Shown here: positions 1-34,752 of the stretch, one piece after another
Layout: each line of letters starts with the position of its first letter
Position numbering within the stretch: position 1 is the first letter of the stretch
Assembly (NCBI GenBank): GCA_016183805.1
Contig: JACPDX010000021.1
Coordinates: forward strand, 8,465-43,216
Length of the DNA: 34,752 bases
Origin: Bacteroidota bacterium
GTDB taxonomy: Bacteria > Bacteroidota > Bacteroidia > Flavobacteriales_E > Vicingaceae
Reading direction: 5' to 3'
Translations under genes and position numbers: made by a program
Notes under the pieces: model-generated
Database searches by the model: none
What the model was told of the DNA's origin: nothing
Seen by the model: the letters and a program-made list of their open reading frames with translations, nothing else

Positions 1-57
1 AAAGCCATTGCAGCTTTTGAGAAAATTGGAAAAGAATTAGGCGTGATTAAAAAATAG
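1..57 (+). CDS. kbl: Glycine C-acetyltransferase (2-amino-3-ketobutyrate CoA ligase), C-terminal end only
   Basis: The first 18 codons are open from the window edge to a TAG at 55-57 and read KAIAAFEKIGKELGVIKK. This resembles the last residues of Kbl as I remember them (E. coli ends AFTRIGKQLGVIA). Kbl is a PLP enzyme that joins glycine and acetyl-CoA in threonine/glycine metabolism. Only the tail is visible, so no catalytic residue can be checked, and other alpha-oxoamine synthases end similarly. The gene converges on the reverse-strand gene at 123-566, with a long inverted repeat between them. Confidence 0.6.
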   Translation, partial: KAIAAFEKIGKELGVIKK

Positions 58-60
58 TCC

Positions 61-112
61 GAAGCCCGAAGACGGAAGCTTGGAGTACTTCGGACTTCCG
101 TCTTCGGGCTTC
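61..112. repeat. 18-bp perfect inverted repeat built from CTTCnnn heptads, between convergent genes
   Basis: GAAGCCCGAAGACGGAAG at 61-78 is the exact reverse complement of 95-112, with a 16-nt loop. The right arm and its flank (88-119) parse into seven-base units CTTCGGA, CTTCCGT, CTTCGGG, CTTCCAA, then CTTC. It lies between the convergent kbl end and the 123-566 gene and could stop transcription both ways, but no T-tract follows. The same heptad pattern recurs at 8684-8707 and 9347-9378. Confidence 0.75.
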
Positions 113-122
113 CAACTTCAAA

Positions 123-566
123 CTAGTCAAAAGTTGGGTCAGCAGCCTTAACATAATTTTTTTTCTTAGGCTTGATTTTCTTTACAAACAAGATATCAAT
201 CAATTCATCTTCAACTGTTACAATGGTTCTGCTCATTCCATTAATAATTGAAATTACTTGATCCGGATTTCTATATTTTCTAACAACTCTTTCAAATGTG
301 TTGTCTTCAAACTTTAAAAACATTTCATCAGTATTTATTTTTCCACCTTTCACGATAACTTTTCCATAAAAACAATCTGCCATACTACCTTTCCTAAAAG
401 TAATAATCACATCGTCATACGTTCCATCCTCGACTTCATTTGCACCTCTTTTTTCAAAAATTTCAGCATATTTTTGGTAACAAGTTATCTGAGCATCATC
501 ATTTGATTGGGCATAACCAATTGCAGTAAAAGAAGCGAATAAAAGGTTAAATACTATTTTTTTCAT
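123..566 (-). CDS. Secreted protein of unknown function
   Basis: A 147-residue protein starting at the ATG complementary to 564-566. Residues 1-19 form a signal peptide (MKK, hydrophobic run, cleavage near GYAQ), so it is exported to the periplasm or beyond. The mature part is a mixed alpha/beta sequence with two cysteines (one near the mature N-terminus, one in a DCFYGKV stretch) and a very lysine-rich segment near the C-terminus. I recognise no domain. It stands alone: its 5' end faces gmhA divergently across about 100 nt and its 3' end faces kbl. Length and signal peptide support a real gene; function is unknown. Confidence 0.75.
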   Translation of the reverse strand: MKKIVFNLLFASFTAIGYAQSNDDAQITCYQKYAEIFEKRGANEVEDGTYDDVIITFRKGSMADCFYGKVIVKGGKINTDEMFLKFEDNTFERVVRKYRNPDQVISIINGMSRTIVTVEDELIDILFVKKIKPKKKNYVKAADPTFD

Positions 567-618
567 AAGTTTAATTCTTAAAAGAGTTCATAAAAATAGA
601 AATACTTTATTTATTATC

Positions 619-626
619 TAAATTTG
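619..626 (+). promoter_or_regulatory. Candidate -7 element (TAAATTTG) of gmhA
   Basis: TAAATTTG fits the Bacteroidota -7 consensus TAnnTTTG and lies 39 nt before the gmhA ATG. No clear TTG is found at the -33 distance. A TTG start reading from 624 would fall inside this element, which favours the ATG at 666. Confidence 0.45.
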
Positions 627-665
627 AAGGTCATATTTTTTATAATATCACCAAAATTCATCAAA

Positions 666-1238
666 ATGAGTGTAAATATCATTAAAAATAACTTTTTAGA
701 AGCTAGACAAATTTTAGACCAATTTATAAACGATTCGGCTAATTTCATGAAAATTGCTGAGTCGGGAAGTTTGATGGTTACTTCCATACAACAAGGAGGG
801 AAGATTATTTCGTGTGGAAATGGAGGTTCAATGTGTGATGCCATGCACTTTGCAGAAGAATTAACAGGCAGATTTAGAGAAAACAGAAAAGCAATTCCTG
901 CATTATCAATTTCTGATTCATCTCATATTTCTTGTGTAGGAAACGATTATGGCTTCGACGAAATTTTTTCTCGTTATATTGAAGCTATTGGAAACAAAGG
1001 AGATGTATTGTTGGCAATAAGTACCAGCGGCAATTCAAAAAATGTATTAAAAGCGGTAGAGGCTGCTAAACAAAAAGGAATGAAGGTCGTTGCTTTAACA
1101 GGTAAAGACGGAGGTTTATTGGCTTCGAATTGTGATGTCGAAATACGTGCTCCACATTCAAAATATGCCGACAGAGCCCAAGAAATTCATATCAAAGTGA
1201 TACACTCTCTTATTCATTACATCGAAGAAAATGTGTAA
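666..1238 (+). CDS. gmhA: Phosphoheptose isomerase (sedoheptulose 7-phosphate isomerase)
   Basis: A 190-residue SIS-domain protein matching GmhA along its length; the E. coli enzyme is 192 residues. It converts sedoheptulose 7-phosphate to D-glycero-D-manno-heptose 7-phosphate in the cytoplasm, the first step to ADP-heptose for lipopolysaccharide core or other glycans. Visible family signatures are [32 protein letters not shown], the phosphate-binding STSGNSKNV, and [16 protein letters not shown] near the end. I chose the ATG at 666 because it gives family length and lies downstream of the candidate promoter; an upstream in-frame TTG at 624 would add 14 atypical residues. The stop codon is the first unit of the heptad spacer before yifB, so the two genes may be co-transcribed. 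No other heptose gene is nearby. Confidence 0.95.
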
Positions 1239-1270
1239 ATCAAAAATCGTAAATCAAAAATCGTAAATTG
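1236..1270. repeat. Five-unit heptad repeat forming the gmhA-yifB spacer
   Basis: The whole spacer, including the gmhA stop codon, parses into seven-base units: TAAATCA, AAAATCG, TAAATCA, AAAATCG, TAAATTG. The next base is followed by the yifB ATG. It is AT-rich and shows no hairpin. The period matches that of the CTTCnnn repeats elsewhere in the window although the sequence differs. Confidence 0.8.
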
Positions 1271-1271
1271 C

Positions 1272-2813
1272 ATGTTAGTAAAAACCTTTGGAAGTGCTGT
1301 TGTAGGTGTTGATGCCATTACCATTACTGTGGAAGTAAATGCAGATAAGGGTTTTAAGTTTTTTATGGTGGGTTTACCCGATAATGCCGTTAAAGAAAGC
1401 CAGCATAGAATTTCATCGGCTTTAAAAAATGTGGGCTATAAAATGCCGGGTAAAAAACTGGTCATAAACATGGCTCCTGCCGATATCCGTAAAGAAGGCT
1501 CAGCTTATGATTTAACCATTGCCATTGGTATTTTGGCAGCTTCAGGTCAAATTAACGAAGAAAAAATTGCCGATTATGTAATTATGGGAGAACTCTCTCT
1601 TGATGGTGGACTACAACCTATAAAAGGAGCCTTGCCCATTTCAATTCAAGCTCGAAAAGAAGGGTTTAAAGGATTTATTTTACCCAAGGCAAACGCTCGT
1701 GAAGCAGCCATTGTTGATGGTATAGAAGTTTATGGAATAGAAAATATTAAAGAAATTATTGATTTTTTTAATGAAGAAACAGTTCTCGAACAAACCGTTG
1801 TTGATACACGTAAAGAGTTTTACGAAAACTTAAACAATGTTGATTTCGATTTTTTAGATGTAAAAGGACAGGAAAATATAAAAAGGGCATTAGAAATTTC
1901 AGCAGCTGGTGGACACAATGTAATATTAATTGGACCGCCGGGAGCAGGAAAAACCATGTTAGCCAAACGGTTACCAACCATATTACCTCCATTATCATTA
2001 CAGGAAGCATTAGAAACCACCAAAATTCATTCGGTGAGTGGTAAGTTGGCTACCGAAACTTCATTAATAAGTACACGACCATTTCGATCGCCTCACCATA
2101 CTATTTCTGATGTCGCACTAGTTGGTGGTGGTGGATTTCCACAGCCTGGAGAAATTTCATTGGCTCATAATGGAGTGTTGTTTTTAGATGAATTACCCGA
2201 ATTTAAACGAACTGTTTTAGAAGTTTTACGCCAACCATTGGAGGAACGAAGAATTTCCATCTCCAGAGCAAAATTTTCGGTCGATTATCCTGCCAGTTTT
2301 ATGTTGGTGGCATCTATGAATCCTTGTCCTTGCGGATATTATAATCACCCTGAGAAAGAATGTGTATGTTCGTCGGGAGTGGTACAAAAATATTTGAGTA
2401 AAATATCCGGACCGTTGCTAGATAGGATTGATTTACATGTGGAGGTAACACCTGTTTCGTTTAACGAATTGAGCAGAGTGGATTACAAAGGCGAAAGCAG
2501 CAACGAAATTAGAGAACGAGTAATTAAAGCTCGGAATGTTCAAGAAAAACGTTTCGAAAAAAACAAAGGCATTTACGCCAATGCTCAAATGACTTCAAAA
2601 CAATTGCGTGAAATTTGTGTAATTGACCAATCCGGACAAGATTTACTTAAAGTAGCCATGGAAAGGTTAGGCTTATCGGCTCGTGCTTACGACCGTATTT
2701 TAAAAGTTGCCCGAACCATTGCCGATTTAGACAATGCTCCAAAAATTGAAACTAACCATTTAGCCGAAGCCATTCAGTTTAGAAGTTTAGATAGAGAAGG
2801 CTGGGCAGGGTAA
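1272..2813 (+). CDS. YifB/ComM-type Mg-chelatase-like AAA+ ATPase
   Basis: A 513-residue protein of the usual YifB/ComM length. The N-terminal lon-protease-like ChlI domain covers about residues 1-170 (MVGLPDNAVKES, GELSLDGGLQPIKG). The AAA+ Mg-chelatase domain follows, with Walker A GPPGAGKT at 221-228, the FRSPHHTISD segment, Walker B LFLDELPEF, and the cysteine-rich SMNPCPCGYYNHPEKECVCS. A C-terminal helical domain ends the protein. In naturally competent bacteria ComM is a DNA helicase that helps branch migration during uptake recombination; the role in Bacteroidota is not established. It begins one base after the heptad repeat and ends 4 nt from the convergent gene at 2818, with no terminator between. 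Confidence 0.93.
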   Translation: MLVKTFGSAVVGVDAITITVEVNADKGFKFFMVGLPDNAVKESQHRISSALKNVGYKMPGKKLVINMAPADIRKEGSAYDLTIAIGILAASGQINEEKIADYVIMGELSLDGGLQPIKGALPISIQARKEGFKGFILPKANAREAAIVDGIEVYGIENIKEIIDFFNEETVLEQTVVDTRKEFYENLNNVDFDFLDVKGQENIKRALEISAAGGHNVILIGPPGAGKTMLAKRLPTILPPLSLQEALETTKIHSVSGKLATETSLISTRPFRSPHHTISDVALVGGGGFPQPGEISLAHNGVLFLDELPEFKRTVLEVLRQPLEERRISISRAKFSVDYPASFMLVASMNPCPCGYYNHPEKECVCSSGVVQKYLSKISGPLLDRIDLHVEVTPVSFNELSRVDYKGESSNEIRERVIKARNVQEKRFEKNKGIYANAQMTSKQLREICVIDQSGQDLLKVAMERLGLSARAYDRILKVARTIADLDNAPKIETNHLAEAIQFRSLDREGWAG

Positions 2814-2817
2814 TAGA

Positions 2818-3003
2818 TTAATGTAAAAACTTAGTCAAAATAATATACCCAAGAATAATTCCAAAAATGGTTATTAATACCCAGTATGTTCCTTTAAACA
2901 AGGTTTTGTTTTTTTTCTGGTCCAAATAAAATTGGTAACCAATAATTATTATAAAAGCTATAATAAATAGAATGGCAAATATTTTTTGTCCGTCAGAAAA
3001 CAT
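2818..3003 (-). CDS. Small two-helix membrane protein of unknown function
   Basis: A 61-residue protein with two hydrophobic helices (about residues 8-26 and 40-57) separated by a lysine-rich loop (DQKKNKTLFKG). It has no signal peptide and is probably an inner-membrane protein. It starts 2 nt after the Smr gene stop in the same direction and is the last gene of a three-gene reverse-strand run, which supports it being real. I recognise no family. Confidence 0.65.
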   Translation of the reverse strand: MFSDGQKIFAILFIIAFIIIIGYQFYLDQKKNKTLFKGTYWVLITIFGIILGYIILTKFLH

Positions 3004-3005
3004 GG

Positions 3006-3260
3006 CTAAAATTTAAAGTAAACAAAAGTACGACCAAAATTTTTGCTGTCTTTTTCTATACGATGATATTTTGCTTTTATTTCAGGAAGATTTAAAAAAC
3101 GAAGTACTCTTTTTTTTAACTGTCCGCTTCCTTTCCCGTGAATTATTTCGATGGTGGTAATTTTTGAGTTGATGGCATCAAAAAAAGCATCGTTTAACGA
3201 TGCTTCAATTTTTTTTGATTGGTTAAATATGTCGTGTAAGTCTAATGTTATTTTAGCCAT
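3006..3260 (-). CDS. Smr-domain protein (MutS2 C-terminal type)
   Basis: An 84-residue stand-alone Smr domain. The diagnostic features are LDLHD near the N-terminus and IEIIHGKGSGQLKKRV in the middle, matching the LDLHG and HGxGxG motifs of the family; the second histidine lies in HGKGSG. Smr domains bind branched or nicked nucleic acid and some are endonucleases. The first motif reads LDLHDIF rather than LDLHG. It sits 3 nt after the secreted-protein gene stop and 2 nt before the small membrane protein, so the three probably form one transcript. The substrate cannot be inferred. Confidence 0.85.
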   Translation of the reverse strand: MAKITLDLHDIFNQSKKIEASLNDAFFDAINSKITTIEIIHGKGSGQLKKRVLRFLNLPEIKAKYHRIEKDSKNFGRTFVYFKF

Positions 3261-3263
3261 AGA

Positions 3264-3689
3264 CTAACCTGCTTTAGATTGAACAACTAACCAATTGTTG
3301 TTTTCTTTTTTTAAATCTACGTTAATAGCTATTTTTTCATTTTTTCTAAAAGTAGCTTTAATGGTAACGGTAGAGTCGGTAAAATCCATCACTTCAAAAA
3401 CAAAGAAACTATCTAAACTGCCTTGGTAAACACTTCTAAATGTTTCAATTTCATCAAAAGTCATTACTTTAACTCTTTTGTTAAATTTGAAAACAATTAA
3501 ATTATTAGGAATTTTATCGTCATTGATAATAATAATAGGGGTTTGACCATTCTTTTCATCCTCACTAAAGTAATCTTTTAATGCGTGTAGGTCAAGGGTT
3601 TTTTGAATAACTGTATTGATGTCTCTAGCACTTTGAGCAAAAAACGATAAAGGGAGTAGTACAATCAATATTAGAGCAAACTTTTTCAT
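3264..3689 (-). CDS. Secreted protein of unknown function
   Basis: A 141-residue protein with a signal peptide (MKKFALILIVLLPLSFFAQ, cleavage near residue 19), so periplasmic or surface located. The mature part is rich in beta-prone segments (SFFVFEVMDFTDSTVTIKATF, split by short polar turns) and ends NNWLVVQSKAG, a fold-like ending seen in NTF2-like or lipocalin-like small secreted proteins; this is a weak resemblance only. It is the first gene of the run with the Smr and two-helix genes. Confidence 0.75.
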   Translation of the reverse strand: MKKFALILIVLLPLSFFAQSARDINTVIQKTLDLHALKDYFSEDEKNGQTPIIIINDDKIPNNLIVFKFNKRVKVMTFDEIETFRSVYQGSLDSFFVFEVMDFTDSTVTIKATFRKNEKIAINVDLKKENNNWLVVQSKAG

Positions 3690-3780
3690 AACTTTAAATT
3701 TTAGTAATACCCACGCAGGTATACGATTTAGATAAGTTTTAGTTTCACTGTAGGGGAAACTTTAGCGTGAATATACAACC

Positions 3781-3826
3781 TTAAAATTAAAATATCAACA
3801 ACAATGCCAATCAATTTTAATTTTAA
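3781..3826. repeat. 13-bp AT-only inverted repeat in a divergent intergenic region
   Basis: TTAAAATTAAAAT at 3781-3793 is the exact reverse complement of 3814-3826, with a 20-nt loop. It lies in the 226-nt gap between the divergent genes at 3264-3689 and 3916-4806. The gap also has a short AGTTTC/GAAACT pair at 3741-3761. No strict TAnnTTTG box was found here. It may be an operator or chance in AT-rich DNA. Confidence 0.5.
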
Positions 3827-3915
3827 AACAAAATTATTAATTTTTGGCAACGTATTTGCATAATATTTGGTATAAAATACATATTTTTACATAAACCAAT
3901 TTAAATTCTAAATTT

Positions 3916-4806
3916 ATGAAAAACAAAAACCTAAATTTTATGGTGTTATTTGTTTTAACTGCTTCAATGATTGTCTTTTCTTGTAAAAAAGACGAAAAAG
4001 AAGAAGAGATAGAAGTAAATAACGAAACAACTACTGCCCAAGATAATGCAATCGCTCAAAATATGTTTGACGATGTAAAAAAAGTGGTTGAAGAATCTGC
4101 TAATGATGAAGGACAATCAGGAAAAGTTGGTAATTTTTTCGGAACATGTGTTTCGGTTACTATTAATCCTAATTGGATTGATTCTACTCAGTATTGGCCT
4201 AAAACAATGACCATTGATTTTGGAACATCCAATTGTACAGGAAACGATGGTATCAACAGAAGAGGTAAATTAATAGTTACATTAACCGATAGGTATAGAA
4301 ATGCAGGAAGTGTGTTAACAGTTAATCCACAAAACTATTTTGTAAACGACCATCAAATAGAAGGAACAAAAACCTTAACCAACAATGGAAGAAACGGTTC
4401 AAATAATTTAACATTTACCGTTCAAGTTACCAATGGTAAAATAACTTTTCCAACAGGCGGATCTACTACTTGGAGTTCAACGAGAACAAACGAATGGATA
4501 GCAGGAGAATCAACAACTTGGTATAATAGTGGAGGGTTATTAGCAGCTTTGTGCGATGATGTATATTTAATTACAGGTTCTGCCAATGGTGTAAACAGAA
4601 ACGGAGTTTCATATTCTGTAAATATTACTTCTCCACTTAGAAAAGAATTGTGTTGCAGATGGATAGTAAGTGGTAAATTAGATGTTATTCCTGGCGGAGG
4701 ATTATTAACTCGATCGGTAAATTATGACCCTACAAATACGGGTAATTGCGACCCTACTGCCACAGTAACTATTGCAGGAAATACTTTTACGATAACTATG
4801 CCTTAA
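3916..4806 (+). CDS. Lipoprotein of unknown function, Bacteroidota-specific type
   Basis: A 296-residue protein with a lipoprotein signal peptide; the lipobox reads IVFSC with the lipidated cysteine at residue 23, followed by an acidic/lysine linker (KKDEKEEEIE). The body is beta-rich with repeated polar turns and conserved-looking segments (TIDFGTSNCTGNDG, RRGKLIVTLTDRYRNAG, NYFVNDHQIEGTKT, TGSANGVNRNGVSY) and a final ATVTIAGNTFTITMP strand. I recall this architecture from other Bacteroidota lipoproteins without known function. Several cysteines in the mature part could pair in the periplasm or on the surface. It is monocistronic, ending in a good terminator. Confidence 0.8.
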   Translation: MKNKNLNFMVLFVLTASMIVFSCKKDEKEEEIEVNNETTTAQDNAIAQNMFDDVKKVVEESANDEGQSGKVGNFFGTCVSVTINPNWIDSTQYWPKTMTIDFGTSNCTGNDGINRRGKLIVTLTDRYRNAGSVLTVNPQNYFVNDHQIEGTKTLTNNGRNGSNNLTFTVQVTNGKITFPTGGSTTWSSTRTNEWIAGESTTWYNSGGLLAALCDDVYLITGSANGVNRNGVSYSVNITSPLRKELCCRWIVSGKLDVIPGGGLLTRSVNYDPTNTGNCDPTATVTIAGNTFTITMP

Positions 4807-4827
4807 AAAAGTTCTATTTTATAATTG

Positions 4828-4852
4828 AAGGGGAATTTATTCCCCTTTTTTT
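4828..4852 (+). terminator. Rho-independent terminator of the lipoprotein gene
   Basis: AAGGGGAA at 4828-4835 pairs with TTCCCCTT at 4840-4847 across a 4-nt TTTA loop, followed by a T run to 4852. It begins 21 nt after the lipoprotein stop codon. Confidence 0.85.
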
Positions 4853-4933
4853 ATGAGTAGTAATTCATATTTTCCTTTAATCTATTCTTTTAACCATTGG
4901 TGTATTAACCTAACCAGTGTAATTTTTCAAACA

Positions 4934-4941
4934 TATATTTG
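4934..4941 (+). promoter_or_regulatory. -7 element (TATATTTG) of the M61 peptidase gene
   Basis: TATATTTG fits TAnnTTTG and ends 24 nt before the ATG at 4966, implying a leader of about 20 nt. No TTG lies at the -33 distance. An alternative TTG start at 4939 would lie inside this element. Confidence 0.5.
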
Positions 4942-4965
4942 TATTCGTTTAGTTTAAAAAAAATT

Positions 4966-6804
4966 ATGAAGAAAATATTACTATCATTTGCCATTCTTTT
5001 TGTTGCTCATTTATCAGCACAAAACACAACCTATAAATTTAATATCGACTTAACAAAAGCAAATAATGACATGCTTCAAGTTTTTTTGGAAACACCCGAA
5101 ATTAAATCGGATAAAATAATTTATAACATTCCTAAAATGGTTCCTGGAACGTATAAAATTTACAATTTTGGTCAGTATTCTATGGATTTTGAGGCTTTCG
5201 ATAAAAAAGGATATGCCATGAGTGTAAATCGATTAGATGATAACAGATGGGAAATTGAAAATGCTAAAAATTTAGCTAAAATTTCTTATTGGGTAGAAGA
5301 TACATGGGATGCCAAAGTTGACCATTTGGTTTTTGAACCAGGAGGTACCAATATAGAAAAAGATGAAAATATGGTGTTAAATAATCATGGTTTTTTTGGG
5401 TACTTTGATGGGTTAAAAAACCTCAAATACGAATTATCGGTTACTCGTCCAAACAATTTTTATGGAGCAACAGGATTAACTGAAATTAAAACAATTGGCA
5501 ATACAGACATTTTTTACGTGAACAATTATATGGATTTAGTTGATTCGCCAATCATGTACAATGTGCCTGATACTACCATTATTAAAGTTGGAGGTGCCGA
5601 TATTTTAATATCGGTTTATTCTAAAAACAAATCAGTTACTTCGAAAGAAATAGCAAAAAACATATCCTCCATATTAGAAGCACAAAAAAATTATTTAGGA
5701 GGAAAATTACCGATAGAAAAATATGCATTTATCATTTATTTGTATGCTGGTCAAAGTGGTTCTGGAGGTAGTGGAGCACTAGAACATTCCTACTCTTCGT
5801 TTTATTATTTACCAGAAATGACTGCCGATAGAATTTCAGGAATGTTAATTGATGTTGCTGCTCACGAGTTTTTTCATATCGTTACACCGCTAAATATTCA
5901 TGCAGAAGAAATTGGGGATTTTGATTACATCAATCCGAAAATGTCGAAACATTTGTGGATGTATGAAGGAGTTACCGAATATTTTGCAGGTCATGTTCAG
6001 GTCTATGAGGGTTTAATTTCTAAGCAAGAATACATGGAAATTATTGAAGACAAAATTAAAGGAGCCGGCTATTATAAAGATGATTTACCCTTTACCACCA
6101 TGAGTTTAGGTTGTTTGGATAGTCATGAAGATCAATATGGAAATGTTTATCAAAAAGGTGCTTTAATAGGATTGTGTTTAGACATTTTGTTAAGAGAAAA
6201 TTCTAATGGAAAGGTAGGGATGAAAGAGATGATGGCAATGCTTTCGAAAGAATATGGAAAAAATGTTTCGTTTAAAGATGATGAACTTTTTGATAAAATA
6301 GCCGGATTATCGAACCCAAAAATCAGAGATTTTTTTAAAAATTATGTTGAAGGAGAAAACCCCTTACCATTAGAACAGTTGTTAAGTAAAGTTGGGATTA
6401 CATACAAAACAAATGTAGTTGTTAAAGAAATTACAATGGGAGGGGCATCGTTGAGTTATAATCAAGAAATTGATAAAATTTATGTGATGGATACAGGTAA
6501 CATGGATGAATTTGGAAAATTGCTCGGTTACAAGAATAATGATAATATTATTTCTATAAATGGTATAGATATTACCGTAGATAATGTTCAAGAAGAATTT
6601 TTTAGATTAAAAACCACTATTAAGGAGGGAGATAAAGTGGAGGTTATTGTGGAAAGAGAAGTAAAAGGTAAACTAAAAAAAGTAACTTTAAAATCGAAAG
6701 CTGTAATGGTTGAAAAAAATAAAAAGTATTTAATAGAATTTAATAAAGAAGCTTCACCTGAACAGTTAACACTTCAAAACCTTTGGTTAAATACAAAAAT
6801 TTAG
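4966..6804 (+). CDS. M61 family peptidase (glycyl aminopeptidase type) with PDZ domain
   Basis: A 612-residue exported gluzincin-type metallopeptidase. Residues 1-19 are a signal peptide (MKKILLSF, ending LSAQ). An N-terminal beta domain is followed by the catalytic domain: HEFFH at 300-304 supplies the two zinc histidines and the general base, and a downstream glutamate in WMYEGVTEYF (about 334) is the likely third ligand. The C-terminal third contains a PDZ domain (GYKNNDNIISINGIDI, the typical post-strand turn). M61 enzymes cleave N-terminal residues, glycine in the founding member; the substrate here is unknown. The ATG at 4966 was chosen over an in-frame TTG at 4939 because of the signal peptide and promoter position. 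The two-component genes follow at 21 nt and could share the transcript. Confidence 0.9.
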   Translation: MKKILLSFAILFVAHLSAQNTTYKFNIDLTKANNDMLQVFLETPEIKSDKIIYNIPKMVPGTYKIYNFGQYSMDFEAFDKKGYAMSVNRLDDNRWEIENAKNLAKISYWVEDTWDAKVDHLVFEPGGTNIEKDENMVLNNHGFFGYFDGLKNLKYELSVTRPNNFYGATGLTEIKTIGNTDIFYVNNYMDLVDSPIMYNVPDTTIIKVGGADILISVYSKNKSVTSKEIAKNISSILEAQKNYLGGKLPIEKYAFIIYLYAGQSGSGGSGALEHSYSSFYYLPEMTADRISGMLIDVAAHEFFHIVTPLNIHAEEIGDFDYINPKMSKHLWMYEGVTEYFAGHVQVYEGLISKQEYMEIIEDKIKGAGYYKDDLPFTTMSLGCLDSHEDQYGNVYQKGALIGLCLDILLRENSNGKVGMKEMMAMLSKEYGKNVSFKDDELFDKIAGLSNPKIRDFFKNYVEGENPLPLEQLLSKVGITYKTNVVVKEITMGGASLSYNQEIDKIYVMDTGNMDEFGKLLGYKNNDNIISINGIDITVDNVQEEFFRLKTTIKEGDKVEVIVEREVKGKLKKVTLKSKAVMVEKNKKYLIEFNKEASPEQLTLQNLWLNTKI

Positions 6805-6825
6805 CCTAAAAAATATAAAACCAAA

Positions 6826-7869
6826 ATGATTAACAAAAAAAAACTATACTGGATAGCTCAAATTGTTGGGTGGTTAGTATATGTTTTAATTGTTGGAGTG
6901 TTTAACCAATTAAATGGAAACGAGATTACCAAAGAATTAATATTTAGTTTATTATCCATTTATTTTATCGGATTATCCATATCTCATTTTTATCGTGGAA
7001 TAATTATCAAGCTAAATTGGATGAAGTGGTCAATTTCACACCTTATTCCAAGAGTTTTTATCGGGGTTATTCTGTTTGGTATTATTGTATATTTTGTTCA
7101 AACAATTGTTTTAGAGGTGCTTATAGCTGAAAGCAATTTTGCTTTCGATATGGCAGATGCTTTCCCTAAAATTATAAATTGGTCGCTTTTATTTTTACTG
7201 TGGTCGTTGTTGTATTTTCTTTTTCACTTTATCAATAATTATAAAAAAGAAGAAATTAAAAATTTAAGATGGGAAGCAGCACGAAATGAAATAGAATTAA
7301 ACAAAATTAAATCGCAACTAAATCCACATTTTATTTTCAACTCCATGAATAGCATCAGGGCTTTAGTAGATGAAGACCCACAGTTGGCAAAAAGTGCAAT
7401 AACTCAGCTGTCGAATGTTCTACGAAATTCATTAATGACAGGAAAGAAAAAAATTATTCCTTTGAGCGATGAGTTAAAAATAGTAGATGATTACTTAAGT
7501 TTAGAAAAAACCAGATTTGAAGAAAAACTTACCATTGTTAAACACATTGAATCCAACACAGAAAATTTTCTAATTCCACCGCTAATGATACAAACATTGG
7601 TTGAAAATGGAATAAAACATGGAACCTCTAAATTGCCTGAAGGAGGAGTGTTAGAAATTCAATCAAAATTAGAAAATGAAAATTTGATAATTACCATTTA
7701 TAATTCAGGATTTTATGATGAAAATAATATTCCCGAAACAGGTTTTGGGATATTAAATACTAAACAACGACTACAACTGTTGTATGGTAATAAAGCTAAA
7801 TTTACTATCGAAAATGAAAATAATAGAGTAAAAACAATGTTACTTATCCCTAATAAAACTCAACTTTAA
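6826..7869 (+). CDS. LytS/YehU-type sensor histidine kinase
   Basis: A 347-residue membrane kinase. Four hydrophobic helices (about 9-28, 38-58, 75-100 and 117-136) have no large periplasmic domain, so any signal is sensed in or near the membrane. A short coiled linker leads to the His_kinase domain with QLNPHFIFNSMNSI; His168 is the expected phosphorylation site. The ATP-binding part shows PPLMIQTLVENGIKHG (N box) and GFGILNTKQRLQLLYG (G box). It is the partner of the LytTR regulator that starts 11 nt downstream. Such pairs are very common in Bacteroidota and their targets cannot be read from the sequence. Confidence 0.93.
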   Translation: MINKKKLYWIAQIVGWLVYVLIVGVFNQLNGNEITKELIFSLLSIYFIGLSISHFYRGIIIKLNWMKWSISHLIPRVFIGVILFGIIVYFVQTIVLEVLIAESNFAFDMADAFPKIINWSLLFLLWSLLYFLFHFINNYKKEEIKNLRWEAARNEIELNKIKSQLNPHFIFNSMNSIRALVDEDPQLAKSAITQLSNVLRNSLMTGKKKIIPLSDELKIVDDYLSLEKTRFEEKLTIVKHIESNTENFLIPPLMIQTLVENGIKHGTSKLPEGGVLEIQSKLENENLIITIYNSGFYDENNIPETGFGILNTKQRLQLLYGNKAKFTIENENNRVKTMLLIPNKTQL

Positions 7870-7880
7870 AAATAAACACG

Positions 7881-8588
7881 ATGAAAGTAGTAATTGTTGA
7901 TGATGAAAGATTGGCCAGAAAAGAATTACAAAATTTATTGGCTAAATTCCCTCATGTTGAAGTACTTGCCGAATGTGATAGTGTTCAATCGGCTTTAGTT
8001 GAAATAGAACGGTTAAAACCTGATTTGGTTTTTTTAGATATCAATATGCCCGGAAAAGATGGTTTCGCATTATTGGAAGAACTAAATTTTATTCCGGAAA
8101 TAATTTTTGTTACCGCTTATGATGAGTATGCAATAAAAGCTTTTGAAGTAAATGCACTCGATTACCTGTTAAAACCTATACAATCCGAACGGTTAGAAGA
8201 AGCTATTAATAAATTTACTTTACCCGAAGCGGTAGAAAACACTTCTCATAAATTAGGGTTAAACGATCAGGTTTTTGTAAAAGATGGAGAAAAATGTTGG
8301 TTTGTAAAATTAGCCAATGTTCCCATGTTTGAGTCGGAAGGTAATTATGTGCGTGTTTATTTTGATAATAATAAACCTTTAATTCTTAAATCGTTAAATA
8401 ATCTTGCCAACAAACTGGACGAAAATGTTTTTTTTAGAGCCAACAGAAAATACATCATCAATTTAAATTGGGTGGACACCATAGAAAATTGGTTTAATGG
8501 TGGTCTAATGGTAAAATTAAAAACCGGAAATAAAATTGAAATTTCCAGACGTCAGGCATCACGACTTAAAGACATGAAAAGTTTATAG
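7881..8588 (+). CDS. LytTR family response regulator
   Basis: A 235-residue protein. The receiver domain (1 to about 120) has the acidic pocket DD at 7-8, the phosphoacceptor Asp53 in LVFLDINMPG, the conserved Thr in FVTAYDEYA and the Lys in DYLLKP. The LytTR DNA-binding domain occupies about 135-235, ending in FRANRKYIINLNWV and ISRRQASRLK, both typical. It is paired with the upstream LytS-type kinase and is expected to bind direct-repeat sites at target promoters. No obvious paired direct repeats flank its own operon. Confidence 0.95.
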   Translation: MKVVIVDDERLARKELQNLLAKFPHVEVLAECDSVQSALVEIERLKPDLVFLDINMPGKDGFALLEELNFIPEIIFVTAYDEYAIKAFEVNALDYLLKPIQSERLEEAINKFTLPEAVENTSHKLGLNDQVFVKDGEKCWFVKLANVPMFESEGNYVRVYFDNNKPLILKSLNNLANKLDENVFFRANRKYIINLNWVDTIENWFNGGLMVKLKTGNKIEISRRQASRLKDMKSL

Positions 8589-8683
8589 CAAAACGAAAGG
8601 GACAAGTAAAAGTGAGGGTGAAAATCAAAAAAAAATATATTTATTTACCTATTGTACACTTTGAACCTTAAATTTTCTTTGTT

Positions 8684-8707
8684 CTTCCGACTTCGGTCTT
8701 TGGTCTT
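8684..8707. repeat. CTTCnnn heptad repeat, second copy
   Basis: Units CTTCCGA, CTTCGGT, CTTTGGT, then CTT. It lies in the 234-nt gap between the response regulator and the SiaC-like gene, which otherwise is AT-rich and shows no open frame, strong hairpin or strict promoter box. See the copies at 61-119 and 9347-9378. Confidence 0.7.
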
Positions 8708-8822
8708 AAAACATTTAATCTTCATTTTCAGTTGTTTAATCATTCATTTTTATGGATAGGTATAAAAAAAGTAGGCTATCTGTTTTATTATAGGTAAATT
8801 TATAGTTCATTAAAAAAATTTG

Positions 8823-9218
8823 ATGGAATCATTTTATATAAAAGCAACAGAAACCACTCCGGAAATCAATTTTGATTTAGGTAAAAATGTATTTTCTATA
8901 AAAGGTAAATCGGTGTTTTTACATGTCGATGAATTTTACGATCCGATTCTTGAGTGGTTACGAAATTTAGATGGAAAACTTAATCGCCCAATTACTGTTG
9001 TGTTTGATTTAGAGTATTTTAACATCATTTCGTCTAAACGTATTTTATTTGTTCTTTATACCTTAAATGAACTGAGAAATAATGGGCTAGACATACAGGT
9101 TTCTTGGAACTTTTCTCTCGAAGATGATGATATGAAAGAAGTTGGTGAAGATTATGCCTGTATGGTAAATCTACCCTTTAATTTTGTATGTAAAACTATA
9201 GAACACGAAGCCATTTAA
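8823..9218 (+). CDS. SiaC-like (DUF1987) protein, orphan
   Basis: A 131-residue single-domain protein of SiaC length. Family landmarks are KATETTPEINFDLGKNVFSI at the start, EWLRNLDGK, LEYFNIISSKRIL in the middle and GEDYACMVNLPFNFV at the end. In Pseudomonas, SiaC is phosphorylated by SiaB and dephosphorylated by SiaA, and its unphosphorylated form activates the diguanylate cyclase SiaD. The segment that usually reads YFNTSS reads YFNIISS, so Ile68 stands where the phosphorylated Thr is expected; Ser70 and Ser71 remain. No siaA, siaB or cyclase gene is in the window. I start at the ATG 8823; a TTG immediately upstream is also in frame. It is flanked on both sides by CTTCnnn repeats. Confidence 0.8.
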   Translation: MESFYIKATETTPEINFDLGKNVFSIKGKSVFLHVDEFYDPILEWLRNLDGKLNRPITVVFDLEYFNIISSKRILFVLYTLNELRNNGLDIQVSWNFSLEDDDMKEVGEDYACMVNLPFNFVCKTIEHEAI

Positions 9219-9302
9219 CTGTTTTATAATTGTTTCTAGTTACTTGTATCTCGTCTCAGGTTATTGGTTTTTCGCTAATTATTTTCTTGCAATCCCGATT
9301 AG

Positions 9303-9320
9303 TCCCGATAATTATTGGGA
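9303..9320. repeat. Short palindrome TCCC-GATAATTATT-GGGA
   Basis: An 18-nt near-perfect palindrome (one G/T wobble pair) in the 226-nt gap between the SiaC-like and OmpH-like genes. A related CCCGA-TTTT-TCGGG hairpin is at 14282-14295. The gap also holds a heptad repeat and a direct repeat, listed separately, and no open frame. Confidence 0.5.
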
Positions 9321-9346
9321 GGAGCAAAGCACACTAAGTTTTTTTG

Positions 9347-9378
9347 CTTCGGTCTTCCTACTTCGGTCTTCCAACTTC
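9347..9378. repeat. CTTCnnn heptad repeat, third copy
   Basis: Units CTTCGGT, CTTCCTA, CTTCGGT, CTTCCAA, then CTTC. GG-type and CC-type heptads alternate exactly as at 88-119, giving an apparent 14-nt period. It lies about 65 nt upstream of the OmpH-like gene. Confidence 0.75.
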
Positions 9379-9390
9379 TGCCATCCTAAA

Positions 9391-9421
9391 AAATTTCTCA
9401 ATCTTAATTAAATTTCTCAAT
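9391..9421 (+). repeat. 12-bp direct repeat upstream of the OmpH-like gene
   Basis: AAATTTCTCAAT occurs at 9391-9402 and again at 9410-9421, a 19-nt period (just under two helical turns), ending 23 nt before the ATG at 9445. The geometry would suit a dimeric regulator near a promoter; the following CAATTTTGC is a poor match to a -7 box. Function is inferred only from position. Confidence 0.45.
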
Positions 9422-9444
9422 TTTGCATTTTAAATTTATTTCTT

Positions 9445-10074
9445 ATGAAAAATATTTCAATACTCTTAAATATAGTTTTAGCAGTTGCAATTGCTGTACT
9501 ATATTATTTACATTTCTCTTGTTCAACGTCGTACTCAATTGATACAAATGATGAAATAGTAGTTGAAAACAAAGATGAAAAACCTGCTATAAGTAACGGC
9601 ATTGCAAATGTTGGGTATATAAATATTGATTCATTACAAGATAAATATGAATTATATGATGTTTTAATACAAAAGCTAAAAGCTAAACAAACCAAATACG
9701 AGAGTGAAATTTCGGGTAAAATGCAGGCTTTTGAAAAGAAAGTAAAAGATTTTCAACAAAAAGCCCCTACCATGTCGCAATTTGAAGGGCAAACCAAGCA
9801 ACAGGAACTAGCCGAAGAAGAACAACGACTGTATAAATTAAGAGAAGATTTTACATCAAAATTTCAAGAAGAAGAAGCTAAGTTGAACGATGAATTTCAA
9901 AAAACTGTACAAGCTTATATTGAAAAACACAATGAAAAAACCAATTATGATATTATTATTGGTGCATCTCAGTTAGGAAACATAGTGCTAGATTTTAAAT
10001 CGGAAATAGATATTACTCAACAGGTTGTTGATGGGTTAAATGCCGAATACAAAGCTAAATCAGAAAAAAAATAA
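9445..10074 (+). CDS. OmpH/Skp-like periplasmic protein with N-terminal membrane anchor
   Basis: A 209-residue protein. An uncleaved or lipid-like N-terminal segment (about 5-26, hydrophobic then HFSCS) is followed by an acidic linker. The rest follows the OmpH pattern: a short strand NVGYINIDSLQDKY, a long charged coiled-coil (about 75-155, rich in K, E and Q) and a returning strand NYDIIIGASQLGNIVLDF. Skp-type trimers hold unfolded outer-membrane proteins in the periplasm. It is distinct from the tandem pair near bamA and is better described as a third paralogue. It overlaps the next gene by one base (TAATG), so the two are probably translationally coupled. Confidence 0.85.
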   Translation: MKNISILLNIVLAVAIAVLYYLHFSCSTSYSIDTNDEIVVENKDEKPAISNGIANVGYINIDSLQDKYELYDVLIQKLKAKQTKYESEISGKMQAFEKKVKDFQQKAPTMSQFEGQTKQQELAEEEQRLYKLREDFTSKFQEEEAKLNDEFQKTVQAYIEKHNEKTNYDIIIGASQLGNIVLDFKSEIDITQQVVDGLNAEYKAKSEKK

Positions 10075-10634
10075 TGTTAATAGCACAACATAAAAAACAA
10101 ACTAATATTGCCGAATATATTTTGTATATGTGGCAAATAGAAGATATTATTCGTTCGCATAATTTTGAGTTGGGATTAATTAATGATTCTATTATTTCCA
10201 GATTTGAAGTCTCTAAAGAAATTCAATACGACATTAAACTATGGTATCAGAACCTTATCGAACAAATGATGAAAGAAGGAAAATCCGAAAAGGGACATCT
10301 TAGTTTTCTCAATCAACATTTAGAAGAATTAAATAACTTGCACAACTCTCTTCTTACCACCATACAAGATGTAGAATACCAAACTGCATATATTGCTGCC
10401 AAAGATAATATCAGAAATTTTATTAATAAATCGGCAGGCGAATCACATTCCGAAATAGAGGCTTGTTTAATTGCATTGTATGGTTTTTTAATGTTAAAGT
10501 TAAAAAGTGCAGAAGTGAGTAACGCTACAAAAGAGGCCATGCAAACATTCAGTAAACTTGTAGCAATTCTAGTAGATAGATACAATAAATTGAAAAAAGG
10601 AGAGTTACTTTTCTCGTCAGAAAAAAGTAACTAG
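10074..10634 (+). CDS. DUF4924 family protein
   Basis: A 186-residue soluble, all-helical protein without a signal peptide. It matches DUF4924 as I know it from Bacteroidota: a conserved start (MLIAQHKKQTNIAEYILYMWQ), a middle helix with YQNLIEQMMKEGK and HLSFLNQHLEELNNLH, and IEACLIALYGFLMLKLK in the third quarter. Function is unknown. The ATG shares its A with the TAA stop of the OmpH-like gene, a coupling that suggests a functional link to envelope protein handling. It may also be co-transcribed with the FnIII protein 29 nt downstream. Confidence 0.85.
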   Translation: MLIAQHKKQTNIAEYILYMWQIEDIIRSHNFELGLINDSIISRFEVSKEIQYDIKLWYQNLIEQMMKEGKSEKGHLSFLNQHLEELNNLHNSLLTTIQDVEYQTAYIAAKDNIRNFINKSAGESHSEIEACLIALYGFLMLKLKSAEVSNATKEAMQTFSKLVAILVDRYNKLKKGELLFSSEKSN

Positions 10635-10635
10635 G

Positions 10636-10654
10636 CAATAGATTACATCTATTG
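10636..10654. promoter_or_regulatory. 8-bp perfect inverted repeat before the type IX secreted protein gene
   Basis: CAATAGAT at 10636-10643 and ATCTATTG at 10647-10654 surround a 3-nt loop, ending 9 nt before the GTG start at 10664. No T run follows, so it is not a normal terminator; in RNA it would form a hairpin just before the start codon and could affect initiation. Confidence 0.4.
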
Positions 10655-10663
10655 TAAATTATT

Positions 10664-12178
10664 GTGAAAAAAATATTCCTCATATTATTTATACTATTTT
10701 CATCCTTTGCAGGATATTCTCAATGCACAACAGTAGTTGTTATTGATACCGTTTCGGTTCTTCCAAATGGAGATTTAATTATTGGTTGGCAGCCAAGTCC
10801 TGATGTTGGAATTATCAGCTATGATATTTATTATTTGAACCCAAATACTGGTGCAAAAGACAGCTTAGATGCTGTAAATTCGGGAACAACTTTTTATATT
10901 ATTCCTTACGACACCATCGTTAAATATCAAATTACAGAAATTGTAGTGGTGGCAAATTGTGGAGCTGGTGTAGGAACTAGCCCTTTCGGAATCAATTTTC
11001 CTCAAGCAATGATATTAACCAATCAAATTAATTTCTGTAGTTCATCCACCACACTTAACTGGACTGCTTATGATGATTTTAATTCAGGTACCAATGTGCT
11101 TTACCAAGTGTTTGTAGATGTTAATGGCAGCGGTTTTATGTTGGCAGGAACAACCAATTCACTTACCTATACTTACAATGGATTAGTGATAGGTTCAACG
11201 TACCGGTTTTTTATCAGAGCTGTTGAAAACAATGGTGCAGGGCCTTTTACCTCTTCATCAAATATTGTAGATGTTTCGGGTAATTTCTTAAAAGACCCAA
11301 ATTTTTTATATCTTTTTACGGCAACAGTTATAGATTCTTCTCAAGTTTTGGTTCAGTTTTTTGCTGATACTGCCGCTGATATTAAACACTATAATATTAA
11401 AAGAGCTTTATCAGATAATATTGTTTTCTCTACTGTTTATTCCGTTTCAGATTTTAATGGCATGAATCCTTTAGTAAGTTATTACGATGAAAGTGTAGAT
11501 GCAAAAAACAATTCATACATCTATGAAATTGAAGCAATCAACCAATGCAACCAATCAAAAATTACATCAAACATAGCAAAGACTATAAAATTAACTGTTG
11601 TTGCAGATATTGCATCATCAACCAATCAATTAAATTGGACTTTTTATGAGGATTGGCAAGGCACAGTAAAAGAATATCAAATTTACAGACAAGCAAAGGA
11701 CGAAATGAGTTTTAACCTAATTGCAACAATACCGGCATCAACAACAGTAAACTCTTATATAGATGATGTTACCAATCAGCTGCAAGGAACAGGTGAGTTT
11801 TGTTATAAAATATTAGCCATTGAGCAAAATACGGTACATGTTGGTAATTTACCCATGGCAACAAGTGTTTCGGGTGAAGTTTGTGTTAAACACGAACCAT
11901 TTATGTACATCGCCAATGCTTTTGAGCCGTTGAGTGAATTTAATGCTACGTTTAAACCTTCTGCCATATTTTTTGATTTAACTACTTATCAATTTATAAT
12001 TTTTGATAGATGGGGACAAAAAGTGTTCGAAACCAACAATAGAGATGAAGGTTGGAATGGAAAATTTAACAATTCGGGTAACAATTTACCTATGGGAGCG
12101 TATGTTTACTTCATTCAATTCAATTCAAATTCGGATAAAGAGTTTCAAAAACGAGGAACAGTTACTCTAATCCGATAA
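10664..12178 (+). CDS. Secreted fibronectin type III protein with type IX secretion (type B, gliding-associated) sorting domain
   Basis: A 504-residue exported protein starting at GTG; residues 1-19 form the signal peptide (ending FAGYSQ). At least three FnIII-like modules are visible, the clearest around LNWTAYDDF and LNWTFYEDWQGTVKEYQIYRQ. The last ~90 residues are the gliding motility-associated C-terminal domain (CHU_C/TIGR04131 type): YIANAFEPLSEFNATFKP, FIIFDRWGQKVFETNN, GWNGKFNNSG and MGAYVYFIQF. Such proteins cross the outer membrane through the type IX system, so the host very likely has one. The GTG start is supported by the MKK-type signal sequence directly after it and by no in-frame ATG nearby. 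Ligand and role are unknown. Confidence 0.9.
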   Translation: MKKIFLILFILFSSFAGYSQCTTVVVIDTVSVLPNGDLIIGWQPSPDVGIISYDIYYLNPNTGAKDSLDAVNSGTTFYIIPYDTIVKYQITEIVVVANCGAGVGTSPFGINFPQAMILTNQINFCSSSTTLNWTAYDDFNSGTNVLYQVFVDVNGSGFMLAGTTNSLTYTYNGLVIGSTYRFFIRAVENNGAGPFTSSSNIVDVSGNFLKDPNFLYLFTATVIDSSQVLVQFFADTAADIKHYNIKRALSDNIVFSTVYSVSDFNGMNPLVSYYDESVDAKNNSYIYEIEAINQCNQSKITSNIAKTIKLTVVADIASSTNQLNWTFYEDWQGTVKEYQIYRQAKDEMSFNLIATIPASTTVNSYIDDVTNQLQGTGEFCYKILAIEQNTVHVGNLPMATSVSGEVCVKHEPFMYIANAFEPLSEFNATFKPSAIFFDLTTYQFIIFDRWGQKVFETNNRDEGWNGKFNNSGNNLPMGAYVYFIQFNSNSDKEFQKRGTVTLIR

Positions 12179-12199
12179 AACAGCTATTTGGCATTGTAC

Positions 12200-12230
12200 T
12201 TGAAGTTTAATTGCTAATACCGTATTTTTG
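12200..12230 (+). promoter_or_regulatory. Bacteroidota-type promoter of the OmpA-like gene and tsaB
   Basis: TTG at 12200-12202, a 20-nt spacer, and TATTTTTG at 12223-12230 match the TTG/TAnnTTTG consensus at its preferred spacing. The ATG at 12239 is only 8 nt after the box, so the leader would be about 4-5 nt. Confidence 0.7.
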
Positions 12231-12238
12231 TTCTTTAA

Positions 12239-13456
12239 ATGAAAATCAATTTTTACATAGCATATTTATTACTCTATTTAGTTTTTAACTCCAACGAGCT
12301 AAAAGCACAACATGCCGATTGTGATAAATTGTTGCGTTTAACCGACACTATTTACGAAGCAAAAAACATTTCAGGGTTTGGTGATAAAATGGAGTTTAAA
12401 AACAACTTTAACGATTCTGTATCTTCATTTCCTCAAGAAAACAACTCCATTTGGTATTTAATTCAAGTCCCAACTTCTGGCAATTTTACTTTTGATATTA
12501 TATCCAATAGCGATTTAGATGATTGGGATTTTTTATTGTTTGAAAACAAAAGTCAATTTTGCCGTAGAATAGATTCTAATAAAATAAAACCCATACGAAC
12601 AAACCTTTCAAGAAGCCCAACTACAGGATTGTCGTTGTTGTCAACAGAAAATTTTTCATCACCGGGCATTAACAACAATTACAGCAAATTTGTTACGGCA
12701 AAGGCAGGTGATGAGTATATATTGGTAGTTAATAATCCAAAAAAAGCAAACAGTAACCATACTTTATTGCTGCATTTTCCTCCCTCACAAAAAGTAGAAA
12801 AGAGTGTGGAACCAACCAAGGTTGAAGTAGTAAAAGACGCTCCAAAACTTAATTTCACTTTTGAGATAAAAGATGCAGCAACCAATTTGCCAATGCCAGC
12901 AAATGTTAGTATTAGCGGACTTCTAAAAGAAATTGTTGAATTGAAGGATGTTACCAATTATCAGGCTATTGTCGAAAGAAATTTATATAGAATAAATTTA
13001 ACGGTTTTTAATCAAGGTTTTATGCTGTATTCTGTAAAAATTAACATCAATAAATCAAAAGACATCTTTCATCAAGAAATACTTTTAGAACGAATTGTAG
13101 AGGGTAAAAAAGTGAGTTTAGACGATATTCAATTTCAAGCGGCGAGTGATAAATTTTTAAAAACAGCAGAAAGCTCATTAAAAAGTTTACTCCATTTTAT
13201 GGAGTTGAATAAAACGGTGAAAATTGAAGTCGGCGGACATGTAAATGGGCCGGGACAGTCTAATAGTCAAGAGTTTAAAAAATTATCGTTGGATAGGGCT
13301 ATAGCAGTAAAGAATTTTTTAATTGAAAATGGAATAGAAAGCAATCGAATTCAATATTTAGGTTATGGAAATTCAAAAATGATTTTTCCTGACCCAAAAA
13401 TTGAAGATGAACATTCAGCCAACAGAAGAGTTGAAATAAAAATTATGTCGAAATGA
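12239..13456 (+). CDS. OmpA-like C-terminal domain protein with N-terminal PPC-like domain
   Basis: A 405-residue exported protein (signal peptide ending NELKAQ, about residue 24). Residues ~30-180 form a beta sandwich resembling pre-peptidase C-terminal domains (SIWYLIQVPTSGNFTFDI, DDWDFLLFE, GDEYILVVNN). A short lysine/proline linker follows, then a Thr/Val-rich domain, and from ~295 an OmpA-type peptidoglycan-binding domain (FQAASDKFLKTAESSLKSL, LDRAIAVKNFLIENGI, NRIQYLGYGNSK, SANRRVEIKI). The usual GHTDN motif reads GGHVNGPG, so peptidoglycan contacts may differ. It probably links the outer envelope to the cell wall. Its last four bases (ATGA) overlap the tsaB start. Confidence 0.85.
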   Translation: MKINFYIAYLLLYLVFNSNELKAQHADCDKLLRLTDTIYEAKNISGFGDKMEFKNNFNDSVSSFPQENNSIWYLIQVPTSGNFTFDIISNSDLDDWDFLLFENKSQFCRRIDSNKIKPIRTNLSRSPTTGLSLLSTENFSSPGINNNYSKFVTAKAGDEYILVVNNPKKANSNHTLLLHFPPSQKVEKSVEPTKVEVVKDAPKLNFTFEIKDAATNLPMPANVSISGLLKEIVELKDVTNYQAIVERNLYRINLTVFNQGFMLYSVKININKSKDIFHQEILLERIVEGKKVSLDDIQFQAASDKFLKTAESSLKSLLHFMELNKTVKIEVGGHVNGPGQSNSQEFKKLSLDRAIAVKNFLIENGIESNRIQYLGYGNSKMIFPDPKIEDEHSANRRVEIKIMSK

Positions 13457-14154
13457 GTTTGATTTTAGGAATTGAAACTGCTACAAAAATATGTAGCGTG
13501 GCAATAAGTAGAGATGAAAAGCTTTTGGCGTTAAAAGAAATTGGTGGCGAATATTCACATTCCGAAAACCTGAATCATTTTATTGAATTGGCTTGTGCAG
13601 AAGCCAAAATTACCTTAAACCAATTGGATGCTATTGTGGTTAGTAAAGGACCGGGTTCTTACACCGGTTTGCGTATTGGAGTTTCCACCGCAAAAGGTTT
13701 GTGTTACGGACTAGATAAACCTTTAATAGCAGTAGATACTTTAAAAGCAATGGTGGTTGGAGTAACCGACTCCCTCCCCTTCGGAGAGGTTCAGGGAGGG
13801 GTTTTGTTCTGCCCGATGATTGATGCACGACGAATGGAAGTTTATACCGCATTGTATATTTCAAAATTTGAACTAATTGAACCCATTTCTGCGAAAATTA
13901 TTGACGAAAATTCATTCGCTCATTTTTTAGATAAAAACAAAGTAGTATTTTTTGGCGATGGTGCTGAAAAGTGCAAATCGTTATTGAATAATCACCCAAA
14001 CGCTGTATTTATTGATAACGTTGAGCCTTCAGCACAATATGTTAATCAATTGGCTTCATCCAAATTTAAACAAGGCATTTTTGAAGATGTTGCCTATTTT
14101 GAACCCTATTATTTAAAAGAGTTTTTGGCAACTACGTCTAAGAAGAAAGGGTAG
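13453..14154 (+). CDS. tsaB: tRNA threonylcarbamoyladenosine biosynthesis protein TsaB
   Basis: A 233-residue ASKHA-fold protein. Signatures are LGIETATKICSVAI at the start, SHSENLNHFI, the VSKGPGSYTGLRIGVSTAKGL stretch (about 64-83, not all shown by one motif alone) and CPMIDARRMEVYTALY. TsaB pairs with TsaD in making t6A37 on ANN-decoding tRNAs. The start overlaps the OmpA-like gene by four bases (ATGA), implying translational coupling. About residues 103-117 (GVTDSLPFGEVQGGV) are encoded by a palindromic repeat and fill a position where the family normally has a short surface loop; frame and downstream motifs are intact, so the protein is probably functional. Confidence 0.93.
   Translation: MSLILGIETATKICSVAISRDEKLLALKEIGGEYSHSENLNHFIELACAEAKITLNQLDAIVVSKGPGSYTGLRIGVSTAKGLCYGLDKPLIAVDTLKAMVVGVTDSLPFGEVQGGVLFCPMIDARRMEVYTALYISKFELIEPISAKIIDENSFAHFLDKNKVVFFGDGAEKCKSLLNNHPNAVFIDNVEPSAQYVNQLASSKFKQGIFEDVAYFEPYYLKEFLATTSKKKG
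13771..13801. repeat. GC-rich palindromic element inserted in frame within tsaB
   Basis: CCCTCCC at 13772-13778 pairs with GGGAGGG at 13794-13800 (plus a T/G wobble pair outside) around a 15-nt centre containing CTTCGGAGAGG. It is far more GC-rich than the surrounding gene. It resembles palindromic repeats of the CCCTCCCCTT...AGGGAGGGG kind that I recall between genes in many Bacteroidota. It contributes about 11 codons without breaking the frame. Confidence 0.65.
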
Positions 14155-14207
14155 CAGTTTTTCGTTTCTATAATGAGTTAGTTTAAGGAATTTTTTTGTG
14201 GTCTAGA

Positions 14208-14295
14208 CACCTGCCTACGCAGGTGAGGAGTTAACTACGTTCCTGCGTAGGCAGGAATCCAGTTTCCAGCAAAATTTTCATCCCGATTTTTCGGG
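14208..14295. repeat. Nested palindromic repeat cluster between tsaB and the DUF2971 gene
   Basis: CACCTGC-CTAC-GCAGGTG at 14208-14225 and TTCCTGC-GTAG-GCAGGAA at 14240-14257 are each perfect 7-bp hairpins with 4-nt loops. In addition their 14-nt cores (14210-14223 and 14242-14255) are exact reverse complements, so the pair can refold into one 14-bp stem. A third hairpin, CCCGA-TTTT-TCGGG, is at 14282-14295. The region separates convergent genes and could terminate both, or be a small repeat element. It lies in a 264-nt gap without an open frame. Confidence 0.75.
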
Positions 14296-14358
14296 GTAGA
14301 AAAATGAAGTCCAAATATCTTTATATTGAATTCTCCGATTTTTTATTTAGCAGTTAAA

Positions 14359-14403
14359 GTTCTTAGTCGCTCACGCACATAACCATCACTTCAGACTAAG
14401 AAC
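14359..14403. repeat. 10-bp inverted repeat at the 3' end of the DUF2971 gene
   Basis: GTTCTTAGTC at 14359-14368 is the exact reverse complement of 14394-14403, with a 25-nt loop. It ends 15 nt before the DUF2971 stop codon. There is no T run on either side. It could be a weak terminator or the edge of a repeat. Confidence 0.5.
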
Positions 14404-14418
14404 AGGTAGCGGGTAGTA

Positions 14419-15147
14419 TCATTTATCTTTCAGTTTATAAAGTGTCGATGTTGTTATTTTAAATTTATAGTTCAGTTTGGAAACAGTAGTTGAGATTAAA
14501 TTGACAAACCAGTCTTCCGCGAAAGGAGCAATTATGATTTCGTGAATTAATAATGATAGGTCGATATTTACTTTTTTAAATTCTAAAGGTTCTCTTGGTA
14601 CTCCATTTTTTATAGCATGCGGGATTGGCATGTCAATGTAATAAAGTCGAAGTTCCTGCTCGTGTTTAAAACTGGTTCTTTTATAATTAAATTGATTAGT
14701 GCCTCCACCAAGTTTAGATGTCTGGTTTTTAGTTAATAGTTCCATGAACGTTACTTTGTCAAAATCTCGATAGTAGATTTCACCAATATGAATATCGTCA
14801 TGAGATTTTTCTAAGGATTTAATTATGCTTCCAACACTAGATTTAATTGCAATTCCATTTTTTGTATTTGTAAATATTTTCCACATCGCGTCTGATTGAA
14901 TTTCATTTATGTGCCATGAATTTAAAAAATAGAATTTTTTTGTCTCTGGCATAGTGCTAAACATTTCACGCGTACTTTTGTAATCTTTTAGTTGAAAAAT
15001 TCCTTCAAATGGATCTTCGAATTTGTCTGACCGACAAAAAAATAGTTGTTCAGAAGTGAGGATATCTACAAATTTCGTAAAGTCGATATAACGCCAAACA
15101 ATAGTTCTTGGATCGGGAGTATGAAAATATCGACTTTCTTTATACAT
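14419..15147 (-). CDS. DUF2971 family protein
   Basis: A 242-residue cytoplasmic protein, no signal peptide or membrane helix. The DUF2971 pattern is visible: an early WRYIDFTKFVDILTSEQLFFCRSDKFEDPFEG, then FLNSWHINEIQSDAMWKIFTNTKNGIAIKSS, later YRDFDKV, a conserved FKHEQELRL and a final IIIAPFAEDWF. The biochemical function is unknown. The family has a scattered distribution, which with the palindromic repeats just downstream hints at an accessory gene. It is the last gene of the run pdxJ, small lipoprotein, PrcB-like, DUF2971, but a 48-nt gap before it leaves co-transcription uncertain. Confidence 0.82.
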   Translation of the reverse strand: MYKESRYFHTPDPRTIVWRYIDFTKFVDILTSEQLFFCRSDKFEDPFEGIFQLKDYKSTREMFSTMPETKKFYFLNSWHINEIQSDAMWKIFTNTKNGIAIKSSVGSIIKSLEKSHDDIHIGEIYYRDFDKVTFMELLTKNQTSKLGGGTNQFNYKRTSFKHEQELRLYYIDMPIPHAIKNGVPREPLEFKKVNIDLSLLIHEIIIAPFAEDWFVNLISTTVSKLNYKFKITTSTLYKLKDK

Positions 15148-15195
15148 ATTTTTTCAATATTGTACCCAACTTGTTTATATTCGGAAAGTTTCTAT

Positions 15196-15687
15196 CTATC
15201 TACACTCCCCAACATTACTACTGCTTTTAAAAACCACTTTTTTTGAAGTTTTTGAAAAACTAATAAACTCATAAGGAAAAATGATGCTTTGAGAATAAGT
15301 ACATTTTGGGTTAGGAGTTGTTTCGGTATAATCCACCATTATTTCGTTAGCTTCTTCACTTACTGAATTTATTTTTAGTTGATATCCGCCATTTTTTCTC
15401 ATGCCTAAAGCCACTAAAACAACTACGTCGTTGTTAAAATCAACGATTGGCGCAGGAGTTGGGTCAGAAAAATTTGACCAAGCCAATTTCCATGCTTTTT
15501 CAAATGCTGTATGGTTGGTATAAACTTCTTGCGTTAGCTCTTGGAAACCTCCGTTTGTGTTTTTATCTATGGTTTTAAAAGTAATAGAAGAATTGGTTGC
15601 TACCTTTTTGGTAGAAGTACAAGAGATAAGAATTACCGATAAAAGCAGTAAAAATTGCTTTGAGATTTGTTTGTTGATTTTTGTCAT
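15196..15687 (-). CDS. Lipoprotein with PrcB-like C-terminal domain
   Basis: A 163-residue protein with a lipoprotein signal (lipobox LISC, cysteine at residue 23, then TSTKK). The rest fits the PrcB_C domain: AFEKAWKLAWSNF, VDFNNDVVVLVALGMRKNGGYQLKINSV, then a strand with TETTPNPKC. PrcB was named as a partner of the Treponema dentilisin protease; in most Bacteroidota the domain is found alone as a lipoprotein and its role is unknown. It starts 10 nt after the small lipoprotein gene stop, in the same direction. Confidence 0.78.
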   Translation of the reverse strand: MTKINKQISKQFLLLLSVILISCTSTKKVATNSSITFKTIDKNTNGGFQELTQEVYTNHTAFEKAWKLAWSNFSDPTPAPIVDFNNDVVVLVALGMRKNGGYQLKINSVSEEANEIMVDYTETTPNPKCTYSQSIIFPYEFISFSKTSKKVVFKSSSNVGECR

Positions 15688-15697
15688 TCACAAAGTT

Positions 15698-15817
15698 TTA
15701 CATTGTTCCCATAGGAGTTTTAATTCCTTTTTTATTTCCACATTTCCGTGGACTTGAACAAGATGCCACAAGAGCAATTATAGCAAGTAGAAAAAATATT
15801 TTTCCAAAAGATTTCAT
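15698..15817 (-). CDS. Small lipoprotein of 39 residues
   Basis: An open frame from an ATG (complement of 15815-15817) to TAA (complement of 15698-15700). It begins MKSFGKIFFLLAIIALVASC, a clear lipoprotein signal with lipobox VASC (cysteine at residue 20). The mature peptide is only 20 residues: CSSPRKCGNKKGIKTPMGTM. It sits 7 nt after the pdxJ stop and 10 nt before the PrcB-like gene, so it is inside an operon. The signal peptide, tight spacing and motif-like tail (KCGNKKGIKTPMG) argue it is real. Such very short lipoproteins are often missed by gene finders. Function unknown. Confidence 0.75.
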   Translation of the reverse strand: MKSFGKIFFLLAIIALVASCSSPRKCGNKKGIKTPMGTM

Positions 15818-15824
15818 AATTTTT

Positions 15825-16538
15825 TTATTTTAAACAAAGTAAGTATTTTTTTATGGTTTCTTCCAATCCAAAATACAAGGCATCAGAAATTAAAGCATGT
15901 CCAATAGAAACTTCTTTTAGGTGGATAATATTTTGTTTGAAGTAGGTTAAATTTTCCAAGCTAAGATCATGTCCGGCATTTATGCCCAAACCTAATTTGT
16001 TTGCCAAATTTGCCGCTTCAACAAAATCTTTTATGGCTTTGGTTCTATCCGTGCTATAATTTTCGGCATAAGGCCCTGTGTACAATTCAATTCGATCTGT
16101 TCCTGTTTCTACAGCATTTTCGATATTTACAAGGTTGGTATCTACAAAAAGTGAAGTTCTAATGTGGTATTTTTTAAATTCAGCAACAACTTCTTTTAAA
16201 TAATCTTTTTGTTTTAACGTGTCCCAACCAGCATTTGAAGTTAAAACTCCCGGTGGGTCTGGTACTAAAGTTACTTGTTCGGGTTTAACTTCCAAAACCA
16301 AATTAATAAATGATGTATTTGGGAAACCTTCGATGTTAAATTCGGTTTTCACTACTTTTTTTAAATCGTAAACATCAGCATACCTAATGTGCCGCTCGTC
16401 AGGTCGTGGATGAACGGTTATTCCTTGAGCCCCAAATTTTTCACAATCTATTGCCACCTGAACCACGTTTGGAGTATTTCCTCCACGAGCATTCCTTATG
16501 GTTGCCACTTTATTGATATTTACACTTAATTTTGTCAT
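15825..16538 (-). CDS. pdxJ: Pyridoxine 5'-phosphate synthase
   Basis: A 237-residue TIM-barrel enzyme that condenses 1-deoxy-D-xylulose 5-phosphate with 1-amino-acetone 3-phosphate in the DXP-dependent pyridoxal phosphate pathway. Diagnostic segments are [92 protein letters not shown] and [20 protein letters not shown] start at the ATG complementary to 16536-16538; an in-frame TTG eight codons upstream would give a longer protein but overlaps a candidate -7 box. It heads the reverse-strand run with the two lipoproteins and is divergent from the CBS gene. Confidence 0.95.
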
Positions 16539-16559
16539 GTTTAAATTGGTAATTTTGAC

Positions 16560-16567
16560 CAAAAGTA
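16560..16567 (-). promoter_or_regulatory. Candidate -7 element (TACTTTTG) of pdxJ
   Basis: On the reverse strand TACTTTTG fits TAnnTTTG and ends 21 nt before the chosen ATG. A second match, TACCTTTG, lies further upstream at 16582-16589. Neither has a TTG at a good -33 distance, so the choice is open. Confidence 0.35.
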
Positions 16568-16606
16568 GTAGGTTTACAAAACAAAGGTAAAACTTTCATT
16601 AATAAT

Positions 16607-17269
16607 ATGATTGCAGAAGAATTAATATCTTACGAAATACCACCGTTAAAACCATCGGATACCGGCAATAGAGTTTTGCAGTGGATGGAAGAGTTTAAGG
16701 TGAGGGATATGGTTGTGGTGAAAAGCAAGAAGTATATTGGAATTATTGAAGAAACAGATTTACTGGATCGGAATAATTTAGGTGATAAGTTGGAATCATA
16801 CAGCTTAAATTTGAAAAAACCGTTTGTTTTTAAGAACCAACATATTTTTGAAGTGATAGGCTTATTTGTAGAAAATGATGTTGATGTTTTACCTGTTTTG
16901 GGAGAAAGTGAAGAGTATTTAGGATTAATTACCACAAAAAAAATTCTGCAATATTTGGCCGAAATTGTATCGGTAGCTAATCAAGGGAGCATTGTAACGT
17001 TAGAAATGAACACTGTAGATTATTCGATGGTAGAACTCGCAAAAATTGTTGAATCAGACGATGCTAAAATTTTAGCTTCATTTATAACCTCTCATCCAAA
17101 CTCAAATAAAATTGAGGTTACACTAAAAATTAATAAAACCGATATTACTAGAATTCTTCATTCTTTTGAACGATTTAATTATACTGTAACTGCGTCATAC
17201 AACGAAAGCGAATATCACCAAGATTTAAAAAACAGGTATGATGAATTTATGAGGTTTTTAAACCCTTAA
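16607..17269 (+). CDS. CBS-pair domain protein
   Basis: A 220-residue cytoplasmic protein. Two CBS motifs span about residues 1-125 (DTGNRVLQWMEEFKVRDMVVV, KKYIGIIEETDLLD; HIFEVIGLFVENDVDVLPVL, EYLGLITTKKILQYL). A C-terminal ACT-like domain is suggested by SIVTLEMNTVDYSMVELAKIVESDDAKIL and the following IEVTLKINKTDITRIL. CBS pairs usually bind adenine nucleotides as sensors. It begins the run CBS, POTRA/barrel protein, nadK, DUF6089, uppS, bamA, an order I know from other Bacteroidota, and is 8 nt from the POTRA/barrel gene. The ligand is unknown. Confidence 0.88.
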   Translation: MIAEELISYEIPPLKPSDTGNRVLQWMEEFKVRDMVVVKSKKYIGIIEETDLLDRNNLGDKLESYSLNLKKPFVFKNQHIFEVIGLFVENDVDVLPVLGESEEYLGLITTKKILQYLAEIVSVANQGSIVTLEMNTVDYSMVELAKIVESDDAKILASFITSHPNSNKIEVTLKINKTDITRILHSFERFNYTVTASYNESEYHQDLKNRYDEFMRFLNP

Positions 17270-17277
17270 TTTACCAC

Positions 17278-18684
17278 ATGCTTTTTAAAACATTAGCATT
17301 TTTTTCATTTCTTTTTGTGTTACTTAACAATAGTATTGCACAGGATTCTACTGCTTATGTTATTGTAAATGAGATAAAAGTAATTGGTAATAAAAATACT
17401 CGTGAACACATTATAGTTCGGGAATTACCATTTCAATTGGGCGATACTATTTTTGTGAATGATATAACCAAAACATTTGAGCGAGCTCATAACAATATTT
17501 TTAATACTTCGCTTTTCAATTTTATTACTATAGAGCATGCTTATTTTAACGATACCTATATTTCTGTTATTATATCTGTAGAAGAACGTTGGTATTGGTG
17601 GCCTTTACCTATTTTTGAAGTGCAAGAAACCAATTTTAATACGTGGTGGCAGACCAGAAATTTTGAAAGAGCAAACTATGGAATGTTTGTAGTAAAAGAA
17701 AATTTCAGAGGCAGAAAAGAACGAATTGCAATTAAAGCACAAACCGGCTATACCGAGCAAGTGGGATTTAGCTATTCTATTCCATACCTGAACCAAAAAC
17801 AAACTCAGGGCTTAGGCGTAAGTTATAGTTACAGTAGAAATAGGGAAGTGAACTTTTCAACATTAGACAATAAACGTTTATTTTATAAAGATGAAAACAG
17901 GTATTTAAAAAAAGAAATTTATACAAAAGCTACATATGAATATCGACCTAAACTTTACAACAGTTATAGTGTTCAATTTGCATATACAAATATTGAGGTG
18001 GCTGATTCAGTTGTTTTTTATAATTCAGATTATTTGAACAACAACCAAAACAATGCCGAATTTTTAAGCTTAACATTTTATTTAAAAAGAGATAAAAGAA
18101 ACTACAAGGCTTATGCTACCAAAGGTTATTTTTATGATTTCCAGTTTACTCAAAACGGATTAGGTGTGTTTGATAAGGAAGTAAATAATTCCTTTTTTAC
18201 CATTAGCTATCGAAAACACCTTCAATTGCATCCTCGATTTTTTTCGTCGGGAATGGTAAAAGGAAAAGCATCGATAAATAAACAACCTTTTTATTTTTTA
18301 GGTGGATTAGGTTATGAAAATACATTAGTAAGGGGTTATGAATATTATGTGGTAAATGGCGAGCATTATGGTTTGTTTAAAACCCAATTAAGATATGGAT
18401 TGGTTGACAATAAAATATTTAAAATAAACATGTTACCTTTCGAAAAATTCAATAAAGTGCCATTATCCATCTATTTAGGAACATATTTTGACGGAGGTTA
18501 CGTAAGTGAAAACAAAACTACCCCGGTAGCTATTGGTTCAAATTTTTTAAATGAAAAATGGCTGTTTGGTGGAGGAGCATCTATTGATTTTGTTAGTTAT
18601 TACGATATTGTATTTCGCTTCGAATATTCTTTCAATAATTTGAACGAACAAGGATTGTTTATACATTTCATTGCTCCATTATAA
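17278..18684 (+). CDS. BamA/TamA-family outer-membrane protein with one POTRA domain
   Basis: A 468-residue protein with a signal peptide (ending NNSIAQ). One POTRA-like domain covers about 25-110 (VNEIKVIGNKNTREHIIVRELPF, then FNFITIEHAYF). The remainder is a 16-strand-type barrel; LGYENTLVRGYEYY carries the VRGY/F motif of the Omp85 loop 6. It is much shorter than BamA (827 residues, encoded further on) and has a single POTRA, so it is not a second BamA. It probably helps insert or export a subset of envelope proteins, inferred from family only. It starts 8 nt after the CBS gene stop. Confidence 0.88.
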   Translation: MLFKTLAFFSFLFVLLNNSIAQDSTAYVIVNEIKVIGNKNTREHIIVRELPFQLGDTIFVNDITKTFERAHNNIFNTSLFNFITIEHAYFNDTYISVIISVEERWYWWPLPIFEVQETNFNTWWQTRNFERANYGMFVVKENFRGRKERIAIKAQTGYTEQVGFSYSIPYLNQKQTQGLGVSYSYSRNREVNFSTLDNKRLFYKDENRYLKKEIYTKATYEYRPKLYNSYSVQFAYTNIEVADSVVFYNSDYLNNNQNNAEFLSLTFYLKRDKRNYKAYATKGYFYDFQFTQNGLGVFDKEVNNSFFTISYRKHLQLHPRFFSSGMVKGKASINKQPFYFLGGLGYENTLVRGYEYYVVNGEHYGLFKTQLRYGLVDNKIFKINMLPFEKFNKVPLSIYLGTYFDGGYVSENKTTPVAIGSNFLNEKWLFGGGASIDFVSYYDIVFRFEYSFNNLNEQGLFIHFIAPL

Positions 18685-18718
18685 TCAAAATAAGTAATTT
18701 CACTAAAAATTTAGCAAC

Positions 18719-19594
18719 TTGAAAGTAGCAATTTATAGCCGAAATTTATCTGATAACCATGCAAATTTTGTTAATGAATTGGTGTGCAAACTAATTGATA
18801 AACAAATTGAAGTAATTGTTTTTGAACTTTTGTTGGAATTTTTAAAAAAGCACATTAATGTAGATAAAGAGTTAAAAACTTTTAAAAACAGTAAAGAGTT
18901 AGATGGAGTGGATTATATGTTTAGTGTTGGAGGTGATGGAACATTGCTTCAATCCATATCATTTGTAAGTAAGTTGCAACTACCGGTTTTAGGAATAAAT
19001 ACAGGTAGGTTAGGGTTTTTAACATCAGTTTCCAGTCAGGAAATTGATGAAGCAATTAAAAGCATACTTTCAAAGAATTTTGATTTAGATACTCGTTCCA
19101 TGTTAGAAGTAGAACTTAAAAATAATCCTTTTGGGGCATTAAATTTTGCATTAAACGAGGTAACTATTCAGAAAAAAGACTCCTCTGCAATGATTATTAT
19201 TCATACTTATTTGGATGGAAAATTCTTAAACTCCTATTGGGCAGATGGATTAATTGTTTCAACACCAACAGGCTCTACAGCGTATTCGTTGAGTTGCAAC
19301 GGGCCAATTGTTCTTCCAAATTCTGGTAATATTATCATTACACCAATTGCTCCTCACAATTTAAATGTTCGCCCGTTAGTAATTCCAGACAATATAGAAG
19401 TTAGATTACTAATTGAAAGTAGAGCAGAAAATTGTTTGGTAGCTTTAGATTATAAATCGGAAACTATTCCGGTATCTACCGAAATTATCATTAAAAAATC
19501 AAAAGAGCAAATTAGTATAATTCGACTAAAAAAACATGATTTTTTAAGTACTTTACGAAACAAATTAATGTGGGGCTTGGACAAAAGAAATTGA
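18719..19594 (+). CDS. nadK: NAD kinase
   Basis: A 291-residue cytoplasmic enzyme that phosphorylates NAD to NADP. Seen motifs are GGDGT at 71-75 (FSVGGDGTLLQSI), LGINTGRLGFLTSV, LNEVTIQKKDSSAM and DGLIVSTPTGSTAYSLSCNGPIV, followed by APHNLNVRPLVIPD. The start is TTG at 18719: the family begins MKxAIxxRN directly at this point and no ATG is available, so a rare start codon is real here and may keep expression low. It lies 34 nt after the POTRA/barrel gene. Confidence 0.96.
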   Translation: MKVAIYSRNLSDNHANFVNELVCKLIDKQIEVIVFELLLEFLKKHINVDKELKTFKNSKELDGVDYMFSVGGDGTLLQSISFVSKLQLPVLGINTGRLGFLTSVSSQEIDEAIKSILSKNFDLDTRSMLEVELKNNPFGALNFALNEVTIQKKDSSAMIIIHTYLDGKFLNSYWADGLIVSTPTGSTAYSLSCNGPIVLPNSGNIIITPIAPHNLNVRPLVIPDNIEVRLLIESRAENCLVALDYKSETIPVSTEIIIKKSKEQISIIRLKKHDFLSTLRNKLMWGLDKRN

Positions 19595-19633
19595 AATAAA
19601 AATGGGTAAGTAAAATTACTTAAGATAATTATT

Positions 19634-19665
19634 TTGGATTTTTAAAAAATAAAATAATATATTTG
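19634..19665 (+). promoter_or_regulatory. Bacteroidota-type promoter of the first DUF6089 gene, with upstream palindrome
   Basis: TTG at 19634-19636, a 21-nt spacer and TATATTTG at 19658-19665 match the consensus; the ATG is 33 nt further on. A near-palindrome, TAAGTAA-AA-TTACTTA at 19607-19622, ends 11 nt upstream of the TTG and could be a regulator site or the weak 3' hairpin of nadK. Confidence 0.7.
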
Positions 19666-19698
19666 CAATTACGCTCATTGTTAAAGAATTAAAATAGA

Positions 19699-20625
19699 AT
19701 GCGAAGTTTAATAATACTGCTATTTACGATTATACTATTACCTTCAATAGGAAGTGCCCAGAAATGGAAAAGAAATCGAGTTGAATATTCTTTTGGAATT
19801 GGTGCAACAAATTTTTTGGGAGATTTAGGCGGTGCAGATCAGGTTGGTACCAATGGGTTAAGAGATTTTGAATTGAGTGCAACAAGAATGGGTGCAGTTT
19901 TAGGCTATCGCTACCAATTGGGCGAAGATTGGTTTGTGCGTGGTAATTTTGATTATGTTATGGTGGCTGGTGATGATGCTTTAACAAAAGAACCTGCAAG
20001 AGCTAGTAGAAAATTAAGTTTTAGATCTCACTTACTTGAATTGTCAGCTCAAGGAGAATACATGTTGGTTAAGCAAAAAAGTGGTCACTTATATAGATTA
20101 AGAGGGGTTCGTGGTAAATCATGGTTTAGGTTTGAAGTCTATATTTTTGGCGGTATTGGTGGTATTTGGTACAATCCTCAATCAAGAAATCCGCAGGGCG
20201 ATTGGGTATCACTTAAAGCTATGCATACCGAAGGGCAAGGATTACCTGGAGGACCAAAACAATATTCAGGTTTTACCTTTGTAATGCCTTATGGTATTGG
20301 TTTAAGAAGAAATTTAGGAGGTAGTACTCAACAAGGCTTGTGGTCAATTGGGTTAGAATTAAGCATGAGAAAAACTTTTTCAGATTATATTGATGATGTA
20401 AGCAATGTATATTACGATAATGGTTCGATACAAGCTGCTTATGGTGATGAAGCAGCTTATTTTGCAGACCCTTCAGGTAAATATCATGGGCTGATTGATG
20501 ATGGAAGTGGTAATAAAATAGGTCAACAACGAGGCGATAAAGATGATAAAGATGCTTATATGCTTGGTGTTGTTTCTATTAATTTTAAACCTGGTAGAAG
20601 AAGAAGAAACTTACCTAAGTTTTAA
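19699..20625 (+). CDS. DUF6089 outer-membrane beta-barrel protein
   Basis: A 308-residue exported protein (signal peptide ending GSAQ). It begins with the DUF6089 hallmark VEYSFGIGATNFLGDLGGAD and continues as an up-down barrel of alternating strands (MGAVLGYRYQLGEDWFVRGNFDYV, HLLELSAQGEYMLV, FRFEVYIFGGIGGIWYNP). Its C-terminal tail is basic (KPGRRRRNLPKF). It has its own good promoter. Position next to uppS and bamA is conserved in related bacteria to my knowledge. Function is unknown; a role at the outer membrane is inferred from the fold. Confidence 0.85.
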   Translation: MRSLIILLFTIILLPSIGSAQKWKRNRVEYSFGIGATNFLGDLGGADQVGTNGLRDFELSATRMGAVLGYRYQLGEDWFVRGNFDYVMVAGDDALTKEPARASRKLSFRSHLLELSAQGEYMLVKQKSGHLYRLRGVRGKSWFRFEVYIFGGIGGIWYNPQSRNPQGDWVSLKAMHTEGQGLPGGPKQYSGFTFVMPYGIGLRRNLGGSTQQGLWSIGLELSMRKTFSDYIDDVSNVYYDNGSIQAAYGDEAAYFADPSGKYHGLIDDGSGNKIGQQRGDKDDKDAYMLGVVSINFKPGRRRRNLPKF

Positions 20626-20684
20626 CAATTTTATTGTTTTTCTCACGTTTTACTTTACCACATTATGTTTTACTAATAATTACA

Positions 20685-21269
20685 ATGAGAAAAAAAGTTC
20701 TCTTTCTCTTCCTAATACTCTTTTTATTTATTAATAAATTTAAAGCACAACATTCCGAAATAGGTATTTTATTAGGTACTTCATATTATGTAGGAGAGTT
20801 AAATCCCAGCAACCCTTTCATTAATAAAATTAACCCGGCCATTGGTGTTTTGTATCGAAAAAATTTGAATAAAAGATATGCTTTACGTTATGGATTAAAT
20901 TATGGATTACTAGGAGCTGATGATAACTATAATAAAACCGAATGGAACAAAGTTAGCAACCTTTCTTTTTCAACTTCAATATTAGAAGCTTCAGTATTAT
21001 TAGAATTTAATTTTCTACCATATCAAATAAATAATTATAACACATCTCCTTTTACTCCATTAAAATTTGATTTTATTCGAAATATAGGACTAAATATTGA
21101 ATGGGGAGTGAGAAAAACCTTTACGGATGAAATTGATGGGCTGCCCCAAACCTACTCCAATGGCTATCAAATAAGTAATTCTAACAATAACGATTGGTAC
21201 TCTTTTGCCGGAATTACACTGAATTATAAAATTTTAACAAAAACAGATAGGTGTCCTGTTGTAAAATAG
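20685..21269 (+). CDS. Second DUF6089-like outer-membrane protein
   Basis: A 194-residue exported protein (MRKKVLFLF, signal peptide ending NKFKAQ). The start EIGILLGTSYYVGELNPSNPF and the following GVLYRKNLNKRYALRYGLNYGLLGADD mirror the upstream DUF6089 protein, so the two are tandem paralogues; this one is shorter, lacking the long glycine-rich insert. I use the ATG at 20685 because the signal peptide starts there; an in-frame ATG at 20634 would add 17 residues in front of it. It ends 22 nt before the uppS hairpin. Confidence 0.82.
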   Translation: MRKKVLFLFLILFLFINKFKAQHSEIGILLGTSYYVGELNPSNPFINKINPAIGVLYRKNLNKRYALRYGLNYGLLGADDNYNKTEWNKVSNLSFSTSILEASVLLEFNFLPYQINNYNTSPFTPLKFDFIRNIGLNIEWGVRKTFTDEIDGLPQTYSNGYQISNSNNNDWYSFAGITLNYKILTKTDRCPVVK

Positions 21270-21289
21270 GCTTATTAATACCATATTTG
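21259..21289 (+). promoter_or_regulatory. Candidate uppS promoter overlapping the end of the DUF6089 gene
   Basis: TTG at 21259-21261, a 20-nt spacer and CATATTTG at 21282-21289 give a near-consensus promoter (first T of the -7 box replaced by C). The -33 part lies inside the upstream coding sequence. Predicted transcription would start inside the hairpin at 21291-21310. Confidence 0.5.
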
Positions 21290-21290
21290 C

Positions 21291-21314
21291 AGCCTAGAAA
21301 AAAGTAGGCTTTTT
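21291..21314 (+). terminator. Terminator-like hairpin directly before the uppS start codon
   Basis: AGCCTA at 21291-21296 pairs with TAGGCT at 21305-21310 around an 8-nt loop, followed by TTTT to 21314; the uppS ATG is at 21317. It can end the DUF6089 transcript or act as a leader hairpin. The stem is only 6 bp, so strength is uncertain. Confidence 0.5.
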
Positions 21315-21316
21315 CG

Positions 21317-22060
21317 ATGAGTTATAAAGAACAAATAGATAAACAAAATATGCCCAATCATATTGCCATAATTATGGATGGGAATGGTAGATGGGCTAAA
21401 GAACACAATAAACCAAGAGTCTATGGTCATAAGAAAGGAGTTTTATCTGTTCGCGATGTGGTTGAAGGTGCCGGTGAAATTGGACTGAAACATTTAACAC
21501 TTTATGCTTTTTCTACCGAAAACTGGAAAAGACCGAAATTGGAAGTTACCGCATTAATGCAATTATTGGTTAACACAATAAGTAAAGAAGCAGATACATT
21601 AAATAAGAATAATGTAAAACTTACTACCATCGGGGATATTAACAGCTTACCATCAAACTGTAGGAATGAATTAATAAAAGCCATTTCGAAAACTGAAAAA
21701 AATACGGGATTAAATTTAATTTTAGCCTTAAGTTATAGCTCCAAATGGGAAATTATTGAAGCCGTAAAAAATATTTCAAAAGATGTGCTTGAAGATAAGA
21801 TGAATATTGAAGATATAGATGAAAATATTATTGATGATTATTTAAATACTAAAGGTATTCCCGATCCAGAATTCCTGATTAGAACAAGTGGTGAGCACCG
21901 AATAAGTAATTTTTTACTTTGGCAAATTGCTTATGCTGAGTTGTTATTTTCAAGTAAACTGTGGCCTGATTATCGAAAAGAAGATTTATTTGAAGCTATC
22001 GTTAATTATCAAAAAAGAGAAAGAAGATTTGGGCTAACGAGTGAGCAAATAAACAAATAA
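21317..22060 (+). CDS. uppS: Undecaprenyl diphosphate synthase (cis-prenyltransferase)
   Basis: A 247-residue cytoplasmic/peripheral enzyme that extends farnesyl diphosphate with isopentenyl units to C55, the lipid carrier for peptidoglycan and O-antigen. Motifs: IIMDGNGRWAKE with the catalytic Asp21, YGHKKG, LTLYAFSTENWKRP, and near the end PDPEFLIRTSGEHRISNFLLWQIAYAELLF with the substrate-binding arginines. The family's usual length is about 240-250. It is followed immediately by bamA (stop and next ATG adjacent), so the two are one transcript linking wall precursor and outer-membrane assembly. Confidence 0.97.
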   Translation: MSYKEQIDKQNMPNHIAIIMDGNGRWAKEHNKPRVYGHKKGVLSVRDVVEGAGEIGLKHLTLYAFSTENWKRPKLEVTALMQLLVNTISKEADTLNKNNVKLTTIGDINSLPSNCRNELIKAISKTEKNTGLNLILALSYSSKWEIIEAVKNISKDVLEDKMNIEDIDENIIDDYLNTKGIPDPEFLIRTSGEHRISNFLLWQIAYAELLFSSKLWPDYRKEDLFEAIVNYQKRERRFGLTSEQINK

Positions 22061-24544
22061 ATGAAAAAACACCTCTACATTTTAATTATACTCGTACTTC
22101 CTTTAATCTTAAAAGGACAGTTTTCTGTTAATTCGGATTTAGAGAACTTGAGTTATTCAACACCGAAAGAATATGAAATTGCTGGAGTAACTGTTCAAGG
22201 AGCTGATTTTTTTGATTCACAAGCTATTATTTCTTTATCAGGTTTAACGGTAGGAAATACCATAAAAATTCCGGGAGAAAAAATTTCAAGAGCAATAAAA
22301 AGTTTATGGGAGCAAAAATTGTTTTCCGATGTAAAGATTTATGCCGTTAAAATAGATGGAAATAGAATTTTTCTTGAAATAAGAATAAAGGAATTACCCC
22401 GCTTATCAAAATATAGATTTACAGGAGTAAAAAAAGGTAAACAAAAAGATTTAAGAGAGCAGTTAAATTTAGAACGTGGTAAAATAGTAAATGAAAATTT
22501 ATTGGTTACCACCCAAAATAAAGTTAAAAGTCACTTTGTTGCTAAAGGGTTTCTAAATACAAAAGTTGACATTACCCAAGTTCCTGACACTTCAACTTCT
22601 AACTATGTTATTTTAACCATCAACGTTAAAGTAAGTAAACGTACCAAAATAAAAGATATTAATTTTTATGGAGTTACTGCCTTTAAAGAAAGTAAGTTAA
22701 GACGAACATTTAAAGATACTAAACGAAAAAGATGGTATAACATTTTTAGTTCGTCAAAATATATCCCAAATGTGTATCAAAAGGAAAAAACTAATATCAT
22801 TGAAAAATACAACGAAAAAGGATATCGTGATGCAAAAATTGAATCAGATTCAGTGATTGATATCAATGAAAAACTGGTTGAAATTGACATTACTATATCT
22901 GAAGGAAATCGTTACTATTTTAGAAATGTGAAATGGTTAGGTAATACCATTCATTCTACAGATGAATTAAATCGTATTCTAGACATTAAGAGTGGAGATG
23001 TTTATAATAAAAAGATTTTGGATGAACGTCTTTTTATGAATCAAAATGGTAGGGATGTTAGTTCGTTATATTTAGATGCCGGATATTTATTCTTTAACAT
23101 TTCTCCGGTTGAGGTAAAAATTGAGAACGATTCGATTGACCTTGAGATGAGAATTTATGAAGGAAAACAAGCCACAATTAACAATGTAACAATTGTAGGT
23201 AATAGCAAAACCAACGACCATGTAATTCGAAGAGAAATTAGAACAAGCCCCGGGCAATTGTTTAGCCGTGCTGATATCATTAGAACACAACGTGAGTTAG
23301 CTCAATTAGGGTATTTTAATCCAGAAACTTTAGGTGTAAATCCTAAACCAGATCAGGAAAACGGAACAGTAGATATTGAATATGTTGTTGAAGAAAAACC
23401 GTCTGATCAAATAGAACTTTCCGGCGGTTGGGGTGGCGGTCGTGTTATTGGTACACTTGGAGTAAGCTTTAATAATTTTTCGGCAAGAAACATATTAAAT
23501 GGTAGTGCATGGCGACCATTACCTGCAGGAGACGGGCAAAAATTAAGTTTAAGAGCTCAAACTAGTGGAAGACAGTATCAAGCTTACAGCTTTTCGTTTA
23601 CCGAGCCTTGGCTAGGTGGTAGGAAACCAAATTCACTAAGCGTTAGTTTGTCTCATCAAGTACAATCAAATGGTTTAACAGGAGATACTGAACAATCCAT
23701 TAAAATTTATGGTGGGGCTGTCGGCTTAGGTAGAAGATTAAAATTCCCTGATGACTTTTTTACTTTATACAATGAGTTATCGTACCAATATTATGTGCTA
23801 AATAAATATTACTCGGCATTTGCTTTTTCTGATGGTTATGCAAACAATATTAGTTTTAAAACAGTTTTATCAAGAAGTTCTGTTGATAGCCCTATTTATC
23901 CAAGAAATGGTTCTCAAACAACATTTACGTTACAGTTAACCCCTCCGTATTCGATGTTTAGACCAAAAGATACGGATTACTCTATCATGAGTGCTCAAGA
24001 AAAATATAGGTTTACAGAATATCACAAATGGAAATTTCAAACCTCTTGGTTTTCTAGACTTGTAGGGGATTTAGTGTTGAATACTAAGGCTGGTTTTGCA
24101 TATTTAGGAACTTACAACCCCGATCTTCCTTCTCCTTTTGAAAGATTTTACTTAGGAGGTGATGGTTTATCAGGTTTTTCCATTGATGGTAGAGAAATTA
24201 TTGCTTTAAGAGGTTTTGGTAGTGGAGATGCTTCGCCAAGTACAGGGGCTACTGTTATCAGTAAATATACAGCAGAACTACGTTATCCTTTAACCTTAAA
24301 TCCAACAGCAACAATTTATGGCTTAGTTTTTGGGGAAGCAGGTAATTCATGGGCAACGTTTAGCAAAGCCAACCCATTCCAAGTGTATAAATCTGCTGGT
24401 TTTGGAGTAAGAATTTATATGCCGTTTTTCGGAATGTTAGGTTTAGATTGGGGATATAGGTTCGACCAAATTCCCGGTAAAACGGATCCAAACAGTAATA
24501 CTGAAATCCATTTTAGCATTGGAGGAAGTATAAATGGCTGGTAA
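22061..24544 (+). CDS. bamA: Outer-membrane protein assembly factor BamA
   Basis: An 827-residue Omp85 protein with a signal peptide (ending LILKGQ). Five POTRA domains fill about 35-430 (for example EIAGVTVQGADFFDSQAI, KIKDINFYGVTAFKESKL, ATINNVTIVGNSKTNDHVIRREI with RTSPGQLFSRADI). The barrel covers about 440-827 and contains SGGWGGGRVIGTLGVSFNNF, the loop-6 motif IIALRGFGSG, and the final strands. BamA is the essential insertase for beta-barrel proteins. The ATG directly abuts the uppS stop. Downstream are two Skp-like chaperones, its usual partners in this phylum. The C-terminus (GSINGW) lacks the terminal Phe of proteobacterial barrels. Confidence 0.96.
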   Translation: MKKHLYILIILVLPLILKGQFSVNSDLENLSYSTPKEYEIAGVTVQGADFFDSQAIISLSGLTVGNTIKIPGEKISRAIKSLWEQKLFSDVKIYAVKIDGNRIFLEIRIKELPRLSKYRFTGVKKGKQKDLREQLNLERGKIVNENLLVTTQNKVKSHFVAKGFLNTKVDITQVPDTSTSNYVILTINVKVSKRTKIKDINFYGVTAFKESKLRRTFKDTKRKRWYNIFSSSKYIPNVYQKEKTNIIEKYNEKGYRDAKIESDSVIDINEKLVEIDITISEGNRYYFRNVKWLGNTIHSTDELNRILDIKSGDVYNKKILDERLFMNQNGRDVSSLYLDAGYLFFNISPVEVKIENDSIDLEMRIYEGKQATINNVTIVGNSKTNDHVIRREIRTSPGQLFSRADIIRTQRELAQLGYFNPETLGVNPKPDQENGTVDIEYVVEEKPSDQIELSGGWGGGRVIGTLGVSFNNFSARNILNGSAWRPLPAGDGQKLSLRAQTSGRQYQAYSFSFTEPWLGGRKPNSLSVSLSHQVQSNGLTGDTEQSIKIYGGAVGLGRRLKFPDDFFTLYNELSYQYYVLNKYYSAFAFSDGYANNISFKTVLSRSSVDSPIYPRNGSQTTFTLQLTPPYSMFRPKDTDYSIMSAQEKYRFTEYHKWKFQTSWFSRLVGDLVLNTKAGFAYLGTYNPDLPSPFERFYLGGDGLSGFSIDGREIIALRGFGSGDASPSTGATVISKYTAELRYPLTLNPTATIYGLVFGEAGNSWATFSKANPFQVYKSAGFGVRIYMPFFGMLGLDWGYRFDQIPGKTDPNSNTEIHFSIGGSINGW

Positions 24545-24588
24545 AAAAATGTTTAACTAACTTCGATTAAGCTCGGAGATTTAATTTT

Positions 24589-24594
24589 AGGAGG
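24589..24594 (+). promoter_or_regulatory. Strong Shine-Dalgarno sequence before the first Skp-like gene
   Basis: AGGAGG lies 8 nt before the ATG at 24603, an ideal spacing. Almost no other gene in this window has a purine-rich ribosome binding site, as expected in Bacteroidota, so this is an outlier that supports the chosen start. Confidence 0.65.
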
Positions 24595-24602
24595 AACAAA
24601 AA

Positions 24603-25136
24603 ATGAAAACGTTAACAAAAATTGCTGCTGTACTAATATTAGTTGTTACAGCATTTTCATCACAAGCTCAAAAATTTGCTTATGTTGATACCGAGTATAT
24701 CCTAAGCAATATACCCGATTACAAGGAAGCTCAGGCAGAATTAGATAAACTTTCTATTGAGTGGCAAAAACAATTGGAACGACAATATAGTGAAATTGAT
24801 AAAATGTACAAAAACTATCAAGCAGAACAAATATTGTTAACCGAGGACATGAAAACAAAAAGAGAAGCTGAAATCATTAAAAAAGAGAAAGAGGCAAAAG
24901 AATATCAAAAACAAAAATTTGGTGTTGATGGTGAGTTGTTTAAAAAACGTCAGGAATTGGTAAAACCTGTTCAAGATAAAGTATATCAAGCGGTACAGGA
25001 TATTGCAACCATTGGAGGGTTAGATATTGTTTTTGATAAATCGAGTGGCTTAACCATGTTATACTCAAACTCTAAATACAATAAAAGTGATGCGGTGTTA
25101 AAAAAAATGGGCTACACACCGGGCGAGTCTAAATAA
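24603..25136 (+). CDS. OmpH/Skp family periplasmic chaperone
   Basis: A 177-residue exported protein (signal peptide ending FSSQAQ). It follows the Skp layout: short strand KFAYVDTEYILSNIPDYKEAQ, a long lysine/glutamate coiled-coil (about 45-125), and a returning strand IATIGGLDIVFDKSSGLTMLYS. Trimers of such proteins escort unfolded barrels to BamA, whose gene lies 58 nt upstream. Expected to be abundant, in keeping with the strong ribosome binding site. It is followed by a paralogue 38 nt downstream. Confidence 0.93.
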   Translation: MKTLTKIAAVLILVVTAFSSQAQKFAYVDTEYILSNIPDYKEAQAELDKLSIEWQKQLERQYSEIDKMYKNYQAEQILLTEDMKTKREAEIIKKEKEAKEYQKQKFGVDGELFKKRQELVKPVQDKVYQAVQDIATIGGLDIVFDKSSGLTMLYSNSKYNKSDAVLKKMGYTPGESK

Positions 25137-25174
25137 TAATTTATATTTACAAACTAAAATAATAATTAAACAAC

Positions 25175-25684
25175 ATGAATAAAATTAAATTAACAATAGT
25201 AATGCTTGTGGTTGCCATGTCAACTACAGTTTTTGGTCAGAAAACAGTTAAAATTGGACATATTAATTCAAATGAATTATTGTCGGCAATGCCGGAAAGA
25301 ACTCAAATCCAAAAAGATTTAGAAACGTATGCAACTGATTTGAGAACCACTCTTGAAACGATGCGAAAAGAATATGAAACTAAAATCAAAGAATTTCAAG
25401 GTAAGCAAGATGTAATGACTGAAGTAATTAAAAATTCTAAAATCAAAGAAATTACCGATTTAGAAAAAAGAATTACTGAGTTTCAACAAACTGCAGAAGC
25501 AGATTTACAGAAAAAAGAAGAAGAATTGTTACAGCCGGTGATTGATAAGGCTAAAGAAGCCATTAATGCTGTAGCCAAAGAAGGCTCATATACTTATGTC
25601 TTAGATTCCAGCGTTGGCGTTGTACTTTACTCTGTTGAAGGTGATGATATTTTACCTTTAGTAAAAAAGAAATTGGGTTTATAA
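25175..25684 (+). CDS. OmpH/Skp family periplasmic chaperone, second copy
   Basis: A 169-residue exported protein (signal peptide ending VFGQ). Layout as in the upstream paralogue: KIGHINSNELLSAMPERTQIQ, a charged coiled-coil from about 45 to 125, then AKEGSYTYVLDSSVGVVLYS. It lacks the Shine-Dalgarno sequence of its neighbour, so the pair may be translated at different rates. A strong terminator follows 24 nt after the stop, closing the uppS-bamA-skp unit. Confidence 0.93.
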   Translation: MNKIKLTIVMLVVAMSTTVFGQKTVKIGHINSNELLSAMPERTQIQKDLETYATDLRTTLETMRKEYETKIKEFQGKQDVMTEVIKNSKIKEITDLEKRITEFQQTAEADLQKKEEELLQPVIDKAKEAINAVAKEGSYTYVLDSSVGVVLYSVEGDDILPLVKKKLGL

Positions 25685-25708
25685 AAAAATAAACTTTTAC
25701 GTAAATTT

Positions 25709-25745
25709 AAAAGCTCTTTCGATTACATTTGAAAGAGCTTTTTTT
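25709..25745 (+). terminator. Strong rho-independent terminator abutting the murI start codon
   Basis: A 12-bp stem, AAAAGCTCTTTC at 25709-25720 with GAAAGAGCTTTT at 25731-25742, a 10-nt loop and a T run to 25745. The ATG of murI begins at 25746, the very next base. No separate murI promoter is evident, so murI may depend on read-through or on a start within this hairpin. Confidence 0.85.
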
Positions 25746-26549
25746 ATGACTAAAACGAATCACATATCAGCAAGTTCACCCATCGGGATTTTCGATTCTG
25801 GCTTAGGAGGCTTGTCTATTTGGAAAGAAATTAATCAATTACTGCCCAACGAAAATACCATTTATTTAGCCGACAGTAAAAATGCTCCTTATGGCGAAAA
25901 ATCAAAACAAGAAATTATTGATTTTAGCATAAAAAATACTGAATACTTACTTTCTAAAGGTTGTAAAATGATTGTGGTGGCTTGTAATACTGCCACCACC
26001 AATGCCATTAAAGTGTTAAGAGCAAATTACAACGTACCTTTTATAGGTATTGAACCCGCCATAAAACCAGCAGCATTGCAAAGTAAAACCAATAAAATTG
26101 GTGTGTTAGCAACCAAAGGGACATTGAGCAGTGAGTTGTTTATTTCTACCTCAGAACAATATAGAGACTCTAAAGACATTATTGAAGTAGAAGGCAAGGG
26201 TTTGGTGGTTTTAATAGAAGCAGGCAAACTGGAGCAAACCAAACCACTTTTAGAACAATATTTAAAACCTTTGGTTAATGAAGGTGTTGATTATATTGTG
26301 TTGGGCTGCTCACATTACCCTTTTTTAATACCTATCATTAAAACTATTATACCCGCAAATATTAAGCTAATAGATTCAGGTGAGGCAGTTGCCAAACAAA
26401 CCAAAAACGTTTTGGAGCAACATCAATTACTGAAGACAAACAATACAAATAGCCATGTGTTTTATACCAATGGTAATTTGTCTTTATTGCAAAACTTTCT
26501 AAAGCAGATTGATATTAAAAATGAAACTGTTTTTTTTGAGGAATTTTAA
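25746..26549 (+). CDS. murI: Glutamate racemase
   Basis: A 267-residue cytoplasmic enzyme that interconverts L- and D-glutamate for peptidoglycan. The N-terminal IGIFDSGLGGLSIWKEI carries the first active-site acid, APYGEKS follows, VACNTATTNA has the first catalytic cysteine (Cys80) and VLGCSHYPFL the second (Cys188). Length is normal. The start codon touches the T run of the upstream terminator, an unusual arrangement. It converges on the CNNM/CorC-type gene across 75 nt that show no clear terminator. Confidence 0.97.
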   Translation: MTKTNHISASSPIGIFDSGLGGLSIWKEINQLLPNENTIYLADSKNAPYGEKSKQEIIDFSIKNTEYLLSKGCKMIVVACNTATTNAIKVLRANYNVPFIGIEPAIKPAALQSKTNKIGVLATKGTLSSELFISTSEQYRDSKDIIEVEGKGLVVLIEAGKLEQTKPLLEQYLKPLVNEGVDYIVLGCSHYPFLIPIIKTIIPANIKLIDSGEAVAKQTKNVLEQHQLLKTNNTNSHVFYTNGNLSLLQNFLKQIDIKNETVFFEEF

Positions 26550-26624
26550 TTTGTAGAGACGGACAATTGCCCTCCTGAATCACAAAAAACTATTAATATT
26601 TGCAGTGATTTTTGCTATCTGGTA

Positions 26625-27848
26625 TTAATCATGAAGAGCAGTAAATAGTGCCATGTCAATTCTTGCACCATCCATGTCCAAGATTTCAATTTCAAAATTT
26701 CGCCACCTAAGCGTATCTCCTGTAGTAGGAATTTTTCTTATTATATGGAGTATTAGTCCGCTGATGGTATTAAACGGGTAATCTTCTGCCAAATCATCCA
26801 AATCAAATTTACGTAAGAATTCACTTAAAGGGTATTGTCCATCAACAATCCAACTACCATCTGCACGCTGAACAAAAACAAATTCAGTTTCATAAAACTC
26901 GGAAACATCACCAACCAATGCTTCCAATAAATCGTTCATGGTTACTAAACCTTGCATTTGTTTATGCTTATCTACTACAATTGCCTGATGAATTTTGCTT
27001 GTTTTGAATAATTTTAATACTTCATAAGCCGATAAATTTTCGGAGATGTATTGTGGTGGCTTAATGTGGCTCGTAATTTTAAAAGTTGGTTCATTAATGT
27101 ATTTAAAGAGGTCTTTGAGCAGTACAATACCAATAACCTCCATTTTATTGTTTACCACAGGGTAAATGGAGGTTTTGAGTACAATAGTGTCGTTACGGTG
27201 TGTCATAAGCGATGAAATTTTCCGGTCACCCAAACTAAAAACACGCTCAACTATATCTTGCTCAATTTCTTCAATAGCTCCACTTTCTTTACCTTCCTGA
27301 ACAATTGCTTTAATTTCTTCCTCCGTAACTTTACTTTCAGTTGAAGGGTTTATATGAAAAAGCTTTATAACAAAGTCGGAAGTAAAGGTGAGTAACCAGA
27401 TAAATGGAGCAGCAATTATTGAAATCCAATACATCGGGTACGACAATAATTTTGAAATGGTTTCTGGCATGGTTAAACCAATACGTTTTGGAACGAGTTC
27501 ACCCAACACCAACGAAAAGAAGGTTAACACTACTACAATAACTGTTACTGCTAGAGTTTCACTATAACGGCTGAGCCATTCAAATTGATTAAGAAATACA
27601 ACTAAGTCATCTTCAATTTTTTCACCGCTATAAATACCTGTTAAAATTCCGATAAGGGTAATACCTATTTGCACTGTAGAAAGAAATTTTCCCGGATTAC
27701 GAGAAAGTTCAAGTGCTTTTTTTGCAGCATTACTTCCTCTTTTTGCTGCTGTTTCCAGTCTCGATTTGCGTGACGAAACCATTGCAATTTCCGACATGGC
27801 AAAAATGCCGTTAAGCAAAATCAGGAACAGTATAATAAAGATTTCCAT
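26625..27848 (-). CDS. CNNM/CorC-type (hemolysin family) membrane protein with CBS pair, internally shortened
   Basis: A 407-residue inner-membrane protein. The DUF21/CNNM domain (1 to about 180) starts MEIFIILFLILLNGIFAMSEIAMVSSRK and has the usual helices and GELVPKRIGL. The CBS pair follows, then a CorC_HlyC domain (about 330-405, DGSWIVDGQYPLSEF). In relatives the first CBS motif continues from SLMTHRND for about 20 residues before SIYPV; here RNDTIVLK runs almost directly into TSIYPVVNN, so about 20 residues appear missing, in frame. The family transports or senses divalent cations (Mg, Co). It may be regulated from a box only 4 nt upstream of the ATG. Confidence 0.85.
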   Translation of the reverse strand: MEIFIILFLILLNGIFAMSEIAMVSSRKSRLETAAKRGSNAAKKALELSRNPGKFLSTVQIGITLIGILTGIYSGEKIEDDLVVFLNQFEWLSRYSETLAVTVIVVVLTFFSLVLGELVPKRIGLTMPETISKLLSYPMYWISIIAAPFIWLLTFTSDFVIKLFHINPSTESKVTEEEIKAIVQEGKESGAIEEIEQDIVERVFSLGDRKISSLMTHRNDTIVLKTSIYPVVNNKMEVIGIVLLKDLFKYINEPTFKITSHIKPPQYISENLSAYEVLKLFKTSKIHQAIVVDKHKQMQGLVTMNDLLEALVGDVSEFYETEFVFVQRADGSWIVDGQYPLSEFLRKFDLDDLAEDYPFNTISGLILHIIRKIPTTGDTLRWRNFEIEILDMDGARIDMALFTALHD

Positions 27849-27852
27849 TTAT

Positions 27853-27860
27853 CAAAGGTA
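27853..27860 (-). promoter_or_regulatory. Candidate -7 element (TACCTTTG) of the CNNM/CorC-type gene
   Basis: On the reverse strand TACCTTTG fits TAnnTTTG and ends 4 nt before the ATG, implying a leaderless or near-leaderless mRNA. A TTA, not TTG, lies 20 nt upstream, so support is moderate. Confidence 0.45.
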
Positions 27861-27906
27861 CTCAAAAGTGAGTAGATTCTTAATTGTTAGGGAATTTACG
27901 GACTAA

Positions 27907-27999
27907 GCTATCATTAATGACCCTGATGTGGTTCGTTTGGGATTAGAAGAAATTACAGGCAATACTAAAAGTGATGTGAAATTTCAGGTAAGGTTTTAG
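27907..27999 (+). pseudogene. Possible 3' remnant of a lost gene
   Basis: Between the divergent reverse-strand genes an open stretch without a start reads AIINDPDVVRLGLEEITGNT, then KSDVKFQVRF and TAG at 27997-27999, preceded in frame by a stop at 27904-27906. The composition looks protein-like (charged and hydrophobic residues in regular alternation at the end), and an end in VKFQVRF recalls a terminal barrel strand, but I cannot name a family. It may equally be chance. The rest of the 253-nt gap holds a CCACGC-AATAA-GCGTGG hairpin at 28040-28056. Confidence 0.3.
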
Positions 28000-28101
28000 T
28001 TTTTTTTCTTAAAACAAACCGTTGAAGTGGGACAACTTGCCACGCAATAAGCGTGGTTATTTACTTTAAGCAAATATATAGAATGTTGGCTGTTACCTTT
28101 T

Positions 28102-28737
28102 CTATATTTGTATTCCTAATATTATGCGATAATATTTGTTGAATATAGAAGTACCATAATCATATAGTTCATGGACTCCATATTTATATTCTGGCTTTAT
28201 TGTCAAACGATATTTGAATAATGGTACATTAATACCTATTCCAACAGAAAATCCATAATTTATAGCGGAGATTTGTGTGTTTTCTTCGAATTTAGATTCC
28301 GTATATTTTAGGTAGGGTAGGTAACTATGCATTGTTCCTTTTCTTTTAGCTCCAATATTTAAATCAGTAAAAAGACCTGTTTCTATTAATAATTTAGCTT
28401 TATTACCAAAATTTATTTTTGTTGTAAATGGTATGGAAATGCTGTTTATGTAATAATATACATCACTAGAGTTAGCAAAATGACTTTCATAAACATATTT
28501 TTTTAATTGACTTGTTCGATTGTATTCAATCCCTATTTTTAAGTTGATTTTCTTTTCACTTAAAAAGGTGTGATATGTTCCTATGCCAAAACCAATTTTA
28601 TTTTCTGTGTTATCATCTTTTAGATTAGTTCTATTTATAGATACACTAAACTCATTAAATGGGAACGGCTTATTTTCTTGAGAAAAAATTAAGATAGTTT
28701 TGGGAATGAGAATTAATATTAATAAATATTTTTTCAT
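28102..28737 (-). CDS. Outer-membrane beta-barrel protein (porin-like)
   Basis: A 211-residue exported protein with a signal peptide (MKKYLLILILI, ending ILIFSQ). The mature part alternates amphipathic strands with polar turns (FSVSINRTNLKDDN, IGFGIGTYHTFLSEKKINLKIGIEYN, INSISIPFTTKINFG, AINYGFSVGIGINVPLF, RLTIKPEYKYGVHELYD) and ends YYRIILGIQI, typical of the OMP_b-brl group in Bacteroidota. Eight strands would fit. It starts 20 nt after the Fic gene stop in the same direction; whether the two are functionally linked is unknown. Confidence 0.8.
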   Translation of the reverse strand: MKKYLLILILIPKTILIFSQENKPFPFNEFSVSINRTNLKDDNTENKIGFGIGTYHTFLSEKKINLKIGIEYNRTSQLKKYVYESHFANSSDVYYYINSISIPFTTKINFGNKAKLLIETGLFTDLNIGAKRKGTMHSYLPYLKYTESKFEENTQISAINYGFSVGIGINVPLFKYRLTIKPEYKYGVHELYDYGTSIFNKYYRIILGIQI

Positions 28738-28757
28738 TTATATAATTTGGATACTGC

Positions 28758-29540
28758 CTAACGACTAATTGAATTTGGAAGCATTAATAAAAATGGTAAC
28801 GCATTTGAATAATCTAAATCAGAATATTCCATGCCTAATAGTCGAATATTTTTGTAATACGTTTGATGATGCAGGTAATAATTTTTTTCGCTTTGCACAA
28901 ACCAAGCCTTATCTCCTAATTTTTGTGCTAAGAACCATTTCTCGATTAAACGTGCACTTCTACCATTACCATCATTCCAAGGATGTATTTTTACAAATAC
29001 CAAATGAATCATTGAAGCAAAAAAGAAAACTTCATTGACTTTTAGTTTTTGATGCAACAATATTTCAATATCACTATAAAATTTTTCTAATTCTTTTTGC
29101 ACCTCAAATGGAGTAGCTGCCACATATTCAATTTTCCCATCGGGAGTACTCACATACATGTTTTGTGTTCGGATTTTACCTTGTTGATGTAAAGCTACAA
29201 TATGTTTACTCAATAGTTTATGAGCTTTTTCTATGTTTTCTTTGTTCAGCAAATTGGTTTTTGCAAATGTATAGGCATTATACAAATCATCAATCTTTTT
29301 GGTGTAATCAGGTAAAAACTCAATACCAAATTTTTTATGTTTGATGTATGAATCTAATTCGATTTCTTCACCTTCTATTTTGCTCGAAAAAACAGAAGAT
29401 ACCGAAGTGTAAAAGCTAAAACTATCTGTAGAAATTTCAGCATCTACTAGATTATCAAACACAGAAGATAAGTCTTTATTTACTTGCGAATTATATTGTT
29501 CAAGTAAATCAGTAGGGATAATCTTTAATTTTTCTTTCAT
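28758..29540 (-). CDS. Fic family protein, class II (N-terminal inhibitory motif)
   Basis: A 260-residue cytoplasmic protein. The Fic core motif HPWNDGNGRSAR is at 186-197, with the catalytic His186 and the anion-binding GNGR. The flap upstream (IRTQNMYVSTPDGKIEYVAATP) positions the target. An inhibitory helix motif S-x-x-x-E-G is present at 52-57 (SSKIEG) with Glu56, so the enzyme is self-inhibited in cis rather than by a separate antitoxin. Most Fic proteins add AMP to Ser, Thr or Tyr of a target protein. No antitoxin-like gene is adjacent. The target cannot be read from the sequence. Confidence 0.92.
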   Translation of the reverse strand: MKEKLKIIPTDLLEQYNSQVNKDLSSVFDNLVDAEISTDSFSFYTSVSSVFSSKIEGEEIELDSYIKHKKFGIEFLPDYTKKIDDLYNAYTFAKTNLLNKENIEKAHKLLSKHIVALHQQGKIRTQNMYVSTPDGKIEYVAATPFEVQKELEKFYSDIEILLHQKLKVNEVFFFASMIHLVFVKIHPWNDGNGRSARLIEKWFLAQKLGDKAWFVQSEKNYYLHHQTYYKNIRLLGMEYSDLDYSNALPFLLMLPNSISR

Positions 29541-29633
29541 GCTGCACTAAAACATATATCAAACCCAAATGGGTATCCCAAATGTAACCATTCAATCGGA
29601 TTTTCTTTTGGCTTTAATATTATTTATAACAAC

Positions 29634-31499
29634 TTAAAACTCATCCTCATCAAAAGTTAATTCGGCATCTTTTTCCCAAATTTCCATTTCACAAGGTTTA
29701 CAATTAAATTTCAGTTTGTACTCATTAGCTCCATTTTTTAGTACAAGAGGTTCAATTAATTTTTCGCCCATGGTTTCTTTTTGAAATTTAGGACATTTTC
29801 CCAACTCATATTTCACACAATATTTCGTAGTCATTACTCTTGATTTTCCAGGATCCCATTGCAATTCAAATGCTTTTTCAATCTCTGTTACCCCGTGTCG
29901 CTTGTAAAACGCTCTAGCCAAATGGTTCGAAACATTGTACGTAAAATCTAGTTGAGCAACAGGATAGGGATGATTGGTTTTTGTGATTTGAAATTCTTTT
30001 CGATGGTATTCATTTATTCTAACATCAATTAATTGTTCTAAAACTAGTCGCCTGATTTCGTTTATTTTAGAAATGGGTAAAAACCAATTGTTCGAGAAAT
30101 CGACTTCCAACTCGTCAACAATAAAAGGTGTATTGCCTGTTTTGGAAAGATTTTTTTTAATGTTTTCAATTATCGATTCTCCATTTTTGCTTAACTCTTT
30201 ATTGATTTCGATGGTCGAAATACTTTTATGTCCATCTTCATCAATGGCTGTTAATTGAAAACCATCAATAGTTTCTGAAAATCGGAGTTTTACACCAATT
30301 TTTCGAATGGCACTATCTTCTCTTTCTACCAATTTATTAAAAGCGGCATCTGCATTTCTATAAATCATCGTCCCTTTCTCAAGAGGTTTAAAAGTGTTTG
30401 GAATGACTACATCATTTACAATTGTATTGATTTGAACGCCATCTGGTTCGCTGTTTTCATTGATAAAATAAAGCCCATCGCCGTTGTTTAATTTGTCCGA
30501 ATTTTCGATAACGTAACCGTTATTTTTTATTTCAACTAATTTACCGATAACTTGTCCTTGTGATTTTGGACTTTCCCACGAGCCAATTTTTTCTTTACGA
30601 TGGTTGACAAAATAATTGGTATATCCTCTGTTAAAACTCCTATCCATTTCTGCATCGAAGTTGTAAAAAGTTCTACCCGAAGAAGCTTTTTGAAAACTAG
30701 TGTTATTTTCTAAAAAAGCATCTAACTTCTTTCTTAAAAATGAGACATTGTTTTTAACATAAACGAGGTCTTTTAATCGACCTTCAATTTTAAAAGAGGT
30801 AATTCCAGCTTCAATTAAATTGGGAAGTTGGTCGCTGAGGTCTAAATCCTTAATGGATAACAAATGACTGTTGGCGATTAACGTTTTTCCAGTTCCATCG
30901 GTCAGGTTATAGGGTAATCTGCAATTTTGTGCACATGAGCCACGGTTGGCACTTCGTTCGCCTCCGGCAATACTCATGTAACAATTGCCGCTAAACGAAA
31001 CGCACAATGCACCGGAAACAAAAAATTCTAACTCAACATTTGAAGCATCTCGTATTTCTCTAATCTGGTCTAAATTTAATTCTCGAGCCAAAACAACTCT
31101 TTTCATTCCTGCATCAGCAAGGAACTTTACATGTTTTGGGTCTCTATTATTGGCTTGGGTACTGGCATGTATTACAATGGGAGGTAAATCCATTTCCATT
31201 ATTGCCATATCCTGAACAATCAGAGCATCAACCCCAATGGCGTATAATTGGTAAATTAATTTTTTACAAGCATCTAATTCTTTATCATACAAAATGGTAT
31301 TAACAACAACAAATACCTGAGCTTTAAACAAATGAGCATATTTAACCAGTTCCTCAATATCTTCTACTGAGTTGGTTGCATTGGAGCGGGCTCCAAACTC
31401 AGGAGCTCCAATATATACAGCATCTGCACCGGCGTTTATGGCAGCCATTCCTTGAAATAAATTTTTGGCAGGAGCGAGAATTTCAACTTTTTTTTTCAT
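29634..31499 (-). CDS. U32 family peptidase-like protein (RlhA/YdcP group)
   Basis: A 621-residue cytoplasmic protein. The U32 TIM-barrel-like core runs from EILAPAKNLFQGMAAINAGADAVYIGAPEFGARS to about 300 and contains ALCVSFSGNCYMSIAGGE and GSCAQNCRLPYNL, cysteines that in the tRNA/rRNA-hydroxylating members bind an iron-sulfur cluster. A second domain of about 300 residues follows, and the C-terminus has further cysteines (KYCVKYELGKCPKF, FNCKPCEMEIW). Length and architecture resemble E. coli RlhA, which makes a hydroxycytidine in 23S rRNA, more than the shorter TrhP; RNA modification is therefore likelier than proteolysis. It is monocistronic on the reverse strand. Confidence 0.88.
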   Translation of the reverse strand: MKKKVEILAPAKNLFQGMAAINAGADAVYIGAPEFGARSNATNSVEDIEELVKYAHLFKAQVFVVVNTILYDKELDACKKLIYQLYAIGVDALIVQDMAIMEMDLPPIVIHASTQANNRDPKHVKFLADAGMKRVVLARELNLDQIREIRDASNVELEFFVSGALCVSFSGNCYMSIAGGERSANRGSCAQNCRLPYNLTDGTGKTLIANSHLLSIKDLDLSDQLPNLIEAGITSFKIEGRLKDLVYVKNNVSFLRKKLDAFLENNTSFQKASSGRTFYNFDAEMDRSFNRGYTNYFVNHRKEKIGSWESPKSQGQVIGKLVEIKNNGYVIENSDKLNNGDGLYFINENSEPDGVQINTIVNDVVIPNTFKPLEKGTMIYRNADAAFNKLVEREDSAIRKIGVKLRFSETIDGFQLTAIDEDGHKSISTIEINKELSKNGESIIENIKKNLSKTGNTPFIVDELEVDFSNNWFLPISKINEIRRLVLEQLIDVRINEYHRKEFQITKTNHPYPVAQLDFTYNVSNHLARAFYKRHGVTEIEKAFELQWDPGKSRVMTTKYCVKYELGKCPKFQKETMGEKLIEPLVLKNGANEYKLKFNCKPCEMEIWEKDAELTFDEDEF

Positions 31500-31580
31500 G
31501 CAATGGAAAATTCTGTATTTATTTGATTGGAATAGGTCATCAAATAGTTTAATCTAAAAGAAGTACCTCAATAAAAGTTT

Positions 31581-32039
31581 CTAAGGATTTTGTTTCCAAA
31601 CTTTGTCTGATGCTTTTAAATATTCGGGTAAAGCAGCGGAACCGTACCAGTTAAACAATTCTGGAGTTAACAATTTTTCCTTAATGGCAGGGTCGGTTTC
31701 CAGTAATTCGTTGGCTTCTTCAAATGTGGTAACGTTTAAAATAAAAATACCTCGATAGGTTAAGTCATTTTTACCAAGTGGCCCGGCTACAATAAGTTTG
31801 TTTAACTCCACCAATCGGCCAATGTTGTCGAGATGCCCTCTAAATAAACTGTCGGTTACAACTTTATCGGTTGTGGTGTTGATACCTGTTTTTAGTATCA
31901 CCAAAATGTATTTTTTCATGCCGTAATCATCAGCTCCAAGTTTTTTGGCTAAATCAGCATCGTAATTGGGGTTGTTGTTTTGTGTCAATGCAGTAAGATT
32001 AAGTAGTAAAAGCAAGAATAAACTTAATATTGTTTTCAT
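31581..32039 (-). CDS. Exported YciI-like domain protein
   Basis: A 152-residue protein with a signal peptide (MKTILSLFLLLLLNLTALTQ). The mature part carries a YciI-like ferredoxin fold: MKKYILVILKTG, HLDNIGRLVELNKLIVAGPLG, then RGIFILNVTTFEEANELLETDPAI. YciI proteins are usually cytoplasmic and of unclear enzymatic role; export is the unusual feature and is common only in Bacteroidota versions. I start at the ATG complementary to 32037-32039 because the signal peptide begins there; an in-frame ATG at 32060 would add 7 residues and overlap pth by 11 bases. It is the last gene of the prs-rplY-pth run. Confidence 0.82.
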   Translation of the reverse strand: MKTILSLFLLLLLNLTALTQNNNPNYDADLAKKLGADDYGMKKYILVILKTGINTTTDKVVTDSLFRGHLDNIGRLVELNKLIVAGPLGKNDLTYRGIFILNVTTFEEANELLETDPAIKEKLLTPELFNWYGSAALPEYLKASDKVWKQNP

Positions 32040-32049
32040 ATTTTTTTGA

Positions 32050-32613
32050 TTATTTTCCATTAAAATCGCTCATGGTTCTTCCTAAACCAATGGTGCCAAA
32101 ACTTTTTATTGCTTCGGCAGCTTTACTCAGTCTTTCAGAAAGTAGAACTTGTTCTTCCGGTGCAAAGTTACCCAATACGTGGTTAATTTGTTTGCCTTTT
32201 ACAAATTCGCTACCCACACCAAAACGTAATCGGGCATAGTTGTTATTACCTAAAGTTTCAATAATGTTTTTTAATCCATTGTGTCCGCCATCACTACCGC
32301 TGCCTTTTAAACGAATAGTCCCAAAAGGCAAAGCAATATCATCGGTTATTACCAATAAATTTTCCTGAGGTATTTTTTCTTGTTTAAGGTAGTAATTAAC
32401 GGCCTTACCGCTCAAATTCATGTAGGTGGAAGGTTTTACTAAAACAAAGATTCTTCCTTTAAATTTTAGTGTGGCAGTGAATCCAAGCTTGTTGGTCTCA
32501 AAAAAAATATTGGATGCCTTAGCCAAGGCATCCAATATCATAAAACCAATATTATGTCGAGTATTTTCGTATTCCGAGCCAATATTGCCCAATCCTACAA
32601 TTAAATACTTCAT
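32050..32613 (-). CDS. pth: Peptidyl-tRNA hydrolase
   Basis: A 187-residue cytoplasmic enzyme that releases peptides from peptidyl-tRNA dropped by ribosomes. MKYLIVGLGNIGSEYENTRHNIGFM has Asn10 and the catalytic His20; KPSTYMNLSGKAVNYYL, ITDDIALPFGTIRLKGSGSDGGHNGLKNI and YARLRFGVG complete the active site. Length is normal. It lies 10 nt after rplY, the usual partner in Bacteroidota and many other bacteria. Confidence 0.97.
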   Translation of the reverse strand: MKYLIVGLGNIGSEYENTRHNIGFMILDALAKASNIFFETNKLGFTATLKFKGRIFVLVKPSTYMNLSGKAVNYYLKQEKIPQENLLVITDDIALPFGTIRLKGSGSDGGHNGLKNIIETLGNNNYARLRFGVGSEFVKGKQINHVLGNFAPEEQVLLSERLSKAAEAIKSFGTIGLGRTMSDFNGK

Positions 32614-32623
32614 CGTTGTTTAA

Positions 32624-33207
32624 TTATTCGGCAGCAACTTCTTCTGTAGTAGTTGCCTCAGCACTTTCTTCCTCTTCAGTTGTAGCAGAAACAGCAGCTC
32701 TACTCATTTTAACAGCAACAACAACAGCGTTTGGTGCATCTAATAAAGTTAAACCATCCACTTTAATATCACCAACTTTAATCGATTGACCAATTTTTAA
32801 TGGAGTAATATCTACGGTAATAGCTTCCGGCAAAGCGTTAGCTAAACCTTTAACTCTTAATCTTCTGGTAACGGTTCTTAATTTACCACCGCTAATTACA
32901 CCTTTAGATGTACCTACCACTTTAATAGGTAACAATACTGTAACAGGTTTCCCGTCAACAACTTCTAAAAAATCAACGTGTAATACTTTGTCGGTTACCG
33001 GGTGATATTGAATTTCTTTAATAATTGATCTTACAGTTGTGCCATCAATATTCAAATCAACAAAATATACGTTTGGTGAATTAAAAAATGAGTGCTTTCT
33101 TTACCACCGTATAATACTGCCGGAATTTTGTCTTCTTTTCTAAGGGATTTAGCATCAGATGATCCTCTGTCAGTTCTCTTGTTTCCTTTTAATGCTATTG
33201 ATTTCAT
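32624..33207 (-). pseudogene. rplY: 50S ribosomal protein L25/general stress protein Ctc, reading frame interrupted
   Basis: The gene starts at the ATG complementary to 33205-33207 (MKSIALKGNKRTDRGSSDAK) and reads correctly through YGGKESTHF, then leaves frame and stops at TGA (33052-33054). The rest continues in the -1 frame (NSPNVYFVDLNIDGTTVRS) to a normal C-terminal L25 domain and an acidic Glu/Ala/Thr tail, with no other stop. The break is at a run of six T (33083-33088 as A), where the transcript reads CAU UUU UUA: an in-phase slippery heptamer for a -1 shift. The joined protein is about 194 residues but seems some 13 residues short between YGGKE and NVYFV compared with relatives, which points to a deletion. 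L25 binds 5S rRNA and is generally dispensable. A sequencing error, a real mutation or programmed frameshifting all fit; I rank the first two higher. Confidence 0.85.
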
Positions 33208-33230
33208 GTTTATTTATATTACGTTAATTA

Positions 33231-34166
33231 TTAGCAAATGAATGTGTTACTTATTGATTCGTGATTGAATACTTTCTTAATGATATCAGAAAACAAATCA
33301 GCTACCGAAAGTACTCTTATTTTATCACATTGTTGGTGTAAAGGAATAGTATCGGTAACAATTAGTTCTGTTAATTTTGAATTTTGGATTCTATCGTAAG
33401 CTTTTCCTGATAAAATAGCGTGTGTTGCAATAGCTCTAACGCTAGTTGCACCGTTTTCCATCATAATGTCGGCAGCTTTTGCTAATGTTCCGGCAGTATC
33501 AACCATATCATCAACAATAATTACATCTCGTCCTGCAACATCACCAATTAAAAACATATCTTCAATTACATTTGCTTTTTTACGTTGTTTGTAACAAACA
33601 GCTACTTCGGCATGTAAAAACTTAGCGTAAGCATTGGCACGTTTGGTTCCTCCCATGTCAGGTGAAGCCATCGTTAAGTTAGGTAAATTTAAGCTTTTGA
33701 TGTAAGGGATAAATATGGTTGAGGCAAATAAATGGTCAACCGGTACCTCAAAAAATCCTTGAATCTGATCGGCATGTAAATCCATGGTCATTACTCGGTT
33801 TACTCCTGCAGCAGTGAGCATATTGGCAGCCAATTTTGCTCCTATTGGAACTCTGGGCTTATCTTTTCTATCCTGACGAGCTAATCCAAAATAAGGAATG
33901 ATGGCAACTATTCTACTGGCTGATGCTCTTTTTGCAGCATCAATCATCATTAATAATTCCATTAAATTATCAGATGGTGGAAAAGTAGATTGAACAATAA
34001 ATACATCAGCACCTCTAACCGACTCTTCGAAAGAAGGCTGAAACTCACCATCACTAAAGGTATTGATGATAACATTACCCAATGAAACGCCGTAAGCTTT
34101 AGCAATTTTTTCTGCTAAATACATCGATGCTCTACCACTAAATATTTTAACTGTTGGATGAATCAT
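33231..34166 (-). CDS. prs: Ribose-phosphate pyrophosphokinase (PRPP synthetase)
   Basis: A 311-residue cytoplasmic enzyme that makes PRPP from ribose 5-phosphate and ATP for nucleotide, histidine and NAD synthesis. Seen: INTFSDGEFQPSFEESVRG, YFGLARQDRKDKPR (ATP site), MTMDLHADQIQGFFEVPVDHL, MASPDMGGTKRANAYAKFL and the PRPP loop VIIVDDMVDTAGTL. Length is typical. It heads the prs-rplY-pth run (23 nt to rplY) and has a consensus promoter upstream. Confidence 0.97.
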   Translation of the reverse strand: MIHPTVKIFSGRASMYLAEKIAKAYGVSLGNVIINTFSDGEFQPSFEESVRGADVFIVQSTFPPSDNLMELLMMIDAAKRASASRIVAIIPYFGLARQDRKDKPRVPIGAKLAANMLTAAGVNRVMTMDLHADQIQGFFEVPVDHLFASTIFIPYIKSLNLPNLTMASPDMGGTKRANAYAKFLHAEVAVCYKQRKKANVIEDMFLIGDVAGRDVIIVDDMVDTAGTLAKAADIMMENGATSVRAIATHAILSGKAYDRIQNSKLTELIVTDTIPLHQQCDKIRVLSVADLFSDIIKKVFNHESISNTFIC

Positions 34167-34193
34167 ATCAATTCCCTAAAATCTTAAGGGCTG

Positions 34194-34224
34194 CAAATTT
34201 ATTAAAATATTAATTCTTAGCCAA
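34194..34224 (-). promoter_or_regulatory. Consensus Bacteroidota promoter of prs
   Basis: On the reverse strand TTG (34222-34224), a 20-nt spacer and TAAATTTG (34194-34201) match the consensus exactly, followed by C. The ATG is 27 nt beyond the box, giving a leader of about 23 nt. This probably drives prs, rplY, pth and the YciI-like gene. Confidence 0.75.
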
Positions 34225-34317
34225 ATAATTAATTAAAAGTATTGTAATTTTTTTAATAAAATCTTTCTTGTTTGCAAATTAATCAATATTTTCGCACTCT
34301 CAATTTAACTTGAGTAT

Positions 34318-34397
34318 GCCCGAGTGGCGGAATTGGTAGACGCGCACGACTCAAACTCGTGTTCTTACGAGTGCCGGTTCGACTCCGGCCTCGGGTA
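34318..34397 (+). tRNA. tRNA-Leu (anticodon CAA)
   Basis: A class II tRNA: acceptor stem GCCCGAG with CTCGGGT (first pair G-U), D-arm with GGTAGACGC, anticodon stem CACGA/TCGTG enclosing loop CTCAAAC, so the anticodon is CAA and reads UUG. A long variable arm follows, then the T stem GCCGG/CCGGC with loop TTCGACT. The 3' CCA is not encoded (ACA follows). A possible promoter, TTG (34268-34270) with TATTTTCG (34287-34294), lies upstream with a short 16-nt spacer. It is divergent from prs. Confidence 0.95.
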
Positions 34398-34400
34398 CAA

Positions 34401-34431
34401 AAAAGCTCCACGCTATTTCGTGGAGCTTTTT
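34401..34431. terminator. Bidirectional terminator between tRNA-Leu and the ompA-like gene
   Basis: A 12-bp stem, AAAAGCTCCACG at 34401-34412 with CGTGGAGCTTTT at 34419-34430, and a 6-nt loop. A T run follows on the forward strand and an A run precedes it, so it works in both directions. It overlaps the ompA-like stop codon at 34430-34432. Confidence 0.85.
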
Positions 34432-34752
34432 ATTTTGGCATTAATTCAAATTCAACTCTTCTGTTTAAAGCTCTGCCATCAGGGTTGTCAGAGCCGTCGA
34501 TGTTTATGTTTGGAGCTATGGGTGATGACTCCCCAAGCCCTCTATAGGTTAAACGATTTTTATCAATCCCCTTTGAAGTAAGATATGAATATGCTTGTTT
34601 TGCTCTTTTGGTTGATAAGGCTAAATTGTATTTATCCGATCCTTTAGAATCGGTATGCCCTTTTATCAAGAAATTAACCTCACGATTTAAGTCCATAAAA
34701 TCAAACAATATTTCTAATTCTTTTTGCTGATTGTCTTTAATATTATGATCTT
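34430..34752 (-). CDS. OmpA family C-terminal domain protein, 5' end outside the window
   Basis: About 106 codons are visible, open to the right edge. The frame reads KELEILFDFMDLNREVNFLI, GHTDSKGSDKYNLALSTKRAKQAYSYL, KGIDKNRLTYRGLGESSPI and a final GRALNRRVEFELMPK: the peptidoglycan-binding OmpA-like domain with the conserved GHTD and the NRRVEF signature. An internal TTG or ATG near the edge is unlikely to be the start because the domain is incomplete there. It differs from the OmpA-like protein at 12239, which has GGHVNG at the same place. It is a structural envelope protein; the N-terminal half is unknown. Confidence 0.9.
   Translation of the reverse strand, partial: DHNIKDNQQKELEILFDFMDLNREVNFLIKGHTDSKGSDKYNLALSTKRAKQAYSYLTSKGIDKNRLTYRGLGESSPIAPNINIDGSDNPDGRALNRRVEFELMPK

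Follow-up and report, generated by a model that had tools for sequence, protein, structure and literature searches.

REP/RAYT families are made of hairpin repeats that flank a nuclease gene and that also occur as many isolated copies in the genome. Here we describe a palindrome read in frame inside tsaB of a Bacteroidota bacterium, found in a 34,752-nt stretch of DNA that was analysed as a whole (the window), together with the DUF559-bearing inserts to which it is related. These inserts resemble REP/REPIN repeats and their RAYT in having inverted hairpins around a nuclease gene and many isolated copies (described in part in PMC6006769). They differ from them in that the enzyme is a DUF559 (Vsr-like) protein and not a HuH/Y1 transposase, and in that the elements persist in frame within coding sequences.

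Three other groups come close. Rickettsia palindromic elements (RPEs) are dispersed palindromes tolerated in frame in unrelated protein genes (PMC10969869), as is the case here; they are described in that review as ~150 bp long and from Rickettsia, whereas our element has a 32-bp solo form and a nuclease-coding full form of ~420–460 bp and resides in Bacteroidota, which sets it apart by description. Inteins and homing elements are also inserted in conserved host genes, the inteins in frame (PMC2814812, PMC3943268), and I-Bth0305I, which has been placed in the EDxHD family of homing endonucleases (PMC3943268), shares with our inserts a related nuclease fold and sequence, with homology in the catalytic domain. 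Unlike inteins, the inserts examined gave no match to an intein or Hint domain and show no intein-type ends by eye; they have palindromic ends, and solo ends persist. Finally, NGO0050 (structure 3hrl) and Caulobacter VsrA belong to the same Pfam family or profile, and VsrA has been proposed as a mismatch-repair endonuclease (PMC12907096); however, these two are separate genes for which the accessible text of the sources states no mobility. The element lacks a tested defining feature of each of the RPE, REP/RAYT and intein groups.

An in-frame palindrome in tsaB and its genomic copies

The first-pass annotation had described a palindrome with a 7-bp CCCTCCC/GGGAGGG stem lying in frame in tsaB, and both the sequence and the coordinates were confirmed. 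Positions 13770–13801 of the window read CTCCCTCCCCTTCGGAGAGGTTCAGGGAGGGG, and the features of the locus are as follows.

13453..14154, + strand: tsaB, the host gene, 233 aa (open reading frame, TIGR03725 match, family alignment)
13770..13801, + strand: proposed solo 3′ end-repeat, a REP-like palindrome of a DUF559 element, 32 nt (similarity to the 3′ end of the recG insert; genome-wide repetition)
13771..13800, + strand: 10 palindrome codons, SLPFGEVQGG; the recG insert counterpart is SLPFGEGRGG (translation)
13772..13778, + strand: outer stem arm CCCTCCC (sequence)
13794..13800, + strand: outer stem arm GGGAGGG (sequence)

The 233-aa open reading frame is TsaB (NCBIfam TIGR03725, E = 1.8e-47, above the model cut-off) and is the sole TsaB match of its genome; a second, weak match on contig C87 (28% identity) is probably TsaD, judging from its frame length and partial identity. 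In the phmmer alignments shown for solved TsaB/YeaZ chains, the palindrome loop coincides with a short gap, of ~6 residues in the two best alignments. The palindrome accounts for 10 codons, and not for the ~14 residues given in the first-pass annotation.

As a lone stem-loop, the palindrome gave unremarkable folding z-scores (−0.56 as DNA and −0.17 as RNA), and a search for inverted repeats of at least 8 nt reported none; the stem is 7 bp. Because folding alone gave no significance, the case for an element rests on repetition and comparison. Downstream of tsaB, at 14210–14255 of the window, we also observed an inverted pair, CCTGCCTACGCAGG / CCTGCGTAGGCAGG, which resembles another repeat family.

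Using a degenerate 26-nt pattern with at most one mismatch, we found 41 matches (25 + 16) in the 3.47-Mb genome and a single match with the reversed control; after merging 1-nt shifts, the 41 matches represent 35 distinct sites. This is the genome-wide search proposed in the first-pass annotation, for which a single copy in the genome would have spoken against a repeated element, and with 41 matches against 1 that objection fails. A stricter pattern retrieved the tsaB and recG copies only. The two closest copies of the tsaB palindrome are an intergenic one on contig C66 (91% identity over 33 nt) and one on C62 (88% over 33 nt). The C62 copy (G000:C62:16460-16491, where G000 is the window's own genome) forms the 3′ end of an insert in recG and has 4 differences in 32 from the tsaB palindrome; the C66 copy is about as close.

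The short stem and the lack of a significant folding energy are what one would expect if the tsaB palindrome were a chance GC-rich stretch. We regard this as extremely improbable: it is already contradicted by the copy number against the control, and by the two close copies elsewhere and the absence of the palindrome from the tsaB of most relatives. The copies that we read are mostly intergenic, and several of them form inverted pairs a few nt apart, so that dispersed hairpin repeats, often in inverted pairs as in REP/RAYT families, are present in this genome. An open frame (at least 60 codons before and 40 after) runs through 5 of the 26 distinct sites examined out of the 35. These five are tsaB, recG and genes for a T9SS-type secreted protein (L034), an OmpA/PD40-like protein (L012) and an SBBP-like repeat protein (L038), the last three being named by eye.

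The full element in recG and tsaB, and its solo ends

The C62 copy closes an insert in the genome's recG that measures 441 nt between the marks used. The insert encodes DUF559 (PF04480, E = 1.9e-31), a Vsr-like nuclease, and the RecG protein is otherwise whole, its 795-aa piece scoring above the NCBIfam RecG model cut-off. At its 5′ end, the insert has a hairpin repeat that is inverted relative to the 3′ end. The encoded ends are SPSNLPEREA and NSLPFGEGRGGA, as compared with DSLPFGEVQGGV for the solo copy of tsaB.

We then compared tsaB within the family, where the gene is present in 46/46 genomes (aligned as 47 rows, some of them partial). In G018, tsaB carries a DUF559 domain (E = 5.9e-36) with palindrome-coded ends at the same site as the window palindrome, both lying between the same two conserved TsaB blocks. 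The residues of the window palindrome itself occur only in its own genome among the 46, the tsaB residues of G044 are possibly a decayed copy of the element, and the remaining tsaB genes, except that of G026 (see below), have short loops without resemblance by eye. In G000, G018 and G044, the altered tsaB is the sole TsaB match, other matches being its pieces or weak TsaD-looking ones. Both tests put forward with the original reading, the genome search and this alignment of relatives, came out in favour of a repeated palindrome inserted in frame; within the family, the objection that other TsaB proteins might share these residues fails as well. Its comparison with Rickettsia palindromic elements is apt as a description of how a dispersed in-frame palindrome works, but not as a statement of membership. 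The full picture exceeds a lone palindrome: on these sequence comparisons, the palindrome is the end of a larger, DUF559-bearing element. In the same loop of the G026 tsaB (L049), a different in-frame peptide, ACTERSRSTD (GAACGAAGTCGAAGTAC), was seen, and we take the stretch coding for it to resemble another repeat type.

The 795-aa RecG piece and the G018 TsaB were also searched for domains alongside DUF559 (Pfam, and NCBIfam for RecG). The inserts of the G018 TsaB and of our own RecG score 123.1 and 108.6 bits, respectively, against the PF04480 cut-off of 20.6. No Hint or intein match was found in these two proteins with Pfam at E 1e-3, for RecG among the best 25 of 40 NCBIfam rows, or in 18 further host proteins with Pfam at 1e-8; the inserted domain would stay in the host protein unspliced.

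A lone end or a scar, where other genomes hold the full element, was observed at four sites: tsaB, leuS site 1, leuS site 2 and recG. At leuS site 1, G018 and G022 have the full element and G012 a lone 3′ palindrome, and at leuS site 2, lone palindromes are found in G017, G018 and G044 and the full element in Pedobacter (L198) and in L184. Among the 30 recG loci that were read, that of G029 still has the outer tails of both ends, fused into a short remnant, and those of G019 and G020 probably have a decayed 5′ end; most others have a short loop (a longer one in G027, G042 and G045). Since four sites show a lone end or scar opposite a whole element, we somewhat favour, as a matter of judgement, that the tsaB copy arose by loss from a full element over the insertion of a lone end.

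Taken together, we assign a probability of about 70% to the reading that the tsaB palindrome is the solo 3′ end of a selfish, REP-bounded DUF559 element that lives in frame and unspliced in the loops of proteins.

The leuS site 1 of the window's own genome (L293, G000:C43) has a different, AT-rich in-frame palindrome with 19-nt inverted arms, CAGTCCACAATTCTCAGTC; hence, this loop receives unrelated palindromes too.

The nuclease, its hosts and its hairpin ends

An alignment of 75 inserts (45% mean column identity) has 15 invariant columns, including D71, E82, D84 and H88, as numbered by the first row of the insert alignment. Invariant acidic and histidine positions are of the kind expected in a catalytic site, and these residues may have such a role. 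The insert profile matched the DUF559 structure 3hrl (3.8e-32) and the catalytic domain of the homing endonuclease I-Bth0305I, 3r3p (1e-6), in hmmsearch. The AlphaFold model of the DUF559 domain was usable (83.6), while that of RecG with its insert was too poor (pLDDT 63.2, pTM 0.39). With the predicted domain, Foldseek ranked the same two structures on top, 3hrl and 3r3p (3.1e-6 and 1.7e-4), followed by three mitoribosomal chains (0.006–0.016) and then Vsr (0.029). The homing-endonuclease model of PADLOC matched the RecG insert (1.6e-7) and had no such match to the TsaB insert; PADLOC gave no defence system that we regard as trustworthy.

In the family, DUF559 matches were found in 22 of the 46 genomes. 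They include 11 internal in-frame inserts, in TsaB, RecG (six), LeuRS (two), IleRS and MetH, with the host frame open and host-like on both sides in all 11; apart from TsaB and RecG, the family hosts were named by eye. DUF559 is also fused to the C-terminus of a BioF-like enzyme (two cases) and of a restriction-type protein (one); at L128, L129 and L130, the C-terminal fusions are joined via palindrome-like peptides. The inserts measure 423–462 nt between the marks used. We dropped divisibility of these lengths by three as evidence, because lengths between in-frame marks are divisible by construction; the open host frame on both sides is the real point.

A scan of species genomes with the 11 family inserts as query gave at least 580 relatives, of which the best 80 were kept. 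Among these, 75 belong to open frames no shorter than 230 aa (three of them, L192, L195 and L199, as N-terminal fusions) and five in short frames (L193, L200, L203, L210 and L213). As the query was made of embedded inserts and the best 80 of at least 580 were taken, 75/80 is biased to embedded forms and is not a frequency. By motif, the 80 loci are LeuRS site 1 (36), LeuRS site 2 (2), RecG (11), IleRS (6), RecJ (2), MetH (2), other (16) and free (5). Pfam searches of 14 of the 16 others identified CoA-transferase III, LeuRS (two, one in a Paceibacterota MAG), an Lhr-type helicase, an enzyme of the acetyl-CoA synthetase type, UDP-GlcNAc 2-epimerase, UvrA, IspF (YgbB), guanylate kinase (two), methylmalonyl-CoA mutase, MetRS, ValRS and a DegT aminotransferase; in the final tree labels, three of the 16 are LeuRS. 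L131 and L132 were judged by eye to be a different kind of insert. In the species scan, 14 kinds of host protein (15 with TsaB) have an internal insert, and two more have an N-terminal fusion. The carriers, on the count of 75 of the 80 kept loci, are mostly housekeeping genes such as those of LeuRS, IleRS, ValRS, MetRS, RecG, RecJ, UvrA and MetH. The RPE feature of in-frame insertion in unrelated genes is thus seen both within one genome (tsaB, recG and the T9SS-type protein) and in many hosts elsewhere. As several carriers are named strains (Cellulophaga baltica, Gillisia, Maribacter luteus, Tenacibaculum, Pedobacter and Runella limosa), the inserts are not merely a metagenome artefact. In an unselected sample of the phylum, 170 of 296 genomes had DUF559 matches, and among the 150 matches listed, 35 lay in frames of at least 600 aa, 10 in frames of 250–599 aa and 105 in frames below 250 aa (lengths copied by hand). 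In three LeuRS genes (L139, L146 and L174), site 1 holds DUF559 together with several tandem palindrome-like peptides, as if ends accumulate in frame.

Next, we measured hairpins in the 150 nt on each side of the domain against 773 control windows taken 400–800 nt off at the same loci; the flank tests omitted L108 and L109 (partial matches) and the five short-frame loci. Hairpins exceeded the 95th percentile on both sides at 52/75 embedded loci of the species scan, 5/10 embedded loci of the family and 6/12 of the phylum sample, and at 9/18 (family) and 10/18 (phylum) free-standing genes. They did so on neither side at 8/75, 0/10 and 1/12 embedded loci and at 4/18 and 2/18 free-standing genes, in the same order. 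At the 99th percentile, both sides exceeded the level at 9/75, 0/10 and 4/12 embedded and 1/18 and 3/18 free-standing loci. Some free-standing family genes, e.g. L113 and L104, are bounded by clear inverted repeats.

A terminal-inverted-repeat score was larger than the maximum of the same loci 600 nt further out at 43/75 embedded loci of the species scan, 4/10 of the family and 8/12 of the phylum sample, and at 11/18 free-standing genes in both the family and the phylum. We also tried this score with flanks swapped between loci, which is a poor control because related inserts share ends; above its 95% level were 22/75, 0/10 and 1/12 embedded and 1/18 (family) and 7/18 (phylum) free-standing loci.

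In the close pairs computed, the inserts are under purifying selection: their dN/dS was 0.05–0.12 in 8 of 12 hand-picked pairs, the remaining four being saturated. This selection, which is like that on the hosts, and the monophyly of the RecG inserts would also suit DUF559 having been taken up by RecG, LeuRS and other enzymes as a beneficial accessory domain, with the palindromes incidental. We consider such recruitment improbable. The same domain sits in enzymes as unrelated as LeuRS, MetH, the acetyl-CoA synthetase type and UvrA, its occurrence is patchy (of the 43 family genomes in which recG was matched strongly, 6 have it in that gene), the ends of the inserts match repeats that are also intergenic, and the same nuclease family stands free between similar hairpins.

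Movement, descent and a proposed cycle

The many isolated and paired REPs of the genome, and the survival of only a 3′ end in tsaB, are also compatible with a lone REP/REPIN having been moved straight into tsaB by a RAYT-like (HuH, Y1) transposase, the DUF559 genes being passengers beside REPs. Among the 20 REP-positive family genomes, Y1 matches occur in 18 (p = 0.0016), an association nearly as strong as that of DUF559 (16/20, p = 0.00025). Four REP-positive genomes lack a DUF559 match and six DUF559-positive family genomes lack a REP of this pattern, so co-occurrence alone fails to separate DUF559 from Y1 in the family. Moreover, RAYT subclasses with atypical flanking structures are reported from Bacteroidetes (PMC6006769).

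We nevertheless regard this direct route as unlikely. The window's own genome, which is 95.9% complete, has a single Y1 match (PF01797, E up to 0.001), whose tyrosine motif, YVKNQEEHH, is similar to the YIKNQKEHH of the non-REP subclass 1.2, although its DHLH departs from the DH[IV]H that PMC6006769 lists for this subclass. No own-type REP lies within 1.5 kb of this gene, and a cognate Y1/HuH gene flanked by the repeat, as in REP/RAYT systems, was not found in the genome. Across loci, own-type REPs were seen within ~1.5 kb at 0/10 Y1 loci (the strongest, mostly IS200-like matches) against 7/30 DUF559 loci, a difference that is not significant (p = 0.16). Furthermore, recG carries an insert in G026 and G028, two genomes in which Y1 gave no match, and DUF559 is found between hairpins at many unrelated sites.

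Returning to the DUF559 element, we followed its descent on a maximum-likelihood tree of 111 DUF559 sequences carrying 21 host labels; the domain being short, many of the forks lack resolution. The tree requires 25 label changes (minimum 20; shuffled mean 63.6). The 41 rows of LeuRS site 1 account for 10 changes, at least four of which, as gains or losses, are forced by well-supported branches. All 17 RecG inserts group in a single clade, as could follow from old vertical inheritance with losses, and 17 of the 18 free-standing family genes lie apart from the embedded subfamily.

In a RecJ pair (L134/L138), synonymous codon differences were far fewer in the insert than in the rest of the gene (0.18 versus 0.43, p = 1e-7), and likewise in a RecG pair (L148/L150; 0.12 versus 0.32, p = 3e-6), so that the inserts of these two pairs look younger than their hosts; the deficit was borderline for L172/L191 (p = 0.005). 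It was not significant in 9 of the 12 pairs, as vertical inheritance predicts, and L147/L155 leans in the opposite direction (p = 0.04). Next to the inserts, the four pairs profiled gave no sign of a co-conversion tract of low divergence. In a Paceibacterota LeuRS (L149), the host shares at most 50% identity with 34 Bacteroidota-type LeuRS proteins, whereas the insert reaches up to 61%, which is possibly a transfer between phyla. By these comparisons, some cases favour horizontal spread and many favour vertical descent.

From the above, we propose the following cycle. The complete element, of ~420–460 bp, is a small DUF559 gene between two inverted C-rich/G-rich hairpin repeats. Because one reading frame passes uninterrupted through both repeats, a copy that lands with the correct strand and phase is translated as an additional domain within a host-protein loop. 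The nuclease may cut or nick an element-free allele or a hairpin-like target, whose repair would copy the element (homing), with occasional jumps to new genes via the hairpin ends, and selection would keep only in-frame insertions in tolerant loops. The element would persist because its removal from an essential gene must be nearly exact, so that the host gene protects it; inteins at conserved sites have been explained in the same way (PMC2814812). If the nuclease gene is lost, an in-frame end or a scar would be left behind, such as the end in tsaB here. The repeat family, the anatomy of the element, its shared sites and hosts, and its solo ends and scars are thus observed, whereas cutting, movement, the lack of splicing and the origin of the tsaB copy by loss are inferred.

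We found no description of in-frame DUF559 elements in the titles and abstract starts listed by searches of the open-licence literature. The wider proposal stands for us at about even odds: a new class of mobile element, namely a REP-bounded Vsr/DUF559 homing element that resides as an in-frame, unspliced domain in essential proteins across Bacteroidota and in at least one Paceibacterota LeuRS, with the genome's REPs as its non-autonomous derivatives and the in-frame solo ends as its fossils, which make host proteins longer. If true, this would be selfish DNA that needs neither splicing nor an intergenic gap and hides as a domain in genes that the cell cannot lose. It would also give a testable role to DUF559, which Pfam lists as a family of unknown function, suggest where REP-like repeats may come from when a genome lacks a recognised RAYT, and show concretely how loops and domains can be added to essential proteins. 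Since tsaB, recG and leuS each occur as full, solo and empty alleles, gain and loss can be tested directly at these genes.

A separate observation concerns recG of G018 (L222), where the reading frame shifts within a G tract at the insertion site of the element, through either an assembly error or a failed loss.
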